Shown here: positions 1 through 64,000 of the stretch, in pieces
Layout: every line of letters starts with the position of its first letter
Numbering within the stretch: position 1 is the stretch's first letter
DNA from: Methylophaga sp.
GTDB taxonomy: Bacteria > Pseudomonadota > Gammaproteobacteria > Nitrosococcales > Methylophagaceae
DNA length: 64,000 nt
Direction of reading: 5' to 3'
Assembly: GCA_030148085.1 (NCBI GenBank)
Contig: JASBUF010000067.1
Location: 1-64,000 of the forward strand
Position numbers and translations under genes: made by a program
Notes under the pieces: model-generated
The model's input: the letters and a program-made list of their open reading frames with translations, nothing else
What the model was told of the DNA's origin: nothing
The model's database searches: none

Positions 1-25
1 TGACTGACCGCGGCTTTTTTAATTC

Positions 26-101
26 TGGAGCGGGAAACGAGATTCGAACTCGCGACCCCAACCTTGGCAAGGTTGTGCTCTACCAACTGAGCTATTCCCG
101 C
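26..101 (-). tRNA. tRNA-Gly (anticodon GCC)
   Basis: The reverse strand folds into a full cloverleaf. The acceptor stem pairs GCGGGAA with TTCCCGC, the D arm is GCTC/GAGC, the anticodon stem is CAACC/GGTTG with loop TTGCCAA (anticodon GCC), and the T arm holds GTTCGAAT. The 3' CCA is encoded at 26-28. It lies downstream of pgsA and uvrC on the same strand, the order seen in enterobacteria where tRNA-Gly is followed by tRNA-Cys and tRNA-Leu; any such neighbours would lie beyond base 1. Confidence 0.97.
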
Positions 102-115
102 TGAGGAAGTGCTGC

Positions 116-143
116 ATTATAGGGGGTTCAGTTTTTATGTCAA
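116..143 (-). promoter_or_regulatory. Consensus sigma-70 promoter of tRNA-Gly
   Basis: Read on the minus strand, TTGACA (143-138) and TATAAT (121-116) are both perfect consensus hexamers with a 16-base spacer. The start site would fall near base 109, only about 8 bases before the tRNA. The -35 box overlaps the pgsA stop region (pgsA ends at 140), so the tRNA can be transcribed independently of pgsA. Confidence 0.85.
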
Positions 144-697
144 CCCTTATTTTGCAACATTGGCCATGCTGCCTGCAGATAGTTATACATTGACAGCAAA
201 GTCAGCCAGGCTGCCACATACAGAAGTCCAATACCGATTTCAAAAATTGGCAATCCGAATAATGGCTTATAAAAAATCAAACAACTGATGGCGATCATTT
301 GGAAGGTGGTTTTCCATTTTCCCATCTGTGAAACTTTTACGACATTTCGTTGGCCCAGTTCCGCCATCCACTCGCGTAAAGCGGATACAGTGAGCTCTCT
401 TGCGATAATTAAAATCACTGGAATCAGCACATACCAGACCGGTGTTTTGAACAGGACCATGATCAGTGCGACAACGACAATCAATTTATCCGCGACCGGA
501 TCGATAAACGCACCGAAGGCTGACGTCTGATTCCACTTTCTGGCAAGGTAGCCATCCAGCCAATCGGTCACCGCAGCAACAACAAAGACGACAGTCGCCC
601 AAAGAGCAGCAGACTCAATAGGTAGGAAAAATAGGACGACCAGCACCGGTATCAAAAACACTCGGAGCAGGCTGAGAACATTTGGCAAATTCAGCAT
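140..697 (-). CDS. pgsA: CDP-diacylglycerol-glycerol-3-phosphate 3-phosphatidyltransferase
   Basis: This integral inner-membrane enzyme makes phosphatidylglycerophosphate from CDP-diacylglycerol and glycerol-3-phosphate, the committed step to phosphatidylglycerol and cardiolipin. The 185-residue length is normal for the family. The CDP-alcohol phosphatidyltransferase signature is intact at about residues 45-71: DWLDGYLAR, then GAFIDPVADK, which supply the metal-binding aspartates. Several hydrophobic helices cover the rest. It lies 51 bases downstream of uvrC on the same strand, a conserved gammaproteobacterial pairing. Confidence 0.96.
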   Translation of the reverse strand: MLNLPNVLSLLRVFLIPVLVVLFFLPIESAALWATVVFVVAAVTDWLDGYLARKWNQTSAFGAFIDPVADKLIVVVALIMVLFKTPVWYVLIPVILIIARELTVSALREWMAELGQRNVVKVSQMGKWKTTFQMIAISCLIFYKPLFGLPIFEIGIGLLYVAAWLTLLSMYNYLQAAWPMLQNKG

Positions 698-748
698 GAC
701 AGCTCTTTAGATAAGGAAAATCGTCGTTATGTTAGCACTAACAAAGAC

Positions 749-2590
749 TTATTTGTCGCCATGAAACACATCGTAAATTTTTTGCGCCAAGGGTTTGCTG
801 ATACCTTCAACTTTAGCAAGGTCCTCTACACCGGCACGCTGCACTTCCTGTAGGCCGCCAAACTGCTGAAGCAGCTTCTGTCTGCGTTTCGGCCCCAGGC
901 CTTCAATGTGTTCCAGGGTTGAAGTCTTACGCGCTTTGGCTCGTCGTTGTCGATGCCCGGTAATGGCAAAACGATGAGCTTCGTCGCGAACCTGTTGCAG
1001 TAAGTGCAAGGCCGGCGAGTCAGCAGCCAAGGTCACTTCACCTTCTCTACCAACCAAAAACAGGGTTTCCTCACCTGGCTTACGCTCCGGCCCTTTGGCG
1101 ATCCCCAGAATAGGCAGGTCTGACAAATTCAGTTCGGCCAAGACTTCACGGGCTTCTTTTATCTGTCCCTTACCGCCATCTATTAATAAGAGGTCGGGCC
1201 GTTTGCCTTCCCCTTTCTGCAAACGGGTAAAGCGACGGGTCAAAGCCTGATTCATGGCCGCGTAATCATCGCCGCCGGTAATGCCTTCAATATTGAACTT
1301 ACGGTAGTCGGCTTTTATCGCGCCTTCCAGGCCAAACACCACACAAGAAGCGACTGTTCTTTCACCACGGGTATGACTGATATCAAAACACTCAATACGC
1401 TTGGGTAACTCATCCAGTTCCAATGCATCCTGCAAGGTTTCAAAGCGCTGCAACAGGTTGGAACGGCTACTAAGGCGATGCGTCAGGCTGATTTCAGCAT
1501 TGGTTTTGGCCATTTGCATCCAGCGCACGGCCTGGCCGCGCTGTGGTTGACGCAGACTGACTTTATGCCCCGACTCGCTTTGCAACACTTCCTGAAGCAA
1601 AGTCTGATCGGCGGGCGTATGACTGATTAAAATCTCTGAGGGCACATTTTTCCCCAGGTAATACTGCGGGATAAAGGCTTCGAGTAATTCTTCCTCAGTG
1701 CTGTCGGCAGAGCCCTTGGGGAAAAAACTTTTACTGCCAAGATTTCGGCCACCACGGATAAAGCAGACTTCGACCACGGCCAGACCATCACGCACAATTG
1801 CTGCCAGCACATCAAACTCGCCTTGCGTCGAATTGACGTATTGCCGCTCCTGCACCCGACGCAAGGCAATGATTTTGTCACGAACCGCGGCGGCATGTTC
1901 AAACTCAAGGTTCTGTGACGCCTGCTCCATCTCCTCGGTCAGATCATCCATCACCTGCTGATTCTTACCCTCGAGGAACATGATGGTATGTTCCACATCT
2001 TTCTTGTAATCCTCTTCCGATACCAGCCCGACACAAGGTCCGGTACAGCGTTTGATCTGGTACTGCAAACAAGGACGGGAACGATTCTGATAGTAGCTTT
2101 CTTCACACTGACGTACCGGAAACAGCTTCTGTAACAGGTTGAGACTTTCACGCACCGCCCCGGCACTCGGGTACGGTCCGAAATACTTCCCCACTTTACG
2201 CTTGGCACCACGATGCAGACTTAAACGTGGAAACTCATCGCCGGATATAAATAAGTAGGGATAACTTTTATCGTCACGCAGCAGAATGTTGTAACGCGGC
2301 ATCAACTCCTTGATGAGGTTATTTTCAAGGATTAAGGCTTCGTTTTCAGTATGCGTGACAGTGGTTTCGATATGCGCTATTTGCGCCACCATGACCCGTG
2401 TCTTGGAGGTCAGGCCGGTTTTGCGAAAATAACTGGAAACCCGTTTTTTCAGGTTCTTGGCTTTGCCGACATAAATCACCGTTCCGGTGCTATCGATCAT
2501 GCGATAGACACCGGGACGGCCGGTCAGATTTTTTAGAAAGGCAGCAGAATCAAAACCGGTATCGGCGTCTGATGCATTGGCTTCAGCCAT
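749..2590 (-). CDS. uvrC: Excinuclease ABC subunit C
   Basis: UvrC makes both incisions in nucleotide excision repair after damage recognition by UvrA/UvrB. The 613-residue protein is full length. The N-terminal GIY-YIG nuclease domain (about residues 24-102) shows GVYRM and IYVGKAKNLKKRV. A UVR domain that contacts UvrB lies near 205-240. The RNase H-like nuclease half keeps ECFDISH, LLLIDGGKGQ and EAHRFAITGHR, and two helix-hairpin-helix motifs close the C terminus. It heads a uvrC-pgsA unit on the minus strand. The ribosome-binding site before the ATG is weak. Confidence 0.97.
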   Translation of the reverse strand: MAEANASDADTGFDSAAFLKNLTGRPGVYRMIDSTGTVIYVGKAKNLKKRVSSYFRKTGLTSKTRVMVAQIAHIETTVTHTENEALILENNLIKELMPRYNILLRDDKSYPYLFISGDEFPRLSLHRGAKRKVGKYFGPYPSAGAVRESLNLLQKLFPVRQCEESYYQNRSRPCLQYQIKRCTGPCVGLVSEEDYKKDVEHTIMFLEGKNQQVMDDLTEEMEQASQNLEFEHAAAVRDKIIALRRVQERQYVNSTQGEFDVLAAIVRDGLAVVEVCFIRGGRNLGSKSFFPKGSADSTEEELLEAFIPQYYLGKNVPSEILISHTPADQTLLQEVLQSESGHKVSLRQPQRGQAVRWMQMAKTNAEISLTHRLSSRSNLLQRFETLQDALELDELPKRIECFDISHTRGERTVASCVVFGLEGAIKADYRKFNIEGITGGDDYAAMNQALTRRFTRLQKGEGKRPDLLLIDGGKGQIKEAREVLAELNLSDLPILGIAKGPERKPGEETLFLVGREGEVTLAADSPALHLLQQVRDEAHRFAITGHRQRRAKARKTSTLEHIEGLGPKRRQKLLQQFGGLQEVQRAGVEDLAKVEGISKPLAQKIYDVFHGDK

Positions 2591-2599
2591 GATGTCTCT

Positions 2600-2809
2600 T
2601 TAATTACTAGTGTCGTTTTTTTTCGGTGAATACTGGCGTTGATAACATTTATGCGCCTGATAAAAGCTGTTTGCTGACAAGCCCAGCAGAATCACAGCAC
2701 CAATCAGTGCGGGCACATCTTCATGATAAAAATAGATCATCGCCAAGGCGGCAATCAGCTCACAGGTGCCAATCACCTTCAGCAAAACAATGTTTTCAAT
2801 ACGTTTCAT
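2600..2809 (-). CDS. Small two-helix membrane protein, unknown function
   Basis: The reading frame stays open farther upstream, but the ATG at 2809 is preferred because a GGAGAGAG ribosome-binding site lies just before it and the upstream extension is basic and low-complexity. The resulting 69-residue protein has two hydrophobic segments (about residues 7-25 and 29-46) joined by a short YFYHEDVP loop, and a polar lysine-rich tail. I do not recognise the family. It ends 9 bases before the uvrC start and may be co-transcribed with uvrC. Confidence 0.6.
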   Translation of the reverse strand: MKRIENIVLLKVIGTCELIAALAMIYFYHEDVPALIGAVILLGLSANSFYQAHKCYQRQYSPKKNDTSN

Positions 2810-2937
2810 TATAATCTCTCTCCTGCTCCCGTACCGGTTTTGCCGGGCATGGAATGTTATCGCGGCATTATTGGTTTTTTTATGGCGCCGGCAGGGATCG
2901 TTGCGATAACAATCAACCCTAGTTTTTGCAGGGAATA

Positions 2938-5900
2938 ATGTGCCCTGATTTAGAGCAACTGACAAGGGCAGGCCAATTTGTGGGAAAATATGCGTTTTTT
3001 CCAGCTACTAAATTTATCGTGTCGACAGCCCGTACTAACCTGTTAAACCCGACCCTTCCCTCGTCACCGGAAAAGGCGCTCTATGCCGGCCAACTCTACG
3101 GCAGTGCTCAAGGGCTATTATTAGCTAAAGCCGCGCAGCAGCATGATGGGCCGTTATTGGTTGTCACCGACGATATGGCCAGTGCGCACCGGCTGGAACT
3201 GGAAGCCAAATTCTACTTCGGTGACCACACTCGCACGATCCTGCATTTCCCCGACTGGGAAACGCTGCCCTACGATACCTTCTCGCCGCATCAGGACATC
3301 ATTTCCGAACGGCTGCAGACCTTGCATCAACTACCCGACTTCAAGCAGGGCATTCTGTTTGTTCCTATCGCGACATTGATGCAGCGCATTGCCCCGCGCG
3401 CCTTCCTCGATGGCAATACGCTGATGCTCAACACCGGTGATCAGTTCGATATTGAACAGTGGCGGCTGCGGCTGGAAAAAGCGGGCTATCGCAACGTTTC
3501 ACAGGTCATGGAGCACGGTGAATTTACCGTCCGTGGTGCGATCATTGACCTGTATCCCATGGGCAGCAAACTGCCTTACCGTATCGATCTGTTTGATGAT
3601 GAAATCGATACGCTGCGCACCTTTGATCCGGAAACCCAGCGTTCCATCAAAACCATCGACAGTATTCGCCTGCTGCCAGCGCGTGAGTTCCCGATGACCG
3701 AAGACGGCATACAGCTGTTTCGTCAGCAGTTCCGCCGTCATTTTGAGGGCGATCCGCAGCGCAGCTTTATCTACCGTGAGGTCAGTGATGGTAATGTGCC
3801 GGGCGGTATTGAGTATTACCTGCCACTGTTTTTCGAACAGACCAGCACCCTGCTCGACTACCTGCCTGACAACACCCTGATCGTCAGCATTGCAGATCCG
3901 CATCATGGCGCTGACAGTTTCTGGCAGGAAATCAGTGAACGATTCCGTCAGCATCGTGTAGATATTGAACGGCCACTGTTAGAGCCAAAGACGGTCTTCG
4001 TCCCAGTGGAAGATCTGTTCGCCAGCTTTAAGCAATATCAGCATCTACACCTGCGCAACTTTGAGCAGGAAAACAAAGCCGGTCACATTAACTATGCCAG
4101 TGTCTTGCCACCGCAACTGACGATGAATGTGCGCCGTGATAAACCCTGCGAAGCGCTGGAAGAATTCATCGACGGTTTCGACGGCCGTATTCTGTTTGCC
4201 GCAGAAAGTGCCGGTCGCCGTGAAACCCTGCTCGATATGTTGAGGCAACACGATATTCAGCTCACCCCAGTCAAAAACTGGGACGCCTTTCTTGACGGTA
4301 ACGACAAACTCGCCATCACCGTTGCCCCGCTGGAGCAAGGGCTGATCCTGCCTGAGCTCAATATCGCGGTCATTGCTGAACCGCAACTGTTTGGTCAGCA
4401 GGTCATGCAGCGCCGTCGTCGCAGCCGCAAGAAACGCGACACCGATGCCATTATCCGTAACCTGGCGGAACTCTCCGTAGGCGATGCCGTCGTCCATGAA
4501 GACCACGGTGTCGGTCGCTATCTCGGTCTACAGACGTTGGATATTGGTGATGTCACAGCTGAATACATGACATTGGAATATGCCAAAGGCGATAAGCTCT
4601 ACGTACCAGTGGCCTCACTCGACCTTATAAGTCGCTACTCAGGCGCAGCGCCGGAGCTGGCCCCGCTGCATAAACTCGGCTCTGGTCAATGGGAAAAAGC
4701 CCGTAAACGTGCCGCTGAAAAAGCTCGCGATGTTGCCGCGGAACTGCTCGATATTTATGCCCGTCGTGCTGCCAATAAGAAGTCCCCGATGGCCATGCCC
4801 GGTGAAGATTATGCCGCCTTTGTCAATGCCTTCCCGTTTGAAACCACGCCCGATCAGCAGGATGCGATTGATGCGGTAATGAAGGACATGGTGTCCGAAC
4901 AGCCTATGGATCGTCTGGTCTGTGGTGATGTCGGTTTTGGTAAAACCGAAGTCGCTATGCGCGCCGCGTTTATGGCCGTCCATTCCGGCAAACAGGTCAT
5001 GATACTGGTACCCACCACCCTGCTCGCCCAGCAGCACTATGAAAACTTTAAAGATCGTTTTGCCGACTGGCCGGTTCGGGTTGAAGTGCTATCGCGTTTT
5101 CGCTCCAAGAAAGAACTGGATCGGGTCAAATCGGCTATCAGCGAAGGGCATGCCGACATCATTATCGGCACCCATAAGCTGTTACAGCAGGATATTGAAC
5201 CCAAACGTCTGGGATTGTTTATTCTCGATGAGGAACACCGCTTTGGTGTGACGCAGAAAGAGCAGATTAAAAAATTCCGTGCTCAGATTGATGTGCTGAC
5301 ACTAACGGCAACCCCGATTCCACGTACATTGAATATGTCGATTTCCGGCATTCGTGATCTATCGATTATCGCCACTGCTCCTGCTCGTCGTCTGGCGATT
5401 AAAACTTTCGTCATGCAGTGGGATGCTGAGCGTATTCGCGAAGGCATGCTGCGTGAAATCAAGCGTGGCGGTCAGGTCTATTTCCTTCACAACAAGGTGG
5501 AAGATATCGAAAGCATCGCCCGCGATATTGAAGCCATCATGCCTGAGGCCAAGGTCGCCGTCGCCCACGGCCAGATGCGTGAACGTGAGCTGGAACAGGT
5601 CATGCTCGACTTCTACCACCAGCGCTTTAATGTGCTGGTCTGCACCACGATCATCGAAACCGGTATCGATATTCCGAGTGCCAACACTATCTTTATCGAT
5701 CGTGCCGACAAGCTCGGTCTGGCCCAGCTCTACCAAATCCGTGGTCGAGTCGGCCGCTCGCACCACCGCGCTTATGCCTACCTGATTACGCCACCACAGA
5801 AAGTGATGACCAAGGATGCGGTCAAGCGTCTGGAAGCCATCGAATCTATTGAAGATCTGGGCACCGGCTTTACGCTCGCCACTCACGATATGGAGATCCG

Positions 5901-6504
5901 CGGTGCCGGTGAACTGCTCGGTGATGAACAAAGCGGTCAGATGCAGGAAGTCGGTTTCAACCTCTACAACGAACTGCTGGAACGTGCCGTCAGAGCACTG
6001 AAGTCAGGTAAATATCTCAACCTGAACAATCAGGGTCGTCATTTTGTTGAGATTGATCTGCATGTGCCGGCATTGATTCCGTCCGATTATCTGCCCGATA
6101 TTCATAGCCGCCTGGTCTTATATAAACGTATTGGTGCTGCTGCCGATCCTGAGGCACTAAGAGAATTACAGGTGGAAATGATCGATCGTTTCGGCCTTCT
6201 GCCAGAACAGGTCAAAACACTGTTCGCCATCCATGAACTCCGCTTCAAGGCCAAGGCAATTGGTATTCGCAAAATTGATGTTTATGATGCGGGCGGCCGT
6301 ATGATCTTCGAAGAAGAGCCAAATATAGATCCGATGACCATCATCACGCTGATTCAAAAACAGCCGAAACAGTTCAAACTCGATGGACAGGACAAATTGC
6401 GTTTTATTGAGGATATGCCGGAAGCCGAAGATCGCATTGTTGCCTTGGATAAAGTACTGGACCAACTGATGCCGGAAACTAATGAGCGTCAAACAGGATC
6501 GTAA
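2938..6504 (+). CDS. mfd: Transcription-repair coupling factor
   Basis: Mfd removes RNA polymerase stalled at lesions and recruits UvrA. It aligns with E. coli Mfd along its whole length. It has UvrB-like N-terminal modules (DWETLPYDTFSPHQDIISE), an RNA polymerase-interaction domain near residues 485-560, then a RecG-like translocase with Walker A GDVGFGKTE at about residue 663, DEEH box, LTLTATPIPRT and a GRVGRSHH motif, and a C-terminal TRCF domain. The start is uncertain: ATG at 2938 follows AGGGA with a tight spacing, while GTG at 3019 would remove a leader that has no counterpart in E. coli. The 3' end overlaps cmoM by 23 bases. Confidence 0.96.
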   Translation: MCPDLEQLTRAGQFVGKYAFFPATKFIVSTARTNLLNPTLPSSPEKALYAGQLYGSAQGLLLAKAAQQHDGPLLVVTDDMASAHRLELEAKFYFGDHTRTILHFPDWETLPYDTFSPHQDIISERLQTLHQLPDFKQGILFVPIATLMQRIAPRAFLDGNTLMLNTGDQFDIEQWRLRLEKAGYRNVSQVMEHGEFTVRGAIIDLYPMGSKLPYRIDLFDDEIDTLRTFDPETQRSIKTIDSIRLLPAREFPMTEDGIQLFRQQFRRHFEGDPQRSFIYREVSDGNVPGGIEYYLPLFFEQTSTLLDYLPDNTLIVSIADPHHGADSFWQEISERFRQHRVDIERPLLEPKTVFVPVEDLFASFKQYQHLHLRNFEQENKAGHINYASVLPPQLTMNVRRDKPCEALEEFIDGFDGRILFAAESAGRRETLLDMLRQHDIQLTPVKNWDAFLDGNDKLAITVAPLEQGLILPELNIAVIAEPQLFGQQVMQRRRRSRKKRDTDAIIRNLAELSVGDAVVHEDHGVGRYLGLQTLDIGDVTAEYMTLEYAKGDKLYVPVASLDLISRYSGAAPELAPLHKLGSGQWEKARKRAAEKARDVAAELLDIYARRAANKKSPMAMPGEDYAAFVNAFPFETTPDQQDAIDAVMKDMVSEQPMDRLVCGDVGFGKTEVAMRAAFMAVHSGKQVMILVPTTLLAQQHYENFKDRFADWPVRVEVLSRFRSKKELDRVKSAISEGHADIIIGTHKLLQQDIEPKRLGLFILDEEHRFGVTQKEQIKKFRAQIDVLTLTATPIPRTLNMSISGIRDLSIIATAPARRLAIKTFVMQWDAERIREGMLREIKRGGQVYFLHNKVEDIESIARDIEAIMPEAKVAVAHGQMRERELEQVMLDFYHQRFNVLVCTTIIETGIDIPSANTIFIDRADKLGLAQLYQIRGRVGRSHHRAYAYLITPPQKVMTKDAVKRLEAIESIEDLGTGFTLATHDMEIRGAGELLGDEQSGQMQEVGFNLYNELLERAVRALKSGKYLNLNNQGRHFVEIDLHVPALIPSDYLPDIHSRLVLYKRIGAAADPEALRELQVEMIDRFGLLPEQVKTLFAIHELRFKAKAIGIRKIDVYDAGGRMIFEEEPNIDPMTIITLIQKQPKQFKLDGQDKLRFIEDMPEAEDRIVALDKVLDQLMPETNERQTGS

Positions 6505-7255
6505 TTTTGACGATCTGATCGATCGTTTCGAAGACCGTATTTATGACACGGTCAAAGGCAGTTGGCGTTTGCAACTGTTACAACAGGATTTACAGCCTAT
6601 TTTGCAGGCCTCACCGCTTCAGATTTGGGATGCTGGCTGCGGTCAGGCACAGATCAGTCTGTGGCTAGCGCAACAGGGTCACCAGCTGACCTTATGTGAC
6701 CTGTCGTCCCGCATGCTGGAGAAGGCCCGCGACAGTTTTGAGCAGTCTGGGGTAAAAGCCAGCTTCCATCACCAGTCAGCCCAATCACTGGCCATACAGC
6801 TGCCCGAATTCGATCTGGTTTTGTGTCATGCTGTTGTCGAATGGCTAGCCGAACCACTCGGCTCACTGCAAACCATCATGGATAAAGTCCGGCCCGACGG
6901 TTATTTATCCTTGCTGTTTTATAACCGCAATGCGATGGTATACAAGAATGTGCTCAAAGGTGGCTGGCGGCTGAAGCCGATCTTGGACGATAGTTATATC
7001 GGCAAGGGTAATAAATTAAGCCCACCCAATCCGCAATATCCTCACGAGCTTATCGCCTTTGTCGAGCAACAGGGTTTCAGTGTGGAAACCCAAACCGGTA
7101 TCCGGGTATTTAACGACTACCTCAGCCCGCAGGCACAGGATATCAGCGATGAAGCAGAATTATTCGAGCTGGAACAACGCTATTGCCGCTTGCCGACCTA
7201 TCGCGATATGGGCCGCTACGTCCACCTGTTATTGCGACGACAGCAAAGCCGCTAA
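6482..7255 (+). CDS. cmoM: tRNA 5-carboxymethoxyuridine methyltransferase CmoM (SmtA family)
   Basis: CmoM transfers a methyl group from S-adenosylmethionine to cmo5U34 of certain tRNAs, giving mcmo5U. The 257-residue protein opens with QDRNFDDLIDRF, very close to the start of E. coli CmoM (QDRNFDDIAEKF). A class I methyltransferase motif WDAGCGQAQ follows near residue 48, then LCDLS, FDLVLCHAVVEWLAEP, and the characteristic end with ELEQRYCRLPTY and GRYVHLL. It overlaps mfd by 23 bases in a different frame, which suggests translational coupling. Confidence 0.92.
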   Translation: MSVKQDRNFDDLIDRFEDRIYDTVKGSWRLQLLQQDLQPILQASPLQIWDAGCGQAQISLWLAQQGHQLTLCDLSSRMLEKARDSFEQSGVKASFHHQSAQSLAIQLPEFDLVLCHAVVEWLAEPLGSLQTIMDKVRPDGYLSLLFYNRNAMVYKNVLKGGWRLKPILDDSYIGKGNKLSPPNPQYPHELIAFVEQQGFSVETQTGIRVFNDYLSPQAQDISDEAELFELEQRYCRLPTYRDMGRYVHLLLRRQQSR

Positions 7256-7380
7256 ACCCGTAACTCATATACCCGTTCCGGCTCTGATAAAGTTCTACTC
7301 AGACCACAGCTTTTTTTAAATAGTCTCTGCTAAAATACACAGTTATTTTGTGCTGTCCCATCAACCCACTCAGGATTCAC

Positions 7381-8226
7381 ATGTCTAGACTGCTTTTCCC
7401 ATGTCTGCTCTTTTCCTCACTGCTGTTGAGCGCTTGTGTTAACCGCGCTCCAGCCACACCGCCGCTGACTCAGACTCAGCTCAATACTTCGCTCACCAAT
7501 AGCGAAATGCGGCTGACAGAAAATCTGGCTCAGCTGTGTCAAACCCTGGAAACTAAGCAAGGCTTCCATAGCGCCCAGTTACAGGATATTGAAAAAAACC
7601 AGCGACAAATGAACAGCAAGCTGGAACACATCGAAGAACAACTTCAGCAGAAATCCGCCCCAAAGGCTGTTGCAGCTGCAAAACCGGCACAGTGTCCATC
7701 TGTAGCGCCCGCTGTACGCACTAACGGCAACATCAATAATCTTGGTGACAAGATGGTGATGGGGCGTCGTGAGTGGATGTGGATTGAAACCATCAATAGT
7801 GTCTTTGAAGCCCGGGTAGATACCGGTGCAACCACCTCATCGATAAGTGCACAGGATATCGTGGACTTTGAAAAAGACGGCAAGCGCTGGGTTCGCTTCC
7901 TGCTGGTTCCTAACGGTGCAGAGAGCCGTTTTGAAGTCGAAGCACCATTAGTTCGCTATGTTCGCATCCTTCAGTCTTCGCAGGAAGGAGGCGAATATGA
8001 TCGCCGTCCCGTTGTGTCTATGACTGTCAAAGTCGGCAACATGATCGAAGAGACCGAGTTCACACTCACTGATCGCAGCCATATGACCTACCCCATTTTG
8101 CTTGGCAGAAGTTTTCTGAAAGATATTGCGGTCGTTGATGTTGCCAAAGATTACATCCAGCCCAAGCCAGCCATTATAGGTACTCCTAAGCAAGCGGTAC
8201 CAACCACAGATGCTGATAAAAAATAA
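7381..8226 (+). CDS. Retropepsin-like (ATP-dependent zinc protease family) lipoprotein
   Basis: Starting at ATG 7381, the 281-residue product has a lipoprotein signal ending LLLSAC, so it is probably an outer-membrane or periplasmic lipoprotein. Residues about 50-90 look coiled-coil (QLQDIEKNQRQMNSKLEHIE). The C-terminal domain carries VDTGATTSS, the D-T-G active-site signature of retropepsin-like aspartic proteases, and ends with PILLGRSFL, typical of that fold. The family is often labelled 'ATP-dependent zinc protease' (RimK/LysX-linked), a name not supported by visible zinc or ATP motifs. It is followed after 11 bases by the transglutaminase-like 7TM gene and then an ATP-grasp ligase, a recurrent three-gene set. 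Confidence 0.85.
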   Translation: MSRLLFPCLLFSSLLLSACVNRAPATPPLTQTQLNTSLTNSEMRLTENLAQLCQTLETKQGFHSAQLQDIEKNQRQMNSKLEHIEEQLQQKSAPKAVAAAKPAQCPSVAPAVRTNGNINNLGDKMVMGRREWMWIETINSVFEARVDTGATTSSISAQDIVDFEKDGKRWVRFLLVPNGAESRFEVEAPLVRYVRILQSSQEGGEYDRRPVVSMTVKVGNMIEETEFTLTDRSHMTYPILLGRSFLKDIAVVDVAKDYIQPKPAIIGTPKQAVPTTDADKK

Positions 8227-8237
8227 AGGAAGACACT

Positions 8238-9746
8238 ATGGCATCGCGCAAACCGTTTTACCTGCTTGTAGGCTTGCTGATTCTCGCCGGCGCCAGTCTC
8301 AGCCTGCATCGTCACTACACCTATGACATCCCTTGGCTGCCCGGCGAAAAACGCCAAACCTGGTCTATCGAAGCTAAGGTAGAGTTTGAGGCCTCAGGTG
8401 GCGAAGTACTGGCTTCGTTGGCTATCCCCAACACCCAGCCGGGCTTTACCCAACTGAATCAACAAACTGCCAGCCCTGGCTATGGTCTGGCATTTACAGA
8501 ACGTAACAACGGTGGTCAACGTGCCGATTGGTCGATTCGCGAAGCCAGCGGTGAACAGGCTTTGTATTATCGTGTTGATATGCTGCTCGACCCTTACGCT
8601 GCGCCGCCCAGCCCAAGTCTGCCTCCGCCTTTAAAAGTCAGTATTGAAAAAGAGCCTTATGCCACCGCTGGCAATCAACTACTGGATCGCGCCCAGGAAC
8701 GTTCGTCTACGCCATATACTCTGGCGCGTGAGTTGATTCAGGAGTTTCAGGTTCAGTCTCAGAATGCCGAGTTGCTCGCTCAGCTTAAACCTCGTCTGAA
8801 CTGGGTGGTGCAACTGCTGCAGCAAGCAGGCGTACCAGCACGACAAGTCCATGCCCTGTTTCTGGAAGATGGTCGTCGTCGCCAGGAACTGATTGATTAT
8901 ATTCAAGTATTCGATGGCGAAGACTACCAGTTATTTCACCCTGAAACCGGTGAACAGGGTCGACCTGAAAATCTCTTGATGTGGGAATACCACTCCGGCC
9001 CGGTGCTGGAAGTCGTTGGTGGCAAACACTCGATGGTGACGTTCTCCATGATCGAGCAGGAGCAACCATTTGGTGTTGCGCTGAACCAGAAGTTTTCTGA
9101 GAATGAATTGCTGAACTTTTCACTCTATACCCTGCCACTTGAAGAACAGGCGCTGTTCAAAGGCATTTTGCTGATTCCGGTTGGTGTACTGGTGGTCGTG
9201 CTGTTGCGGATTCTGGTCGGGGTTAAGACTTCCGGTACTTTTATGCCGGTTTTGATCGCTTTGGCCTTTATTCAGACCAGTCTGATGACCGGGCTGATCG
9301 GCTTTTTGCTGATTGTCGGCATGGGGCTGTTGATTCGCTCTTATCTGTCCTACCTCAACCTGCTACTGGTCGCCCGAATATCCGCGGTCATCATTATGGT
9401 GATAGGCATGATCGCCCTGTTCTCCATCGTTGCCTATAAACTGGGGCTGACTGAAGGCATGAAAGTCACCTTCTTCCCGATGATTATTCTGGCCTGGACC
9501 ATTGAACGTATGTCTATCCTCTGGGAAGAGGAAGGTCCGCATCAGGTAGTGATTCAGGGTGGCGGCTCTTTGATGGTGGCGATTCTGGCTTATCTCGCCA
9601 TGAACAACGAACTGATTCGTCACCTGACATTCAACTTCCTCGGACTGCAGTTGCTGTTTATGGCCTTGGTGCTGATGGCCGGTAACTATACGGGCTATCG
9701 TCTGCTGGAACTGAAACGCTTCAAGCCGATGGTTGAGGAAAAATAA
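8238..9746 (+). CDS. Inactive transglutaminase fused to seven transmembrane helices
   Basis: The 502-residue protein has one N-terminal membrane helix (about residues 7-22), a periplasmic region of roughly 290 residues with the inactive-transglutaminase domain, then a cluster of about seven membrane helices from residue 310. No cysteine occurs anywhere in the protein, so the Cys-His-Asp triad of active transglutaminases cannot exist, matching the family description. A GGAAG ribosome-binding site precedes the ATG. Its stop overlaps the start of the ATP-grasp gene (TAATG). A receptor or scaffold role for a peptide or modified protein is an inference. Confidence 0.85.
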   Translation: MASRKPFYLLVGLLILAGASLSLHRHYTYDIPWLPGEKRQTWSIEAKVEFEASGGEVLASLAIPNTQPGFTQLNQQTASPGYGLAFTERNNGGQRADWSIREASGEQALYYRVDMLLDPYAAPPSPSLPPPLKVSIEKEPYATAGNQLLDRAQERSSTPYTLARELIQEFQVQSQNAELLAQLKPRLNWVVQLLQQAGVPARQVHALFLEDGRRRQELIDYIQVFDGEDYQLFHPETGEQGRPENLLMWEYHSGPVLEVVGGKHSMVTFSMIEQEQPFGVALNQKFSENELLNFSLYTLPLEEQALFKGILLIPVGVLVVVLLRILVGVKTSGTFMPVLIALAFIQTSLMTGLIGFLLIVGMGLLIRSYLSYLNLLLVARISAVIIMVIGMIALFSIVAYKLGLTEGMKVTFFPMIILAWTIERMSILWEEEGPHQVVIQGGGSLMVAILAYLAMNNELIRHLTFNFLGLQLLFMALVLMAGNYTGYRLLELKRFKPMVEEK

Positions 9747-10738
9747 TGAGCGGTCCGCTGTTTAACTGGATCAAAGAAATCCGCGATCGTTACGCGCATC
9801 CGGGTAAGCTGGCGAAAAAAGGCGTGCTCGGTATGAACCGCCGTAATATTTCCTATATCAGCCGCTATAATCCGCGTCATCTGTACCCACTGGTCGATGA
9901 CAAGCTGCAAACCAAACAAATGGTGCTTGAAGCTGGTGTCACCGCGCCGGATCTCATCGGTGTGATTCGTGAACAGCATGAAGTAAAGGATCTGGCCAAG
10001 CTGATCGACGGCGTTCATGGCTTCTGCATCAAACCGGCACATGGTAGTGGCGGCAAAGGCATTCTGGTTATTACCCGCAACGATGATGATGGCTATCACA
10101 AAACCAACGGTCAATTAGCCAATCTGGGTGATTTGGAACGCCACGTTTCCAATATTCTGGCCGGCCTGTTCTCTCTGGGTGGCAAAGCCGATGTGGCCAT
10201 TATTGAAAGTCTGATCGAATTTGATGACTGCTTCACCGGTTACACCTATGAAGGCGTGCCTGATACCCGGGTTATCGTATTCAAGGGCTTCCCGGTGATG
10301 GCAATGATGCGCTTGTCGACCTCCGACTCCAACGGTAAAGCCAATCTGCACCAGGGTGCGGTCGGTGTCGGCCTGGATATTGGCGATGGCTCTGCTTTAC
10401 GTGCCGTGCAGTTCGACCGTCCTGTGCTGTTGCATCCGGATACCGGTACTAACCTTTACACGTTAAAAGTACCGCACTGGGAACAGCTACTGATGCTGTC
10501 TGCCTCCTGTTATGAAATGTCCGGTCTGGGGTATCTGGGTACGGACATGGTACTTGACAGGCAGAAAGGTCCGATGCTGCTTGAACTCAATGCTCGCCCC
10601 GGCCTGAGTATTCAGGTGGCCAATGGCGAAGGGCTGGTGCCTCGTCTGCGCCAAATTGAAGCATTGGGCAATAAGCATAAAATGACGGTAGCACAGCGTG
10701 TCGCTTATGCTCGTGAACATTTCTCGCGTAAGGGCTGA
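9746..10738 (+). CDS. Alpha-L-glutamate ligase-like ATP-grasp protein
   Basis: This 330-residue cytosolic protein shows the ATP-grasp pattern: a glycine-rich loop KPAHGSGGKGILVI near residues 93-106, an acidic strand ending DVAIIESLIEF, DTRVIVFKGFPV, and the metal-binding ELNARPG near residues 275-281. Relatives of RimK ligate amino acids to a carboxylate using ATP. The substrate is not known from sequence. It starts on the stop codon of the membrane gene upstream, so the two are translationally coupled, and the retropepsin-like lipoprotein lies just before them. Confidence 0.86.
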   Translation: MSGPLFNWIKEIRDRYAHPGKLAKKGVLGMNRRNISYISRYNPRHLYPLVDDKLQTKQMVLEAGVTAPDLIGVIREQHEVKDLAKLIDGVHGFCIKPAHGSGGKGILVITRNDDDGYHKTNGQLANLGDLERHVSNILAGLFSLGGKADVAIIESLIEFDDCFTGYTYEGVPDTRVIVFKGFPVMAMMRLSTSDSNGKANLHQGAVGVGLDIGDGSALRAVQFDRPVLLHPDTGTNLYTLKVPHWEQLLMLSASCYEMSGLGYLGTDMVLDRQKGPMLLELNARPGLSIQVANGEGLVPRLRQIEALGNKHKMTVAQRVAYAREHFSRKG

Positions 10739-10780
10739 TAACACAAGTATCTCAACTTCGTCATAAATCAGGAGCCGGTC

Positions 10781-11500
10781 ATGCAGAATACAGGACGTTT
10801 CAATGCCTTGGTGCTTGGTCTGAGTCTATTTCTCGGACTAAGTGTATTAGGCTGGCTGCTGGCGCATGCTGCCATCAGCGTTAAGGAATATGAGCGCACC
10901 GTGACCGTAAAAGGTCTGGCTGAACAGGAGTTTATGGCCGATGTCGTAATCTGGCCGATTGCCTTTACCCTCGCCAATAACAACCTGTCTGTGCTTTATC
11001 AGGAACTTGAAGCCAATACCAAGACGATTACCGCGTTTCTTAGCCAGCATGGCATTGCCGATGATGATATCAGCGTTGCGACACCGGCCATTACCGATAA
11101 ATCTGCCCAACAATACAGCGGCCCATCAGGCGCCGAATTCCGTTACACCGCCATGCAAACCGTCACCGTCTATTCCACGGCTATAGATAAGGTCCGCGAT
11201 GTGATGAACCGCCTGTCCGAACTCGGCCAGCAAGGCATTGTGATTAGCGGTAATAACTATCAGTCACAGACCGAATACCTGTTCACCCGCCTCAATGACG
11301 TCAAACCAGCGATGATAGAAGAAGCCACGCGCAATGCGCGCGGAGTCGCTGACAAGTTTGCTCAGGACTCGGAGAGCAGTCTCGGTAAAATCCGCAAAGC
11401 CACACAGGGTCAGTTCAGTATCAGTCCGCGTGATAACAACAACCCACACATCAAAAAGGTACGGGTGGTATCGACCATCGAATACTATCTGTCGGACTGA
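10781..11500 (+). CDS. SIMPL-domain (DUF541) exported protein
   Basis: A hydrophobic N-terminal segment (about residues 10-30) acts as a signal or anchor. The body has the features of the SIMPL/DUF541 family: an early VTVKGLAEQEF strand, FTLANNN in place of a conserved core strand, and a C-terminal RNARGVADKFAQ helix followed by a strand ending YYLSD. The molecular function of the family is poorly defined; periplasmic or outer-membrane association is usual. It lies 42 bases after the ATP-grasp gene and its stop overlaps the next start (TGATG). Confidence 0.8.
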   Translation: MQNTGRFNALVLGLSLFLGLSVLGWLLAHAAISVKEYERTVTVKGLAEQEFMADVVIWPIAFTLANNNLSVLYQELEANTKTITAFLSQHGIADDDISVATPAITDKSAQQYSGPSGAEFRYTAMQTVTVYSTAIDKVRDVMNRLSELGQQGIVISGNNYQSQTEYLFTRLNDVKPAMIEEATRNARGVADKFAQDSESSLGKIRKATQGQFSISPRDNNNPHIKKVRVVSTIEYYLSD

Positions 11501-12561
11501 TGATCTCGCCTAAGCACGGCATCAAGGGACGGGGTACCGCAGACAATCAGGATAGTCGCTACAGCGAATTTCAGCGTGAAGCGCTGGATGATGGCTGGTT
11601 CAAGAACGAGGATAGCCCGGCACTTCGCACCGAAGTCAGTCTTGAAACTCCGCGGCGCATCATTACCCATAACCAATCACCCGATCTGCCATTCAGTCAG
11701 TCCATTAATGCCTACCAGGGCTGCGAACATGGCTGCCCATATTGCTTTGCCCGCCCGACGCACGCCTACCTCGGCTTATCGCCCGGTCTGGATTTTGAAA
11801 CCAAACTTACCGCCAAACCTGACGCGGCCCGACTACTAAAAAAAGAATTACAGGCAAAAAACTACGTCTGCTCCCCCATTGCTTTAGGCACCAATACCGA
11901 CCCTTATCAGCCTGTTGAGCGACAGTATCAAATCACCCGTGAGATTCTTGAGGTACTGGAACAACACCAGCACCCCTGCACTATCGTTACCAAGTCCGCG
12001 TTAATTGAACGTGATATTGATATTCTCCGCCGACTGGCTGAAAAGCAGCTGGTACAGGTAAACCTGTCGGTGACCACACTCGATAAAACGCTGGCACGCA
12101 AGCTGGAACCGCGGGCCAGCAGCCCACAGCGTCGTCTACAGGCTATCGAAACCTTAAGCGAGGCAGGCATTCCAGTCAGCGTACTCATTGCCCCGGTGAT
12201 TCCGGTGCTAACCGATACCGAACTTGAAGACATCATGCGGGCCTCTGCTGATGCAGGGGCACTATCCGCTGGCTATATTCTGCTGAGACTGCCGCTTGAG
12301 GTTAGCGATTTATTCGAAGACTGGCTACAGACTCATTACCCGGATATGGCTGAACATGTCATGCAGCGTGTTCGTGATTCAAGAGACGGTAAAACCAATG
12401 ATCCACGTTTTGGTCATCGGCTCAGTGGGCATGGCTTTTATGCTGATATGATTCAGCAGCGCTTTCGTATCGCCATGAAAAAGCTGGGGCTCAATCAACG
12501 CAGTCAGCCCCTGAACTGTGCGCTTTTTGATCCTTACCCAGAACAGATGAGTTTGTTTTAA
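11500..12561 (+). CDS. PA0069-family radical SAM protein
   Basis: The 353-residue protein has a radical SAM cluster motif CEHGCPYC (C-x3-C-x2-C) near residue 75, followed by FARPTH, SPGLDFETKL, LGTNTDPYQP and VTTLD, all typical of the PA0069/Rv2578c group related to spore photoproduct lyase. The reaction is not established. The ATG shares bases with the TGA of the SIMPL gene, so the two are probably translated together; whether the functions are linked is unknown. Confidence 0.85.
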   Translation: MISPKHGIKGRGTADNQDSRYSEFQREALDDGWFKNEDSPALRTEVSLETPRRIITHNQSPDLPFSQSINAYQGCEHGCPYCFARPTHAYLGLSPGLDFETKLTAKPDAARLLKKELQAKNYVCSPIALGTNTDPYQPVERQYQITREILEVLEQHQHPCTIVTKSALIERDIDILRRLAEKQLVQVNLSVTTLDKTLARKLEPRASSPQRRLQAIETLSEAGIPVSVLIAPVIPVLTDTELEDIMRASADAGALSAGYILLRLPLEVSDLFEDWLQTHYPDMAEHVMQRVRDSRDGKTNDPRFGHRLSGHGFYADMIQQRFRIAMKKLGLNQRSQPLNCALFDPYPEQMSLF

Positions 12562-12692
12562 TGGCTTGGGATTAAATTACGTCGGTCAACTGTTCGAAAA
12601 TATCCAAATTGATAGTCGGGAGCTGTAGTATCTCCATTCATCTCAGTCACTTTCGCAGTATTATTGAATTATTCAAACATTTAATAGAGTTT

Positions 12693-12902
12693 ATGCATGG
12701 ACGCAAAACATATTTCAAAAGCCAATCCTCTTGGCCTTTTATTCAAATTACCTTCCTTTTTGCAATTTATGCTTCACTGATAGCACTCTATTTTCATAAC
12801 TTTATACCTGAGCCAGCTACCAGAGCTTTTGCGGCGCGAGTTTCTTTATATTTTTCTATCTGTTTTTCAATTTCTTTATTTTATCTTTTATCAATAATTT
12901 GA
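12693..12902 (+). CDS. Hypothetical two-helix membrane protein, AT-rich
   Basis: The frame is open from a TTG at 12609, but ATG 12693 is the first ATG and gives a 69-residue product with two hydrophobic stretches (about 17-34 and 49-69), the second running to the C terminus. I recognise no family. The stop codon overlaps the next ATG (TGATG), which supports a real two-gene unit. Base composition drops sharply: I count 14 G+C in 12661-12720 and 8 G+C in 12841-12900, far below the neighbours, suggesting recent acquisition. Confidence 0.5.
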   Translation: MHGRKTYFKSQSSWPFIQITFLFAIYASLIALYFHNFIPEPATRAFAARVSLYFSICFSISLFYLLSII

Positions 12903-13408
12903 TGCCCAACCCCACGTGGAAGCAACAGTCCAAGTTTACTAAGCTTGTGTTGATGCTGTTCTCTGTGCCTCTGTATTATTTTTTTGCCTGGATTAGCTTG
13001 GCATTTTTCCTGCCGCTTGTTTACACAAGCATGACTGGGGAAACAAAAACCATAAATGAGGTCGTCAGTAGAGAATATGTGGATTCCAGAAAGTCCTGCG
13101 ACTACAGACTGAAATTCGAGACCGTTGATACCCCCATGTTTCATTTTTGTCTACGTCCTGAAATTTATGCTCAGATGGGTCAAGGTGAATATGCAGTTGT
13201 CACCACCATCAAGCAATCCGAATTTGGGCATTACATCAAAAGTGTCAGATTTGTCGAAAGCGACATCAAGTCTGTTGTAGTCAATCAGAGAAATATACAA
13301 AATCAGGTGATTCTAGTTTTAATTCTTGTTCTAACAGCAACGCTTGCTTTTACATTGCTGAAGCATTATCAGAAAAAGCTGCGCTCTAAAAGCAGTAGGT
13401 TGGATTAA
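12902..13408 (+). CDS. Hypothetical protein with two membrane helices and an exported middle domain
   Basis: The start is the ATG overlapping the previous stop. The 168-residue protein has a helix near residues 16-41, a soluble middle of about 90 residues containing three cysteines (SCDYRL and HFCLRPE), and a second helix near residues 133-153 with a basic tail. Topology suggests that the middle is periplasmic. No family is recognised. With the preceding gene it forms an AT-rich island between a radical SAM gene and an oxidoreductase of normal composition. Confidence 0.55.
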   Translation: MPNPTWKQQSKFTKLVLMLFSVPLYYFFAWISLAFFLPLVYTSMTGETKTINEVVSREYVDSRKSCDYRLKFETVDTPMFHFCLRPEIYAQMGQGEYAVVTTIKQSEFGHYIKSVRFVESDIKSVVVNQRNIQNQVILVLILVLTATLAFTLLKHYQKKLRSKSSRLD

Positions 13409-13465
13409 GCAATAAAAGCAACACACTAACTAGCTTCAAGTCTTGGCTATTGTTCTATCCAACCT

Positions 13466-14488
13466 TCAAAAGACTTGTTTTGAGCTAATCTTGATAGTTT
13501 TCCTTTCATGTACGGATTGCAGTGCCGCATTGATTGCCACACAGTTACCGCGGGCATCAGCCAAACTCAGTCTTGGTGATTTGCCATTGAGAACACAGTC
13601 GGAAAAGTGTTCGATTTCCAGATTGAAATGGTTGGCCGCAGATATGGCGACGGTTTCCTGCACACCTTCGTCAGTCCAGTAGCTGATAAGCGCCTGTTCG
13701 TCTTCGGGTTGCCAGACGGTATGACAGGTAACGCCGCCTAAAGTACCGATAATCTCATAGACACTGCGGCGGGCATGCTCAAAGCTCATTTCAAACTGCG
13801 CGTAGCGTCCGTCACCAAAATCAAACATCCCTGCCAGACTGACATCAGCGCCATGTTCATTCAGCTTCGCCATCGCGGTCGCTGAAACAGGTTCGCAATC
13901 AAACCAATGCCGTGCCGTGTGCACCGCATAGGGGCCAATATCCCACATCGCGCCGCCACCATGATTAAAGTCACGATTAATGCGGTACTGTCGTGCCGGT
14001 TTCATTGGAAAGGCAAAGGAAGTTTTAACTGTGCGTACGTCACCAATTTTGCCCGACTCAATCAGTTCCTGAACAAAGTCATGTTGTGGATGGAAGCGGT
14101 ACATAAAGCCTTCCATCACCGTCACATTATTCGCCTTAGCCGCTGCTGCAATGGCATCAATATCCGCCACCGTCAGTGCCATCGGTTTTTCAATCAATAC
14201 ATGTTTGCCGTGATTGATGGCTTTCAACGCCCACTCGGCATGTTCTTCATTGGCCATGGGCAGATAGACGGCATCAATATCATCGCGTTGCAACAAGGCA
14301 TCCGGATCATCCAGTGCAACAGCATCCGTCTCGCTCGGTGCATATTTGTTCAGGGTTTCAGCCGCCGCGCCAGGACGACGGCTGGCTATCGCGACCAACT
14401 TGGCATTGGGCGCTGCCACGATGGCTGGCATCAATTTGTCATTGACGCGGGCCGCCCCCAGAATTCCCCAACGTAATTGTTCAGCCAT
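13466..14488 (-). CDS. Gfo/Idh/MocA family NAD(P)-dependent oxidoreductase
   Basis: The N-terminal Rossmann fold has RWGILGAARV (residues 6-15), followed by DAVYLPMANEEH and the hallmark EKPMAL near residue 100, where the lysine is the family's catalytic residue. The C-terminal domain has MWDIGPYAVHTARHWF with the usual conserved histidine. Members oxidise or reduce sugar- or polyol-type substrates, but the substrate here cannot be read from sequence. The gene stands alone, convergent with the AT-rich pair and divergent from the peroxiredoxin gene. Confidence 0.88.
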   Translation of the reverse strand: MAEQLRWGILGAARVNDKLMPAIVAAPNAKLVAIASRRPGAAAETLNKYAPSETDAVALDDPDALLQRDDIDAVYLPMANEEHAEWALKAINHGKHVLIEKPMALTVADIDAIAAAAKANNVTVMEGFMYRFHPQHDFVQELIESGKIGDVRTVKTSFAFPMKPARQYRINRDFNHGGGAMWDIGPYAVHTARHWFDCEPVSATAMAKLNEHGADVSLAGMFDFGDGRYAQFEMSFEHARRSVYEIIGTLGGVTCHTVWQPEDEQALISYWTDEGVQETVAISAANHFNLEIEHFSDCVLNGKSPRLSLADARGNCVAINAALQSVHERKTIKISSKQVF

Positions 14489-14638
14489 AAGTTCGTTCCT
14501 TCTTTTGTTCTGTCGTGCTCGTCATGATAACGACTGGTCTTTAGAAAACCAAACAGCGATTACACTCCACATATATTTAACTGCAACAGCCGTATGCTAA
14601 GCTGCATGATCTAACAAACAGCACGACAAGGAGAAACT

Positions 14639-15151
14639 ATGACTATTGAAGTTGGACAATGCTTGCCCGCAGGTAACTTGAGTGAAAGCACCGGTTTTGA
14701 AGCGGATAATGGCTGCCCACTCAAGCCCGAGGCAAAAGATGTGATCGCGATGGCTAAGGGTAAAACCATCGTTGTTTTCGGTGTCCCTGGTGCCTATACC
14801 CCACTCTGCTCAGCTGAACACCTGCCCGGTTTTGTGAAATTCGCTGATGAGATCAAAGCCGCAGGCGCAGATGAAATCTGGTGTATGGCCGTCAATGATG
14901 GCTTTGTGATGGCCTCATGGGGTCGTGACAATAACGTCGATGGCAAAGTACGCATGATGGCCGATGGCAGTGCGGAATACACTAAGGCGCTGGGGCTGGA
15001 TCGTGACCTGACCGGAGGTGGCATGGGTATTCGTTGCTACCGTTTTGCCATGATCGTTAAAGATGGCGTTGTCAGTTATATCGGTGTGGAAGGTTCTGGT
15101 GAGTTTGGCAAATCCAAGGCCGAAACCATCCTGAAAGAATTGAAGAAATAA
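14639..15151 (+). CDS. Peroxiredoxin (Prx5 type)
   Basis: This 170-residue thiol peroxidase reduces hydrogen and alkyl peroxides. The catalytic site is VPGAYTPLCSAEHLPGF, with the peroxidatic cysteine at residue 57 preceded by the conserved Pro and Thr; RCYRFAMIVKDG supplies the strand usually carrying the catalytic arginine. Further cysteines at about 8, 26, 81 and 131 leave the resolving thiol unclear. An AAGGAG ribosome-binding site precedes the ATG. It is a single-gene unit ended by a hairpin shared with convergent rpiA. Confidence 0.93.
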   Translation: MTIEVGQCLPAGNLSESTGFEADNGCPLKPEAKDVIAMAKGKTIVVFGVPGAYTPLCSAEHLPGFVKFADEIKAAGADEIWCMAVNDGFVMASWGRDNNVDGKVRMMADGSAEYTKALGLDRDLTGGGMGIRCYRFAMIVKDGVVSYIGVEGSGEFGKSKAETILKELKK

Positions 15152-15162
15152 ACACAAACAGT

Positions 15163-15188
15163 TTGGGAGCGAAGTATTTCGCTCCCAA
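15163..15188. terminator. Bidirectional hairpin between peroxiredoxin and rpiA
   Basis: A perfect 11-base stem (TTGGGAGCGAA / TTCGCTCCCAA) with loop GTAT lies between the stops of two convergent genes. Neither side has a strong T tract, so termination efficiency is uncertain, but position and symmetry fit a shared terminator. Confidence 0.65.
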
Positions 15189-15196
15189 CGCTATTT

Positions 15197-15889
15197 CTAG
15201 CGCCAGTGTTCCTCAACTTCCTGCTCACCACCAATAAATACAGCCGTTGCCAGCTCACTAAAGATTCCGTGCTCGACAATGCCGGGAATGGTTTCCAGCA
15301 CCATGGTCAGTTCCAGACTGTCGATATGATTGAATTCCATATCCAACACTAGCGAACCATGTGCTGTCACCGCCACATTATCCTTACCTGAGTTCAAGCG
15401 TAATTCGCCTGTACCACCACGTTGCTTTAGTTGTGCCAATACCAGTTTCCATGCCTCGGGCATCACTTCTATAGGAATCGGAAATTTCTGACCGATATGA
15501 TCGACCAGCTTGCTTTCATCGACCAACACATAGAATTGGTCGGCAGCCGATGCCAGTAACTTTTCCCTGACCAGATCCTGACCACGGCCTTTCAGCAACG
15601 TCAGATCAGGGGTGACTTCATCAGCACCATCAACATACATATCAAGTCCGTCCAGCGAGTCGATAGAGACCACCGGCAGCCCCGCCTGTTTCGCCTTCAC
15701 GGCACTGATGACCGAGCTGCTGACAGTGGTGATATTCAGTTTTTCCGTTCGCTGACGTTTGGCGAGCGCCTCAATAAACAGATTCGCCGTTGAGCCAGTG
15801 CCTAGTCCCACCACCATATTGGCTTCAACTAGATTGGCAACATGGACGGCAACACGTTGTTTGGGATTCATCGCATTCTCTGCTGTCAT
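15197..15889 (-). CDS. rpiA: Ribose-5-phosphate isomerase A
   Basis: RpiA interconverts ribose-5-phosphate and ribulose-5-phosphate in the pentose phosphate pathway and, in methylotrophs, in formaldehyde-assimilating sugar-phosphate cycles. The sequence has GLGTGSTAN, MYVDGADEV with the catalytic-site aspartates, LLKGRGQDLVREK and the usual C-terminal VVEHG-like IVEHGIF. The start is ATG 15889, placed directly after an AAGGAGG ribosome-binding site, rather than the ATG 24 bases upstream. It is divergent from the fructosamine kinase gene. Confidence 0.96.
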   Translation of the reverse strand: MTAENAMNPKQRVAVHVANLVEANMVVGLGTGSTANLFIEALAKRQRTEKLNITTVSSSVISAVKAKQAGLPVVSIDSLDGLDMYVDGADEVTPDLTLLKGRGQDLVREKLLASAADQFYVLVDESKLVDHIGQKFPIPIEVMPEAWKLVLAQLKQRGGTGELRLNSGKDNVAVTAHGSLVLDMEFNHIDSLELTMVLETIPGIVEHGIFSELATAVFIGGEQEVEEHWR

Positions 15890-15985
15890 TGACAACCTCC
15901 TTGCGCTTGGCAAAATGTATGCTCAGCTTAACACTCGGGCCAGCGATGTCCAGCCGCCCACCATTCACAATAACAGGACACCATC

Positions 15986-16867
15986 ATGGCACAGTTTGCG
16001 AGCATCATCAGCGATATTGAAGCAGCTACCGGTCACTCACTGCAACAGGCCGAGATCACCAGTATCGGTGGCGGCTGCATTAACTCTGCATTCCGGCTGG
16101 ATAACGGCAAAGAACAGTACTTCGTCAAGGTAAACAGCCCCAACCTGAGCGCCATGTTTGAAGCAGAAGCACACGGGCTGCAGGAAATGAAAGCCACCGA
16201 TTCAGTACGTATTCCGGATGTCATCAGCTATGGTGTCGCCGATGGTCACAGCTATCTGGCACTGGAATACATTCCACTTGGCAGCCTCCGCGGTCAGGCA
16301 GCTGCACTTTTGGGGCAACAGTTAGCTCAAATGCATAAAGTGAAACAGCCCTATTTTGGCTGGCATAGGGACAACACCATCGGAAGTACCCCTCAAATTA
16401 ATGAGCGCCATCACAACTGGTTGGAGTTCTGGCAGCAGGAACGACTCGGTCAGCAATTACAGTTTGCTGCCAGAAACGGCTTTGGCGGACGCTTGCAGAG
16501 CCAGGGCGAAAAACTGGTACAGAATCTCGGTGCTTTGCTCGACGGCTACTCGCCCCAACCCGCCTTATTGCATGGTGACTTATGGGGCGGTAACGCTGCC
16601 GCTGATGACAGGGGTAATCCAGTCATTTTTGACCCGGCCTGTTATTACGGTGACCGCGAAGCTGATCTGGCAATGACGGAACTGTTCGGTGGTTTCGGCC
16701 ATGACTTTTTTGCTGCCTACCAGACTGAATATCCAGTCGATAACGGCTACCCAACTCGAAAAACACTCTATAATCTTTACCACATTCTCAATCATCTCAA
16801 CCTGTTCGGCGGTGGCTATCTAGGTCAGGCTGAATCGATGATTGATCGTTTACTGGCACAGATCTAG
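15986..16867 (+). CDS. Fructosamine/ribulosamine 3-kinase family protein
   Basis: FN3K-family enzymes phosphorylate sugar residues bound to protein amines, which then detach spontaneously, repairing glycated protein. The 293-residue protein has the aminoglycoside-kinase-like fold: GGGCINSAF near residue 28, FVKVNS with the ATP-binding lysine, LALEYIPLG, the catalytic LLHGDLWGGN near residue 195 and the metal-binding FDPACYYGDREADLAM. It is followed after 11 bases by a low-molecular-weight phosphatase and is divergent from rpiA, a suggestive neighbourhood. Confidence 0.9.
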   Translation: MAQFASIISDIEAATGHSLQQAEITSIGGGCINSAFRLDNGKEQYFVKVNSPNLSAMFEAEAHGLQEMKATDSVRIPDVISYGVADGHSYLALEYIPLGSLRGQAAALLGQQLAQMHKVKQPYFGWHRDNTIGSTPQINERHHNWLEFWQQERLGQQLQFAARNGFGGRLQSQGEKLVQNLGALLDGYSPQPALLHGDLWGGNAAADDRGNPVIFDPACYYGDREADLAMTELFGGFGHDFFAAYQTEYPVDNGYPTRKTLYNLYHILNHLNLFGGGYLGQAESMIDRLLAQI

Positions 16868-16878
16868 AAAGAGGAAAC

Positions 16879-17352
16879 ATGAGCCAAATTAAAGTGTTGT
16901 TTGTCTGCATGGGGAATATCTGTCGCTCCCCTACTGCCGAAGGGGTTTTCACGCACCTGGTAAAGCAACAGGGCACTTATGACCGTTTTATGATCGATTC
17001 GGCCGGAACCCATGCTTACCATGTTGGAGAGCAACCCGATACCCGCGCGCAGCAAACGGCTCGCCAACGCGGCATAGATCTGTCCTATATCCGTGCTCGC
17101 AAGTTTGCCTACACCGATTTTGAGATGTTTGATCATATTCTGGCGATGGACTCAGACAATTACGCGATTCTTGTTGATGCCTGTCCTTCTCAGTACCGCG
17201 ATAAAATCAGACTGTTTCTTGATTTTGCCCCAGAGCGACACGAACGTGATGTGCCTGATCCCTACTATGGTGGCCAGAATGGTTTCGATCATGTCTTCGA
17301 TTTGGTGGAAGATGCGTCACATGGCTTTTATTCGAGCATAACCAATAACTAA
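16879..17352 (+). CDS. Low-molecular-weight protein-tyrosine-phosphatase family protein
   Basis: The 157-residue protein has the CX5R(S) phosphate loop at residues 10-17 (CMGNICRS) and the general-acid loop DVPDPYYGG near residues 127-135. Some members of this family dephosphorylate ribulosamine 5-phosphates on glycated proteins rather than phosphotyrosine. Its tight coupling to an FN3K-type kinase supports that role here, but tyrosine phosphatase activity cannot be excluded from sequence. A GAGGA ribosome-binding site lies before the ATG. Confidence 0.92.
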   Translation: MSQIKVLFVCMGNICRSPTAEGVFTHLVKQQGTYDRFMIDSAGTHAYHVGEQPDTRAQQTARQRGIDLSYIRARKFAYTDFEMFDHILAMDSDNYAILVDACPSQYRDKIRLFLDFAPERHERDVPDPYYGGQNGFDHVFDLVEDASHGFYSSITNN

Positions 17353-17371
17353 GATACCTCTTCTTAGGTAG

Positions 17372-17399
17372 TTGCTTTGCTCCTCGAGCGGCGTATGAT
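17372..17399 (+). promoter_or_regulatory. Candidate sigma-70 promoter for nhaD
   Basis: TTGCTT (17372-17377) and TATGAT (17394-17399) are separated by 16 bases in the gap before nhaD. The -10 box is a five-of-six match and the -35 box is weak. The transcript would have a leader of roughly 35 bases. Confidence 0.4.
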
Positions 17400-17439
17400 T
17401 GCCGGTTGACTAAAAATATCAATATCGAGGAGTATCAAC

Positions 17440-18867
17440 GTGAACGCGCTAGTAAAAAGCAGGATGATGCTATCTACCCTGCTCGGACTTGTCCTGACTT
17501 TTATGCCCCAACTGGCTGCGGCCGCAGATAATGTCAAACTCCTCGATTTGACGGGACACTGGGTTGGTTACGCCGCAATTGCCTTATTTATCCTCGCCTA
17601 CACCCTAGTGGTGGTCGAAGAAGAAATTCATATGCGTAAGTCCAAGCCGGTGATGATCGCCGCCGGCATAATTTGGGCGATGATTGCCTTTGTCTATGCG
17701 CAGCAACCCGACTCGGCTTATCACCATACGGCAGAAGTGATGATTCGCCACAACCTGCTTGAATACGCCGAACTGTTTCTGTTCCTGCTCGCAGCAATGA
17801 CCTATATCGCCACGATGGGCGAGCGCGGCATCTTTGATGCACTGCGGGCCTGGTTAATCAACAAGGGCTTCTCGCTCCGAACTATATTCTGGCTGACCGG
17901 CCTGTTGGCATTTTTCATCTCACCGGTAGCTGATAACCTGACTACCGCCCTATTGATGGCGACCGTGGTGATGGCAGTGGGTGGCAATAATTTCAGCTTT
18001 GTTGCCGTGGCCTGTATCAATATCGTCGTGGCCGCCAATGCTGGCGGTGCCTTCAGCCCATTCGGTGATATCACAACGCTGATGGTGTGGCAGAAAGGCG
18101 TGGTCGACTTCCATGAATTCTTTGCTCTGTTCCTGCCATCGTTGGTGAACTGGTTTGTACCCGCTTTTATCATGTCACTAACGGTTAAAAATGAAACACC
18201 AGAAGCAACCAATGATCAGGTTGTACTCAAACAAGGCGCGTTTGTCGTTGTTGCTCTGTTCTTGATCACGATCGGCATGGCCGTGTGTGCTCACAACTTC
18301 CTGCACCTGCCTCCAGTAGTTGGCATGATGACCGGCCTGGGCTTCCTCAAAATCTATGGTTACATCCTCAAACTGCGTGAGGCACGCCTGATGATGAATC
18401 TGGAGGATGTCGGTGAGGATAAGAAACCCTTCAACATTTTCCGTCAGATCGAACGTGCAGAATGGGACACGCTGATGTTTTTCTACGGCATCATTCTCTG
18501 CGTTGGCGGCCTTGGCACTATCGGCTATCTGTCTCTCGGCTCTGAACTGATGTACGGTGATCTGGGCCCCACTACAGCTAATATCTTGGTCGGGCTGATT
18601 TCAGCGGTTGTCGATAATATTCCAGTGATGTTTGCTGTACTGTCGATGATGCCGGAAATGAGTCATGGCCAATGGCTGCTGGTGACACTGACAGCGGGTG
18701 TCGGTGGCTCTCTGCTCTCAGTTGGCTCTGCGGCGGGTGTGGCTGTTATGGGTCAGGCGCGCGGTATTTATACCTTCTTCACTCACCTGAAGTGGGTGTG
18801 GGCCATAGCCCTGGGCTATGCCGCCAGTATCTGGCTGCATTTATGGTTGAATGCTTCCCTGTTTTAG
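17440..18867 (+). CDS. nhaD: NhaD-type Na+/H+ antiporter
   Basis: NhaD exchanges cytoplasmic Na+ for external H+ in marine and haloalkaliphilic bacteria. The 475-residue protein has about a dozen membrane helices and family-typical stretches VVEEEIHMRKSKPVM, FLLAAMTYIATMGERG, PVADNLTTALL, NAGGAFSPFGDITTLMVW and VVDNIPVMFA. Translation probably begins at GTG 17440, after a CGAGGAG ribosome-binding site. The first 30 residues look like a cleavable signal peptide ending AAAAD, an added feature before the first transport helix. A strong terminator follows. Confidence 0.94.
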   Translation: MNALVKSRMMLSTLLGLVLTFMPQLAAAADNVKLLDLTGHWVGYAAIALFILAYTLVVVEEEIHMRKSKPVMIAAGIIWAMIAFVYAQQPDSAYHHTAEVMIRHNLLEYAELFLFLLAAMTYIATMGERGIFDALRAWLINKGFSLRTIFWLTGLLAFFISPVADNLTTALLMATVVMAVGGNNFSFVAVACINIVVAANAGGAFSPFGDITTLMVWQKGVVDFHEFFALFLPSLVNWFVPAFIMSLTVKNETPEATNDQVVLKQGAFVVVALFLITIGMAVCAHNFLHLPPVVGMMTGLGFLKIYGYILKLREARLMMNLEDVGEDKKPFNIFRQIERAEWDTLMFFYGIILCVGGLGTIGYLSLGSELMYGDLGPTTANILVGLISAVVDNIPVMFAVLSMMPEMSHGQWLLVTLTAGVGGSLLSVGSAAGVAVMGQARGIYTFFTHLKWVWAIALGYAASIWLHLWLNASLF

Positions 18868-18882
18868 CTGGTAGTTCACTAA

Positions 18883-18916
18883 ATAAAAAAAGCGGCCTTC
18901 GGGCCGCTTTTTTATT
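18883..18916. terminator. Bidirectional rho-independent terminator
   Basis: An A-tract, GC-rich stem AGCGGCC / GGCCGCT with a TTCG loop, and a T-tract follow nhaD. The symmetric A and T runs would serve both nhaD (+) and the convergent MaoC-family gene (-). Confidence 0.92.
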
Positions 18917-18921
18917 TAGAT

Positions 18922-19608
18922 TCAGTCATAAAGCCTGACCACCAGTTCAGCAATACAGGCTGGGCGTTTACTGTTTTCTATCTCGATTTTGACTTCCCGC
19001 ACCAGCTCCAATCCGCGACGCAGCGTCTGAATTTTGATGATCCGGGTACGCGCACGAATACGTTTGCCCGCCTTGACTGGTGCCGGAAACACCACTTTGT
19101 TCATGCCGTAGTTCACGACTAAACGCGCTTCCGGGTAGTCATTTTTCTCAGGATTGACCGTATCGGTCAGCATCGGAATCAGTGACAACGTCAGAAAGCC
19201 GTGGGCGATAGTCGCCTTGAATGGCGATTCTTTGACGGCGCGCTCCGGATCTGTGTGTATCCATTGGTGATCACCGGTAACGTGGGCAAACTGATCGATA
19301 CAGGCTTGATCAACGGTAAACCATTCGCCAACATAACTTTCCTCACCCAATTGAGCATGCAGGCGCTCACGCAAAGCAATAAAACTGTCGCTGGGTGCCT
19401 TATCCTCAACTAGTGATTGCGTCTCATCAGGCTCATGAAAGAAGTGAAAATACTGGGTCCAGGGCAACGACATATTACGGATATCTGACACCTTTTTATT
19501 CAAGGTTTCAGGCCAATGCTTCAAGGTACTTTCAACTCGGTTCTTGATTTCCGTATTGAGTGACTCCAGTTTTTCCTGTCCCTGTTTGATGGATTCAACC
19601 AGCCGCAT
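18922..19608 (-). CDS. MaoC family (R)-hydratase-like protein
   Basis: The C-terminal hot-dog domain contains FAHVTGDHQWIHTDPE near residues 108-123, the hydratase 2 motif with its Asp and His, followed by AHGFLTLSLIPML. Such proteins hydrate trans-2-enoyl thioesters. The first 80 residues are a charged, helical extension (SIKQGQEKLESLNTEIKNR) resembling a phasin-like or coiled region, which is not part of the minimal hydratase. The gene stands alone. The substrate is not deducible; a link to polyhydroxyalkanoate or fatty-acid metabolism is only a guess. Confidence 0.85.
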   Translation of the reverse strand: MRLVESIKQGQEKLESLNTEIKNRVESTLKHWPETLNKKVSDIRNMSLPWTQYFHFFHEPDETQSLVEDKAPSDSFIALRERLHAQLGEESYVGEWFTVDQACIDQFAHVTGDHQWIHTDPERAVKESPFKATIAHGFLTLSLIPMLTDTVNPEKNDYPEARLVVNYGMNKVVFPAPVKAGKRIRARTRIIKIQTLRRGLELVREVKIEIENSKRPACIAELVVRLYD

Positions 19609-19815
19609 TACTTTTCCTTTATTTTTTCCCCAGTAATCTCAATAACTAACTCTCATTCTCTCAATGACAGTCTACGCTGCATTCTCTGTATCTGCTGCTG
19701 AACATTTCACATTCAGTGTGGTCTGACTGGTTCCTGTCTGAACGCCGACATAGCAGAAAAGCGGTGCAGCGGGTACAATTTATTGTTTGATAATTGACTG
19801 ACTGCAGCCACCGCC

Positions 19816-20874
19816 ATGCTCTACAGCACAGATGACTTGCGTATTTCCGGTATACAGGAAGTAATTCCACCGGCGCAACTACACAAAGAACTTCCGATCA
19901 CTGATCAGGCATCTGAAACGGTGTTCTATGCGCGTAAAGCCACCCAAGACATCCTGCATAAGCGCGATGATCGCCTGGTGATTATCGTTGGGCCCTGCTC
20001 CGTACATGATCCAAAGGCCGCGCGCGACTATGCCACCCGTCTCAAGCCAATCATGGATGCGCTTAAAGACGATCTGCATATCATTATGCGGGTCTACTTC
20101 GAAAAACCGCGTTCAGTAGTGGGCTGGAAAGGTCTGATTAATGACCCTTATCTTGATGGCAGCTTCAAAATTAACGACGGCTTACACATTGCACGTAAGC
20201 TTTTGCTGGATCTGGCGGAAATGGGCATACCTGCGGCTAGTGAATACCTCGACCTCATCAGTCCGCAGTACATTTCGGATCTGATTGCCTGGGGTGCCAT
20301 CGGCGCACGCACCACGGAAAGTCAGGCTCACCGTGAGCTGGCCTCCGGTTTGTCCTGCCCGGTTGGCTTCAAGAATGCCACTGACGGTGGTCTTCAGATT
20401 GCGGTTGATGCCTGCCTGTCTGCGTCTAAGCCACACCACTTTATGTCAGTCACCAAGGCGGGGCGCTCAGCTATTTTCTCGACAACCGGTAACCCGGATT
20501 GCCATGTCATTCTGCGTGGTGGTAAAGAACCCAACTACGATGCCGACAGTATCAATGCTGCCGCAGAAGTGGTCGGCCGTTCCGGTCAGCAGGTGCGCAT
20601 CATGATCGACTGCAGCCATGCCAACAGCGGTAAAAGCCATGTGCAGCAGGAAACGGTCTGTCGTGATGTGGCCACACAAATCGCCGCTGGTGATGGCCGA
20701 ATCATCGGCATGATGCTGGAGAGTAATTTGGTGGCAGGCAGACAAAATGCTGAACCGGGCAAAGAGCTGGTCTATGGTCAGAGCATTACTGATGCCTGCA
20801 TGGCCTGGGACAATACAGAAGTGCTGCTTCACGAGCTGGCTGAGGCAGTCAGACAACGTCGAACACAGTCTTGA
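19816..20874 (+). CDS. aroG: 3-deoxy-7-phosphoheptulonate (DAHP) synthase, class I
   Basis: This enzyme condenses phosphoenolpyruvate with erythrose-4-phosphate, the first step of the shikimate pathway. The 352-residue sequence follows E. coli AroG closely: IVGPCSVHDP with the metal cysteine, MRVYFEKPRSVVGWKGL, WGAIGARTTESQ, GFKNATDGG, ILRGGKEPNY and DCSHANSGK. Its middle (HHFMSVTKAG) is nearer to AroG than to AroF or AroH, so I use aroG, but the feedback amino acid cannot be assigned with certainty. No obvious attenuator precedes it. Confidence 0.93.
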   Translation: MLYSTDDLRISGIQEVIPPAQLHKELPITDQASETVFYARKATQDILHKRDDRLVIIVGPCSVHDPKAARDYATRLKPIMDALKDDLHIIMRVYFEKPRSVVGWKGLINDPYLDGSFKINDGLHIARKLLLDLAEMGIPAASEYLDLISPQYISDLIAWGAIGARTTESQAHRELASGLSCPVGFKNATDGGLQIAVDACLSASKPHHFMSVTKAGRSAIFSTTGNPDCHVILRGGKEPNYDADSINAAAEVVGRSGQQVRIMIDCSHANSGKSHVQQETVCRDVATQIAAGDGRIIGMMLESNLVAGRQNAEPGKELVYGQSITDACMAWDNTEVLLHELAEAVRQRRTQS

Positions 20875-20882
20875 CCCGTCCT

Positions 20883-20910
20883 CTGTGACGACGCCACATC
20901 GTCGTCACAG
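20883..20910 (+). terminator. Hairpin downstream of the DAHP synthase gene
   Basis: A perfect 11-base stem CTGTGACGACG / CGTCGTCACAG with a six-base loop begins 8 bases after the stop codon. Only a short T-rich run (TTGTT) follows, so it may stabilise the 3' end rather than terminate on its own. Confidence 0.45.
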
Positions 20911-20970
20911 TTGTTCCGCCTGCTCTCTCCTAAGTTGCTCTGCAACAAGGAGATACAGCTATTTTTGCGT

Positions 20971-20999
20971 TTCGAAAAAACACCAAATTACGCTATAAT
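20971..20999 (+). promoter_or_regulatory. Candidate promoter of the rsx operon
   Basis: A perfect TATAAT (20994-20999) lies 80 bases before rsxA. Seventeen bases upstream is TTCGAA, a poor -35 match. The transcript would carry a leader of about 70 bases. Confidence 0.5.
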
Positions 21000-21078
21000 T
21001 AGCGATTCGCGATTTACAGCCGAGCCGCGCTCGTGCTGAAATGGCAAGGTATTCCTGAGAAAATCAGTAGGTTATTAA

Positions 21079-21660
21079 ATGGCAGAGTATGCCCTCATAC
21101 TGTTAAGCACAATACTGGTGAACAATATCGTCCTGGTTAAATTCCTGGGGCTGTGTCCGTTCATGGGTGTTTCGCGCAAGCTGGAAACGGCTATGGGCAT
21201 GGCGCTCGCCACGACATTTGTGCTGACTTTGTCATCGATCAGCAGTTATCTGATCAATGAATACCTGCTGGCACCATTCGGCATTGAGTTTCTGCGTACC
21301 ATCAGCTTTATCTTTGTGATCGCGGTTGTAGTGCAGTTCACCGAAATGGTCGTGCATAAAACCAGTCCGCTGCTGTATCAGGTTCTGGGTATTTTCCTGC
21401 CGCTGATCACCACTAACTGCGCCGTATTGGGTGTCGCCCTGCTCAATGTGCAGGAGCAACATGGTTTCATCGAATCCGCGCTCTATGGCTTCGGCGCAGC
21501 AATTGGTTTTTCGATGGTACTGGTGATTTTCGCAGGTATGCGTGAAAGACTTGCTGCCGCTGATGTACCTGTTGCCTTTCAGGGTGCTGCTATCGGTTTG
21601 ATTACTGCAGGGTTAATGTCGATGGCCTTTATGGGCTTTGCCGGATTAGTGAAGGTATAA
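21079..21660 (+). CDS. rsxA: Rsx/Rnf electron transport complex subunit A
   Basis: RsxA/RnfA is one of the core membrane subunits of the Rnf complex, which couples electron transfer between ferredoxin and NAD(H) to Na+ or H+ movement; in E. coli the Rsx version reduces SoxR. The 193-residue protein has six membrane helices with family stretches [37 protein letters not shown] and FAGMRERL, including the conserved membrane cysteines that bind iron-sulfur in structures of Rnf. It begins a six-gene operon with near-zero spacing. Confidence 0.96.
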
Positions 21661-21664
21661 GCCA

Positions 21665-22225
21665 ATGTTGACAGCGATTATTGCCCTAACGCTACTGGCG
21701 TTAATTCTCGGATTGTTGCTCGGCTTTGCCTCGGTCAAATTCAAGGTAGAAGGCGATCCTATCGTCGAACAAATCGACAAGCTGTTGCCTCAAACACAAT
21801 GTGGCCAATGCAGCTTTGCCGGTTGCCGTCCCTATGCCGAAGCTATCGCCGCGGGCGAAGCCGACATTAACCGTTGCCCGCCAGGTGGTGAAGCCACCAT
21901 TCAGGCGCTGGCTGATCTGCTTGATGTCGAGCCAAAACCGCTGGACGAAGAATGCGGTGTTGAAAAGCCGAAAATGCTGGCGGTTATTGATGAGCAGCGC
22001 TGCATCGGTTGTACCCTGTGTATTCAGGCTTGTCCGGTTGATGCCATTCTCGGTGCGGCCAAGCATATGCATACAGTCATTGCCGATGAATGCACGGGTT
22101 GTGAGCTCTGCTTAGAGCCCTGCCCGGTCGATTGTATTGATATGCTAGAAGTGGCACAAAATCCAAACACCTGGCGCTGGCCGGATCCTTCGCATTTGCA
22201 ACTGGAACGCGGAGGTCGGTCATGA
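21665..22225 (+). CDS. rsxB: Rsx/Rnf electron transport complex subunit B
   Basis: RsxB is the ferredoxin-like subunit anchored by an N-terminal helix (residues 1-25). It has a cysteine cluster [16 protein letters not shown] near residues 40-55 and then two 4Fe-4S motifs, [16 protein letters not shown] and [16 protein letters not shown], in the C-terminal half. The 186-residue length is typical. Its stop overlaps the rsxC start by four bases, consistent with operon translation. Confidence 0.96.
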
Positions 22226-23736
22226 CACAACCTCTTGGTAGTTTTCCGGGCGGCCTGAAACTGCGCGGCCATAAAAAACGTTCTACGCAGACACCGATTC
22301 GTCGTACACCACTGGCCAAGCAGCTGATCCTGCCCTTGCAACAGCATATAGGCGCAGCTGCCGTACCGATTGTTGAAGTCGGTGACAAGGTACTCAAAGG
22401 TCAGCGGATTGCAAGGGCTGAAGGCCATGTATCGGTCTGCCTGCATGCACCCAGTTCCGGTACGGTTGTGGCAATTGATGAACAAGCCATTCCCCATCCG
22501 TCGGGTCTGAGTGCGGCTTGTATCACTATCGAAACCGACGGTGAAGACAAATGGGCAGAACGCCATCCTGTAAAAGGCTTTCAGGATATGACGCCACACG
22601 AAATTCGTCAGATCATTCGTGATGCCGGTATTGTCGGTCTGGGTGGTGCGGGTTTCCCCAGCTTTATCAAGTTGAATCCGGGTATCCATCACACGGTTGA
22701 AAGTCTGATCCTGAACGGCGCTGAGTGTGAACCGTATATCACCTGTGACGATATGCTGATGCGTGAACGCGCCGACGGTATTCTCGATGGTGTCGAGATC
22801 ATGCTGCATGCGCTGAACGCACAAGAAGTGTTGCTGGCCATTGAAGACAATAAGTCGCAGGCGATTTCATCCATGGAATTGGCGTTGGCTGCGCGTCCGC
22901 ACCTGACACAAACCAAAATTGCGGTGATCCCGACCCGTTACCCGACCGGTGGTGAAAAGCAGATCATTCAGGTGGTGACAGGTAAGGAAGTACCGACTAA
23001 TGGCCTGCCTATCGATATTGGCATTGTTTGTCACAATATGGGCACCGCCTATGCTGTCGGCCGCGCCATTAATCATGGTGAGCCGCTGATCTCACGTATT
23101 GTGACTGTCACAGGCACAGACGTGACCCATGCAGGTAACTTCGAAACCCTGTTTGGTACGCCGATTTCTGCACTGCTGGAGTTTGCAGAAACCAAACGCC
23201 AGCCGGATGAACCGTTTATTCTCGGCGGTCCGATGATGGGCTTTAACCTGTCCGGCGACAACCTGCCCGTCACCAAAACCGCCAACTGTATTCTGGTTGG
23301 TGTGGAAGATGCTGCCGAAAAAGCCGAACCTTTGCCATGCATCCGTTGTGGTGACTGTGCCTCGGCCTGCCCTGCTAGTCTGTTGCCTCAGCAACTCTAC
23401 TGGCATGCCCGCGCCAAGGACTTTGATCAGACACGTGATTACAATTTGTTTGATTGTATTGAGTGTGGCTGCTGTGACTATGTCTGCCCGAGCAAAATAC
23501 CGCTGGTGTCCTATTTCCGCTTTGCCAAAACGGAAATCATGAACCAGGAGCGGGAACGTAAGAAGTCCGATCTGGCGCGTGAACGTTTTGAAACCCGTCA
23601 GGCACGGATGGAACGCGAACAACGCGAAAAAGAAGAGCGTCAGCGTCAGCGCAAAGCGGCTCTGGCCGCCTCAAAAGCCAAAAAAGAACAAGACGCTGCA
23701 GCGGAAACATCGTCTGCAGAAGACAAGGAGAACTAA
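22222..23736 (+). CDS. rsxC: Rsx/Rnf electron transport complex subunit C
   Basis: RsxC binds FMN and NADH and carries two 4Fe-4S clusters. The 504-residue protein opens with the characteristic [11 protein letters not shown], has the nucleotide-binding [13 protein letters not shown] near residue 138, [12 protein letters not shown] and RYPTGGEKQ, then cluster motifs [12 protein letters not shown] and [12 protein letters not shown]. The tail is a charged helical region (residues 430-504) shorter than the long alanine-rich repeats of E. coli RsxC. It is preceded by rsxB with a four-base overlap and followed by rsxD after four bases. Confidence 0.96.
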
Positions 23737-23740
23737 GCGA

Positions 23741-24775
23741 ATGGCATTATTCCGGATAAGTCCGCCGTTTCTGGCGGGGACTAACCGTGTCACCCTGCAA
23801 ATGTTGCAGGTGCTGTTGGCTATGGTTCCGGCCGTGATTGCCATGGTGATGTTTTTCGGCCCGGCAGTGTTGATCAATATCGCACTGGCTTTAGTCGTTG
23901 CGTTGGCAACCGAGGCCTTGCTGCTTAAACTGCGTCAGCGTCCAATTAAACCCTTCCTCAGTGACGGCAGTGCCGCTGTCACCGCCGTATTGCTGGCGGT
24001 TGCTATTCCACCTTTATCGCCTTGGTGGCTCACGGTACTAGGCGTGATGTTTGCCATTATCTTTGCCAAGCATCTCTACGGTGGTCTCGGTTACAACCCG
24101 TTTAACCCGGCTATGGTCGGTTATGTCTTGCTGCTGCTGTCGTTTCCGCTGGAAATGACGACCTGGCTGCCGGTGCAGTCTTTAGCAGAACACCCGCTAA
24201 ATTTTGAGCAAGCGTTCCAACTGATTTTCTTTGGTGACACAGCGACTGGCCTGAGTGTCGATACCGTGTCTGGCGCTACGCCACTGGACGCAATGAAAAC
24301 CCAGATTGGCCAGCAGATCCTGCCTGAATATATTGTGAATCAACCTCTGTTCGGCATGCTCGGTGGCATTGGCTGGGAATGGATCAACGTCTGGTTCCTG
24401 CTCGGTGGTCTGTTTCTGCTGTACCGCAAAGTCATCAGTTGGCATGTGCCTGCGGCCATGCTTGGCACCCTATTAGTGCTCAGCAGTATCACAGCCCTGT
24501 TTGCGCCTGAACTCACAGGTTCACCGCTGTTTCATCTATTCAGTGGCGGCACTATGATCGGCGCTTTCTTCATTGCCACCGATCCGGTATCGGGTTCGAC
24601 CACGCTGAAAGGCCGCTTGGTATTTGGTGCTGGTGTTGGCGCGCTAACTTATATTATTCGTATCTGGGGTGGTTACCCGGATGGCGTCGCTTTTGCCGTT
24701 TTACTGATGAATATGCTGGTTCCGCTGATTGATTATTACACTCAGCCCAAGGTCTACGGAGCGAGCAGCAAATGA
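23741..24775 (+). CDS. rsxD: Rsx/Rnf electron transport complex subunit D
   Basis: The reading frame extends upstream inside rsxC, but ATG 23741 follows an AAGGAG ribosome-binding site and gives the standard start MALFRISPPF and a normal length of 344 residues. RsxD is a multi-helix membrane protein that binds FMN covalently; the flavinylation sequence SGATPLDA is present near residue 180 (threonine acceptor). FNPAMVGYV and FFIATDPVSG are further family marks. It overlaps rsxG by four bases. Confidence 0.95.
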   Translation: MALFRISPPFLAGTNRVTLQMLQVLLAMVPAVIAMVMFFGPAVLINIALALVVALATEALLLKLRQRPIKPFLSDGSAAVTAVLLAVAIPPLSPWWLTVLGVMFAIIFAKHLYGGLGYNPFNPAMVGYVLLLLSFPLEMTTWLPVQSLAEHPLNFEQAFQLIFFGDTATGLSVDTVSGATPLDAMKTQIGQQILPEYIVNQPLFGMLGGIGWEWINVWFLLGGLFLLYRKVISWHVPAAMLGTLLVLSSITALFAPELTGSPLFHLFSGGTMIGAFFIATDPVSGSTTLKGRLVFGAGVGALTYIIRIWGGYPDGVAFAVLLMNMLVPLIDYYTQPKVYGASSK

Positions 24776-25407
24776 TGGATCTGCAAAAACATATTCTGCG
24801 CGTCGGTCTGCTGCTGGGTCTGTTTGCCATTGTCGCCACCACATTGGTTGCATTAACGGAAACCAGTACCCGTGAGCAAATCAAGGAAAACGAGCGTGAA
24901 GCCTTGCTCAGTGGTATCAATGCGCTGATTCCACATGAGCAATATGACAATGAAATTCTGCAGGACACAATCCTGCTGGACGCGACCGAAGAGTTGGCCA
25001 CAGAAGGACCGACAACGGTCTATCGTGCCCGTAAACAGGGAGAGAATGTGGCTGTGGTACTAACGGCTGTCGCGCCCAACGGCTATTCAGGTCAGATCAA
25101 AATGCTGGTCGGTATTTATGCTGATGGCACCTTGGCGGGTGTTCGCGTAATCAACCATAAAGAAACGCCCGGACTCGGTGACAAAATCGACGAGAAAAAA
25201 GCCGATTGGATATTCCAGTTCGAAGGTTTGTCTCTGACTAAGCCAGCCAGTGCCAAATGGAAGGTCCAAAAAGACGGCGGCGAGTTTGATCAGTTCACCG
25301 GCGCGACCATTACTCCGCGTGCGGTAGTGGGCGCTGTAAAACGCGCACTGGAATATTTCCGTTCACACGGTGACGAGCTGTTTGCCGTCACAGAGGAAGA
25401 GTCATGA
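24772..25407 (+). CDS. rsxG: Rsx/Rnf electron transport complex subunit G
   Basis: RsxG is a single-helix periplasmic flavoprotein of the Rnf complex. The N-terminal anchor covers residues 9-28. [11 protein letters not shown] marks the FMN-binding domain, and [14 protein letters not shown] contains the S/TGAT-type threonine that accepts FMN through a phosphoester bond. The 211-residue length is normal. It overlaps rsxD upstream and rsxE downstream by four bases each (ATGA). Confidence 0.95.
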
Positions 25408-26087
25408 ACGCATACAAGCAAATCATTATTGATGGCTTATGGAAAAACAATCCGGGCATCGTACAGTTGCTCGGCCTGTGCCCTTTGCTTGCAGTGAGCA
25501 ATACCGTGGTCAATGCTTTGGGACTGGGGCTGGCGACGATCCTGACCTTAGTCGCATCTAATGGCCTGATCTCTTTACTGCGTAATCAGATCCCGGATGA
25601 AGCGCGACTGCCCGTGTTTGTCATGATCATCGCGTCGATTGTGACCATTATCGAACTCTCAATGAATGCCTGGTTTCATGAGCTGTATCTGATTCTGGGT
25701 ATTTTCATTCCGCTGATCGTGACCAACTGCTCGATCATTGGCCGCGCCGAAGCCTTTGCTGCCCGTAACTCGGTAGGCCCCGCCCTGCTCGATGGTCTGA
25801 TGATGGGCCTGGGATTTACCGCTGTACTGATCGTACTTGGTGGTATGCGTGAACTGATTGGTCAGGGTACGCTGTTTTCGCAGGCCCACCTGATGTTTGG
25901 TGAAGCTGCGCGTGGCTTCAGCATTACAGTGATTGAGGACTATCGCGGCTTTCTGATGGCCCTGCTGCCACCCGGTGCCTTTATTGGTCTTGGCTTAATT
26001 GTCGCTTTGAAAAATGTGATTGATAGCCGACTGGCTCGCCGTGAGCCTAAAGTCGCTGTGGTAGAAGCAGAAACAGTCGCAGGCTAA
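25404..26087 (+). CDS. rsxE: Rsx/Rnf electron transport complex subunit E
   Basis: RsxE is a six-helix membrane subunit homologous to RsxA. The 227-residue sequence has [20 protein letters not shown] near the start, [15 protein letters not shown] in the middle and [13 protein letters not shown], all family-typical, including the two membrane cysteines paired with those of RsxA. It closes the rsxABCDGE set and is followed after 15 bases by nth, the same order as in many gammaproteobacteria. Confidence 0.96.
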
Positions 26088-26102
26088 ACGGTTTAAGTTG
26101 TC

Positions 26103-26756
26103 ATGAATCAGGCACAACGGCACGAGTTTTTCACTATCTTACGAGCGGAAAACCCGGAACCGACCACTGAGCTGAATTACAGCAGCGCATTTGAATTACT
26201 GATTGCCGTTATTTTGTCGGCGCAAGCTACCGATGTCGGCGTCAACAAAGCGACCGATAAACTGTATCCGGTCGCCAATACACCCGAAGCTATTCTGAAG
26301 CTCGGTATAGATGGGCTCAAGGAATACATCAAAACCATCGGCCTGTTTAATAGTAAGGCAGAGAACGTCATCAAGACCTGTCACCAGTTGCTGGAGAAGC
26401 ACAACGGTGAAGTGCCTCAGGACAGAGCGGCGTTAGAAGCCCTGCCCGGTGTTGGCCGTAAAACCGCCAATGTGATTCTGAACACCGTGTTCCGGCAACC
26501 GGTGATGGCGGTGGATACCCATATCTTCCGTCTATCCAACCGCACGGGTCTCGCTAAAGGCAAAACCGTGCGAGCAGTGGAAGACAAGCTGATGAAAGTC
26601 GTTCCCGCAGAGTTTATGCTCGACGCCCATCACTGGCTGATCCTGCATGGCCGCTATATCTGCACCGCGCGCAAACCCAAATGTGAACAGTGCAGCGTGA
26701 CCCATGTCTGCGATTACTACCGCGACATAAAACGTCGAACCAGTCGAGCAGATTAA
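26103..26756 (+). CDS. nth: Endonuclease III
   Basis: Nth is a DNA glycosylase and AP lyase that removes oxidised pyrimidines. The 217-residue protein has the helix-hairpin-helix LPGVGRKTANVIL with the catalytic lysine near residue 120, the catalytic aspartate in MAVDTHIFRLSNR near residue 138, and the C-terminal 4Fe-4S loop C-x6-C-x2-C-x5-C (CTARKPKCEQCSVTHVC). Co-transcription with rsx genes is conserved, and the single base before the next ATG implies that the DUF1841 gene belongs to the same unit. Confidence 0.96.
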   Translation: MNQAQRHEFFTILRAENPEPTTELNYSSAFELLIAVILSAQATDVGVNKATDKLYPVANTPEAILKLGIDGLKEYIKTIGLFNSKAENVIKTCHQLLEKHNGEVPQDRAALEALPGVGRKTANVILNTVFRQPVMAVDTHIFRLSNRTGLAKGKTVRAVEDKLMKVVPAEFMLDAHHWLILHGRYICTARKPKCEQCSVTHVCDYYRDIKRRTSRAD

Positions 26757-26757
26757 G

Positions 26758-27183
26758 ATGTTTGGTCAAAACCGCCAGCAACTGCGTCAGTTCTTTTTCG
26801 ATGTCTGGTCGAAAATGCAGAAAGATGAAAACCTAAACGGCCTGGAACAGGTACTTGCTCAGATCATCAGCATGCATCCCGAATACCATGCGCTACTGCA
26901 ACAGCCGGACAAGCTGGATCAGGACTTCACCGTTGAAGCCGGGCAAAGTAATCCTTTTCTGCATATGGGCTTACATATCTCGTTACATGAGCAAATCAGC
27001 ACGGATCGTCCCGCTGGCATTCGCCAGCTCTATCAGCAATTACAGACACAATATGATTCCGCCCATGATTGTGAACATGCCATGATGGACTGCCTCGCCG
27101 AAGTCCTCTGGCAGGCGCAGCGGAATCGCCAGCTGCCGTCAGATTCAGACTACCTCCAGGCTTTACGCGGTTTGCTTCAATAG
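26758..27183 (+). CDS. DUF1841 family protein
   Basis: The 141-residue soluble protein matches the DUF1841 pattern: an opening FGQNRQQLRQFFFDVW, a middle NPFLHMGLHISLHEQ and the C-terminal HDCEHAMMDCLAEVLWQAQR. No function is established. The recurring histidines (HMGLHISLHEQ, HDCEH) could bind a metal, which is only an inference. It starts one base after the nth stop, so it is the last gene of the rsx-nth operon. Confidence 0.85.
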   Translation: MFGQNRQQLRQFFFDVWSKMQKDENLNGLEQVLAQIISMHPEYHALLQQPDKLDQDFTVEAGQSNPFLHMGLHISLHEQISTDRPAGIRQLYQQLQTQYDSAHDCEHAMMDCLAEVLWQAQRNRQLPSDSDYLQALRGLLQ

Positions 27184-27243
27184 GCTTGAGCAGCCTAAAA
27201 TTCGGCTTCACTCACTGCTTTTCCCCGTGCGCTGAAGCCGGGG
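27181..27243 (+). other. Cluster of inverted repeats after the rsx-nth operon
   Basis: Three stems can form. TAGGCT/AGCCTA (27181-27186 and 27192-27197) includes the DUF1841 stop codon. CGGCTTCA/TGAAGCCG pairs 27203-27210 with 27233-27240. CCCCG/CGGGG pairs 27223-27227 with 27239-27243 and excludes the second stem. There is no T tract, so these may be mRNA-stabilising structures or a leader element of the next gene. Confidence 0.4.
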
Positions 27244-27270
27244 ACACATCAACGCTGCTGGAGGCACGCC

Positions 27271-28272
27271 ATGAAAGCATTCGGTTTTAACACCGCAACA
27301 GCTGAAGCAACCCTATTTGACAATGACCTAGCGGCACCCCAAGGACGAGATCTGCTGATCGCCATCGAAGCCATCGCCGTGAACCCTGTCGATATCAAGG
27401 TGAAGTCTTCCATTAACAGCACATTGGATAAGCCCAAAATTGTTGGTTATGACGCCGCTGGCACCGTTATTGCCGCTGGGCCAGACTGTGAACTCGTTAA
27501 GGTCGGCGATAAGGTTTTTTATGCAGGCGATGTCAGCCGCGACGGTTGCTATGCCAGCCATCAATTAGTCGATGAACGCATAGTCGGCTTTGCTCCGCGC
27601 ACGCTTTCAGCACCCGAAGCGGCGGCCATGCCGCTAACAAGTATTACAGCCTGGGAAGCCTTGTTCTCACGGATGAGAATTCATCCGAACCTCGACAAGG
27701 GCAAGACCTTATTGATTATCGGTGCCGCAGGCGGCGTTGGTTCGATTGCCATTCAACTGGCTAAACAAATCGCCGAACTCAATGTGGTTGCCACGGCTTC
27801 GAGAAAAGAGTCGGCTGACTGGTGTCGCGAACTCGGTGCTGATCATGTCATCAACCATCATTCCTTAAGCGAAGAATATGCCCAACTCAGTATTAATGCA
27901 CCGGACTATATTCTTTGCCTTAATGACACTGACAGCTACTACGATGCGGTCACCGATCTGATTGCTCCGCAGGGCATGATTTGTTTTGTAGTGACCAGTC
28001 AGCAGAATCACAATATAGAGAAGCTGAAAACGAAAAGTGCCGGCATTGTCTGGGAGTTTATGTTCACCCGTCCGATGTATAAGACGCGGGATATCACTGC
28101 ACAGCATCAGTTACTCAACCGTATTGCGGAGATGCTGGATTCCAAGAAACTACAATGCACCTTAAAACAGATCTTGGGCCCTATTACTGCTGACAACATT
28201 CGCCAAGCACATGAACGACTGTTAAGCGGTAAGACGATTGGTAAAATTGCCCTCACCGCAATTGAGAATTAA
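27271..28272 (+). CDS. Zinc-type alcohol dehydrogenase family / quinone oxidoreductase-like protein
   Basis: The 333-residue medium-chain dehydrogenase begins MKAFGFN and has GRDLLIAIEAIAVNPVDIKVK, then the Rossmann motif GAAGGVGSIAIQLAKQ near residue 150 and KTIGKIALTA at the end. The catalytic-zinc cysteine is absent (NPVDIKV in its place), which points to the quinone-reductase-like subgroup often named 'zinc-binding alcohol dehydrogenase family protein'. NAD(P)H-dependent reduction of a quinone or enone is likely; the substrate is unknown. CTGGAGG precedes the ATG. Confidence 0.87.
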   Translation: MKAFGFNTATAEATLFDNDLAAPQGRDLLIAIEAIAVNPVDIKVKSSINSTLDKPKIVGYDAAGTVIAAGPDCELVKVGDKVFYAGDVSRDGCYASHQLVDERIVGFAPRTLSAPEAAAMPLTSITAWEALFSRMRIHPNLDKGKTLLIIGAAGGVGSIAIQLAKQIAELNVVATASRKESADWCRELGADHVINHHSLSEEYAQLSINAPDYILCLNDTDSYYDAVTDLIAPQGMICFVVTSQQNHNIEKLKTKSAGIVWEFMFTRPMYKTRDITAQHQLLNRIAEMLDSKKLQCTLKQILGPITADNIRQAHERLLSGKTIGKIALTAIEN

Positions 28273-28294
28273 TGCCTTAATGCCGCCGTTAGCG

Positions 28295-28323
28295 TGGCAC
28301 GGCACGGATGATAACCGTATAAT
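28295..28323 (+). promoter_or_regulatory. Candidate promoter of the cytochrome c5 gene
   Basis: A perfect TATAAT (28318-28323) lies 17 bases after TGGCAC (28295-28300), a poor -35 match, and 37 bases before the GTG start. Activator dependence is possible. Confidence 0.5.
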
Positions 28324-28360
28324 TGGCACAGGTTTTTATATTTAGAGTTGAGGTTCAACG

Positions 28361-28840
28361 GTGAATAACAATAAATCAGGTAAGTTTTTTGTCGGCAGTC
28401 TGGTCATCTTTCTCGTGCTTTTCGGTGTTATATCGATGGTTCTAAGCAATATGAAAGATGTTGCCAAAAACGTGACTGCACCTGCCAGTATGGATGCTGA
28501 AGCGATCGCAGAGCGTATCCAGCCGGTAGCCGAAGTGAATGTTGGTGAACCACCTGTGGTTGAAGCGCCAGCAGTTGATACAAGCGAGAACACTGCCGGT
28601 GGTGCGGGTGAACAAATCGTCACCTCTGTCTGCGCCGCCTGCCATGCTGCGGGTCTGATGCAGTCACCAAAACTCGGTAGTGCTGATGACTGGGCACCAC
28701 GTATCGCAAAAGGCATCGAAACGCTATACACACATGCCATCAATGGATTTAACATGATGCCAGCGAAAGGTGGTCGTGCTGACCTGAGTGATGACGACAT
28801 CAAAGCTGCCGTCGACTTTATGGTCTCAGGCGCACAATAA
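28361..28840 (+). CDS. Membrane-anchored cytochrome c5 family protein
   Basis: The 159-residue protein starts at GTG 28361. An uncleaved helix (residues 9-28) anchors it to the membrane, an acidic Pro/Glu/Val-rich linker (about 40-85) follows, and the C-terminal domain has one heme c site CAACH at residues 91-95 with a likely methionine ligand in FNMMPAKGG near 131. The linker would let the heme domain swing between redox partners. It is a single gene with its own terminator, just before the mrp operon. Confidence 0.9.
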   Translation: MNNNKSGKFFVGSLVIFLVLFGVISMVLSNMKDVAKNVTAPASMDAEAIAERIQPVAEVNVGEPPVVEAPAVDTSENTAGGAGEQIVTSVCAACHAAGLMQSPKLGSADDWAPRIAKGIETLYTHAINGFNMMPAKGGRADLSDDDIKAAVDFMVSGAQ

Positions 28841-28860
28841 GTCTAAGAAACAACGGATGG

Positions 28861-28898
28861 AAGCACTGCCTGATTTAACTGTCAGGCAGTGCTTTTTT
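28861..28898 (+). terminator. Rho-independent terminator after cytochrome c5
   Basis: A perfect 13-base stem AAGCACTGCCTGA / TCAGGCAGTGCTT with an eight-base loop ends in a run of six T. It separates the cytochrome gene from mrpA. Confidence 0.93.
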
Positions 28899-28938
28899 AC
28901 TGATAAACAGGGAACTGCTGACGCTGCCAGAATTGTCC

Positions 28939-31758
28939 ATGGATCTGCTTTCATTTAACCTCCCGCTTGTCGCGCTGTTGCCCTTTATCGGCGCCCCGCT
29001 GGCCGCTTATGCCGCCAACTTCAACCGTGTTGCTTCTGCCTGGACAGCCGGTTTTGTCACCCTCGTCTCCTTATTGTTGCTATTACCGGCAGCATCTCTG
29101 CCTTTTGAAGGCCAGACTCTAATTCAAAGCTGGTCCTGGCTGCCCAGTCTGGGGCTCGACTTTGCCTTCCGGCTGGATGGCCTCGCGCTGTTATTCAGTC
29201 TGCTCATATTGCTGATTGGTTTGCTGGTCATACTCTACGCCCGCTACTACCTGTCAGCTGGTGACTCGATGGGCCGTTTCTTTGCCTATCTGCTGATGTT
29301 TATGGGCTCCATGCTCGGCATTGTCTTATCGGAAAACCTGATTCAGCTGGTCGTTTTCTGGGAGCTGACTTCCCTAACATCCTTCCTGCTGATCAGCTAC
29401 TGGCAGAATCAACAGGATGCCCGTGACGGTGCCCGTATGGCCCTGGCCATCACTGGTGCCGGTGGACTTGCCATGCTGGCCGGTGTACTGATCATTGGCA
29501 ATATCGTCGGCAGCTTTAACTTAACCGAGGTGCTTGCCTCTGGTGACCTGATTCGTGAGCACGATGCTTACCTGCCTGCTCTGGTCTTGATTCTGCTTGG
29601 CGTGTTCACCAAGTCGGCCCAGTTCCCTTTCCATTTCTGGCTGCCACATGCGATGGCAGCACCGACCCCGGTCTCAGCCTATCTGCACTCCGCCACGATG
29701 GTGAAAGCCGGTATCTTTATGCTGGCGCGTTTATACCCTGCCCTGTCTGGTACCGAAGCCTGGGGTTGGCTGGTCGGCAGTGCCGGTATGATCACTATGG
29801 TGTTGGGCGCATACACTGCACTGTTCAAACACGATCTGAAAGGCTTGCTCGCCTATTCCACCATCAGTCATCTGGGGCTGATTACCCTACTGTTTGGCTT
29901 TGGCACCAAGCTCGCTGCCGTCGCCGCGATTTTCCATATTATCAACCACGCCACGTTTAAAGCCTCGTTGTTTATGGTGGCCGGCATCATCGACCACGAG
30001 TGCGGCAGCCGTGATATGCGTAAGGTTAACGGCATGCTCAAGTACATGCCTCACACGGCGGTATTGGCAATGATTGCTGCATCCGCAATGGCCGGTGTTC
30101 CTCTGTTGAATGGCTTTTTGAGTAAGGAAATGTTCTTTGAACAGGCGGTGACCGCCAGTGGTGGCAATATGCTGGCTTGGGCGATTCCTGTGCTGGTGAC
30201 TCTCGGCGCCATATTCTCGGTCGCCTACTCCTTACGCTTTATCCATGATGTCTTCTTTAATGGCGAACCGGTGGGCCTGACTAAAACACCGCATGAGCCG
30301 CCACGCTTTATGAAGATCCCGGTCGATATCCTGGTCATGCTCTGTCTCGGTGTCGGTATAGCGCCGATGATTCTGGTCGCCCCAATCCTGTCGGTCGCTG
30401 TCGCAGCCAGCCTACAGTCGGCCACACCAGAGTTCAGCCTTGCAATCTGGCATGGGGTGAACCTGCCACTGATTATGAGCTTTATCGCCATGGGCATAGG
30501 CGCGATCGTCTATTTCAATCGCGAAAAACTGTTCCGCTGGCATGATAAAAACCTGCCTCGCGTCGATGCCCGTGTTCTGTTCAATATGGTTTTGCATGGC
30601 GTGCTGGTTGCGACCGGTAAAGTCAGTCGCCTATTCGATCGTGGTTCACTACAGAATGCAACCAGTTGGGTGTTACTGACCGCTGTCGCCGCCGTTGCTT
30701 ATGGCTATTTACAATTTAGTAGTCCGCTACTGGGTAACCGCGCATTGATGCCGATGGACTGGCTGACCTTTGCTCTGGCCACAACCATTATTCTGGCCAG
30801 CGTCTTGTGTGCGGTATTGCATCATCGACGTTTGGTCTCATTGATTATTGTGGGTGTGGTCGGCCTAATTGTATCGCTCGGCTTTGTAAAGTTTTCAGCA
30901 CCCGATCTGGCTCTTACACAGCTATCTGTCGAAGTTGTTACGATTGTTTTGTTGTTGCTGGCTTTGTTCTTCCTGCCACAACACACCCCACAGGAACGCA
31001 ACAGCCGTCGCATGACCCGTGACATCGTGTTGTCGGTCTCTGCAGGTGTCAGTGTGATGCTGCTGGCGATGGCGGTAATGACCCGCGACTATGCACCAAT
31101 TTCCGATTTCTTTATTCAAAACAGTAAACCGGGTGGTGGTGGTACCAACGTCGTCAACGTGATTCTGGTCGACTTCCGTGGCTTTGATACCTTAGGCGAA
31201 ATCGTCGTACTGGCCTTGGCTGGACTCGGTATCTTCGCCATGCTGAAAGACTTGCGTCTGCCTGCCCCTCTGCATGATATTGAGGGCCGTGAGTGGAACC
31301 ATGATCCGCATCCGCCGATTATGCAAACCCTGACCCGTTTGCTATTCCCACTGATGTTACTGGTCGCGGTATTTATCTTCCTGCGCGGTCATAACCTGCC
31401 GGGTGGTGGCTTTATTGCTGGCCTGATTGCGGCAGTTGCGTTGATTTCACAATACCTTGCTAATGGTATTGCCTGGACCAATGCCCGTCTCAAAGTCGAT
31501 ATGCATATTGTGATTGCTTGTGGCTTGGCGGCAGCCTTCCTGACCGGCTTGGTGGCCATCCTGTTGTCCTACCCATTCCTGACATCCACATTCACCTATC
31601 TGAAATGGCCGGTCGTCGGTAAATTTGAAGTCGCGAGCGCCATGGCCTTTGATCTCGGCGTTTTCTTAGTCGTCGTCGGTGCCACGGTGTTGATCCTGGT
31701 CGAACTTGGCAAACTCAGCCATGCTTCGCACCGTATGCAACAACAGGAGCACTATTAA
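28939..31758 (+). CDS. mrpA: Mrp Na+/H+ antiporter subunit A fused to subunit B
   Basis: MrpA is the largest subunit of the multi-protein Na+(K+)/H+ antiporter and is related to NuoL. The ATG at 28939 is preferred to a TTG two codons upstream; the product is 939 residues. The proton-antiporter core includes [35 protein letters not shown] and [11 protein letters not shown]. From about residue 795 the sequence becomes an MnhB domain ([17 protein letters not shown]), so subunit B is fused, and no separate mrpB follows. This is the group-2 layout known from other proteobacteria. Confidence 0.95.
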
Positions 31759-32129
31759 TGGAGTGGCTCATTGCCATTGTCATCGGCGTGATGACGGCCA
31801 GTGGCATTTATCTGGTTCTACGTGCCCGTACCTTTCCGGTAGTATTGGGTCTGACTCTGCTTTCTTATGCGGTGAATGTATTTCTGTTTGTAATGGGCCG
31901 ACTCCAGATTGGTCAGGCAGCGATAATTGATCCGTCTGCTCCTGGCTATACTGACCCTTTGCCTCAGGCCCTTGTGTTAACAGCGATTGTTATCGCCTTC
32001 GGCATGACCGCCTTTTTGATTGTATTGGCATTAAAAGCACGCAGCGAACTGGGTAATGACCACGTAGATGGTATGAGCTATGTCGCTGAAGAAGAAGCAG
32101 CGAAACAGCATAAGGCAGAGCAATCATGA
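31758..32129 (+). CDS. mrpC: Mrp Na+/H+ antiporter subunit C
   Basis: A 123-residue NuoK-like subunit with three membrane helices. Family marks are the LGLTLLSYAVNVFLF stretch near residues 31-45 and DPLPQALVLTAIVIAFGMTAF near 73-93, where polar residues contribute to the proton path. The start shares a base with the mrpA stop (TAATG), and the stop overlaps mrpD by four bases. Confidence 0.95.
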   Translation: MEWLIAIVIGVMTASGIYLVLRARTFPVVLGLTLLSYAVNVFLFVMGRLQIGQAAIIDPSAPGYTDPLPQALVLTAIVIAFGMTAFLIVLALKARSELGNDHVDGMSYVAEEEAAKQHKAEQS

Positions 32130-33649
32130 ATAGTATCTGGCCTGCGTTACCGGTTCTTCTGCCGCTGCTTGGTGCCATTCTGACCCTGTTTGCACGGCTT
32201 GGCGGCCTGCAATGGCAACGGGCTGTCAATCTGACCCTGACTGCGGCATTGGTTATATTAACCAGTCAGACCCTGCTTGTTGCTGGTACCAACGAACATC
32301 AAGTCTATCTTCTCGGTAACTGGCTGGCGCCATTCGGCATTGTGCTGGTATTGGATCAGTTGTCAGCATTGATGGTCTTGCTCACGGCAGTACTCGCCCT
32401 GTTTTCCCTGCTTTATGCGATTACCCAGGCAACCGATGAGCGCGGTGAACACTTCCATGTGTTGTATCAACTGCAGCTCTTCGGTCTGAATGGCGCCTTT
32501 ATGACCGGCGATCTGTTCAACCTGTTTGTGTTCTTTGAAGTGCTGCTGCTAGCTTCCTACGGCTTATTGCTGCATGGAGGCGGCAGACTGCGTACCAAAG
32601 GTGGCCTCCACTATGTGGTAATTAATTTGGTTGGTTCGAGCCTGTTCCTATTTGCTGTTGGTACGCTTTACGGCATCCTCGGTACACTCAATATTGCCGA
32701 TCTGGCCGCTAAAATGGCCGATGTCAGTGCCGACGATCAGGGCATTGTCGTTGCTGCCTCCTACCTGCTGTTGGTTGTGTTTGGCATTAAAGCCGCGATG
32801 TTCCCTTTGTATTTGTGGCTGCCAGGCGCCTATGCTCACACTTCGGCAGCGGTTGCGGCCTTATTTGCGATTATGACCAAAGTCGGCCTGTATGCGATCG
32901 TCCGTGTGCATGGCACCCTGTTTGCTGAAAAAGCGGGTGCATTGGAATCAGTGCATATCGACCTGCTGTTGTGGATTGGCATTCTGACCCTGATTCTGGC
33001 CGCCTTTGGCGTATTTGCTGGGCGTGGTCTTAAAGAGCAGGCTGCCTTTCTGGTGCTGGCTTCGGTTGCCACGCTGCTGATAGGTGTGGGTTTGAATACG
33101 CCGCAAGCGCTGTCTGCAAGCCTGTATTACCTGATTCATTCCACCTTAATTGGTGCCTCCCTGTTCCTACTGGCCGATTTGATTGCCCGAGGTCGTGGAA
33201 GCTATGCCGACCGTCTGCGTGTAGCACCGCCGATGGCCAATGCTATTTTGCTGGGTAGCGTGTTTCTATTTTCTGCCATAGCCATTACTGGTATGCCACC
33301 GCTGTCCGGCTTTTTCGGTAAGATCCTGATTCTGGACGCTGCCCTTGGTCATGAGCTTCAAGTCTGGGTATTCAGCGCCGTGCTGATTGCCAGCCTGCTG
33401 ATGATGATTGCCATGGCTCGCTCAGGCTCAACGCTGTTTTATCAGGTCAGCAGTGATACTCATAATGACGGCACAGCGCTTAACCCAGCCGCATTAGTCG
33501 TAGTCATAGCCTTACTCTTGCTCAGCCCTGCTTTGGTTATCACCGCCGGTCCGGTCACTGGACTGACGGAACAGATCGCCGCGCAGTTCACTAACTGTGA
33601 GGGGTATATTAATGCTGTTCTCGGTCAAACCGCAGTGACGGGGAAATAA
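32126..33649 (+). CDS. mrpD: Mrp Na+/H+ antiporter subunit D
   Basis: A NuoN/M-like antiporter subunit of 507 residues with about fourteen membrane helices. It has FFEVLLLASYGLLLHGG near residue 138, KAAMFPLYLWLPGAYAHTSAAVA near 225-247 with the conserved lysine, and the GMPPLSGFFGKI motif near 390. MrpD acts with MrpA in the membrane antiport path. It is followed by mrpE after one base. Confidence 0.95.
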   Translation: MNSIWPALPVLLPLLGAILTLFARLGGLQWQRAVNLTLTAALVILTSQTLLVAGTNEHQVYLLGNWLAPFGIVLVLDQLSALMVLLTAVLALFSLLYAITQATDERGEHFHVLYQLQLFGLNGAFMTGDLFNLFVFFEVLLLASYGLLLHGGGRLRTKGGLHYVVINLVGSSLFLFAVGTLYGILGTLNIADLAAKMADVSADDQGIVVAASYLLLVVFGIKAAMFPLYLWLPGAYAHTSAAVAALFAIMTKVGLYAIVRVHGTLFAEKAGALESVHIDLLLWIGILTLILAAFGVFAGRGLKEQAAFLVLASVATLLIGVGLNTPQALSASLYYLIHSTLIGASLFLLADLIARGRGSYADRLRVAPPMANAILLGSVFLFSAIAITGMPPLSGFFGKILILDAALGHELQVWVFSAVLIASLLMMIAMARSGSTLFYQVSSDTHNDGTALNPAALVVVIALLLLSPALVITAGPVTGLTEQIAAQFTNCEGYINAVLGQTAVTGK

Positions 33650-33650
33650 G

Positions 33651-34139
33651 ATGCTAAGAAAACTGTTTCCTCACCCCTTTTTGAGTCTGGCACTGAGCAT
33701 TATCTGGCTGCTCTTGAACAACTCCATAGATGCCGGCCATATTGTACTAGGCGCGCTACTGGGGATTTTTATTCCCTGGTTTACATCCGCATTCTGGCAG
33801 GAGCAGGTAGTAGTTCGTCGCCCCTGGCTGCTGACGAAATTTGTCCTCGTGGTGTTCTACGAAATTCTCGTGGCCAATATCATTGTCGCCCGGCTGATCC
33901 TGACCAAGCAGAGTAAGCTTCAGCCCGGCTTTTTGCATGTCCCGCTTGATCTCACCTCACCGCTGGCCATCAGTCTATTGGCTAATACCATCTCGCTGAC
34001 ACCGGGTACCGTCACCTGTGACCTGTCCGATGACCAGAAGTCGTTGCTGATTCATGCGCTGCATATTGAAGATGCTGAGGCGACAGTGGCTGAAATCAAG
34101 AACCAGTTCGAAAAACCGCTTAAGGAGATTTTCAGCTAA
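33651..34139 (+). CDS. mrpE: Mrp Na+/H+ antiporter subunit E
   Basis: The 162-residue subunit has two or three membrane helices at the N terminus and a soluble tail. Typical MnhE sequence is visible: RRPWLLTKFVLVVFYEILVA, QPGFLHVPLDL and LLANTISLTPGTVTCDLS. MrpE is needed for assembly or full activity of the complex. Its stop shares a base with the mrpF start. Confidence 0.94.
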   Translation: MLRKLFPHPFLSLALSIIWLLLNNSIDAGHIVLGALLGIFIPWFTSAFWQEQVVVRRPWLLTKFVLVVFYEILVANIIVARLILTKQSKLQPGFLHVPLDLTSPLAISLLANTISLTPGTVTCDLSDDQKSLLIHALHIEDAEATVAEIKNQFEKPLKEIFS

Positions 34140-34408
34140 TGCTAGAAACTGCCGTCATGCTCTCCTTTATCATGGTCTGTGCCGCCTTGTTGCTCAGTCT
34201 GTATCGATTGTTGGTCGGGCCCGATGTGCCAGACCGCATTCTGGCGCTGGATACCCTGTATATCAACTCCATCGCCCTGCTGATTCTGCTCGGTATTCAC
34301 CTGCAAAGTATGTTGTATTACGAAGCAGCGCTGCTGATCGCGCTGATGGGGTTTATGGGCACCTTGGCGCTCAGCAAATACCTGCTCCGCGGCGACATCA
34401 TGGAATAA
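34139..34408 (+). CDS. mrpF: Mrp Na+/H+ antiporter subunit F
   Basis: An 89-residue protein of three membrane helices with the MnhF signature RLLVGPDVPDRILALDTLYI near residues 22-41, whose acidic residues are important in the family, and a second-half MGFMGTLALSKYLLRGDI. It lies between mrpE (overlapping) and mrpG (three bases downstream). Confidence 0.95.
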   Translation: MLETAVMLSFIMVCAALLLSLYRLLVGPDVPDRILALDTLYINSIALLILLGIHLQSMLYYEAALLIALMGFMGTLALSKYLLRGDIME

Positions 34409-34411
34409 GTC

Positions 34412-34732
34412 ATGCTCGATATCGTGTTATCCATTTTGATTATTCTGGGTGGTTTCTTCACCTTAGTGGGCTCGCTTGGCCTGTTTAAACTGCCTGACTT
34501 CTATATGCGTCTGCATGGCCCGACCAAGGCCAGCACCCTGGGCGTCGGTGCTGTGTTGATTGCCTCGGCCCTGTATTTCAGCACCAACACCGGTGATATC
34601 AGCTTGCATGAAGTCCTGGTCACCTTGTTCCTGTTTATCACCGCACCGGTCAGTGCTCACCTGATGGCAAAGGCAGCCCTGCATATAAAGGTAAAACAGG
34701 ACAAACGCACATTGAATAAGTCCGACCAATAA
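34412..34732 (+). CDS. mrpG: Mrp Na+/H+ antiporter subunit G
   Basis: The 106-residue last subunit has three helices and the MnhG marks [20 protein letters not shown] near residues 23-42 and [18 protein letters not shown]. It completes mrpA(B)CDEFG, so the full antiporter is encoded. Its stop overlaps the next start (TAATG), coupling the DUF188 gene to the operon. Confidence 0.95.
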
Positions 34733-35178
34733 TGCAGATCTGGGTTGATGCGGATGCCTGCCCTACGGTCATTCGTGAAATATTGTTCCGCGCCGCAAGA
34801 CGTACACAGATTCCTTTGACCTTTATTGCCAATCATCCCCTGAAAATGCCGGCAGACAGTCATATCCGCTTTATTCAGGTGAGCAGCGGCTTTGATAAGG
34901 CTGATGATGAAATTGCGTCACGAGTGACAGCCGGTGATTTAGTGATCAGTGCTGATATTCCTCTGGCCAGCAGCGTGATCGAGCAAGGTGCTTTGTGCTT
35001 AAGCCCACGTGGTGAATTACTCGATAAAGGCAATATTGCGGCTCGCCTCACCATGCGCGACTTTATGGATACATTGCGCTCTAGCGGTGTAGAGACAGGC
35101 GGTCATAAGACGTTTAGTCAACGTGACCAGCAGCAATTTGCCAATCAGTTAGACAAGCTACTGCAAAAGCGCAAATAA
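34732..35178 (+). CDS. YaiI/YqxD family protein (DUF188)
   Basis: The 148-residue protein has the family opening [20 protein letters not shown], the middle [13 protein letters not shown] and [13 protein letters not shown]. The D-x-D and D-I-P motifs resemble a PIN/NYN-type nuclease core, but no activity is established. It begins on the mrpG stop codon, an unusual operon position that may reflect simple read-through rather than shared function. Confidence 0.88.
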
Positions 35179-35213
35179 ACACTTCCTTTGCGGAACATAG
35201 CCATCATCAGCAG

Positions 35214-35239
35214 GTCGTAGAGAAGGTTTTTTCTACGAC
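35214..35239 (+). other. Hairpin in the cytochrome b561 leader
   Basis: GTCGTAGA (35214-35221) and TCTACGAC (35232-35239) form a perfect 8-base stem with a loop of ten bases containing a T run. It ends 14 bases before the ATG at 35254 and next to the GGGAG ribosome-binding site, so it may be a weak terminator of the mrp operon or a translation-control element. Confidence 0.35.
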
Positions 35240-35253
35240 TTAAGGGAGTTTTC

Positions 35254-35778
35254 ATGCTGCATGATTCGCAACAACGCTATGGCCTTATCAGCCGTTTTTT
35301 CCATTGGTTTATGGCTGTACTGGTCTTGCAGCAGTTCTTCAAATTTGGTGATTACATCAATGATGGTGAACACTGGCTGGGCGATACCTTTGGCCCCTAC
35401 CACACATCGATTGGTGCGCTGATCATGCTGCTTGCCATCATCCGCTTATTCTGGTCGAGTAAACAAAAATCTCAACGGCCACAGACTGAAGGTCTGCTGG
35501 GTAAAATTGCCAAGGCCAGCCATCACACCATGTACCTATGCATGCTAGTCATGCCTCCATTGGGTGTGCTTTACATCTATGGAAAAGGTTACCCGGTCAA
35601 GCTGTTTGGGATGACGCTGCTGGATAAACCCGAAGGCAAAACCGAGTGGATGGTCAGCGTGGGTGATTTTCATGCTGTTTTAGCGTTCTTCTTGGTCGCG
35701 CTGGTTCTGGCACATTTATCTGCCGCCATGTATCACCACTTTATTCGCCGTGATGACACCCTGAAACGGATGATCTGA
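35254..35778 (+). CDS. Cytochrome b561 family protein
   Basis: A 174-residue, four-helix cytochrome b of the bacterial b561 (CybB-like) family. Candidate heme histidines are spaced along the helices: FFHWFMAVL near residue 17, YHTSIGALI near 50, ASHHTMYLCMLVMPPLGVL near 89-90, and FHAVLAFFLVALVLAHLSAAMYHH near 135-158. The family passes electrons between quinols and periplasmic acceptors or superoxide. It is followed by a terminator shared with the convergent TonB-dependent receptor gene. Confidence 0.9.
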   Translation: MLHDSQQRYGLISRFFHWFMAVLVLQQFFKFGDYINDGEHWLGDTFGPYHTSIGALIMLLAIIRLFWSSKQKSQRPQTEGLLGKIAKASHHTMYLCMLVMPPLGVLYIYGKGYPVKLFGMTLLDKPEGKTEWMVSVGDFHAVLAFFLVALVLAHLSAAMYHHFIRRDDTLKRMI

Positions 35779-35789
35779 TCAATATCCAT

Positions 35790-35821
35790 AAAAAAAACCG
35801 CTGAGATAGCGGCTTTTTTAT
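35790..35821. terminator. Bidirectional rho-independent terminator
   Basis: A-tract, stem CCGCT/AGCGG with loop GAGAT, and T-tract lie between two convergent genes, cytochrome b561 (+) and the TonB-dependent receptor (-). Confidence 0.85.
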
Positions 35822-35838
35822 TATCTGGCTGTGCACCT

Positions 35839-37935
35839 TTACATTTGGTACTCAATACCTACATAGGCAGACAGTGGTGCTCCCGGATTCAATATCGCGT
35901 CAGAATCTGATGCCACATCTTTGACTCCATGACTGGCGATATAATCACGTTCAAACAGGTTCTTCACCTCCGCAAAGACACGGAAGTGATCATTTGACCA
36001 ACCACTCTTCAAACCAACTAAGGTGTAAGAGCCAACTTTGTATGTATTGGCGAAGTCTGCATAACGTTCAGATACATAGTCCACCGTCGGGCCAAAATAG
36101 AAGCCGTTTTTATGGCGATAAAGCATTTCCCCCTTCATCACAAACTTCGGCGCGGCAGGCAGCGTGTTATCACCAAATGCGGCATCGTCATCAAAACGGA
36201 AACGGTTCCAAGTCGCACTGACCATTGGTGTCAGGCGATGGTAGCGATTATCTGTCAGCGCAATATCGGCGCTCAGCAACGCCTCGATACCGGCATGAAT
36301 AGTGTCATCGGCATTACTGGTCTGAAAGGTATTCGGTGCAGCAGGATCTTCCACTGACAGAATCTCATTATCCAGTTTGGCGTAATAGGCAGAGACATCC
36401 CATCCCCACTGGTTTTTCTGACCTAATGCCTGATGACCTCGAGCACCAATTTCCAGCACTTCACCGTCCATCGCATCCAACGCTTCGCCAGGGTTTAATG
36501 CATCATCGAGTTCATAGGTGGTGGGTGCTTCGTAAAGACGACTCAGATTGGTGTACAAACTGGTATCAGCCGTGAGCTGATAAATCAGGCCTAATCGAGG
36601 ATTGATGCTGTTGTAATCTTCATTAGTTCGCGTGGTGGTGTTGGTAGCCAGTGCCGTCGAACGTACATCCCTATCCGCTGTAACAGCCTGTGTACCAGCA
36701 ATCAATGTCCAGTCATCAGCAAACTGCCAGCGATCCATTACGTAGAGCTCCAGCGTGTCAGCTTTATTATCAGTCTTGGTTTTTCTATCGGTTTTCTGAC
36801 CAGACACATGGTTGTATTGACCACCATCGACGCGGGTTTCACCGTAATTAAAGCCCACCAGCCAGTCATGGTCGCCCATTTTGTGTTGATACCGTGCCAT
36901 GGTGCCTGCATTACGGACGGTATCGTCGATCAACAACGTGAAAAAATCACCATAGACAACTGGGTGAAAAAGGTCTTGCTCTTCAAATGACAGACCAAAC
37001 TCAAAACGACGGTTGTCATCGATTTCCCAAGTAGTTTTATTCGCTACACGAATGCTATCCACATCTTTTTGATAATGGCCTAACCCACGTTTAGATAAGG
37101 CAGTTGCTTGTTCAGGATCATCATGCACTTCTGCTTTGGTCAACGAACCGCTGAGCTCCTGATCATCATCCAAATGGGTGAAATAAAAGCGTGTTGAGAC
37201 CGTGTCACTGAGGCGAATGCCCGCATTGGCATAGACACCAGTACGGGTTTGTTTATTGTGGTCGCGATAGCCGTCCCACTCTTTATTTTCGATAGTGACC
37301 AGACCATCAACATTGTCATTAAAGACCTGACTGGCAGTCATGCGGCTCTGACGCTGACCATGACTGCCACCAGAGACAGACAGGCTCAGCGGTGATGTGT
37401 TATAGGCTGTACGGCTAATAAAATTAACCGCGCCACCTAGCGTGCTCGCACCGTATTTCATCGCATTCGCGCCACGGGCAAACACGGCGTACTGTGAACT
37501 CAGAGGATCAATAATACGGTTATGGTTATTTCCATCCGCTGCAGTGACTGGCAGGCCATCCTGCAACAGCTTGATACCGTTCATATCGTAGCCGGTCGCA
37601 TCTAGGTTCGAACCACGGCTGGAAAAGAAAATACCATCGTTACCAGTGGTGCTGGCCACCCAGACACCCGGCACATAGCGTAACGCATCTTCCAGGCTGG
37701 AGACTTGCCCTTCGGTGACCGATTCCATATCAATCAGGCTGATACCGCCTGGGGTATGACGGATTTCCTGCTTATCGGCTTCGATACCGAAATCGGCAGG
37801 AGCAATCTGCTGAGCTGTCACTTCCAGTTGCTGGAGTTCCAACGTGCCATGCTCGGCGTGGGCACTGAAGGCCATCGCACTCAAACAGGCAACCGTCACA
37901 GTCTTTGGTGCCCGACGAGGTGAAATCAGACGCAT
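35839..37935 (-). CDS. TonB-dependent outer-membrane receptor, possibly for copper
   Basis: The 698-residue protein has a signal peptide ending AFSAHAEH, a short TonB-box-like segment (LQQLEVTAQQ), and a plug domain with ALRYVPGVWV, SSRGSNLDATGYDMNGIKLL, FARGANAMKYGASTLGGAVNF. The C-terminal barrel ends in aromatic-terminated IEYQM. The overall look is FecA-like. The next gene on the same strand upstream is a YcnI-type copper protein, so copper or a copper chelate is a reasonable guess, with iron chelates the alternative. No clear Fur box was seen upstream. Confidence 0.88.
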   Translation of the reverse strand: MRLISPRRAPKTVTVACLSAMAFSAHAEHGTLELQQLEVTAQQIAPADFGIEADKQEIRHTPGGISLIDMESVTEGQVSSLEDALRYVPGVWVASTTGNDGIFFSSRGSNLDATGYDMNGIKLLQDGLPVTAADGNNHNRIIDPLSSQYAVFARGANAMKYGASTLGGAVNFISRTAYNTSPLSLSVSGGSHGQRQSRMTASQVFNDNVDGLVTIENKEWDGYRDHNKQTRTGVYANAGIRLSDTVSTRFYFTHLDDDQELSGSLTKAEVHDDPEQATALSKRGLGHYQKDVDSIRVANKTTWEIDDNRRFEFGLSFEEQDLFHPVVYGDFFTLLIDDTVRNAGTMARYQHKMGDHDWLVGFNYGETRVDGGQYNHVSGQKTDRKTKTDNKADTLELYVMDRWQFADDWTLIAGTQAVTADRDVRSTALATNTTTRTNEDYNSINPRLGLIYQLTADTSLYTNLSRLYEAPTTYELDDALNPGEALDAMDGEVLEIGARGHQALGQKNQWGWDVSAYYAKLDNEILSVEDPAAPNTFQTSNADDTIHAGIEALLSADIALTDNRYHRLTPMVSATWNRFRFDDDAAFGDNTLPAAPKFVMKGEMLYRHKNGFYFGPTVDYVSERYADFANTYKVGSYTLVGLKSGWSNDHFRVFAEVKNLFERDYIASHGVKDVASDSDAILNPGAPLSAYVGIEYQM

Positions 37936-38071
37936 TAGGCTATCCTCATAAAAATAAAATCAATAATGAGAACAGTCTAGAGCAGCCAGATTGAACAAAA
38001 ATGGGGGATTTCACACAGTCTCGGTGAAATCCCCCAAAAAAACGATAAATCTGTCGATTTATGGTCAAGGT

Positions 38072-38668
38072 TTAATGATGGTGCCCTCCGCTGCCATCAA
38101 TCACTCTGACCACAGGTGCCGGATAGTCTAGCTTCTCAGCACCATGCCCCGCATGAACGCCATGACCACTGAGTGGATTGGCATGCCGACGGTGCTCACC
38201 ATGATTGACCATAGCGTCAGCTTTCTCTCCTGGTTTCTGATTCCAGTTGACTTCACCTACCACGCATTCCTGTCTTACCGGAAAGTAAAGCCGGGTAGTG
38301 GTACCTACGCCAATCTGGCCACGGAATGCGAATTCATCATAGTATGCATCGTCGAGTGTGTTGCCATACCAGCTGATCTGTGTGACATCCTCAGTGACGA
38401 GCTTGCCATGAGAGTTGTACGGTTTTTCCAGCTCAGATTTCACCACCTCTAACTTCCAGCCTGGTTTAGGCATCGGCTTGGTACCACGCAAACCATAAGG
38501 AATATCAATGGTGACTTTCGTTGTGGCTGAACCATTGCAGCCGTGGCTGATGCCAATTACACCTTTGTAATAACTGCCGCTCTCAGCATCTTTTTGCTGA
38601 ATAACAGCATGGGCGTTCACGACCATCGGCATGGCTAAACCCAGTAGGGAAATAAGCGTTTTCATCAT
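38072..38668 (-). CDS. YcnI-like copper-binding periplasmic protein (DUF1775)
   Basis: Two adjacent ATGs are possible; the second (38665) is better spaced from GAGG. A signal peptide ends VNA, giving a mature N-terminal histidine (HAVIQQ), as in YcnI domains where the amino-terminal His forms part of a copper-binding brace. SHGCNGSATTKVTIDIP and LYFPVRQEC follow the family. The C terminus adds a histidine-rich tail (HGEHRRHANPLSGHGVHAGHG and a final GGHHH), likely a second metal-binding region. It lies 136 bases upstream of the TonB receptor on the same strand. Confidence 0.86.
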   Translation of the reverse strand: MMKTLISLLGLAMPMVVNAHAVIQQKDAESGSYYKGVIGISHGCNGSATTKVTIDIPYGLRGTKPMPKPGWKLEVVKSELEKPYNSHGKLVTEDVTQISWYGNTLDDAYYDEFAFRGQIGVGTTTRLYFPVRQECVVGEVNWNQKPGEKADAMVNHGEHRRHANPLSGHGVHAGHGAEKLDYPAPVVRVIDGSGGHHH

Positions 38669-38706
38669 AACCTCTTCAGTGTTCTTTAATCAGTGATTTC
38701 AAGCAT

Positions 38707-40731
38707 TTACGCTTCTGTTTTGAGCAAGGCGCGAATATTCGACATATGCGCCTCCTTACGTGCCTTACGCTCTTCTGGATTAACCTGTGTTTTATCAGAC
38801 ATCCAGATTAAATCTTCCTGAGGGAGTTCCCGTAAAAAGCGGCTTTCTTCACACTCCATTTTTTCGCCATAGCGTTTACGGGTATTGGCCAGCGTCATCA
38901 CCAGACTGCGTTGAGCACGAGTGATGCCTACGTAGCAAAGCCGTCTTTCTTCTTCAATATTGTCTTCTTCAATACTGGTACGGTGAGGCAGGATTTCTTC
39001 TTCCATGCCGATCATGAAGACGTGAGGGAATTCCAGCCCCTTGGCCGCATGCAGGGTCATCAGATGCACCGCATCGTTCTGGTTTTCATCTTCCTGACGG
39101 TCGAGAATATCCATCAAGGTCAGTCGTGCCGCAATATCGCCGATGGTCTTTTCTTCCGTGTCCTGCTCGATAATGCGATCGATCCAACTCAGCAGCTCTT
39201 CGACATTTTCCATCCGTCGCTCTGCTTTATTCGGATCGCCACTGACTTCTTCCAGCCAGCCACGGTATTCAATCTCCTCGACCATATCGCGGATGGCACT
39301 CATCAGATCACCGCGTTTGGCCCGATCGGCAATATCCACCAGCCAATGTGCAAAATGGCTCAGGTTTGCAATCGCTTTTTCTGGGAGCTGCTCGGCCAGC
39401 CCCATCTCAAAGCAGGCACCAAATAAACTGGTTCGACGCTCGCCAGCGTAGTTGCCGAGAGCCTGAAGTGTGCTGGCGCCAATACCTCGACGAGGTGTAT
39501 TGATAACACGCAAGAATGCATTGTCATCATCCTGATTGGCCAGCAAACGAAGATAGGCCATGATGTCTTTGACTTCGACCCGTGAGAAGAAGGACGTGCC
39601 GCCAGTCAGGAAATACGGCACATTGTGCTCTCGCAGCACTTTTTCTATCGGCCGTGACTGGTGATTGCTGCGATAGAGAATCGCGTAATCCTTAAAACTC
39701 GCCTGGTGTTTCAGCTTGTGATACAGCAGTTCAGAAACCACTTTTTCTGACTCGTGCTCATCATCACGGCAGCCAATGACCCGAATAGGATCGCCCTCGC
39801 CCATCGCACTCCACAACTGCTTTTCAAATACGTGTGGATTGTTGCTGATAAGCTCATTCGCGACGCGCAGAATTCGGCCCATCGAACGGTAATTCTGTTC
39901 CAGTTTGATGAGTTTCAAGCGTGGAAAGTCAGTCTGCAATTGCGCCAGGTTTTCCGGCCGTGCGCCACGCCATGAATACACCGACTGATCGTCATCCCCT
40001 ACCACGGTCAACGCTTCACGAATGCCGACTAACTGTTTGACCAGTTCATACTGACAGCCATTAGTGTCCTGGTATTCGTCGACCAGCAGGTAATGAATTC
40101 GCGCCTGCCATTTCTGCAGCACGTCACGGTGTTCGCGAAACAGCAGTACCGGCTGCAAAATCAGATCATCAAAATCAACGGCGTTATAGGCTTTCAGCGC
40201 CTGCATATAGAGCGGGTAAACCTTGGCTGCTGACTGCGGTGTGCCTGGCTCGGCAATCTGCATGGCCTTGTCCGGCATGATCAGCTGATTTTTCCATTCC
40301 GAAATATGCCATTGCACTTTTTCAGCATGCTCACTGTCAGCAGCAAAATCACGGCCCATCAAGTCACGTAATACGGCAAGGCTGTCCTGCGCATCAAATA
40401 TGGAAAAGCCACTGCGGTAGCCCAAGGACTTATATTCACGGCGCAGGATATTGAGGCCGAGAGTGTGAAAGGTGGAGACCATCAAGCCACGCGTGGAAAC
40501 ACCTTCCCGGTTGCCCATCAAGTGAGCAACACGTTCCTTCATCTCACGCGCCGCTTTGTTGGTAAAGGTCACAGCCGCAATATTCTTAGCGGCAATACCA
40601 CACTGTTCGATGAGATACGCGATCTTACGGGTAATCACGCGGGTTTTACCTGAACCGGCACCGGCCAACACTAACAGAGGTCCTTCGATGTAACGAGCAG
40701 CTTCCCGCTGCTGTGGATTTAAATCATTCAC
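38707..40731 (-). CDS. rep: ATP-dependent DNA helicase Rep
   Basis: A 674-residue superfamily 1A helicase, essentially the length of E. coli Rep (673). Motifs run in order: LAGAGSGKTRVITRK (Walker A), FTNKAAREMKERV, TFHTLGLNILRRE, LLVDEYQDTN, VVGDDDQSVYSWRGA, LEQNYRS, LHAAKGLEFPHVF and YVGITRAQR. The IRDMVEEIEYRGWL and PQEDLIWM stretches are Rep- rather than UvrD-like. Rep helps forks past bound proteins. It overlaps the upstream comM gene by four bases. Confidence 0.95.
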   Translation of the reverse strand: MNDLNPQQREAARYIEGPLLVLAGAGSGKTRVITRKIAYLIEQCGIAAKNIAAVTFTNKAAREMKERVAHLMGNREGVSTRGLMVSTFHTLGLNILRREYKSLGYRSGFSIFDAQDSLAVLRDLMGRDFAADSEHAEKVQWHISEWKNQLIMPDKAMQIAEPGTPQSAAKVYPLYMQALKAYNAVDFDDLILQPVLLFREHRDVLQKWQARIHYLLVDEYQDTNGCQYELVKQLVGIREALTVVGDDDQSVYSWRGARPENLAQLQTDFPRLKLIKLEQNYRSMGRILRVANELISNNPHVFEKQLWSAMGEGDPIRVIGCRDDEHESEKVVSELLYHKLKHQASFKDYAILYRSNHQSRPIEKVLREHNVPYFLTGGTSFFSRVEVKDIMAYLRLLANQDDDNAFLRVINTPRRGIGASTLQALGNYAGERRTSLFGACFEMGLAEQLPEKAIANLSHFAHWLVDIADRAKRGDLMSAIRDMVEEIEYRGWLEEVSGDPNKAERRMENVEELLSWIDRIIEQDTEEKTIGDIAARLTLMDILDRQEDENQNDAVHLMTLHAAKGLEFPHVFMIGMEEEILPHRTSIEEDNIEEERRLCYVGITRAQRSLVMTLANTRKRYGEKMECEESRFLRELPQEDLIWMSDKTQVNPEERKARKEAHMSNIRALLKTEA

Positions 40732-42233
40732 AATCCAACTGTATCCAGACGTCGGTAAGCAATCGCTTCACTCAGGTGTTCGGTTTTGATCTGTTCTGAA
40801 CCAGACAGATCGGCAATAGTTCGGGCCACTTTCAGGATCCGGTGATAGGCTCGTGCTGACAAACCAAGTCGAGTGATGGCTTTTTCCACCAACTGATAAT
40901 CACTGTCGCTCAAGGGACAATACACCTCTATCTCTTTCTGTTCTAACACGTTATTTGCCTTGCCCTGCCGTTGTAGCTGACGCTGTCTGGCACGGGTTAC
41001 CCGGTGCCGAACCTGCTCCGAGGATTCGGCAGTGTTGTCTTCTGCCTGACTGCGCAGCAGGGCTTTATCCACCGCTGGCACTTCCACCAGCATATCGATA
41101 CGGTCCATCAACGGGCCTGAGACCTTACCGCGATAACGCCGAACCTGTTCTTCGGTGCAATGACAGCGAGACTCGCCCAAATAGCCACAAGGGCAAGGGT
41201 TCATCGCCGCGACCAGTTGAAAACGAGCAGGAAATTCTGCCTGATTGGCGGCGCGAGAGATGGTGATCTTGCCAGATTCTATCGGCTCGCGCAGCACTTC
41301 CAACACGCGCCGGTCAAATTCGGGCAGTTCGTCCAGAAAAAGTACACCATGATGCGCAAGTGAGATTTCGCCGGGACGCGGCTGACTGCCGCCACCGACC
41401 AATGCAGCGGCCGAGGCGGTGTGATGCGGGGAGCGAAATGGCCTCTGCTGCCACTGTTTCACATCAAAGCCCTTACTGGAAATTGAATGTATCGTCGCCG
41501 TCTCGACAGCTTCCTCTTCTGACATATCCGTCAGAATGCCTGCTAAACGGCTGGCCAGCATCGTTTTCCCTGTGCCGGGCGGGCCGGAAAACAGCAGACT
41601 ATGACTGCCTGCTGCGGCTATTTCCAGTGCTCTTCGCGCGTGGCTCTGTCCGCGTACGTCCGACAAATCAGGATATTCTGGCTTGGTATGGAGGCTCGCC
41701 GCTTGAGTCATAAGCAAACTCTGCTGCCCCAGCAGATGTGAACAGACCTCAAGCAAACTGGTCGCACCATAGTGTTCCCCCTGCTTGACCAGTCCGGCTT
41801 CTGCGGCATTATCCCTAGGCAGAACCAGACTGTGACCGGCCCCCGCGGCAGCCAATGCAGTTGGTAACACACCGCGAACCTGTCGGCATTCACCGGTCAG
41901 CCCGAGTTCACCGATAAATTCTTTATTCTCCAATGCGGTCGCAGGTATCTGCCCCGAAGCCACCAGAATCCCTAACGCAATCGGCAAATCAAACCGGCCG
42001 CCATCTTTGGGTAAATCGGCAGGTGCCAAATTGATGGTGATGCGTTGCTGGGGGAAGTTGAACTGTGAATTAAGTAATGCTGAGCGAACACGGTCCTTGC
42101 TCTCTTTCACCGCTGTCTCTGCCATACCGACAATCGATAGGCTGGGCAGTCCATTCGATAAATGCACTTCAACAGTCACAGCCTCGGCATGAACGCCAGT
42201 CATTGCACGGCTGTATATGGTGGCAATTGTCAT
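40728..42233 (-). CDS. comM: YifB/ComM family Mg-chelatase-like AAA ATPase
   Basis: ComM is a hexameric branch-migration helicase acting in natural transformation. The 501-residue protein has the N-terminal ChlI-like domain (ATIYSRAMTGVHAEAVTVEV and GLPSLSIVGMAETAVKESKDR), Walker A SGPPGTGKTMLASRLAGIL near residue 217, Walker B GVLFLDELPEF, a zinc-finger-like CPCGYLGE and CHCTEEQ, and a C-terminal Mg-chelatase domain with GLSARAYHRILKVARTIADL. It overlaps rep by four bases. Presence of comM does not by itself show competence. Confidence 0.93.
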   Translation of the reverse strand: MTIATIYSRAMTGVHAEAVTVEVHLSNGLPSLSIVGMAETAVKESKDRVRSALLNSQFNFPQQRITINLAPADLPKDGGRFDLPIALGILVASGQIPATALENKEFIGELGLTGECRQVRGVLPTALAAAGAGHSLVLPRDNAAEAGLVKQGEHYGATSLLEVCSHLLGQQSLLMTQAASLHTKPEYPDLSDVRGQSHARRALEIAAAGSHSLLFSGPPGTGKTMLASRLAGILTDMSEEEAVETATIHSISSKGFDVKQWQQRPFRSPHHTASAAALVGGGSQPRPGEISLAHHGVLFLDELPEFDRRVLEVLREPIESGKITISRAANQAEFPARFQLVAAMNPCPCGYLGESRCHCTEEQVRRYRGKVSGPLMDRIDMLVEVPAVDKALLRSQAEDNTAESSEQVRHRVTRARQRQLQRQGKANNVLEQKEIEVYCPLSDSDYQLVEKAITRLGLSARAYHRILKVARTIADLSGSEQIKTEHLSEAIAYRRLDTVGL

Positions 42234-42368
42234 GTTTCCATCCTTGGAAATAATCGGAATTTGATTCTAGCCGATATAGCGAGACGGATGAAGTGAACTC
42301 TTTGGTGCTTTTATTGACGAAGACTTTGATTGTGAACGCTATTTTTGAAATATAGATTTATTGTGTTA

Positions 42369-42387
42369 GGTTGTGTAGCGCACAACC
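42369..42387 (+). promoter_or_regulatory. Perfect inverted repeat upstream of the DUF481 gene
   Basis: GGTTGTG and CACAACC flank TAGCG, giving a perfect 7-base dyad 26 bases before the ATG at 42414. It sits just downstream of an AT-rich stretch (TATAGATTTATTG) that could hold a -10 element. It may be an operator or a leader hairpin. Confidence 0.45.
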
Positions 42388-42413
42388 ATTAAAAATCACC
42401 CTCTGGAGTAAAC

Positions 42414-43574
42414 ATGGACAAGCCCAGCTTGAGGACTCTTTTTTTCTTAATTTCAAGCACTTTAACCACCCAAGCACTTGCTGATCAGGTCTTACTGGAT
42501 GACGGCAGCCTGCTAAAAGGCAGCATTAAACAAGTCGCAGACGGCAAACTCATCATTGATACCGCCTTTGCTAATGAAGTCAGCATTGACTACAGTCGTG
42601 TCAGCCAATTATCGACCGACAAAAAATATGTCATCGAACTCAACAGCCGTGATCGTATTGTCGGTCAGCTTAGCGTCGACGCCAACGGCCAACATGCGCT
42701 GACAAACACCGCATTCGGCACCATTAACGTCAACCCGGCGAATATCAAAAGTATCTGGGCTACCGATGCGGTAAAACCGCAAACAGCCGTTGTTGAACAA
42801 GAGTATCAACAGCAAATTGAAGAAATTAAAGTATCCAAGGATCAGGAAGTCGCTGAACTGAAAGAATCTTATGAAAAGGCTATTTCCAGTCTTAAGCTGG
42901 AACGCGACCGCCTGCGTGATCCGTGGAGCGGCAGTCTCGCCTTTGGTGCCACCGGTGCCACCGGTAATACCAAACGCTTTGGGACACATGGCCGAGGTGA
43001 ACTGTTACGCGAAACGGATCGCGAACGTCTCGGCATGTACCTGGAAATCAATTACCAGAAAGAAGATGGCGAACAGACCGTGAACGAAAAACTGGCCGGT
43101 ATCGCTTTGGAACGGGACATCACCCCCATCTGGTTTGCTCGTGGTACAGCCGACTTTGAAATCGATGATTTTGAAGAACTGGATTTACGCGCTATCGCGA
43201 CCGCAAGCTTAGGTCGCTTCTTTATTCGTGAAGATGACCTGAAATTCAAAGGCTTCGCCGGTGTCGGTTACCGCTATGAAGGCTACTCAAATGGCACGAC
43301 TGAAAAAGATCCGACAGGCGTACTCGGTTATGTGGTGGATTATCGTATGAACAGCCACCTCAAGCTGTTTCATGACTTTAACTTCTATCCCTCGTTCAGC
43401 AGCCCGGGTAAAAACTACCTGATCGTCACCAACTTCGGTGCAGAAATGCCGATTGCAGATGACAACTGGAAACTGCGTACCAGTGTTCGTGCCCAGCACA
43501 ACAGCATGCCAGCACCAGATGCAGAACGCACCGATACCAGCTACCAGATGGATCTGGTTTACGACTGGGAATAA
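42414..43574 (+). CDS. DUF481 (YdiY-like) outer-membrane protein
   Basis: The 386-residue protein has a signal peptide ending TQALA, a beta-rich segment with a repeated pattern (VLLDDGSLLKGSIKQ and later SRDRIVGQLSVD), a coiled-coil near residues 120-165 (VVEQEYQQQIEEIKVSKDQE), and a C-terminal DUF481 domain of predicted beta strands that looks like an outer-membrane barrel (GYRYEGYSNG, FHDFNFYPSF, final MDLVYDWE). No biochemical function is established. CTGGAG precedes the ATG and a strong terminator follows. Confidence 0.86.
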   Translation: MDKPSLRTLFFLISSTLTTQALADQVLLDDGSLLKGSIKQVADGKLIIDTAFANEVSIDYSRVSQLSTDKKYVIELNSRDRIVGQLSVDANGQHALTNTAFGTINVNPANIKSIWATDAVKPQTAVVEQEYQQQIEEIKVSKDQEVAELKESYEKAISSLKLERDRLRDPWSGSLAFGATGATGNTKRFGTHGRGELLRETDRERLGMYLEINYQKEDGEQTVNEKLAGIALERDITPIWFARGTADFEIDDFEELDLRAIATASLGRFFIREDDLKFKGFAGVGYRYEGYSNGTTEKDPTGVLGYVVDYRMNSHLKLFHDFNFYPSFSSPGKNYLIVTNFGAEMPIADDNWKLRTSVRAQHNSMPAPDAERTDTSYQMDLVYDWE

Positions 43575-43584
43575 GCTCAATATT

Positions 43585-43609
43585 AAAAAGGCGCCACCGG
43601 CGCCTTTTT
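43585..43609 (+). terminator. Rho-independent terminator after the DUF481 gene
   Basis: A five-A run, stem GGCGCC/GGCGCC with loop ACC, and five T. Nearly identical to the terminator at 44366-44392. Confidence 0.9.
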
Positions 43610-43706
43610 AATGATCTATAAATCTCTACTCAGCCCTCTTTGACAGCACCCCGTTTTACGGTAAGGTTGCACACCAACAAACCACGCTAACTAGGAAACG
43701 CTCCTC

Positions 43707-44348
43707 ATGAAAGCTATTGCCCTACTGTTTTCCCTCTGCCTAACTCTGCTGCTAAGCGGCTGCGGAAATGATGAGTTTCAGGGCCGTTTTGTTGCCGATG
43801 ACGGTATCACCAGTTATGAGTTCCAGCCCGATGGCACTGTCTTTATTGTCAGTCAGGATCAGGTAATTACTGCGCATTACACCTACTCTGCTGGAAAAAA
43901 CACGCTGGCGCTGGAAGCGGAAGAAGCACTCCCCGCTGACTTGCTCACGGTGACTGAGAAGAACACCCTGACCACGGGCGTCAGCACCCTATCACGCGGT
44001 GTTGATTACACCATGTTGAATGACTCGACATGGATTGGTCATCAAGGTGACTACACCTTCGCTCTGACCTTCAGCCAGACCGACAAGGGCATGGAAACCT
44101 ATTCGGAACTGGTCAGCTACTACAACGATGACATGACCTATGTCTATCAGACTGACGACAGCATTACCCACCTGAGTGGAGACAAACTGTTGCTGGACGC
44201 AACACAGTACATGGTCTCGGATGTGACAGCTAACAGCCTGACACTGTCAATTGGCGCTAAACACATGACCATTAACAAATACCCCAAAGGTACGGCCATT
44301 GAGTTTCGTGAGGGCTACAACAATATTGATGATGAGCCGCTGGAGTAA
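43707..44348 (+). CDS. Hypothetical lipoprotein
   Basis: The 213-residue product has a lipoprotein signal with lipobox LLLSGC (cysteine at residue 19). The mature part is rich in beta-type, acidic sequence with repeats of the form FQPDGTVFIVSQDQV and YTFALTFSQTDKG, and ends in an acidic tail. I recognise no family. It is a single gene with its own terminator and is flanked by two near-identical terminators. Confidence 0.75.
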   Translation: MKAIALLFSLCLTLLLSGCGNDEFQGRFVADDGITSYEFQPDGTVFIVSQDQVITAHYTYSAGKNTLALEAEEALPADLLTVTEKNTLTTGVSTLSRGVDYTMLNDSTWIGHQGDYTFALTFSQTDKGMETYSELVSYYNDDMTYVYQTDDSITHLSGDKLLLDATQYMVSDVTANSLTLSIGAKHMTINKYPKGTAIEFREGYNNIDDEPLE

Positions 44349-44365
44349 CAGCGGCCATCAGATAT

Positions 44366-44392
44366 AAAAAAGGCGCCATTGGCGCCTTTTTT
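44366..44392. terminator. Bidirectional rho-independent terminator
   Basis: Six A, stem GGCGCC/GGCGCC with loop ATT, and six T, between the lipoprotein gene (+) and convergent ppnP (-). Confidence 0.92.
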
Positions 44393-44408
44393 ATTATTCG
44401 ACTGCTGA

Positions 44409-44723
44409 TTAATCGAGGTAAGTGCAGCAATAGTCGACCAGGTCGGTGATTTTGATATCGAATGATGAATTCGCTGGCACATCGAATGACTCACCGCCTT
44501 TGATGGTGTGCCATTCGGTGGTGTCTTTGAGGCAATAGCTCAGTTCACCGGCCATGATTTCCATCAACTCGGCTTTTTCAGTACCAAAAGTGTATTCACC
44601 CGGCATCATAATGCCGAGGGTTTTGTAACTGCCATCAGCAAATGTCACTTTGCGGCTAGTCACCTTGCCATCGAAATACACGTTTGCTTCACGGGTGACC
44701 GTGACATTAGTAAATTCAGACAT
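44409..44723 (-). CDS. ppnP: Pyrimidine/purine nucleoside phosphorylase PpnP (YaiE)
   Basis: PpnP is a small cupin that phosphorolyses several nucleosides to base and ribose-1-phosphate. The start at ATG 44723 gives the typical 104-residue protein beginning MSEFTNVTV; the longer frame upstream overlaps ubiK and is not needed. Family marks are KVTFADGSYKTLGIMMPGEY, FGTEKAELMEIMAG and GESFDVPANSSFDIK. It lies 10 bases after ubiK on the same strand. Confidence 0.92.
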   Translation of the reverse strand: MSEFTNVTVTREANVYFDGKVTSRKVTFADGSYKTLGIMMPGEYTFGTEKAELMEIMAGELSYCLKDTTEWHTIKGGESFDVPANSSFDIKITDLVDYCCTYLD

Positions 44724-44733
44724 TGAGATTCTC

Positions 44734-44985
44734 TTATTTGTTAAGTTTAGATTCCAGCTCAGCAACCTGTTTTTCCAGGGCTTCGAGCTTTTCACGGGTA
44801 CGGTGCAGCACCTGAGTCTGCACATCGTATTCTTCACGGGTCACCAGATCCAGCTTATTGAATGTCGCTGTTAAAACTGAGCGAATGTTCTTTTCGGCAT
44901 CGGCCTGCATCTGCACCAGACCCGGTGGCAAGGCATTGGTAATGCTATTGACCACTTCTTCAATTTTTTTGGTATCGATCATCAT
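44734..44985 (-). CDS. ubiK: Ubiquinone biosynthesis accessory factor UbiK (BMFP domain)
   Basis: UbiK assists late steps of ubiquinone synthesis in the Ubi metabolon. The 83-residue protein is helical: an amphipathic N-terminal half (IEEVVNSITNALPPG) and a C-terminal trimeric coiled coil (LEALEKQVAELESKLNK). The conserved FNKLDLVTREEYDVQ joins them. Two adjacent ATGs can start it; AAAGGA lies a few bases upstream of the first. It may be co-transcribed with ppnP. Confidence 0.92.
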   Translation of the reverse strand: MMIDTKKIEEVVNSITNALPPGLVQMQADAEKNIRSVLTATFNKLDLVTREEYDVQTQVLHRTREKLEALEKQVAELESKLNK

Positions 44986-45045
44986 CGTTTCCTTTGAATC
45001 CTTATCGCTGCCTATTCTACGGTAATCATGGACAGACTCAATTCG

Positions 45046-46497
45046 TTATTTGCCGCCTAATAATGAACCTAGCAGCCCGCGTACCAGCTTGCTGCCTAAT
45101 TGCGTACCGATAGACCGCATCGCACTTTTAGCAAAGGCTTCCAGAGGGGTTTCCCTTCGGCTGGATGATGCGCTTTTCTTTGCTTTCGGGGCTTCCTGTT
45201 CAGCGGCCTGTTTTTGCATGTCTTCAGCACGTTGCTTCAACACTTCATGCGCCGACTCGCGGTCCAGCACCTTGTCATAGACTCCGGCCACCAGCGATTC
45301 GGCAAGTAAGGTTTTACGCTGCGCCTCAGTGATAGGGCCAATCTGACTTTTCGGCGGCTTGATTAAGGTCTGCTGCACCATCTGCGGCCGCCCTTTTTTA
45401 TCAAGGGTTGAGACCAAGGCCTCACCGACACCGACTTCGGTGAGTTTCTCACGGGTATCAAAGGCTGGATTATCTCTAAAGGTCTGTGCCGCCGCTTTCA
45501 GCGCTTTTTGATCTTTAGCCGTGTAGGCACGCAAAGCATGTTGAATACGGTTGCCGAGCTGCCCCAACACTGAATCCGGAATATCGGTCGGGTTTTGTGT
45601 GACGAAATACACTCCGACCCCCTTGGAGCGAATCAATCGCACCACCTGCTCAATCTTATCCAGCAGCACTTTAGGCGCACCATCAAAAATCAAATGGGCT
45701 TCATCGAAAAATAACACCAGCTTGGGCTTTTCCGGATCACCGATCTCCGGTAACTGCTCAAACAGTTCAGCCAGCAGCCATAACAAAAAGGCACTATAGA
45801 GCTGTGGGTTCTGCATCAGGGTGTCGGCCGCTAGCAGATTGATGACACCGCGACCATCGGCATCGGTTTGTAGCAGGTCATCCAGATTCAACACTGGTTC
45901 AGTGAAAAACTGCTCTGCGCCCTGCTCTTCCAGCGTGAGTAAACGCCGCTGTATGGCACCAACACTGGCGGCTGAAATATTGCCGTACAAAGTTCGAAAC
46001 TCAGCCGCATTATCAGCGACATACTGCAGCATGGCACGCAGGTCTTTTAAATCTAAAACCAGCCAGCCGTTATCGTCGGCCACCCGGAATACCAGCGTCA
46101 GAATTCCTTGCTGAGTTTCATTCAAGTTCAACAGTCGTGAGAGTAACAATGGCCCCATATCGGAAATGGTCGTGCGCAGTGGATGCCCTTTTTCACCAAA
46201 CACATCCCAGCAGGTGACCGGAAAGCCATGAAAGGCGAAGTCCGTTAAATTCATCAACTCAACACGTTCGGTGATTTTCGGATGCGTTTTACCGGACTGA
46301 CTGACGCCGGATAAATCCCCTTTAATATCGGCCGCAAACACCGGCACACCAATGTCACTGAAACTTTCCGCCAGCCCCTGCAGTGTCACCGTTTTCCCTG
46401 TGCCCGTCGCTCCGGCAATTAAACCATGACGATTCGCCATGTTCGGTAACAAATAGACCGGTTCCGCTGCCTGCCCCACAAATATCGGTGCCACCAT
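45046..46497 (-). CDS. yjgR: HerA-like ATPase, DUF853 (YjgR) family
   Basis: The 483-residue protein has Walker A GATGTGKTVTLQGLAE near residues 29-44, ADIKGDLSG, Walker B KLVLFFDEAHLIFDG near residue 275, the arginine/sensor-like VYFVTQNPTDIP and GNRIQHALRAYTAKD, all typical of the DUF853 branch of HerA/FtsK-type ATPases. A low-complexity Lys/Ser/Glu linker and a hydrophobic RGLLGSLLGGK tail end it. The cellular role is not settled. It is divergent from zapG. Confidence 0.9.
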   Translation of the reverse strand: MVAPIFVGQAAEPVYLLPNMANRHGLIAGATGTGKTVTLQGLAESFSDIGVPVFAADIKGDLSGVSQSGKTHPKITERVELMNLTDFAFHGFPVTCWDVFGEKGHPLRTTISDMGPLLLSRLLNLNETQQGILTLVFRVADDNGWLVLDLKDLRAMLQYVADNAAEFRTLYGNISAASVGAIQRRLLTLEEQGAEQFFTEPVLNLDDLLQTDADGRGVINLLAADTLMQNPQLYSAFLLWLLAELFEQLPEIGDPEKPKLVLFFDEAHLIFDGAPKVLLDKIEQVVRLIRSKGVGVYFVTQNPTDIPDSVLGQLGNRIQHALRAYTAKDQKALKAAAQTFRDNPAFDTREKLTEVGVGEALVSTLDKKGRPQMVQQTLIKPPKSQIGPITEAQRKTLLAESLVAGVYDKVLDRESAHEVLKQRAEDMQKQAAEQEAPKAKKSASSSRRETPLEAFAKSAMRSIGTQLGSKLVRGLLGSLLGGK

Positions 46498-46583
46498 GCC
46501 CTATTCCTTTTCGCTGTGAATCACAAACCACTGACATTGCGTTCAGATTAAAACACGAATGTCGGAACACCAAGCAAAACAGT

Positions 46584-46612
46584 TTGTCATCAAAAGGGAG
46601 CCTAGCTAGACT
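46584..46612 (+). promoter_or_regulatory. Sigma-70 promoter of zapG with overlapping dyad
   Basis: TTGTCA (46584-46589) and TAGACT (46607-46612) are separated by 17 bases. The -10 box lies inside an inverted repeat CCTAG-CTAGA-CTAGG (46601-46615) that could be an operator. Confidence 0.55.
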
Positions 46613-46645
46613 AGGTTGAAACAGTCTTCAACAACGGAATGCATC

Positions 46646-47050
46646 ATGACCACAACGACTATCTGGACTCTATTCGCCCTCGGCGTTGTTTTCGCTGCTT
46701 TGATTGGCTTTGCAATAGGTCGTCGTCAGGCACCCGGTGGCACCGTACAACTCAAAGAACTGGAAGATCAGCACGAACTGGAACTGCAGCAAAAGCAGCT
46801 TGAACTGGAAGCCTACCAACAACAGGTGCATGAGCATTACAACAAAACTGCCAATCTGTTTAAGGGTATGGCCGGTTCTTATAAAGAATTGTTCGACCAT
46901 CTCTCCATCGGCTACGAACAACTTGGTGATCTCTCTGACCAACGGGTACTGCCTGAGCGGGCTGGTGCTCTGCTGGATGGGCCGGATATGCAGCCGAAAT
47001 CGGATTTTATGAATCCAAGAGATCACGACGAAGACGCCTTCAACCGCTGA
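46646..47050 (+). CDS. zapG: Cell division protein ZapG (YhcB, DUF1043)
   Basis: ZapG is an inner-membrane protein linking division and envelope growth in gammaproteobacteria. ATG 46646 gives 134 residues: one helix (about 6-24) ending GRRQ, a coiled coil (LKELEDQHELELQQKQLELE and onward), and the family's HYNKTANLFKGMAGSYKELF followed by DHLSIGYEQL. An earlier TTG in frame is less likely because the helix would be internal. A terminator follows. Confidence 0.9.
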   Translation: MTTTTIWTLFALGVVFAALIGFAIGRRQAPGGTVQLKELEDQHELELQQKQLELEAYQQQVHEHYNKTANLFKGMAGSYKELFDHLSIGYEQLGDLSDQRVLPERAGALLDGPDMQPKSDFMNPRDHDEDAFNR

Positions 47051-47101
47051 TTTTCACTCGCTGTTAGCCACTCGCTGACATACGCATTCATTCATAAGCT
47101 A

Positions 47102-47127
47102 CCGGCATCTGACTGATGCTGGTTTTT
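47102..47127 (+). terminator. Rho-independent terminator after zapG
   Basis: Stem CCGGCATC / GATGCTGG (one G-T pair) with a short loop is followed by five T, 51 bases after the zapG stop and before the azurin gene. Confidence 0.75.
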
Positions 47128-47192
47128 GCTACTGAGCTCTCATCTCATTACTTAGAATGAATCTCTCAATTTTATTAACTTGGAGAGAGAGA

Positions 47193-47633
47193 ATGCGTTT
47201 ATATCTACTACCCCTGGCTTTCATTTCATCAATCGCCAGTGCAAACACCTGTGAAGTCGCTGTTTCATCTAATGACTCATGGGCTTATGACACAAAAACA
47301 ATTAGTGTTCCTGCTAATTGTGAGGAGTTTACTGTCAATTTCAAACACAACGGCAAATTGTCTAAAGAAGGACTCGGCCATAACTGGGTTCTGGCTAAGA
47401 CAGCTGATGTCAATGCGATTGCCCAAGATGGCGGTACTCAAGGTCTGGAAAACAACTTCCTGAAACAAGGCGATGACCGTATTATCGCTCACACGCCAAT
47501 CATTGGTGGTGGTGAAAGCGCCTCAACTACCTTCAAAGTTAGTGCATTGGACGCTAAAGAAAACTACACCTTCTTCTGCTCATTCCCCGGTCATACATTT
47601 ATGATGCGCGGTACTCTAAAAATTGCAGAATAA
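47193..47633 (+). CDS. Azurin
   Basis: Azurin is a periplasmic type 1 copper protein carrying single electrons. ATG 47193 follows TTGGAGAGAGA and gives 146 residues with a signal peptide ending SIASA. The copper ligands align exactly with azurin spacing: His63 (GHNWVL), Cys129, His134 and Met138 (CSFPGHTFMM), and the disulfide pair is Cys20/Cys43. It faces the mau cluster, which lacks amicyanin. Azurins accept electrons from methylamine dehydrogenase in Methylomonas sp. J and from aromatic amine dehydrogenase, so that role is likely here. Confidence 0.94.
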   Translation: MRLYLLPLAFISSIASANTCEVAVSSNDSWAYDTKTISVPANCEEFTVNFKHNGKLSKEGLGHNWVLAKTADVNAIAQDGGTQGLENNFLKQGDDRIIAHTPIIGGGESASTTFKVSALDAKENYTFFCSFPGHTFMMRGTLKIAE

Positions 47634-47681
47634 AAGAGCTTTCTCAGCTTAGCTCACCCCATTTCCTCTTGTGTACCCCTT

Positions 47682-47722
47682 GATAAAGGTGTGGTGGTTC
47701 GCCACTCACCTTTATCTTTTTT
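47682..47722. terminator. Terminator between azurin and mauN
   Basis: GATAAAGGTG and CACCTTTATC form a long outer stem, with an inner GTGG/CCAC stem and TTCG loop, followed by a T-rich tail. It lies between the convergent azurin and mauN genes and may serve both. Confidence 0.75.
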
Positions 47723-47726
47723 AGAT

Positions 47727-48572
47727 TTACTCATCGACTTTTCTGGTTACCATTCCTACCAAATCCAGCTTCATTGACAGCGCCCCTTCATGGCACTCAT
47801 CCAGACAGGCACCACAACGGGTGCAATCAACGGATGTTACGGCCTGCGCCTGCTTGGAGACTACCGGTGCCAACACATGGGGTTCAGGGCACACAGTCAT
47901 ACAACGCGAGCAACCACTGGCATCACAGGATTCGCTAGGCGTTGCCGTGACTTTAAGCCGCCCGTAGCGACCAATTAGTCCATAAAAAGCACCAACCGGA
48001 CAAAGATGGCCACACCAGGCCCGCCGACTCACGAATAAGTCGAACAAAAATAAAGCGCCCAGCAACATGGCACCACTGAAGGAAAACCAGATCAGCTCAC
48101 GCTGGAATCGTGTGATCGGATTTACCATCTCCCATGCCAGCGTACCGCCAAACAAGGACAGTGCTAAGGCCAATGCCAATATCCATAGCCGCAGGCTTCG
48201 GGATAAGCTCATATTGCCTTTAATTTTGAGCTTTTTACGTAACCAGTAAGCCAGATCGGTCAACAGGTTGATAGGACATACCCAGCTACAGTAGAGGCGA
48301 CCTGCAAAAAAGGCATAAAAGCCGCCGACGAGGATAGCTCCCAGTAATGCCGGTAACGCAATGGACGAGCCTGCCAGAAAAGACTGAAGCAGAATAAAGG
48401 GATCGGTTAGTTTCAGCTCACCAAACCAAAGGCTGGACGATAAATTACCGTCAGCAATCTTGCCATACCCCGGTATGTGAACAGTGAAGGCTAATAAAAT
48501 GGAGATTTGAACTATGCGGCGCATTAACAACCAGCGATGCCGGTAAAGACCTCGCTTCAAACGTCGTAGCAT
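47727..48572 (-). CDS. mauN: Methylamine utilization protein MauN (NapH-like ferredoxin)
   Basis: The 281-residue membrane protein has about five helices, a paired CSWVCPINLL and CGHLCPVGAFYG in cytoplasm-side loops as in NapH, and two C-terminal 4Fe-4S motifs, CDASGCSRCMTVCPEP and CTRCGACLDECHEG. With MauM it resembles a NapGH quinol dehydrogenase module. Reports on other mau clusters describe mauM and mauN as dispensable for active enzyme, so it may tune electron supply. It is the last gene of the cluster, two bases after mauM. Confidence 0.93.
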   Translation of the reverse strand: MLRRLKRGLYRHRWLLMRRIVQISILLAFTVHIPGYGKIADGNLSSSLWFGELKLTDPFILLQSFLAGSSIALPALLGAILVGGFYAFFAGRLYCSWVCPINLLTDLAYWLRKKLKIKGNMSLSRSLRLWILALALALSLFGGTLAWEMVNPITRFQRELIWFSFSGAMLLGALFLFDLFVSRRAWCGHLCPVGAFYGLIGRYGRLKVTATPSESCDASGCSRCMTVCPEPHVLAPVVSKQAQAVTSVDCTRCGACLDECHEGALSMKLDLVGMVTRKVDE

Positions 48573-48574
48573 AG

Positions 48575-49258
48575 TTAGCTCCTTCCAACCGAATTCCTGC
48601 CTGATAGCCCCAAGCCCAACTCACGTGGCAGCACACGGATAGCCGCTTCAGACAACACACAATGTTTCTCACAGGTGCCGCAACCCGTGCACTTATCGGA
48701 ATGAACGGTAGGAATAAGCAACTTACCCTTTTCTGACTGAACAGGCTCCAGCGTGATGGCTTCATCACGAATCGGGCAGACTCGCCAGCAAATACTGCAG
48801 GTCAGGCCTTTGTAATTGAGGCAGGTTTCATGGTCGACCAGTACAGCCACACCCATATCGGCTTTTTTGATATCCGTCATATGACGATCCAACGCCCCGG
48901 TCGGACAGGCTTTTGCACAGGGAATATCGGTACACATCCGGCACGGTTCTTCCCTTGCCACAAAATAGGGTGTGCCCTGAGGCGCAGGACCGGCCCAACT
49001 GGCGAGTTTAAGAATATCGTAGGGACAGTCATCAACGCACAGGCCGCAGCGTATGCAAGCGGAGTCAAAATCCAGATCGGGTAAGGCGCCCGGCGGCCTG
49101 AGCGCTTCTGCCGCGCGTGCAGGCCGCGACAGAATCATCGATTGACCGACGATGGTGCCGACGAGGACGACACCGAAACGCTTGAATAACGTTCGGAAGG
49201 TATCCCTTTTAGCGGGGTCTTCCAGATTGGCCTTGTTGTGTCGTTTGTCCTCAGCCAT
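48575..49258 (-). CDS. mauM: Methylamine utilization protein MauM (NapG-like ferredoxin)
   Basis: ATG 49258, directly after a CAGGAG ribosome-binding site, gives 227 residues. The N terminus has a hydrophobic export segment (VVLVGTIVGQSMI), without a clean twin-arginine motif. Four 4Fe-4S sites follow: CIRCGLCVDDCPYD, CRMCTDIPCAKACPTG, CLNYKGLTCSICWRVCP and CTGCGTCEKHCV, as in NapG. The partner is MauN, whose ATG follows two bases after the stop. Confidence 0.93.
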   Translation of the reverse strand: MAEDKRHNKANLEDPAKRDTFRTLFKRFGVVLVGTIVGQSMILSRPARAAEALRPPGALPDLDFDSACIRCGLCVDDCPYDILKLASWAGPAPQGTPYFVAREEPCRMCTDIPCAKACPTGALDRHMTDIKKADMGVAVLVDHETCLNYKGLTCSICWRVCPIRDEAITLEPVQSEKGKLLIPTVHSDKCTGCGTCEKHCVLSEAAIRVLPRELGLGLSGRNSVGRS

Positions 49259-49290
49259 AAATACACTCCTGCAGACAAGCTGCAAAAACG

Positions 49291-49653
49291 CTAGGGAGAG
49301 ACCGTCATCTTGGCTCGGATGATCGGATGAATCCAGCACTGCAGCAGATAATCACCCGCAGCAGGAATAGTCCAAGTGAAGGTTTCGCCTGGAAGTTGCA
49401 CATCTAAATTCACCACAGTCCCATCGGGGTGGGTGATATAAATACTGTGTGCAACATCAGATTTGTTCGTGATCGCCAAGGTATCACTTGCCCTGGGGGT
49501 AAAAGTCCAGTCTTCAAAATCGTGGTGGGTCAGTGACAAATTGTGAACCACCGGCTCTGACTCGCTCATCTGCTCGGCTCTGCCAGCCGTCGAGATTAGC
49601 GTTGCCGTGATCAGCGTCATGCCCAACAACCAACGTTGCAGTTTCCTATTCAC
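49291..49653 (-). CDS. mauL: MauL-like cupredoxin lacking the axial methionine
   Basis: The 120-residue product starts at GTG 49653 and has a signal peptide ending AGRAE. The C-terminal cupredoxin domain aligns with amicyanin: His69 (DVAHSIYI), Cys106 and His109 in CWIHPIIRAKM, where amicyanin has CTPHPFMRGKV. The amicyanin Met98 position is isoleucine 112, so the usual axial ligand is missing. Its place between mauG and mauM matches mauL of methylotrophs, a gene reported as needed for methylamine dehydrogenase production. A maturation role is therefore more likely than electron carriage. Confidence 0.8.
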   Translation of the reverse strand: MNRKLQRWLLGMTLITATLISTAGRAEQMSESEPVVHNLSLTHHDFEDWTFTPRASDTLAITNKSDVAHSIYITHPDGTVVNLDVQLPGETFTWTIPAAGDYLLQCWIHPIIRAKMTVSP

Positions 49654-49658
49654 GTCAG

Positions 49659-50663
49659 CTATTCCTCAGGCAAAACCGGTACTTCAAGATCAAGTGGGCC
49701 ACCATCCAGCGTTTGCAGAAATGCGATGAGATCCGCTCTCTCCTGCTCGCTGAGTTCAAACGGTTTCATTTCTTTCGACAGGCTGGCACGTTGAATACCG
49801 CCCTCTTCATAGTGTTTTACCACTTCTTCCAGGCTGCTCATCGAACCATCGTGCATAAACGGGCCGTTTTCAGGCAGATCACGCAAGGTCGGTGTTTTAA
49901 AGGCATGCTGCATAATCGTTACCTCCACCGGTATCACTTTGCCCCGTCCCAAATCCGGACTATCCAGACCGATATCATGGAAACTGTCATCGGTGAAACG
50001 CCACGACTTATGACAGGCAGCGCACTGAGCTTTATCGTTAAACACCTCAAAGCCACGTTGTGCACTGGTGCTGATAGCCTGCTCATCGCCAGTTACCCAT
50101 CGGTCAAAGCTTGAATGATTAGATACCAGGGTACGCTGGAAAGTGGCCAGCGCCATAGCGATACGCTGCGTGGTGATCTCAGCATCACCGTAGGCCGATT
50201 CAAACAGGGGCTCATAGCCTTTGATTTCACCCAATCTTTGAACTAACTCGTTCATGTTGTAGTTCATTTCATGTGGCGTAGTGATCGGAAGCACCGCCTG
50301 TGCTTCCAGTGAGTTGGCTCGGCCATCCCACATTAATGCGTTAAGCCAGGCACTGTTCATGGCAGTGGGCGTTCGTCTCGGCTGCTCGAGTTCTTCAGAA
50401 CCCAGCGGCACAATACGGCCATCGCTCCAGCGATGATCCGGTGAGTGACAGGTCGCACAGGACATGCCTTTTTCTCGAGACAAACGCGGGTCAAAAAACA
50501 GGGTTTTCCCCAGCGTGGTTTTTTCTACAGTCAGCGGATTGGATGCCGGAGCCGGAATGGCTTCGGGACGTTGATATTCACTCCGCTTAATCGTGTCATC
50601 GGCCAAACTGACATGCACGGAAAATACCGTGCATGCCAACATGACGAGGCTTCTGATCTTCAT
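49659..50663 (-). CDS. mauG: Diheme enzyme MauG (TTQ biosynthesis)
   Basis: MauG completes the tryptophan tryptophylquinone cofactor on MauA by long-range six-electron oxidation. The 334-residue periplasmic protein has a signal peptide ending VSLA and two heme c sites, CATCH at 69-73 and CAACH at 214-218. Tyr285 in VVKHYEEGG lies where the unusual tyrosine heme ligand of MauG is expected, separating it from ordinary cytochrome c peroxidases. Trp112 (MWDGR) is a candidate for the inter-heme tryptophan. It sits between mauA and mauL. Confidence 0.93.
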
Positions 50664-50687
50664 GATTTAAGAATGCCTCTGACCGAC

Positions 50688-51254
50688 TTAGCTGGCTTTG
50701 CCAACAACCGGTGAAATGGTGCAGTGATAAGTCATATCATCATTTTCTGCACCGAAACACCAAACGATGTCGTTAGAGAACTCTGGGCGGTAAACTGGCA
50801 GTTCACCTTCAGTGTTCAGACACGCACAGCTACCACAAGTTTGCTTACCACAGCAGTCACGGTAAGCGATCAGGTAAGTTTGCTGGTCACCCGGGTTATA
50901 ACAGCTCGCCACCCAAGAACTTGGTGACAGGCTGGTGCCCGGCGGACAGGAAGTCAGCGTACCACCACAGCAGTCACAAACGTTACCGTCGATAGAACAG
51001 TGACGCCAGTAGTCACAGGCTTGAGGATCCTGATCCTGAGGTGTCCAACCTGCTCTCAGTACGTCGCCACCTGATGCTGATGCGGCATGCGCTTCACTCA
51101 GGCGTCCACGGCGGTCAACAGGAAGCAGTGGTAAGATGGTTGCACCCACCAGAAAGCCCCCCAGTTTGCCGACAAAACTACGACGACCTGTTTTGTTGGC
51201 GGTACGACGAGTCAGTTTTTCAATCGCTGCGTCAAATCCTAATTTCTTTGTCAT
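50688..51254 (-). CDS. mauA: Methylamine dehydrogenase light (beta) chain, TTQ subunit
   Basis: MauA carries the TTQ cofactor that oxidises methylamine to formaldehyde and ammonia. The 188-residue precursor has a twin-arginine signal (GRRSFVGKLGGFLVGA, residues 23-38) ending near SEAHA. By alignment with the Paracoccus beta subunit, the TTQ tryptophans are Trp114 (SSWVASCYNP) and Trp165 (IVWCFGAE); catalytic Asp133 (AYRDCCG), Tyr176 and Thr179 are present at matching spacing. It has 14 cysteines after the signal; relative to the 12 I recall in Paracoccus, Cys96 and Cys140 are extra. Confidence 0.97.
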   Translation of the reverse strand: MTKKLGFDAAIEKLTRRTANKTGRRSFVGKLGGFLVGATILPLLPVDRRGRLSEAHAASASGGDVLRAGWTPQDQDPQACDYWRHCSIDGNVCDCCGGTLTSCPPGTSLSPSSWVASCYNPGDQQTYLIAYRDCCGKQTCGSCACLNTEGELPVYRPEFSNDIVWCFGAENDDMTYHCTISPVVGKAS

Positions 51255-51301
51255 TTGCCTTCTCCGTTTCTATTTCTAAAGGTCTACTATCAGGTGAATG
51301 A

Positions 51302-51934
51302 TTAGTGCAGGTGCTCGCCCACTTTCACTTCTTTCGCGGTAGAGCCGTCTTTCAGGTAGCTCTGCAGAGAAGCGTGGCCGAGGCGAATGGTTTCGAACAG
51401 GCTTTCAACGTGCTCACGGGTGTTGCACAGGCCTTTGCCTTTGATAACACCATCCGCATCCAGCAGGACACCGTAAGGCACTTTCGAAATCTGGTAGCGC
51501 ATACCAATTTCAGGCGAGTTGATGTACAGCTCACCTTTCAGTGGGTGATTGCTCAGGAACTCACGGTGTTCCGCCGCAGTACCGTCACTGATCAGAATCA
51601 CATCTGCACCTTCAGAAGCTGCTACATCACGAATGATTGGCAACAACTTGGCACAAACCGGGCATGAAGGACCGGTGAACATCAGCAGACTTGGACGACC
51701 TTTGGTGATCGCACGACCAACCAGTACATCTTTTTCATCTGTGAATGTTTTAACGTTGAACACTGGTGATTTGTCACCGATGTCAGGTCCGTGATCCACC
51801 ATCATCGCACCCAGCGGTGCTGAGCGTTCATGCAGCAGACCAATTTGTCGGATGACACCGACCATGAGTGCAGCCAGAGCCAGAAAAGCAGCCCAGAGCA
51901 ACACATTTGAAGCAATAAGAATATCGAAGCTCAT
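51302..51934 (-). CDS. mauD: Methylamine dehydrogenase accessory protein MauD
   Basis: MauD is a thioredoxin-fold protein required for correct folding of the disulfide-rich MauA. The 210-residue sequence has an N-terminal membrane helix (about 8-30), VGRAITKGRPSLLMFTGPS and the redox motif CPVC at residues 91-94, followed by a thioredoxin-like core (ISKVPYGVLLDADG with the cis-proline). It lies 22 bases downstream of mauE and 47 bases upstream of mauA. Confidence 0.94.
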   Translation of the reverse strand: MSFDILIASNVLLWAAFLALAALMVGVIRQIGLLHERSAPLGAMMVDHGPDIGDKSPVFNVKTFTDEKDVLVGRAITKGRPSLLMFTGPSCPVCAKLLPIIRDVAASEGADVILISDGTAAEHREFLSNHPLKGELYINSPEIGMRYQISKVPYGVLLDADGVIKGKGLCNTREHVESLFETIRLGHASLQSYLKDGSTAKEVKVGEHLH

Positions 51935-51956
51935 TGTAAATTTTCCTTACTAAAAA

Positions 51957-52505
51957 TTAGGTTCTTGATTCGCGGGAATTCGGCAACCCCACCATCACAT
52001 CAGCCGCTACATAGAGCATGGCCAACAGTGCAGCCGAAGCCATACCGATAAGCCAGGATGCGAGGGAGACATTCGCGACTTCCAGCGAACTCAGAGCGAT
52101 GAACGTGCTGACACCAGCGAGGAAGAGCGCGCGCAGGACATGAAACATGCCAATGCGGCTCTTACTGGTCGGACGACGCACGCAGCCACAGTCAATGTGA
52201 GTGCGGCCCCTGCCGACGTTGATTGCCAGTGCCAGAGCGAATACCACAAACAGGCCAACTGCTACCCAGGCCGCCATTTCACGTGCAGGCGGCACCATCA
52301 AAGCGACAGCACACGCCAACTCAACCATAGGCAGAAGTCTGGCTACCGGTGCCACCAGAAAACCTGGCAGCAAACGGTAGTTGTCGACAACACCCTGGAA
52401 TTCGTCGGGGCTTCGCAGCTTGGAAATAGCCGCCACAGCCAGTACCAGCCCCACGAAAAGTGTGGCCAGTACAGACAGAGCAGGATCGTTAATTAACCAG
52501 TTCAT
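51957..52505 (-). CDS. mauE: Methylamine utilization membrane protein MauE
   Basis: MauE is a membrane protein needed with MauD for MauA stability, probably in disulfide handling. The 182-residue protein has four or five helices and a loop [13 protein letters not shown] near residues 102-114 that carries the paired cysteines. [14 protein letters not shown] near the start is typical for the family. It starts three bases after the mauB stop. Confidence 0.93.
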
Positions 52506-52508
52506 GGC

Positions 52509-53687
52509 TTACTCACTATCCTGAGGCAGGGTCAGAATGTGTGGGTAACGACCCAGGCTACCGATTTCACCGACTTTCTTACCTGTCTTCGCGTCGAAGG
52601 TGTACATCGCTCTATCACCCGCAGACAAAGCAAACAGATAAGGCTGGTCATCCTGACTTACCGCAATCGAATCGATTTCGTGTTTCAGCTCGATACGACG
52701 CAGACGTTTGCCAGTATTCCCATCGACAACAAAGACATAACGACTTGGTGATTTGTGAGTCCACTCAGCACGTTGATCGGCCAACAGATACAGCTCGTTC
52801 GTTTTATCGTGAACGGTAATTAGCTGCCAGCCACCTGGACGCCACTTTGCAGCCTTCTCTTCATCGGTAAAAACTTCGAAAGGCTTCTTGAACTTGGCAC
52901 CAGAAGCAGTGAGTTCAGCTTGGAATATCTGTCCTTCGTAGTCAGGCCATACCAAGTGATTTGTCACATCCGAGTAGTACGGCATATTGCTCAAGTACTC
53001 ATCTTCAGCATGAAATACCTTGGAATGTTTCTGCTCTGCGTTTCCTTCAGCGTCATAGCTGATTTGCAGCAACGAACCATCACGACAATGCATATAGACG
53101 TTTTGCTCTGGAGCTGGGAACAGGTGGTAACAGTCCGGTGTATCAATCATTTTGACGAACTTGTTGTTTTCCAGATCAACCAGGCCAACCGCAGGTACCG
53201 GTGAGAACTGCTGGAAAAGCATATGCTTGTCATCAGTACTCAGCGTTGCCATGTGCGGGAATACACCGGTCAGAAAACGGCCTTCAGGAATATCGATATC
53301 CGCAGTCACTTCGTGAGTGCTGGTATCGAATACTTCGATATAGTCATCACGATTACCACGGGCAATACGGTCATACCAGGTATTGGCAACGGCCAAAAAC
53401 TTGCCTTTGTCACCGACCATTACGTGAGGCAGTTTGCCTGCGTCGACCATACCCAACATTTTGCTGGTTTTGCCATCAATAGTGAAAACCTGGGAGGTCA
53501 TTTGGAAATGACCCGGATCAGTTACATAAACGCGTTTTGCATCACTTGCTGGTGCAACTTCGATCGTCTGTGCTTCGATGGCAATATCTGCTAATGCTGG
53601 ATACGTCGTTGCCATCAGGGCTGCTGCGGCAATACTGCCTGCCAGAGCTTGCTGCCCAAGCTTTGATTTAAAATTAAATATAGTCAT
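52509..53687 (-). CDS. mauB: Methylamine dehydrogenase heavy (alpha) chain
   Basis: MauB forms the seven-bladed propeller that holds MauA in the periplasmic alpha2beta2 enzyme. The 392-residue precursor has a Sec-type signal peptide ending YPALA, with no twin arginine, and blade repeats such as RVYVTDPGHF, MLGMVDAGKLPHVMV, GGWQLITVHDKTNELYLLAD, RYVFVVDGNTGKRLRRIEL and MYTFDAKTGKKVGEIGSL. The methylamine rather than aralkylamine type is judged from the whole cluster and MauA. It follows mauF after 58 bases. Confidence 0.95.
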   Translation of the reverse strand: MTIFNFKSKLGQQALAGSIAAAALMATTYPALADIAIEAQTIEVAPASDAKRVYVTDPGHFQMTSQVFTIDGKTSKMLGMVDAGKLPHVMVGDKGKFLAVANTWYDRIARGNRDDYIEVFDTSTHEVTADIDIPEGRFLTGVFPHMATLSTDDKHMLFQQFSPVPAVGLVDLENNKFVKMIDTPDCYHLFPAPEQNVYMHCRDGSLLQISYDAEGNAEQKHSKVFHAEDEYLSNMPYYSDVTNHLVWPDYEGQIFQAELTASGAKFKKPFEVFTDEEKAAKWRPGGWQLITVHDKTNELYLLADQRAEWTHKSPSRYVFVVDGNTGKRLRRIELKHEIDSIAVSQDDQPYLFALSAGDRAMYTFDAKTGKKVGEIGSLGRYPHILTLPQDSE

Positions 53688-53745
53688 ATCTCCTCCAAAC
53701 TATTTTTTGGTTTATTAAGAGTTAAGGATTAAGGCTCGCCCGTGT

Positions 53746-54597
53746 TTACAGCGTCAGCATGGTTAATGCGGCAGCACCGATAGACAGCAGGAGGAACCCA
53801 TCCAGTTCAACTGCACGTTCCTGCCATTTCGCCAGCCAGGCCTGAACGGACTGATTGCTGATTGGCAAAAAGTTCACCGCTACAGGCAGACAACGCCCGA
53901 TGTTGAAGATGGCGATGATTGTGATTGCTGTAGTAACGTCTGCACTCAGCAAAGCAGCACCGGTCACGATATAAAGGATCGGTGTCTGTACGTATGTCAG
54001 GTAATTCATGCCCAGCGCATAGCCATACAACAGGCCAATTGTTGAAGAACGAAACCGAAAACGAGCGTCATGAGGTACTTGTGCACGACGTTGTGGATAA
54101 GGCATTTTCAAGAAGCCTAACTGGTGTGCGCCGTAGCCTATCGCCAGTGCCGCCAGCCCCATAACCATATGACTGAAAGCCAACTGTTCGAACAGGAAGG
54201 CACCAATCAGACCCAAACCGCCACCCAGAATTAGGGCACCGAAGGCATAGCCAATGGCATGGGTAATAAAGGTAGGTGTCCAGCGAGCCACTGAACCGAA
54301 AGAATACTTACCGGCCGGTCTCAACAGACTCAGACTGGAATAACCACACGGTGACCAGGTAGACAGTAAGCCACCAATAAAGGTCAAGACTAGAAACATG
54401 CCTGTCAGGGCAGTCGACATTTGTGTATTTAATAAGATGCCAGCCGTGACACCGACAGCAATCGCCGATAACATAATGGCGAATCTTGCACCGGCTGATT
54501 TTGACTCAGAAAAACTGATGGCATCTGGCACGCAGGCTGCACTGTTCTCGACGGTGGATGACTGACTAAAATTGCCAGCTTCTATATCTGCTCTCAC
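53746..54597 (-). CDS. mauF: Methylamine utilization membrane protein MauF
   Basis: MauF is a membrane protein required for methylamine dehydrogenase synthesis; its exact job is unknown. The start is GTG 54597, because an ATG two bases upstream is immediately followed by TGA in its frame and the GTG has an AGGAGGAG ribosome-binding site. The 283-residue protein has a polar 35-residue N terminus, then about seven helices with FIGGLLSTWSPCGYSSLSLL and GYALGMNYLTYVQTPILYI. It is first in mauFBEDAGLMN, facing the 600-base control region. Confidence 0.93.
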   Translation of the reverse strand: MRADIEAGNFSQSSTVENSAACVPDAISFSESKSAGARFAIMLSAIAVGVTAGILLNTQMSTALTGMFLVLTFIGGLLSTWSPCGYSSLSLLRPAGKYSFGSVARWTPTFITHAIGYAFGALILGGGLGLIGAFLFEQLAFSHMVMGLAALAIGYGAHQLGFLKMPYPQRRAQVPHDARFRFRSSTIGLLYGYALGMNYLTYVQTPILYIVTGAALLSADVTTAITIIAIFNIGRCLPVAVNFLPISNQSVQAWLAKWQERAVELDGFLLLSIGAAALTMLTL

Positions 54598-55197
54598 ATT
54601 CTCCTCCTCAGACTTACGTCTTTAGTTGTTGGTTGAAATAAATCTGAAACAACTATAGCCAGCCGAAATTGAGTGCCGTATCAAAAACTGGCATTGGAGT
54701 ATGAAGTTGGGGATATCCGGCATCGATGTTGCCGATTTTTGCTATTAACTCGCTTAAGAAAGGGAACTTTGTCGGATAGCATTCAGAACAAATCCGCAGA
54801 CTTTCCTTTCAAGAGCACAGTCGGTTCAGGGACTTAACACAAGTAACTCACTCCCCTCAGTACTCTCTAATAAGTAGATACAGCGCTTATCCTTTGTGGG
54901 AAGATCGCCTCGTCGAAGTTATGCATAACGGAATAGGACGCCAGAACCTTTGCGTGTCATGATGTGGGAATAGTCTTCGAGCCTGTTTCTTAGTCCCCAC
55001 ACCCTCCCATCCTTAAGATCGTTCACCGCTCTGATCAGGTGTTGCCGATTTATACTATCTAAGCTCAAAAAAAGACCTATTATGGTATCGACCACTAGTC
55101 AGCCCGATAAAAACAACAACATGGGCGAATCAGGACTTCTCTAATAAAAACAATAAAGTCCGGTCATCGCGACAACTCGGTTGCGAGGGAGAGATAC
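54598..55197. promoter_or_regulatory. 600-base divergent control region between mauF and the AraC-family gene
   Basis: No credible coding sequence was found. For mauF on the minus strand, TATAGT (54657-54652) is a possible -10 without a good -35, as expected for an activated promoter. Upstream of it lie dyads TGCC-N12-GGCA (54674-54693) and GGCA-N7-TGCC (54719-54733). The 12-mer TGTTGCCGATTT occurs twice in the same orientation, at 54727-54738 and 55040-55051. The palindrome CTGATCAG is at 55031-55038, next to the second copy. TATACT at 55051-55056 could be a -10 for the regulator gene. Confidence 0.6.
54918..54929. promoter_or_regulatory. Perfect 12-base palindrome GTTATGCATAAC
   Basis: A perfect dyad in the middle of the mauF/AraC control region. 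It could bind a dimeric regulator other than an AraC-type protein. By chance such a 12-base palindrome is uncommon but not negligible in 64 kb. Confidence 0.4.
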
Positions 55198-56199
55198 ATG
55201 CACCAAGAAAAAATATGGTTAGACAACCACCAAAAATTAGAGATTGATGCAGTTCGCTGCAGGTTATCCGATGTGTTAGAGCAAGCAGCCGCCTTACCGT
55301 TGTGGTCTCAGGACTACACGCAACTGGATAAAGGTCAATTTTCCGGGTCGGTCACCAGCGTCGCTTGTCAGGGTGTGCAGATATTCCGTGAAGCCATGAA
55401 TCGCTCCGTGGATGAACTTGCCAGCGCCCCACCCGATAGTTATGTCATTGGCTTACCGACGATTGTTGAGGGTGATGCCTTATGGAGTGGCAGCAAGTTA
55501 AGTAAAAACTCGCTGATCACCATGGATATAAATGACGAACTTCTGTTCAGAACCTCTCACTCATCAGAAATCACGGCCGCCGTCATTTCTGATGAGCGAC
55601 TTGAGGAATATGCCGAACGCGTTGAGAAGGTGGACCTTCGCCCGCTTATGAGCAAAGTCAATCCGGTCGAGACGCTGCCACCGGCCATACAAAGCCGCCT
55701 GTTGGCGACCTTATATATCGGCACAGAACATTTGGCGAAAAACATCGAAGACGGCACCAGTCATCCAAACAGTTGGCGTCACTTCGAAGACAGCGTACTC
55801 AGTATTTGTGTGCAGGCACTGATGGCAGCCAGCAATAACAACAGTCGTCATCATGAATACCGGGTTCATCGTTATATCGTGAAGAGTGTGCGTGAGCTGA
55901 CACTCGCACAACACTGTGACCCCATTACCATAGGCGAGATCTGCACCGCATTGAATATCAGTCGCCGCACACTGAATCACGCATTTCAGCAGGTACTCGG
56001 TATTACTCCAGTTGCCTATATGCGAAACATCCGCTTACACAAAATCCGGGCTGAGCTGCAGTACAAATCCCAACAAATTCATAACATTGCCTGTGTCGCC
56101 TCACATTGGGGCTTTTGGCACATGAGCCTGTTCTCGCGTTATTACCGCGAGCTATTCGGTGAGTGCCCGAGTGACACGCTGGAGCGCTCACGCCACTGA
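55198..56199 (+). CDS. AraC-family transcriptional regulator, probable mau activator
   Basis: The 333-residue protein has an N-terminal domain with LDKGQFSGSVTSVACQGVQI and FREAMNRSV, a pattern shared with EutR-like AraC regulators, and a C-terminal double helix-turn-helix (about 230-333) containing ITIGEICTALNISRRTLNHA and HIACVASHWG-like HNIACVASHWGFWHMSLFSR. A GAGGGAGAG ribosome-binding site precedes the ATG. It is divergent from mauF across a repeat-containing region. Paracoccus uses the LysR-type MauR at this position, so an AraC-type regulator is different. Inducer identity is unknown; an amine is likely. Confidence 0.88.
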   Translation: MHQEKIWLDNHQKLEIDAVRCRLSDVLEQAAALPLWSQDYTQLDKGQFSGSVTSVACQGVQIFREAMNRSVDELASAPPDSYVIGLPTIVEGDALWSGSKLSKNSLITMDINDELLFRTSHSSEITAAVISDERLEEYAERVEKVDLRPLMSKVNPVETLPPAIQSRLLATLYIGTEHLAKNIEDGTSHPNSWRHFEDSVLSICVQALMAASNNNSRHHEYRVHRYIVKSVRELTLAQHCDPITIGEICTALNISRRTLNHAFQQVLGITPVAYMRNIRLHKIRAELQYKSQQIHNIACVASHWGFWHMSLFSRYYRELFGECPSDTLERSRH

Positions 56200-56265
56200 A
56201 AATTCAGTGACATAAAGCGATGACAAAGATTCAGCCCCTACACATCATCTTTAGGAGATTTATTA

Positions 56266-56478
56266 ATGGGTTCATTTAGTATTTGGCACTGGCTGGTTGT
56301 TCTGGTCGTGGTCGCCCTTGTTTTTGGTACCAAGAAACTGCGTAACCTGGGTGGCGATCTGGGTGGTGCAGTCAAAGGCTTTAAACAGGCCATGAATGAT
56401 GAGCAAAACACCAGCGTGATTGAACATGCCGTCAATGACACTGACAGCGTGAACAGTAAAGCCAAACACAAGCAATAA
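56266..56478 (+). CDS. tatA: Sec-independent translocase subunit TatA
   Basis: The 70-residue protein has the usual short transmembrane helix (about 5-20, [15 protein letters not shown]), the conserved [21 protein letters not shown] amphipathic helix split by the FG hinge, and an acidic/polar tail. TatA oligomers form the export path for folded proteins. It follows the AraC-family gene by 66 bases and begins a tatABC set. Confidence 0.95.
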
Positions 56479-56496
56479 ACATCATCTCGGCTTGCC

Positions 56497-56880
56497 ATGT
56501 TTAATATCGCCTTCCCAGAACTGATCGTCATCGTCGTTGTAGGACTGATTGTTATCGGCCCCGATAAACTGCCGAAAGTGGCACACACGCTTGGTGTGAT
56601 GATGGGCCGCATGCAACGCTTTATGAGCGCCGTTAAAAACGACATCGATCAAGAGTTGAAAAATAACGATCTGCTTCGTTTGCAGGAAGAGCTAAAACTT
56701 CAGCATGAAGGCCTCAATGAAGAACTTCGTATAGGCATGCAGCCGGTTGCTGACGTCATTCGTCGCCATGAGCCGACAACAATCGATTCAGAACCAGCCG
56801 AGCCCGCTCCGACTCAGGCCATAAACAAAGACACGGAGCAACAAGCACGCACCGCCAAACCAGAAGGAATCTCCACGTGA
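56497..56880 (+). CDS. tatB: Sec-independent translocase subunit TatB
   Basis: The 127-residue protein starts MFNIAFPELIVIVVVGLIVI with the conserved glutamate in the first helix and GPDKLPKVAHTLG after the hinge, the TatB pattern. The long charged helical tail fits TatB rather than TatA. TatB with TatC recognises twin-arginine signals. Its stop overlaps tatC by four bases. Confidence 0.95.
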   Translation: MFNIAFPELIVIVVVGLIVIGPDKLPKVAHTLGVMMGRMQRFMSAVKNDIDQELKNNDLLRLQEELKLQHEGLNEELRIGMQPVADVIRRHEPTTIDSEPAEPAPTQAINKDTEQQARTAKPEGIST

Positions 56881-57608
56881 GTAGCAAAGAAGAGTTTTTC
56901 AGCCACTTATTGGAGCTTCGCAACCGACTGTTGAAAATTGTGGCGGGCATACTGGTGGTCATGCTCGCTTTAGTCCCCTTCGCCAACGATATTTACCAGT
57001 TTCTGGCGACACCGTTGCTGCAAGCCTTACCCGAAGGTGGACAAATGATCGCCACCGAAGTCACCACCCCGTTCTTTGTTCCACTCAAAGTGGTGATGCT
57101 GGCCGCGTTCATCATCTCATCGCCCTATACGCTGTATCAGATCTGGGCTTTCATCGCCCCCGGCCTCTATGCCAATGAGCGCCACTTGGTCGCCCCCTTG
57201 GTCGTCACCAGTGTTTTTCTATTCCTATGCGGGATGGCGTTTGCCTACTTTCTGGTCTTCCCTGTCGTGTTCGGCTTCATCACCAGCACCGCCCCAGAAG
57301 GCGTCGCCGTGATGACCGACATCGGTAAGTATCTCGACTTCACGATTGGCCTGTTCATCGCTTTCAGCCTAGCCTTTGAAACACCGGTAGCCGTCGTGTT
57401 GATGGTCGCCGCAGGCATGGTAAGTGTCGTGGCACTGAAACAAGCCCGTTCCTACGTCATTGTCGGCGCATTCGTTATCGGCGCAATCATCACCCCGCCC
57501 GACATCATTTCCCAATTCATGCTCGCCATCCCGATGTGGTTGCTTTATGAAATAGGAATATTGGTTGCGGGCATGATGCAGAAGCCATCTGAACAGTTTC
57601 AAAGTTAG
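56877..57608 (+). CDS. tatC: Sec-independent translocase subunit TatC
   Basis: The 243-residue, six-helix TatC is the core receptor for twin-arginine signals. It has FSHLLELRNRLLK at the N terminus, the TPLLQALPEGGQMIAT periplasmic loop, SPYTLYQIWAFIAPGLY and the FAFETPVAVVL-like LAFETPVAVVLMVAAGM, and ITPPDIISQFMLAIPMWLLYE near the end. It probably starts at GTG 56877. The nearest obvious client in the window is MauA with its twin-arginine signal. Confidence 0.95.
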   Translation: MSSKEEFFSHLLELRNRLLKIVAGILVVMLALVPFANDIYQFLATPLLQALPEGGQMIATEVTTPFFVPLKVVMLAAFIISSPYTLYQIWAFIAPGLYANERHLVAPLVVTSVFLFLCGMAFAYFLVFPVVFGFITSTAPEGVAVMTDIGKYLDFTIGLFIAFSLAFETPVAVVLMVAAGMVSVVALKQARSYVIVGAFVIGAIITPPDIISQFMLAIPMWLLYEIGILVAGMMQKPSEQFQS

Positions 57609-57706
57609 GATTATCAGCAAGTTATTTCTGAGCTGACTTATGGCATACACTATTTAGGGTCAGAGTAAAAACAGTCCCCCAATGCACAAGAAAGGAGTGA
57701 GTGAGC

Positions 57707-58192
57707 ATGCCTGTCATCGACGTATCTCAAAACCTCAACACTTTCACGCTAACCTTTGTAGCCGAATTTAACGCTCCCATTCAGCGTATTTGGGACATCT
57801 ACGCAGACCCACGTCAACTTGAACGCATCTGGGGCCCGCCAAGCTATCCGGCCACGTTTGTAGACCATAAGCTCTCGGTGGGTGGTCATATGACCTACTT
57901 TATGACCAGTCCTGAAGGTGATAAGTACTGTGGCTACTGGCAAGTCACTTACGTTGAAGAGCCCAAACAGTTTATTTTTTACGATGGCTTTGCTGATACA
58001 AACTTTAATCCTATCCCCAATATGCCCCTATCCAAGAACACATACAGTTTCGAAGAAACAGAGAACGGCACTCGAGTCACCTACAGCAGCACATTCGCCA
58101 GCAGAGAGGGGCTAGAAAAAGTGATTGAAATGGGAGTCATTGAAGGTGCGACTGCTGCTATTAACCAGATTGATCAGTTTGTGGCAGAGTAA
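57707..58192 (+). CDS. SRPBCC/AHSA1 domain protein
   Basis: ATG 57707 is nine bases after GGAG and gives 161 residues; a GTG two codons earlier is too close to it. The sequence is typical of the activator-of-Hsp90 (AHSA1-like) START-related family: FNAPIQRIWDIYADPRQLERIWGP, GGHMTYFM, YCGYWQVTYVEEPKQFIFYD and TRVTYSSTF with a final helix. These proteins bind hydrophobic ligands or act as stress-related folds; the ligand is unknown. It lies 98 bases after tatC. Confidence 0.85.
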   Translation: MPVIDVSQNLNTFTLTFVAEFNAPIQRIWDIYADPRQLERIWGPPSYPATFVDHKLSVGGHMTYFMTSPEGDKYCGYWQVTYVEEPKQFIFYDGFADTNFNPIPNMPLSKNTYSFEETENGTRVTYSSTFASREGLEKVIEMGVIEGATAAINQIDQFVAE

Positions 58193-58222
58193 GTTCTCTT
58201 ACTTATATTAAAATTGGGGCTT

Positions 58223-59965
58223 TTATTTATTCGGCTCTAACTGTTGCTTTAGTCCACTCTCACGCTGATGACGACTATGAATGGTGTGTTGCAAAGCCTG
58301 CTCCGTCGCCAGAACTGAGAGGTCTTTTCTTGCCCGAGTAATCGCCGTGTATAGCAACTCCCGATTCAGAATCGGGCTAATTTCTTCGGGTAGAAGAATG
58401 CTGACCGCATCAAACTCTGAGCCCTGGCTCTTATGCACGGTCATGGCAAACACGGTTTCATGGGTGGGCAGTCGGTTCAGGCCAACCCAGCGTAATTCTT
58501 CGCCAAAATAGAAACAGGCTTTTAACTGGCCATCAGCATCTCGAAGTATGACCCCAATATCACCATTAAACAGCTGCTGGCGGTAATCATTCTGAGTAAT
58601 CATGATGGGGCGGCCAGGATAGAAGGTTTGATTGGTTCGCCAGCCTTTTTGAGCCAGAAAGCGTGTCATCAATCTGTTTACCGACATCACCGAATGTGGA
58701 CCTTGTTTTAACGCAGCGAGCACACGGAACTGATCAAAGGCCTGAATAATTTCCAACGCTGGGCGTTTATTTTCAACAGCGTCAATAAAGGCTTTATAGC
58801 CTGCCGTGAGGACATTTAGCAGACTGTGTTCATCCGGTCTGTGCCAAATAGATGCTGTCTGTCCATCCAGCATTTGTATTGCTGTCTCAGCATCCCCGGC
58901 ATTCACCCGCTCAGCCAGTTGACCAACCAAACTATCTTTATCAAAACGGTAGCTGTGCTGTAGACGGACGAAGCTGTCGGTGAGCAGTGCAGATGAGTTT
59001 TTTTGAGCATTGGCCCCCAAGCCCAATGATGGAAATTGCTCGACAAAATTGGCGGTAAACGCCCCCTGCTGACTCTCACTCAGGTTTGCCAATACGGCAC
59101 CAGATTCAACAGAGGCCAGTTGCTGACTGTCCCCCAGCAGAATCAGTCTGGCTCTGGCTGGCATCGCCCGCATTAACTTCGCCATCAGGCTGATATCGAT
59201 CATTGAGGCTTCGTCGATAATCAATACATCCAGCGGCAACAGTCGCTCAGCGTTATAACGCCCCTGATCGTTGTGCTCGGTCACGCCAAGCAAGCGATGC
59301 AAGGTTTTTACTTCAAAGTCTTGATGGCGACTGATTGACTGTTGCAAACGTGCCGCAGCTTTACCGGTTGGCGCTGCCAGACCGATACGCAGATCGGCTG
59401 CCTGCTGCTGAAGACATTGCAAAATTTTTAGCACGATGGTGGTTTTACCTGTGCCAGGGCCACCCGAAATGACGGCTAAGTGTCGACTTAAGGCCATCGC
59501 CACGGCGACTTTTTGCCAGTCGATACCATCAACCGGGGTCATCCACTCAGCCAGAGTTTGATCGAGCTTCGCATGATTTACATCAGCCACAGCATGCAGT
59601 CGTGAGCGAATGGCGGTGGCAACATCACGTTCATCCAACCAGTAGCGGTAGAGATAGAGCAAACCGTCTTCGGTCAGAACCATCGGCGCGTAGTCGCCGG
59701 GTCTGCCTATCGTTTTCGCAGACTGTAATTCTGCAGCCCAAACTTCAGGCTCTTTCGGTAAGACCGTTTTGAGCGGCAAGGCACATTCGGGTAACTGCCA
59801 CAGGTTCAGACAGACATGACCTTGCGCTACAGCTTCGGTCAGCACGCCTGCTGTTAGGCTGACAAGCTCATTTTGTGCTGCTTCTTTACGCGAAATAAAG
59901 GCGGAAAACTGGCAAGCCAGTTCACTAAAACCATGTTGTTTGAGCAGATTCATAGACTCAGTCAT
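58223..59965 (-). CDS. recD: Exodeoxyribonuclease V alpha subunit (RecD)
   Basis: RecD is the 5'-3' helicase of RecBCD. ATG 59965 overlaps the recB stop (ATGA), giving 580 residues. An N-terminal domain contacts RecBC; Walker A is ISGGPGTGKTTIVLKIL near residue 168; LIIDEASMID, LLGDSQQLASVESGAVL, RLQHSYRFDKDS and the late MTVHKSQGSEFDAV and YTAITRARKDL complete the superfamily 1B motifs. It is last in recC-recB-recD and convergent with the SRPBCC gene. Confidence 0.95.
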   Translation of the reverse strand: MTESMNLLKQHGFSELACQFSAFISRKEAAQNELVSLTAGVLTEAVAQGHVCLNLWQLPECALPLKTVLPKEPEVWAAELQSAKTIGRPGDYAPMVLTEDGLLYLYRYWLDERDVATAIRSRLHAVADVNHAKLDQTLAEWMTPVDGIDWQKVAVAMALSRHLAVISGGPGTGKTTIVLKILQCLQQQAADLRIGLAAPTGKAAARLQQSISRHQDFEVKTLHRLLGVTEHNDQGRYNAERLLPLDVLIIDEASMIDISLMAKLMRAMPARARLILLGDSQQLASVESGAVLANLSESQQGAFTANFVEQFPSLGLGANAQKNSSALLTDSFVRLQHSYRFDKDSLVGQLAERVNAGDAETAIQMLDGQTASIWHRPDEHSLLNVLTAGYKAFIDAVENKRPALEIIQAFDQFRVLAALKQGPHSVMSVNRLMTRFLAQKGWRTNQTFYPGRPIMITQNDYRQQLFNGDIGVILRDADGQLKACFYFGEELRWVGLNRLPTHETVFAMTVHKSQGSEFDAVSILLPEEISPILNRELLYTAITRARKDLSVLATEQALQHTIHSRHQRESGLKQQLEPNK

Positions 59966-62900
59966 TCGCCCTGCTCCTTCATGCATCTATCCAAGGCGTC
60001 CAATACTGCAAAGGGTGGCCGCTCAAAATACACCCCAGCCTGCCCCCATTCAGGCTGCATACCACGGATAAACAGATAATAGGCGCCACCAAAATGCTGC
60101 TCTGGATCGTAATCCGGCAGACGAAGTGTGAGATAACGATGTAAGGCCAGGCTGTAAATCAGGTATTGCAGCGGGTAGCCGTGTTTGATCATTTCCTCAT
60201 CCAGCCGCTCGCGACTGTAATCGCTTATAGCATCGCCGAGCCAGTTAGATTTGTAGTCGGCAATATAGAAGCGGCCATCAAATTCAAACACGAGATCGAT
60301 AAAGCCTTTCATAAAGCCTTGCAGCTTTTCAAAGTTCAACTGGGTCAGGATGGATTCCAGGACCGGCATAGTGTTGATGTGAGGTGTCAGGGCTTTTTTA
60401 AGTCGCTGCACTGTCAGTTCATTCACTGGGAAATAGAAGGCCATTTCATCCAGACGTTGCGCTTTGGTAATGGCCTGCAAACTCAACCCACTCTGCTCAT
60501 CTAGCGGTGTTTGAACCACTGCCGGTAGCCAGTCGTTGACCACCGGCTGCCATTTTTCATTGATACCAAACTGTTTCAGCGTTTTTGCAATGAGTTGCTG
60601 CCAGTCTTCACCTGTCGACTGAAAATCCCAGTGCTCAAATAGGCTATGCAGACAGGTACCTGCATTGGCACCACGAGGGAAGCCAAAGCGATCCTGTCGT
60701 GGCTCTGTTGGCTGCGGCCAGTCAGCGGTAATCGTTTCCGCATCGTAATCGGGCTTTTCGATATTGTGACCACGCGACAGACCACTGAAACTGCCGACAC
60801 GCCAGTGTGGCTGAACTTTGCCGCTGAATGTGCGAGCCGTGAGATTGGTTGCTGTCTGACTGTCTATGACTTCCATAGTCGCGCTTAACTCAGGTGCATT
60901 CTGGATGCCGATATTCTCAGGATGGGCTGCGGCCAGTTGCTTAAGGTCATCAAGCATCTGCGCTTCATCAACCTTGTCCTCACCGTGCAGCAAACGGAAC
61001 ATCGCCGTTCTGTCAGACTCTTTCGCAGCACCCCAGAGGATAATGCAACGCTCTCTGGCACGGGTCAGCGCAACATAGAGAAGACGTAAGTCTTCGGCTT
61101 TTTCTTCGAGTGCAACAACCGGCTCGGCTTCACTAAAACCAGGCTCACCGAAAGCCGCACAGGCTTCATTGTTTTCACCCCGGTGAAACACCATGACTGC
61201 CGGTTTTTGTCGCGGTTTGCCCTGATGCCAAAGATAAGGACAGAACACGACTGGGTATTCCAGCCCTTTACTGGTATGGATGGTGATGACCTTGACCAGT
61301 TGCTCATCACTTTCCAAGCGGATCTGAGCCGCATCCAGACCGTTGGCACTGGCCTGACGCTGTGAGGCAAACCACGCCAAGATTGCCTCCATTGTGCTGT
61401 TTCGACGGCTGGCATACGCTTGAACCAGTTCGGCCAAATGCATCAGGTTGGTCAGTTGGCGTTCACCGTCAGGCTGTTGCAGCAAGCGACGCTGAACATC
61501 AAGTTCAAGCAATAGCGATCGCAACATCACAATGAAGCCGCTATTGCGCCAGCGTTCGTGCAAGGTGACGAAATAATCGACCTGTTCCAGCCAGGCAGTA
61601 TCGTTATTTTGCAGATCAAATAACTGACCTGCAGTTTTGTTAAAAATCGGCGTTGTCAGGGCAGTCGCGATCAGGCTGTCATTGCTGGGATTCGCCACAG
61701 CCAGTAGCACCCTTTCCAGCATCACCGCCTGAGCAGAGTCGAATACATTGTCGCGTGACTGCTGCACACTGTTAATGCCCTGTGCCCGTAATGCCTGCTG
61801 AATCGCACTGCCTTGAGTGTGACTGCGTACCAGCACGGCAATATCACCGCCATTGAGAGGCCTAACCTCGCCGTTTTTGTCCGTAAGTTTGACCTCGCCT
61901 TGGGCCGACTGTTGGATAAGTTCCGCAATCTGTGCCGCCGAGATCCGTGCTGCACTGTCACCCATCTCGCCTTTGTTGATCTGATCCTTTTCTGCAGGTA
62001 ACCAGACAAACTCTAATGGCGCAGGCGTGCTGCCAGACAAGCTTAAGCCAGGTTCACCATCTTTGGCCGCTTTGACCGGATAAAACGGGATCGCATCATA
62101 AATAAAGGGCGTGTCCTGTCGATCGAACAGCGTATTGACCGCATCGACCAAGCGCTTGTGTGAGCGCCAGTTGGTATCCAGACTGAATTCATTTTCTGAT
62201 GCTTTCTTCGCATTGAGATAGGTAAAGATATCGGCGCCACGGAAGCTGTAGATCGCCTGCTTGGGGTCACCAACAAAAAATACCGGCTGTTCGCTGCCCG
62301 CGAAGATACTGCTGAAACACTCGTACTGAATCGGATCGGTGTCCTGAAACTCGTCAATCAGCGCCGCCTTAAACTGTTGACGAATGCGTGCAGCCAGCTT
62401 TTCACCTTGCTCCCCTTTCAAAGCTTGCTGCAAGTTAATCAATAGATCATCAAACGCCTGCACCTTGCTCTGCAGCTTGCGTTTGGGCAGTTCATCACAG
62501 AGGTATTGAGCCAACTGTTGATGAAGATGCTGAAGTTGAAGCTCACGCCCCTGCATCAGCATTTGCATGGCGTCATGAAGTGCCTCACAAGCATCCCATA
62601 AACTGAGTTCTGGCAATGCTTTATTTTTCTTTAGCGCCCCTTCCAACTCACTGCGGGTGAACTTGATGAACTTATCGAACAGCTGACTCGGCACCTCAGG
62701 GCTATTCATCAACTGCTGCATCTCAACAATCCAGCCCTCAACACTGGCTTTACGGTATTTGTTGCCATTCAGCAGATCGGCATCTCGCAGAACCGCGAGC
62801 GCTTGCTCTGCTTCCTGCAGCCAACGCTGACGAACATGAGCGAAGTTGCTATCAACCAATTGTTGGGCTGCATTAACGTCTATCGTCGGTAAAGGCAGGT

Positions 62901-63447
62901 AATGCAGATACGGCTTCCCAGGTAGGCTACCCACCGCACTTAACAAGGTCTCCGGCGTCAGCTTCTGCGACAACACAAAGCGGGCAAAGGCTTTATCAGC
63001 GGTGCTGATGTAACGCCGCCAGAAGTCATCCACTACGGCCTGTTTAATGTCCTGCTCATCCGTCACCATTTCCATATCAAAGAAATGACCGCTCTCAAAG
63101 GCAAAGTCCTGCAAGGCGCGTTGGCAAAAGCCATGAATAGTAAAGATGGCAGCTTCATCAAAGCTCTGAATCGCCAGTTTCAGGCGCTTTAGCACCATTG
63201 GGTCGGCATCGTCATTCTTCGCGAGAGCCTGCCTTTCATCCACCAGCCGTTTTCGCAGGCGGCTGCGTAGTTCTTCGGTCGCTGCACGAGTATAGGTTAC
63301 GACCAGGATCTGACTGACTTCCAGCTGCTTTTCCGTGACCAGACGGCAGTAGAGCTCAGCCAGCGTGAAGGTCTTACCGGTACCGGCACTGGCCTCAATC
63401 AGATTGATGCCCTGCAGTTCAACAGTTTTGGCGTCAAACAGCTTCAT
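59962..63447 (-). CDS. recB: Exodeoxyribonuclease V beta subunit (RecB)
   Basis: RecB combines a 3'-5' helicase with the single nuclease domain of RecBCD. The 1161-residue protein has Walker A IEASAGTGKTFTLAELYCRL near residues 17-36, IDEFQDTDPIQYECF, FVGDPKQAIYSFRGADI, TIHTSKGLEYPVVF and LLYVALTRARERC, then a C-terminal nuclease domain with GFIDLVFEFDGRFYIADYKSNWLG, which supplies the D and DYK metal and catalytic residues. It overlaps both recC and recD by four bases, with no ptrA between recC and recB as in E. coli. Confidence 0.96.
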   Translation of the reverse strand: MKLFDAKTVELQGINLIEASAGTGKTFTLAELYCRLVTEKQLEVSQILVVTYTRAATEELRSRLRKRLVDERQALAKNDDADPMVLKRLKLAIQSFDEAAIFTIHGFCQRALQDFAFESGHFFDMEMVTDEQDIKQAVVDDFWRRYISTADKAFARFVLSQKLTPETLLSAVGSLPGKPYLHYLPLPTIDVNAAQQLVDSNFAHVRQRWLQEAEQALAVLRDADLLNGNKYRKASVEGWIVEMQQLMNSPEVPSQLFDKFIKFTRSELEGALKKNKALPELSLWDACEALHDAMQMLMQGRELQLQHLHQQLAQYLCDELPKRKLQSKVQAFDDLLINLQQALKGEQGEKLAARIRQQFKAALIDEFQDTDPIQYECFSSIFAGSEQPVFFVGDPKQAIYSFRGADIFTYLNAKKASENEFSLDTNWRSHKRLVDAVNTLFDRQDTPFIYDAIPFYPVKAAKDGEPGLSLSGSTPAPLEFVWLPAEKDQINKGEMGDSAARISAAQIAELIQQSAQGEVKLTDKNGEVRPLNGGDIAVLVRSHTQGSAIQQALRAQGINSVQQSRDNVFDSAQAVMLERVLLAVANPSNDSLIATALTTPIFNKTAGQLFDLQNNDTAWLEQVDYFVTLHERWRNSGFIVMLRSLLLELDVQRRLLQQPDGERQLTNLMHLAELVQAYASRRNSTMEAILAWFASQRQASANGLDAAQIRLESDEQLVKVITIHTSKGLEYPVVFCPYLWHQGKPRQKPAVMVFHRGENNEACAAFGEPGFSEAEPVVALEEKAEDLRLLYVALTRARERCIILWGAAKESDRTAMFRLLHGEDKVDEAQMLDDLKQLAAAHPENIGIQNAPELSATMEVIDSQTATNLTARTFSGKVQPHWRVGSFSGLSRGHNIEKPDYDAETITADWPQPTEPRQDRFGFPRGANAGTCLHSLFEHWDFQSTGEDWQQLIAKTLKQFGINEKWQPVVNDWLPAVVQTPLDEQSGLSLQAITKAQRLDEMAFYFPVNELTVQRLKKALTPHINTMPVLESILTQLNFEKLQGFMKGFIDLVFEFDGRFYIADYKSNWLGDAISDYSRERLDEEMIKHGYPLQYLIYSLALHRYLTLRLPDYDPEQHFGGAYYLFIRGMQPEWGQAGVYFERPPFAVLDALDRCMKEQGE

Positions 63448-64000
63448 AGCTCGCCTCCCTGCAGATGCTGAACAATCGGCAGATATACCTGCTTGGCGAT
63501 TTCGATAAAGTCATCATTGAGGGGAGATTGTTTAACCACCAGTTGATGGTAAGCATCATCCTGCTCAGCAGTGAGCTGCCCCTGACCTCGCCAACTATTT
63601 TCCGCTTTAGCTAGGGCCTGCTCCGGATTTTTTCCCTCAGACAACTTGAAGTATTCCAGACTGGTTTTATCGAAAAACGGTAATGGTTGATGCAACCCTT
63701 GCCAGTACAAAGTGAGTAGCCGAGAGAATATCTGGGTCGGACTGGTGACAGGTAAAAACTGATACAACTTATCCTGCAAGACTAATGTCGTTTCCAGCTG
63801 CACTCCTTCCGGCCGCAAGATATTGAGCAGCAAATGATCAATCCACGCTGCAATGATGTCTTTGCCTTTGGGTTTTGCCAGCCGGTAACGTAACAATCCC
63901 TGCTGGCTGATGCCTTCAAGTTGCCCACCTAGCCTGAAACCATCAATATTAAGGTCGACCGGAGAGCTCATCGATGGTGAGTCAGGCAGGTTCGGTGCGA
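63444..64000 (-). CDS. recC: Exodeoxyribonuclease V gamma subunit (RecC), C-terminal part
   Basis: The frame remains open to the window edge, so only the last 185 or so residues are visible and an internal methionine at 63971 is not the start. VDLNIDGFRLGGQLEGISQQGLL, AWIDHLLLNIL and PLPFFDKTSLEYF fit the RecC C-terminal nuclease-like domain, which recognises Chi but lacks nuclease activity. The stop overlaps recB by four bases. Confidence 0.93.
   Translation of the reverse strand, partial: APNLPDSPSMSSPVDLNIDGFRLGGQLEGISQQGLLRYRLAKPKGKDIIAAWIDHLLLNILRPEGVQLETTLVLQDKLYQFLPVTSPTQIFSRLLTLYWQGLHQPLPFFDKTSLEYFKLSEGKNPEQALAKAENSWRGQGQLTAEQDDAYHQLVVKQSPLNDDFIEIAKQVYLPIVQHLQGGEL

Follow-up and report, generated by a model that had tools for sequence, protein, structure and literature searches.

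Three genes occupy positions 7381 to 10738 of the window, by which is meant the whole stretch of 64,000 nucleotides of Methylophaga DNA that was analysed. All lie on the forward strand, with the following features.

7381-8226, + strand: RloA-like retropepsin lipoprotein gene, ATG start, 281 aa (PF05618, 1.7e-42)
7381-7437, + strand: RloA lipoprotein signal with the lipobox LSAC (Cys19), predicted from the sequence
7438-7755, + strand: E/Q-rich RloA linker, about 100 residues long, which joins the lipid anchor to the protease (median of relatives, 94 residues)
7819-7821, + strand: catalytic Asp147 of the RloA DTG, invariant in the alignment and equivalent to D48 of P. aeruginosa RloA
8005-8007, + strand: Arg209 of RloA, predicted to bind polyglutamate, equivalent to R114 of P. 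aeruginosa RloA, invariant in 19/19
8074-8076, + strand: Arg232 of RloA, likewise a predicted polyglutamate-binding residue, equivalent to R137 of P. aeruginosa RloA, invariant in 19/19
8238-9746, + strand: RloB-like gene, 502 aa (PF14400 and PF14402), encoding an N-terminal TM helix, a periplasmic dead transglutaminase-like (TG) domain and a C-terminal 7TM part (AF2 model, pLDDT 89)
8349-9071, + strand: periplasmic dead TG domain of RloB, residues 38-278 (structural match to 3isr and to TgpA, 6g4h)
9234-9266, + strand: half-helix motif G333-x3-P337-x3-A341 of RloB where the membrane core begins (alignment; a broken helix in the model)
9477-9509, + strand: second RloB motif, P414-x8-E423-R424, invariant in the family alignment
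9746-10738, + strand: RloC-like ATP-grasp ligase gene, 330 aa (PF14397, 4e-96; TIGR02291, 3e-139)

The intergenic distances are 11 bases between rloA and rloB and -1 between rloB and rloC, and a scan for promoters and terminators inside the unit gave nothing above the level of shuffled sequences. The preliminary description had proposed a three-gene unit of a retropepsin, a dead transglutaminase-7TM protein and an ATP-grasp ligase; the unit is real, as confirmed by this spacing and by the domain matches, which for RloB have E-values of 9e-52 (PF14400) and 9e-108 (PF14402). An alternative start for the first open reading frame, a TTG at 7348, lies upstream in frame.

The locus is almost certainly the rloABC operon of Methylophaga. 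It is an unremarkable representative of a widespread bacterial envelope system that was described only recently, rather than an unstudied set of genes. The operon was named and described in Pseudomonas aeruginosa (mBio 2025, PMC12239564), in which the secreted retropepsin RloA cleaves polyglutamate, in runs of at least 8 Glu; this cleavage depends on R114 and R137, whose mutants are impaired. P. aeruginosa devoid of all three RloA proteases does not grow without salt (hypo-osmotic medium), and deletion of rloB or rloC completely rescues it (PMC12239564), as expected if RloB and RloC make or deliver a harmful substrate. Loss of the RloA proteases also alters cell shape and beta-lactam sensitivity, and single rloB and rloC mutants have shorter cells and are more sensitive to ampicillin (PMC12239564). 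In Shewanella, a mutant of a gene for an inactive-transglutaminase 7TM protein overproduces membrane vesicles (PMC12096838). The rlo operon is conserved across Gammaproteobacteria, and in P. aeruginosa it has effects on osmotic survival, cell shape, biofilm and tolerance of antibiotics. The earlier statement that such gene sets lack a settled reaction is correct only in part, because the reaction of RloA was published in 2025; it holds for the reactions of RloB and RloC.

The Methylophaga locus has in common with that of P. aeruginosa the gene order, the three domain architectures, the secretion signal of the protease, and the catalytic Asp and polyglutamate-binding Arg residues. However, its RloA is a lipoprotein of 281 aa whose linker spans about 100 residues, whereas the Pseudomonas type has about 178 aa and no lipobox; its genome encodes one secreted RloA against three in P. 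aeruginosa; and its RloB, which is about 82-86% identical to the closest named Methylophaga relatives, is only about 35% identical to the Pseudomonas-type protein. The scores fall below the cut-offs of the narrow NCBIfam models (RloA3, 111 of 210 bits; RloA2, 104 of 250; RloA1, 100 of 280; RloB, 329 of 900), and the locus is therefore placed in the wider operon family, outside these narrow groups. Adjacent genes in the order A-B-C were found in all 80 named gammaproteobacterial loci for which co-occurrence was checked; the gene set is therefore not due to chance. This strict synteny, along with natural RloB-RloC fusions and the published epistasis (PMC12239564), upholds the proposed coupling of the three genes. 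Among 299 sampled genomes of the phylum, 48 encode PF14402, each in a single copy.

The protease of the window carries the active-site motif VDTGATTSS, and the family profile of its relatives matches the RloA crystal structures 9g58 (4e-62) and 9g59. Under the +2 rule of the Lol system, a lipoprotein with no Asp after the lipid cysteine is anchored in the outer membrane. Since Cys19 is followed by Val rather than Asp, outer-membrane sorting of RloA is expected. A recognisable lipobox is present in 74 of 81 RloA relatives, none of which has Asp at this position, and an outer-membrane anchor is likewise predicted for these lipoproteins. The periodicity of a coiled coil in the linker did not exceed that of shuffled sequences (p 0.2). 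The description of the P. aeruginosa system makes no mention of a lipoprotein form of RloA (PMC12239564). The proposal that the protease acts outside agrees well with the published secretion of RloA and its cleavage of runs of at least 8 Glu (PMC12239564), the arginines required being found here. The genome also contains a separate rimB-rimK pair (L003), and no further PF05618 protein was found in the assembly, which is about 90% complete.

The RloB profile gave no significant match when searched against solved structures. The TG domain of the AF2 model aligns with 3isr (Z 14.3, rmsd 4.2, 218 aligned) and with TgpA (6g4h, Z 6.6). The fold resembles that of TgpA-type periplasmic transglutaminases and of the putative cysteine protease 3isr, but the catalytic Cys-His-Asp triad is lost in the window RloB, and the complete absence of cysteine from this protein rules out catalysis by its TG domain.

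No other part of RloB is reshaped between lineages as much as the TG domain. Among 122 tabulated RloB proteins, 7 have a live TG domain, 2 lack the domain and 113 have a dead one; the intact triad is confined to L046-L050, which belong to one small class, and to L164 and L165, from an alphaproteobacterial family (the classes being inferred). A gene for RloA adjoins none of the 7 live-TG and neither of the 2 TG-less RloB genes, against 111 of the 113 with a dead domain. Genome-wide, any PF05618 proteins that the 9 live-TG and TG-less genomes encode are RimB-like and lack a signal, while a secreted RloA is encoded in the genome for 112 of the 113 dead-TG proteins, the remaining one being at a contig edge; one dead-TG RloB with no adjacent RloA (L025) has a secreted RloA elsewhere in its genome (L222). 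Live TG and secreted RloA are mutually exclusive in this sample. On the tree of membrane domains live TG forms one clade, and its link with missing RloA may therefore rest on one event.

The neighbours of RloB differ as well. In 2 of the 7 live-TG proteins, the alphaproteobacterial L164 and L165, RloB is fused straight to RloC (825-833 aa). Downstream of RloB-RloC, the live-TG loci encode a TPR protein bearing an N-terminal TM segment and then, where the contig reaches, a predicted outer-membrane barrel-like protein of about 370-400 aa, a call based on signal peptide, length and C-terminus, with no Pfam match above cut-off. The barrel (25% identity, 3e-14) and the TPR protein (6e-16) are homologous between both live-TG classes, and the TG-less RloB genes (L044, L045) lie behind another barrel-like protein with a C-terminal aromatic residue. 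Exopolymer export usually has a TPR protein and a barrel as its outer-membrane part, as in AlgK/AlgE, PgaA and BcsC. In live-TG relatives, too, an inner TPR protein adjoins RloB-RloC together with a predicted barrel, but such genes are missing from this window. If RloB-RloC is an exporter, its live-TG form, sometimes fused, would feed the TPR protein and the barrel.

RloC scored 463 bits against TIGR02291 (cut-off 314), and the nearest solved relatives of its profile are RimK, other glutamate ligases, cyanophycin synthase and tubulin polyglutamylases. In RimK crystals a polyglutamate chain is seen, of which E2-E4 contact S68, S7, R8, R64 and S14, and E5 contacts N262 and R189 (PMC10092738). 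All these residues are found in the RimK of the Methylophaga genome. R175 and N282 of RloC correspond to RimK R189 and N262 and are kept in 25/25 sequences; counterparts of S7, R8, S14, R64 and S68 were not found in the window RloC, which has no equivalent of the RimK N-terminal domain that holds the rest of the chain. The absence of this domain leaves room for RloB, and the natural fusion puts RloB exactly at the end of RloC where it is missing. The RimB/RimK system is similar in that a PF05618 protease adjoins a RimK-like ATP-grasp ligase with the same ligation-end residues; however, RimB is signal-less, RimK has its N-terminal domain and the system includes no RloB. Assignment of the window locus to RimB/RimK was rejected, given the lipobox of its protease and the absence from RloC of the chain-holding residues. 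PF14397 is annotated as "sugar-transfer-associated", which would also be compatible with another product of RloC.

The membrane part of RloB was compared with PgsC/CapC (PF14102), the membrane protein of poly-gamma-glutamate synthase. The predicted order and lengths of the helices agree: 313-327, 335-347, 349-372, 377-401, 412-432 and 434-455 in the RloB model, and 14-33, 41-49, 53-76, 82-103, 117-134 and 136-158 in the CapC model (pLDDT 80). Both families have the half-helix motif, in which G333 and P337 of RloB are invariant and A341 nearly so, and an acid or amide followed by Arg after the second Pro (P-x7-[DQ]-R in single-domain CapC). The pattern G-x3-P-x3-A ... P-x7/8-[EDQ]-R, which was written after both families had been viewed, occurs in 129 of 136 RloB proteins, 4 of 4 single-domain CapC proteins and none of 128 other membrane proteins. 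Rnf/Nqr membrane subunits are among the best structural matches of both models, namely the RNF subunit 8ahx_A for RloB (Z 8.4, rmsd 3.4, 126 aligned) and NqrD (8evu_D, Z 6.0) and RnfE (7zc6_E, Z 5.5) for CapC, values which in helical bundles can reflect a common arrangement. Comparison of the RloB and Rnf/Nqr profiles gave no match.

Profile-profile comparison of RloB and CapC (hhalign, growing profiles) gave P of about 0.01-0.03 for the membrane part, which is not significant, and the best value, 3e-4, came from one single comparison with a full-length profile; a decoy scored higher. Homology of the two proven by sequence was thus rejected, as the unrelated large membrane protein L081 outscored CapC, and kinship is therefore only a fold-level suspicion. 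None of 31 RloB members matched PF14102, even with E-values of up to 10 allowed, which refutes membership of RloB in the PgsC/CapC family itself. From the models, a common fold of the RloB 7TM part and CapC is likely; a common origin is unproven. By sequence, no solved relative of PgsC was found, and a sequence that we take to be B. subtilis PgsC (137 bits against PF14102) was left out of structure prediction. The systems differ further in that PgsC has no TG domain and PgsB is a Mur-ligase-like synthetase, unlike RloC, which is an ATP-grasp enzyme.

New in this analysis are the fusion, the TPR and barrel partners, the exchange of live TG and RloA, the missing RimK domain and the CapC-like helices. 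The preliminary description had supposed that a cytosolic ligase makes a peptide, which the 7TM protein binds through its dead TG domain and the protease trims outside. This interpretation is partly supported: it is plausible that the ligase makes a peptide and possible that the dead TG domain binds it, while comparison with relatives points to a role of the 7TM part in membrane passage, beyond mere binding, and suggests that RloB and RloC make polyglutamate chains and push them across the membrane. These comparative clues give one testable proposal, that of a ligase-driven polyglutamate exporter with a trimming protease. If this is right, the periplasmic polymers of Gram-negative bacteria would include poly-alpha-glutamate. 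RloC would sit at the cytosolic end of RloB and use ATP to link L-glutamate units into a chain of the poly-alpha-glutamate type, and the growing chain would pass the inner membrane through the 7TM part of RloB. In the periplasm the dead TG domain would hold or guide the chain, and RloA, probably anchored in the outer membrane, would cut chains of about 8 or more glutamates. Such cutting would stop the build-up of a long polyanion outside the inner membrane, which we infer to be harmful in low salt. This mechanism, in which RloC makes the chain at RloB, RloB moves it out and RloA trims it, has in our view an even chance of being correct. It is the most economical one, and it agrees with the rescue genetics and the conserved arginines that bind polyglutamate, as well as with the RloB-RloC fusion and the barrel partners.

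A wider proposal is more tentative and, on balance, rather doubtful: RloB-RloC may be the core of unrecognised Gram-negative exporters of polyglutamate-type chains with a PgsC/CapC-like membrane fold, whose product would in most lineages be trimmed in the periplasm by RloA, which would replace a transglutaminase activity lost from RloB, and in the live-TG lineage be secreted via the TPR protein and barrel.

The first alternative to ligase-driven chain export is a periplasmic counterpart of RimK/RimB, in which RloC attaches polyglutamate to a protein or peptide before its export, RloA removes the tail outside and RloB aids export or docking. RimK tags RpsF and RimB cuts the tail (PMC12239564), both the rim and rlo systems occur in this genome, and in P. 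aeruginosa no encoded envelope protein with 8 Glu accounts for the substrates of RloA (PMC12239564). However, RloC is cytosolic, so a tagged protein would need to cross the membrane; the loci show no conserved additional gene for a substrate; and the RloB-RloC fusion favours direct coupling. We regard this alternative as unlikely.

Alternatively, RloC and RloB may add glutamates to a peptidoglycan precursor or another lipid-linked carrier, with RloA trimming the branch. Such decoration of the wall or envelope would agree with the shape and beta-lactam phenotypes, including the short, ampicillin-sensitive rloB and rloC mutants (PMC12239564), with the vesicles of the Shewanella mutant (PMC12096838) and with the sugar-transfer annotation of PF14397, but these phenotypes may arise secondarily from a periplasmic polyanion, and no wall-synthesis gene was seen travelling with the operon in the loci examined. 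We consider decoration fairly improbable.

Still poorer prospects are given to a receptor, in which the dead TG domain would bind RloA-trimmed peptides and signal inward to RloC, with no export. Dead TG domains can act as binding modules, as has been proposed in the case of polymorphic toxins, and the strong reshaping of this domain between lineages would suit a sensor. However, TG-less RloB (L044, L045) still has RloC downstream, the sensor part being therefore dispensable, and the live-TG version accompanies predicted outer-membrane export genes. That three unrelated genes merely share a transcript is hardly credible, as no point in its favour was found and it is refuted by the order in 80/80 loci, the RloB-RloC fusion and the published epistasis (PMC12239564). 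Other published phenotypes, including the Shewanella vesicles (PMC12096838), fit tagging, wall decoration or signalling alike.

Live transglutaminase (TG) domains, with the Cys-His-Asp triad intact, were found in RloB proteins both fused to and separate from RloC, the RimK-related ATP-grasp ligase, and other RloB proteins contain no TG domain at all:

L164, 4583-7060, + strand: live-TG RloB joined straight to RloC, triad intact, single fused protein
L165, 4823-7324, - strand: live-TG RloB joined straight to RloC, triad intact, single fused protein
L046, 4016-10426: single unit of live-TG RloB, RloC and a TPR protein, found also in L047, L048, L049 and L050
L044, 5155-7922: TG-less RloB between a barrel-like protein and RloC
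L045, 4963-7958: TG-less RloB between a barrel-like protein and RloC

Downstream of both fusions lie genes for a TPR-like and then a barrel-like protein, and no secreted RloA, the retropepsin, was found across the L164 and L165 genomes. The unfused live-TG units (L046-L050) all come from one small class of the phylum and also include a barrel-like protein wherever the contig extends far enough; a small PepSY-like membrane gene precedes the unit in L046 and L048. The gene order in L044 and L045 is barrel-like protein, TG-less RloB, RloC.

The dead-TG RloB of L025 has no adjacent RloA, and a secreted RloA is encoded elsewhere in the same genome (L222), similar to the unlinked RloA2 and RloA3 of P. 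aeruginosa.

Further genes of the window and its genome are as follows:

Window 10781-11500, + strand: SIMPL-domain gene, after the rlo operon
Window 11500-12561, + strand: PA0069-family radical SAM gene, after the SIMPL-domain gene
Window 21094-21648 and 25413-26000, + strand: rnfA- and rnfE-type genes (PF02508) of an RNF complex
L003 (same genome as the window), 533-1947, - strand: rimB and rimK, overlapping each other and lying apart from the rlo operon

Among the 80 named gammaproteobacterial loci, a SIMPL gene is close to the rlo operon only in Methylophaga. The RNF family is the closest fold likeness of the RloB membrane domain, and the presence of RNF genes in the window is coincidental. 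In L224 and L225 the cytosolic proteins RimB and RimK are naturally fused within a single open frame (472-495 aa).

Tandem pairs of CapC domains (CapC being a membrane protein of poly-gamma-glutamate synthesis) occur in proteins of ~790-1090 aa in L059 (8486-11725), L060, L061, L062, L209-L213 and L220. In L059 and L060 the gene adjoins those for a large sensor-like protein and an 820-aa protein outside any known family, with a response-regulator gene also alongside in L059.

Follow-up and report, generated by a model that had tools for sequence, protein, structure and literature searches.

The locus and its genes

The window, the whole stretch of 64,000 nucleotides of a Methylophaga sp. contig that was analysed, holds a mau cluster with an azurin gene at one end and a divergent regulator gene followed by tatABC at the other:

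47193–47633, + strand: azurin gene, presumed second target (TIGR02695; score 184.5 bits, cut-off 105.1)
47727–54597, − strand: mauFBEDAGLMN, presumed target operon
47727–48572, − strand: mauN
48575–49339, − strand: mauM
49291–49653, − strand: mauL, named by position and match to relatives, without a family model match
49659–50663, − strand: mauG, above the curated family cut-off
50688–51254, − strand: mauA, above the curated family cut-off
51302–51934, − strand: mauD, above the curated family cut-off
51957–52505, − strand: mauE
52509–53687, − strand: mauB, above the curated family cut-off
53746–54597, − strand: mauF, named by position and match to relatives, without a family model match
55198–56199, + strand: gene of the AraC/XylS-type regulator, 333 aa long, with an N-terminal sensor/dimer domain of cupin-like type and a C-terminal DNA-binding domain with two HTHs
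56266–57608, + strand: tatABC, directly downstream of the regulator gene
56266–56478, + strand: tatA
56497–56880, + strand: tatB
56877–57608, + strand: tatC

By family model TIGR02695, the azurin gene encodes a true azurin, and tatABC may, we infer, be co-transcribed with the regulator gene. MauA carries what we take to be a twin-arginine leader (GRRSFVGK). A role for Tat in MADH transport has been proposed earlier, and linkage of AraC, mau and tatABC has already been published for Methylophilaceae (both in the accessible text of PMC4109929). Judging from tatC counts in 24 Methylophaga genomes, the tatABC set linked to mau represents a second Tat system: at least two tatC matches were found in 11 of the 12 mau-positive genomes (defined by a mauA above the family cut-off), one match in genome G018 being a short fragment, and at most one in each of the 12 mau-negative genomes. 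The source assembly (89.9% complete, 3.27% contamination) also contains a second complete mau–azurin–regulator–tat cluster (locus L005, contig C39) with an 87% identical regulator, which may be a real duplication or, at 3.27% contamination, a second strain in the bin.

The regulator is an AraC/XylS protein related to EutR

The first-pass annotation had placed an AraC-type regulator divergent from mau, and this is borne out by an open reading frame that runs opposite to mauF (54597–53746, − strand) and by an HTH_18 domain at residues 248–330 (Pfam; score 80.4 bits, cut-off 33.6). An AlphaFold2 model built from 19 homologues (mean pLDDT 83.9) has a cupin-like N-terminal domain, for which the top match was CuxR (5nla; Z 15.3, rmsd 2.9, 176 aligned) and BgaR also matched (6nwj_B; Z 11.8, rmsd 2.8, 147 aligned), and a two-HTH C-terminal domain that matched 3mn2_A (Z 15.6, rmsd 1.7, 108 aligned). 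A cupin-like N-terminal sensor/dimer domain is common, if not universal, in the AraC/XylS family; both this domain and the C-terminal HTH_18 are present, and the regulator is a member of that family.

The N-terminus had also been likened to that of EutR. The homology is genuine and extends over the full length including the sensor domain (BLASTP against E. coli EutR: 28% identity across 322 aa at E 6e-38, and E 1e-13 with the first 225 residues alone), and amine catabolism is common to both, but identity with EutR did not hold. EutR is the top full-length NCBIfam match (residues 12–330), yet its 145.1 bits lie well below the model cut-off of 319; we rejected this assignment on that score, on a separate clade and on linkage to mau and tat rather than eutBC, no eut genes adjoining the window regulator. 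EutR requires both ethanolamine and AdoCbl (PMC5821096, as far as its accessible text goes). When the regulators were set against EutR and other AraC clades in a 46-row tree, as the first-pass annotation had proposed, those linked to mau formed one separate clade (support 98/99) with a Paraburkholderia caffeinilytica regulator as sister (98/99), and EutR was not their closest kin: the EutR proteins of E. coli and Klebsiella, together with relatives from mau-less Methylophaga, grouped with amidase-linked regulators (98/93). AraC, the L127 protein and an A. johnsonii protein sit on very long branches in this tree, and their placement is unsure.

Other named regulators resemble the window protein in part. 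QhpR (quinohemoprotein amine dehydrogenase) and FeaR (phenylethylamine oxidase) are likewise AraC-type, tied to amine-oxidising enzymes and similar at the level of the HTH, but the window regulator scored 16 of 250 bits against the QhpR equivalog model (NCBIfam) and does not belong to it, and 35.7 of 199 bits for FeaR, whose E. coli representative lies far outside on the regulator tree. TmaR of Ruegeria pomeroyi (SPO1584), an AraC-type activator of methylated-amine catabolism, differs in governing the tmm/tdm/dmm/gmaS-mgs/mgd route (PMC13390433, in the text available). Paracoccus MauR shares with the window regulator a gene immediately upstream of mauF, but is of LysR type and thus of an unrelated family; HTH_1 and LysR_substrate domains are present in the four Paracoccus/Amaricoccus proteins tested and absent from the window protein. 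MauR is said, in work attributed to Delorme and dated 1997, to control mau in P. denitrificans.

Distribution of regulator types among mau loci

Scanning the species-genome collection with MauA confirmed 155 loci; 80 were retained, and 49 of these scored. The 31 left out comprised 27 without mauF in the DNA available and four with too little upstream. Nineteen of the scored loci carry an AraC gene of the mau clade (seven Methylophaga, 11 Methylophilaceae and one Advenella), 13 carry a LysR gene of MauR type (12 Paracoccus and one Amaricoccus), none carries both, and 17 carry neither, these two types being the only ones scored. In 18 of the 19 loci, the AraC gene lies upstream of mauF and is transcribed divergently from it. 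The nineteenth, that of Methylophilus methylotrophus (L087), keeps the operator described below, and the sole regulator found in the genome (46% identity) lies downstream of mauN.

The AraC loci fall on one side of one branch of an unrooted MauB tree (support 100), so the regulator and the mau enzyme cluster travelled together, and the tree therefore does not show displacement of either regulator by the other. The first-pass annotation held that an AraC-family regulator replaces LysR-type MauR. The AraC gene does occupy the position of Paracoccus MauR, but replacement did not survive the comparison, and we rejected displacement of LysR by AraC given the confinement of LysR to the 13 Paracoccus/Amaricoccus loci, the 17 loci with neither type and the unrooted MauB tree. 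With P. denitrificans MauR as query, the source assembly showed no LysR of MauR type: all matches were generic LysR proteins (no more than 30 bits, 27% identity), and the mau contigs had none.

Within Methylophaga, the regulator was found at 60% identity or more in 11 of 12 mau-positive and none of 12 mau-negative genomes; the exception, G003, is an 85% complete draft with mau present and no regulator found. An extra, 86% identical regulator copy in G002 is accompanied by an operator and a chemoreceptor gene (L186, 6532–7566), the 14 kb examined there being free of mau genes, and a similar chemoreceptor gene flanks the mau–tat cluster in L005. A Gcw_chp-like gene of outer-membrane type lies between the regulator gene and mauF in M. 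lonarensis, Methylobacillus and Methylophilus (for example L056, 5352–6182), with operator pairs on either side of it in several of these loci.

A 15-bp candidate operator upstream of mauF

Alignment of the regulator–mauF intergenic DNA of the window and five Methylophaga relatives (58% mean identity) revealed two near-identical islands bearing one word, TAG(C/T)A..AATCGGCA. Sought in all 80 loci, this word was present upstream of mauF in all seven Methylophaga AraC loci and in all 12 Methylophilaceae and Advenella AraC loci, the latter 12 having taken no part in its discovery. The resulting 15-bp candidate operator, TAGYANNAATCGGCA, lies upstream of mauF in 19 of 19 AraC loci, whereas the exact pattern occurred in none of 34 mauF loci without the regulator, three of which (L072, L089 and L098) have less than 1 kb upstream. 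The best position weight matrix (PWM) site scored at least 24.6 in every AraC locus, against a best of 11.2 in regulator-less mauF loci and a maximum of 28.6, with the exact pattern fixed from Methylophaga and the first all-locus listing, and the matrix built from the same loci that it scored. When 20 upstream regions (those of the 19 AraC loci and of the second cluster in the source assembly) were dinucleotide-shuffled, 0.01 sites were expected, against 42 observed, and all 20 regions contained sites.

Operator sites are nearly exclusive to mau, azurin and regulator promoters. Thirty of the 33 exact sites in the 24 Methylophaga genomes lie at such promoters (one, on contig C203 of G018, was counted with the azurin group after its DNA was read), and the backward-read pattern, used as a control, gave two matches. 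The other three are in G021, G016 and G001, in which neither mau nor the regulator was found there; the G021 site has a TANNNT box at 22 nt, and the missing mau of G001 is weak evidence since that genome is 55% complete. Across the 10 Methylophilaceae and Advenella genomes with the AraC gene, mau accounts for 24 of 25 sites, and the same scan found none in the P. denitrificans, Methylorubrum and Hyphomicrobium genomes. Of 55 near-matches across the source assembly, the downstream DNA was read for 18, and a box followed at 20–22 nt in five (mau twice, azurin twice, regulator once).

The open-licence PMC literature, in the text available, yielded no operator, regulon or experiment for an AraC regulator of mau and no mechanism of mau control in Methylophaga or Methylophilaceae, and the LysR-type MauR of Paracoccus is the only mau regulator named there; subscription journals lie mostly outside this body of text. 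The 15-bp operator upstream of mauF in AraC loci is new here.

Promoter architecture

Operators and putative −10 boxes recur at three promoters in the window:

47117–47131, + strand: operator-like TGCTGGTTTTTGCTA, upstream of azurin
47153–47158, + strand: putative −10 box TAGAAT of the azurin promoter, 21 nt after the operator-like site
54652–54657, − strand: TATAGT, putative mau −10 box, 21 nt downstream of the proximal operator
54679–54694, − strand: proximal inverted operator ATGCCAGTTTTTGATA in the mauF −35 region (PWM 7.8), 50 bp from the distal copy
54730–54744, − strand: distal operator TAGCAAAAATCGGCA, upstream of mauF
55043–55057, + strand: TGCCGATTTATACTA, the reverse complement of operator TAGYANNAATCGGCA, ahead of the regulator gene
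55078–55083, + strand: TATTAT, putative −10 box of the regulator gene, 20 nt downstream of the operator

The proximal mau site is degenerate, at 7.8 of 28.6 bits the weakest of the three promoter-facing sites in the window (mauF, azurin and regulator), and is identical in four of five aligned relatives. Bases matching the regulator −10 box are nearly invariant across the six aligned Methylophaga loci. Operator copies form inverted pairs: 34 pairs within 120 bp were found, nine at 39–40 bp, 23 at 47–51 bp and two at 83–85 bp, in counts of sites and pairs that take in near-identical species, and the two main spacings are about one helical turn apart. A TANNNT box follows the mauF-facing site at 21 nt in 29 of 35 cases and at 22 nt in five of 35, and occurs at any other offset between 10 and 39 nt at most once. 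The trend is weaker at regulator-facing sites (21 nt in 12 of 45, 20 nt in six of 45) because that set includes the distal member of each pair. A generic sigma-70 scan found one promoter, with 1.3 expected from shuffles.

The mau promoter combines a poor −35 hexamer with a good −10 box and a fixed operator-to-−10 spacing, as expected of activator-dependent promoters. This argues against the regulator repressing mau until methylamine appears, as does the mainly activating role of EutR and TmaR (accessible text of PMC5821096 and PMC13390433); a regulator bound across the −35 region could keep polymerase away, and AraC itself is annotated as dual, but we consider repression very unlikely.

A probable dedicated activator of mau

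We consider it highly likely that a dedicated AraC/XylS activator binds paired 15-bp sites and drives mau, azurin and its own gene on methylamine; on the sequence evidence, the regulator is most likely a narrow, autoregulated activator of mau. It would bind pairs of inverted 15-bp sites of the form TAGYANNAATCGGCA, the promoter-proximal operator of each pair would overlie the −35 region and end 20–22 nt before the −10 box, in a manner like class II activation, and the regulator would then, in the presence of methylamine, switch on mauFBEDAGLMN, azurin and its own gene, perhaps together with tatABC. Co-occurrence, gene neighbourhood and site geometry make the window regulator the most likely binder of the operator, and activation rather than repression its most likely mode of action.

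An alternative interpretation is that the regulator mainly controls the tatABC genes downstream of it or the Gcw_chp gene, with mau driven otherwise. The tatABC genes do lie immediately 3' of the regulator gene on the same strand, several relatives also have operators flanking their Gcw_chp gene, and a second Methylophilus regulator copy adjoins a Gcw_chp-type gene away from mau. We nevertheless consider this highly improbable because the strongest operator in the window and the fixed 21-nt spacing are located at mauF, because the window clade retains the operator at mauF with no Gcw_chp gene between it and the regulator gene, and because mau-less Methylophaga are without the regulator.

For the Methylophaga and Methylophilaceae clusters, this proposal supplies a candidate activator together with an exact operator, a −10 box and a short list of targets, each directly testable, and the predicted operator and promoter could serve as a starting point for a methylamine-responsive promoter.

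The effector

The inducer of the proposed activator would be methylamine or a close metabolite. In Methylotenera mobilis, the mau genes are strongly induced by methylamine and are expressed far more highly on it than on methanol (PMC3728764, in the text available); Methylophilaceae strain 7, taken to be L063 here, is described as having Mau proteins very similar to those of this species (PMC4109929). Alternatively, the regulator could control mau and yet sense a product or downstream metabolite, such as formaldehyde, ammonium status or another catabolite, which we regard as a serious possibility, falling a little short of an even chance. There are precedents: the effector of Ruegeria TmaR is a catabolite beyond methylamine rather than methylamine itself (PMC13390433), so the direct sensing of a primary amine suggested by the first-pass annotation cannot be assumed, and EatR of P. 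aeruginosa responds to acetaldehyde, not ethanolamine (PMC5821096), both as given in the accessible text. The operator also precedes an aldehyde dehydrogenase gene in P. caffeinilytica, the nearest non-mau relative. The M. mobilis expression difference speaks against formaldehyde, which both substrates give, and residues D72, W96, S123 and E158, common to the window regulator and an amine-oxidase-linked relative, are absent from EutR. Together with the amine-linked relatives, these residues would favour methylamine as effector.

Relatives outside mau

The closest non-mau relative in the plasmid collection is the regulator of P. caffeinilytica plasmid p1 (WP_115783767.1; 38% identity). It resembles the mau system in having one strong operator (PWM 21.9) before an aldehyde dehydrogenase gene, with TAACCT 21 nt later, but its gene lies with those for a primary-amine oxidase, ethanolamine permease and aldehyde dehydrogenase, not with mau. 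The best operator score in the 11 other relative or control loci scanned was 14.7. Among 18 plasmid loci, the 11 with annotation place relatives near a primary-amine oxidase (three), eut operons (two), amidase (five) or another context (one), and in the seven unannotated loci tblastn detected an amidase at L150 and homologues of aldehyde dehydrogenase or a permease at some of the rest; an amine link is therefore common, not universal.

Tentatively, and as a reading less likely than not to hold in all its parts, we propose an amine-sensing, EutR-like AraC branch whose sensor would bind small primary amines directly and which would control a compact mau–azurin–regulator(–Tat) regulon through inverted operators 40 or 50 bp apart. 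These spacings differ by one helical turn, the protomers might span a DNA bend or loop, and the operator code might be common to the primary-amine-oxidase branch.

In Methylophilaceae UBA7525, a paired operator (spacing 50, box at 21 nt) precedes a gene for a 327-aa protein without a family match (L229, 3565–4545), a possible new regulon member. Three mau-less Methylophaga genomes (G012, G014 and G023; loci L016, L017 and L018) carry an EutR-like regulator, a 29% identical relative, beside eutB, and ethanolamine use in Methylophaga seems to have its own regulator.
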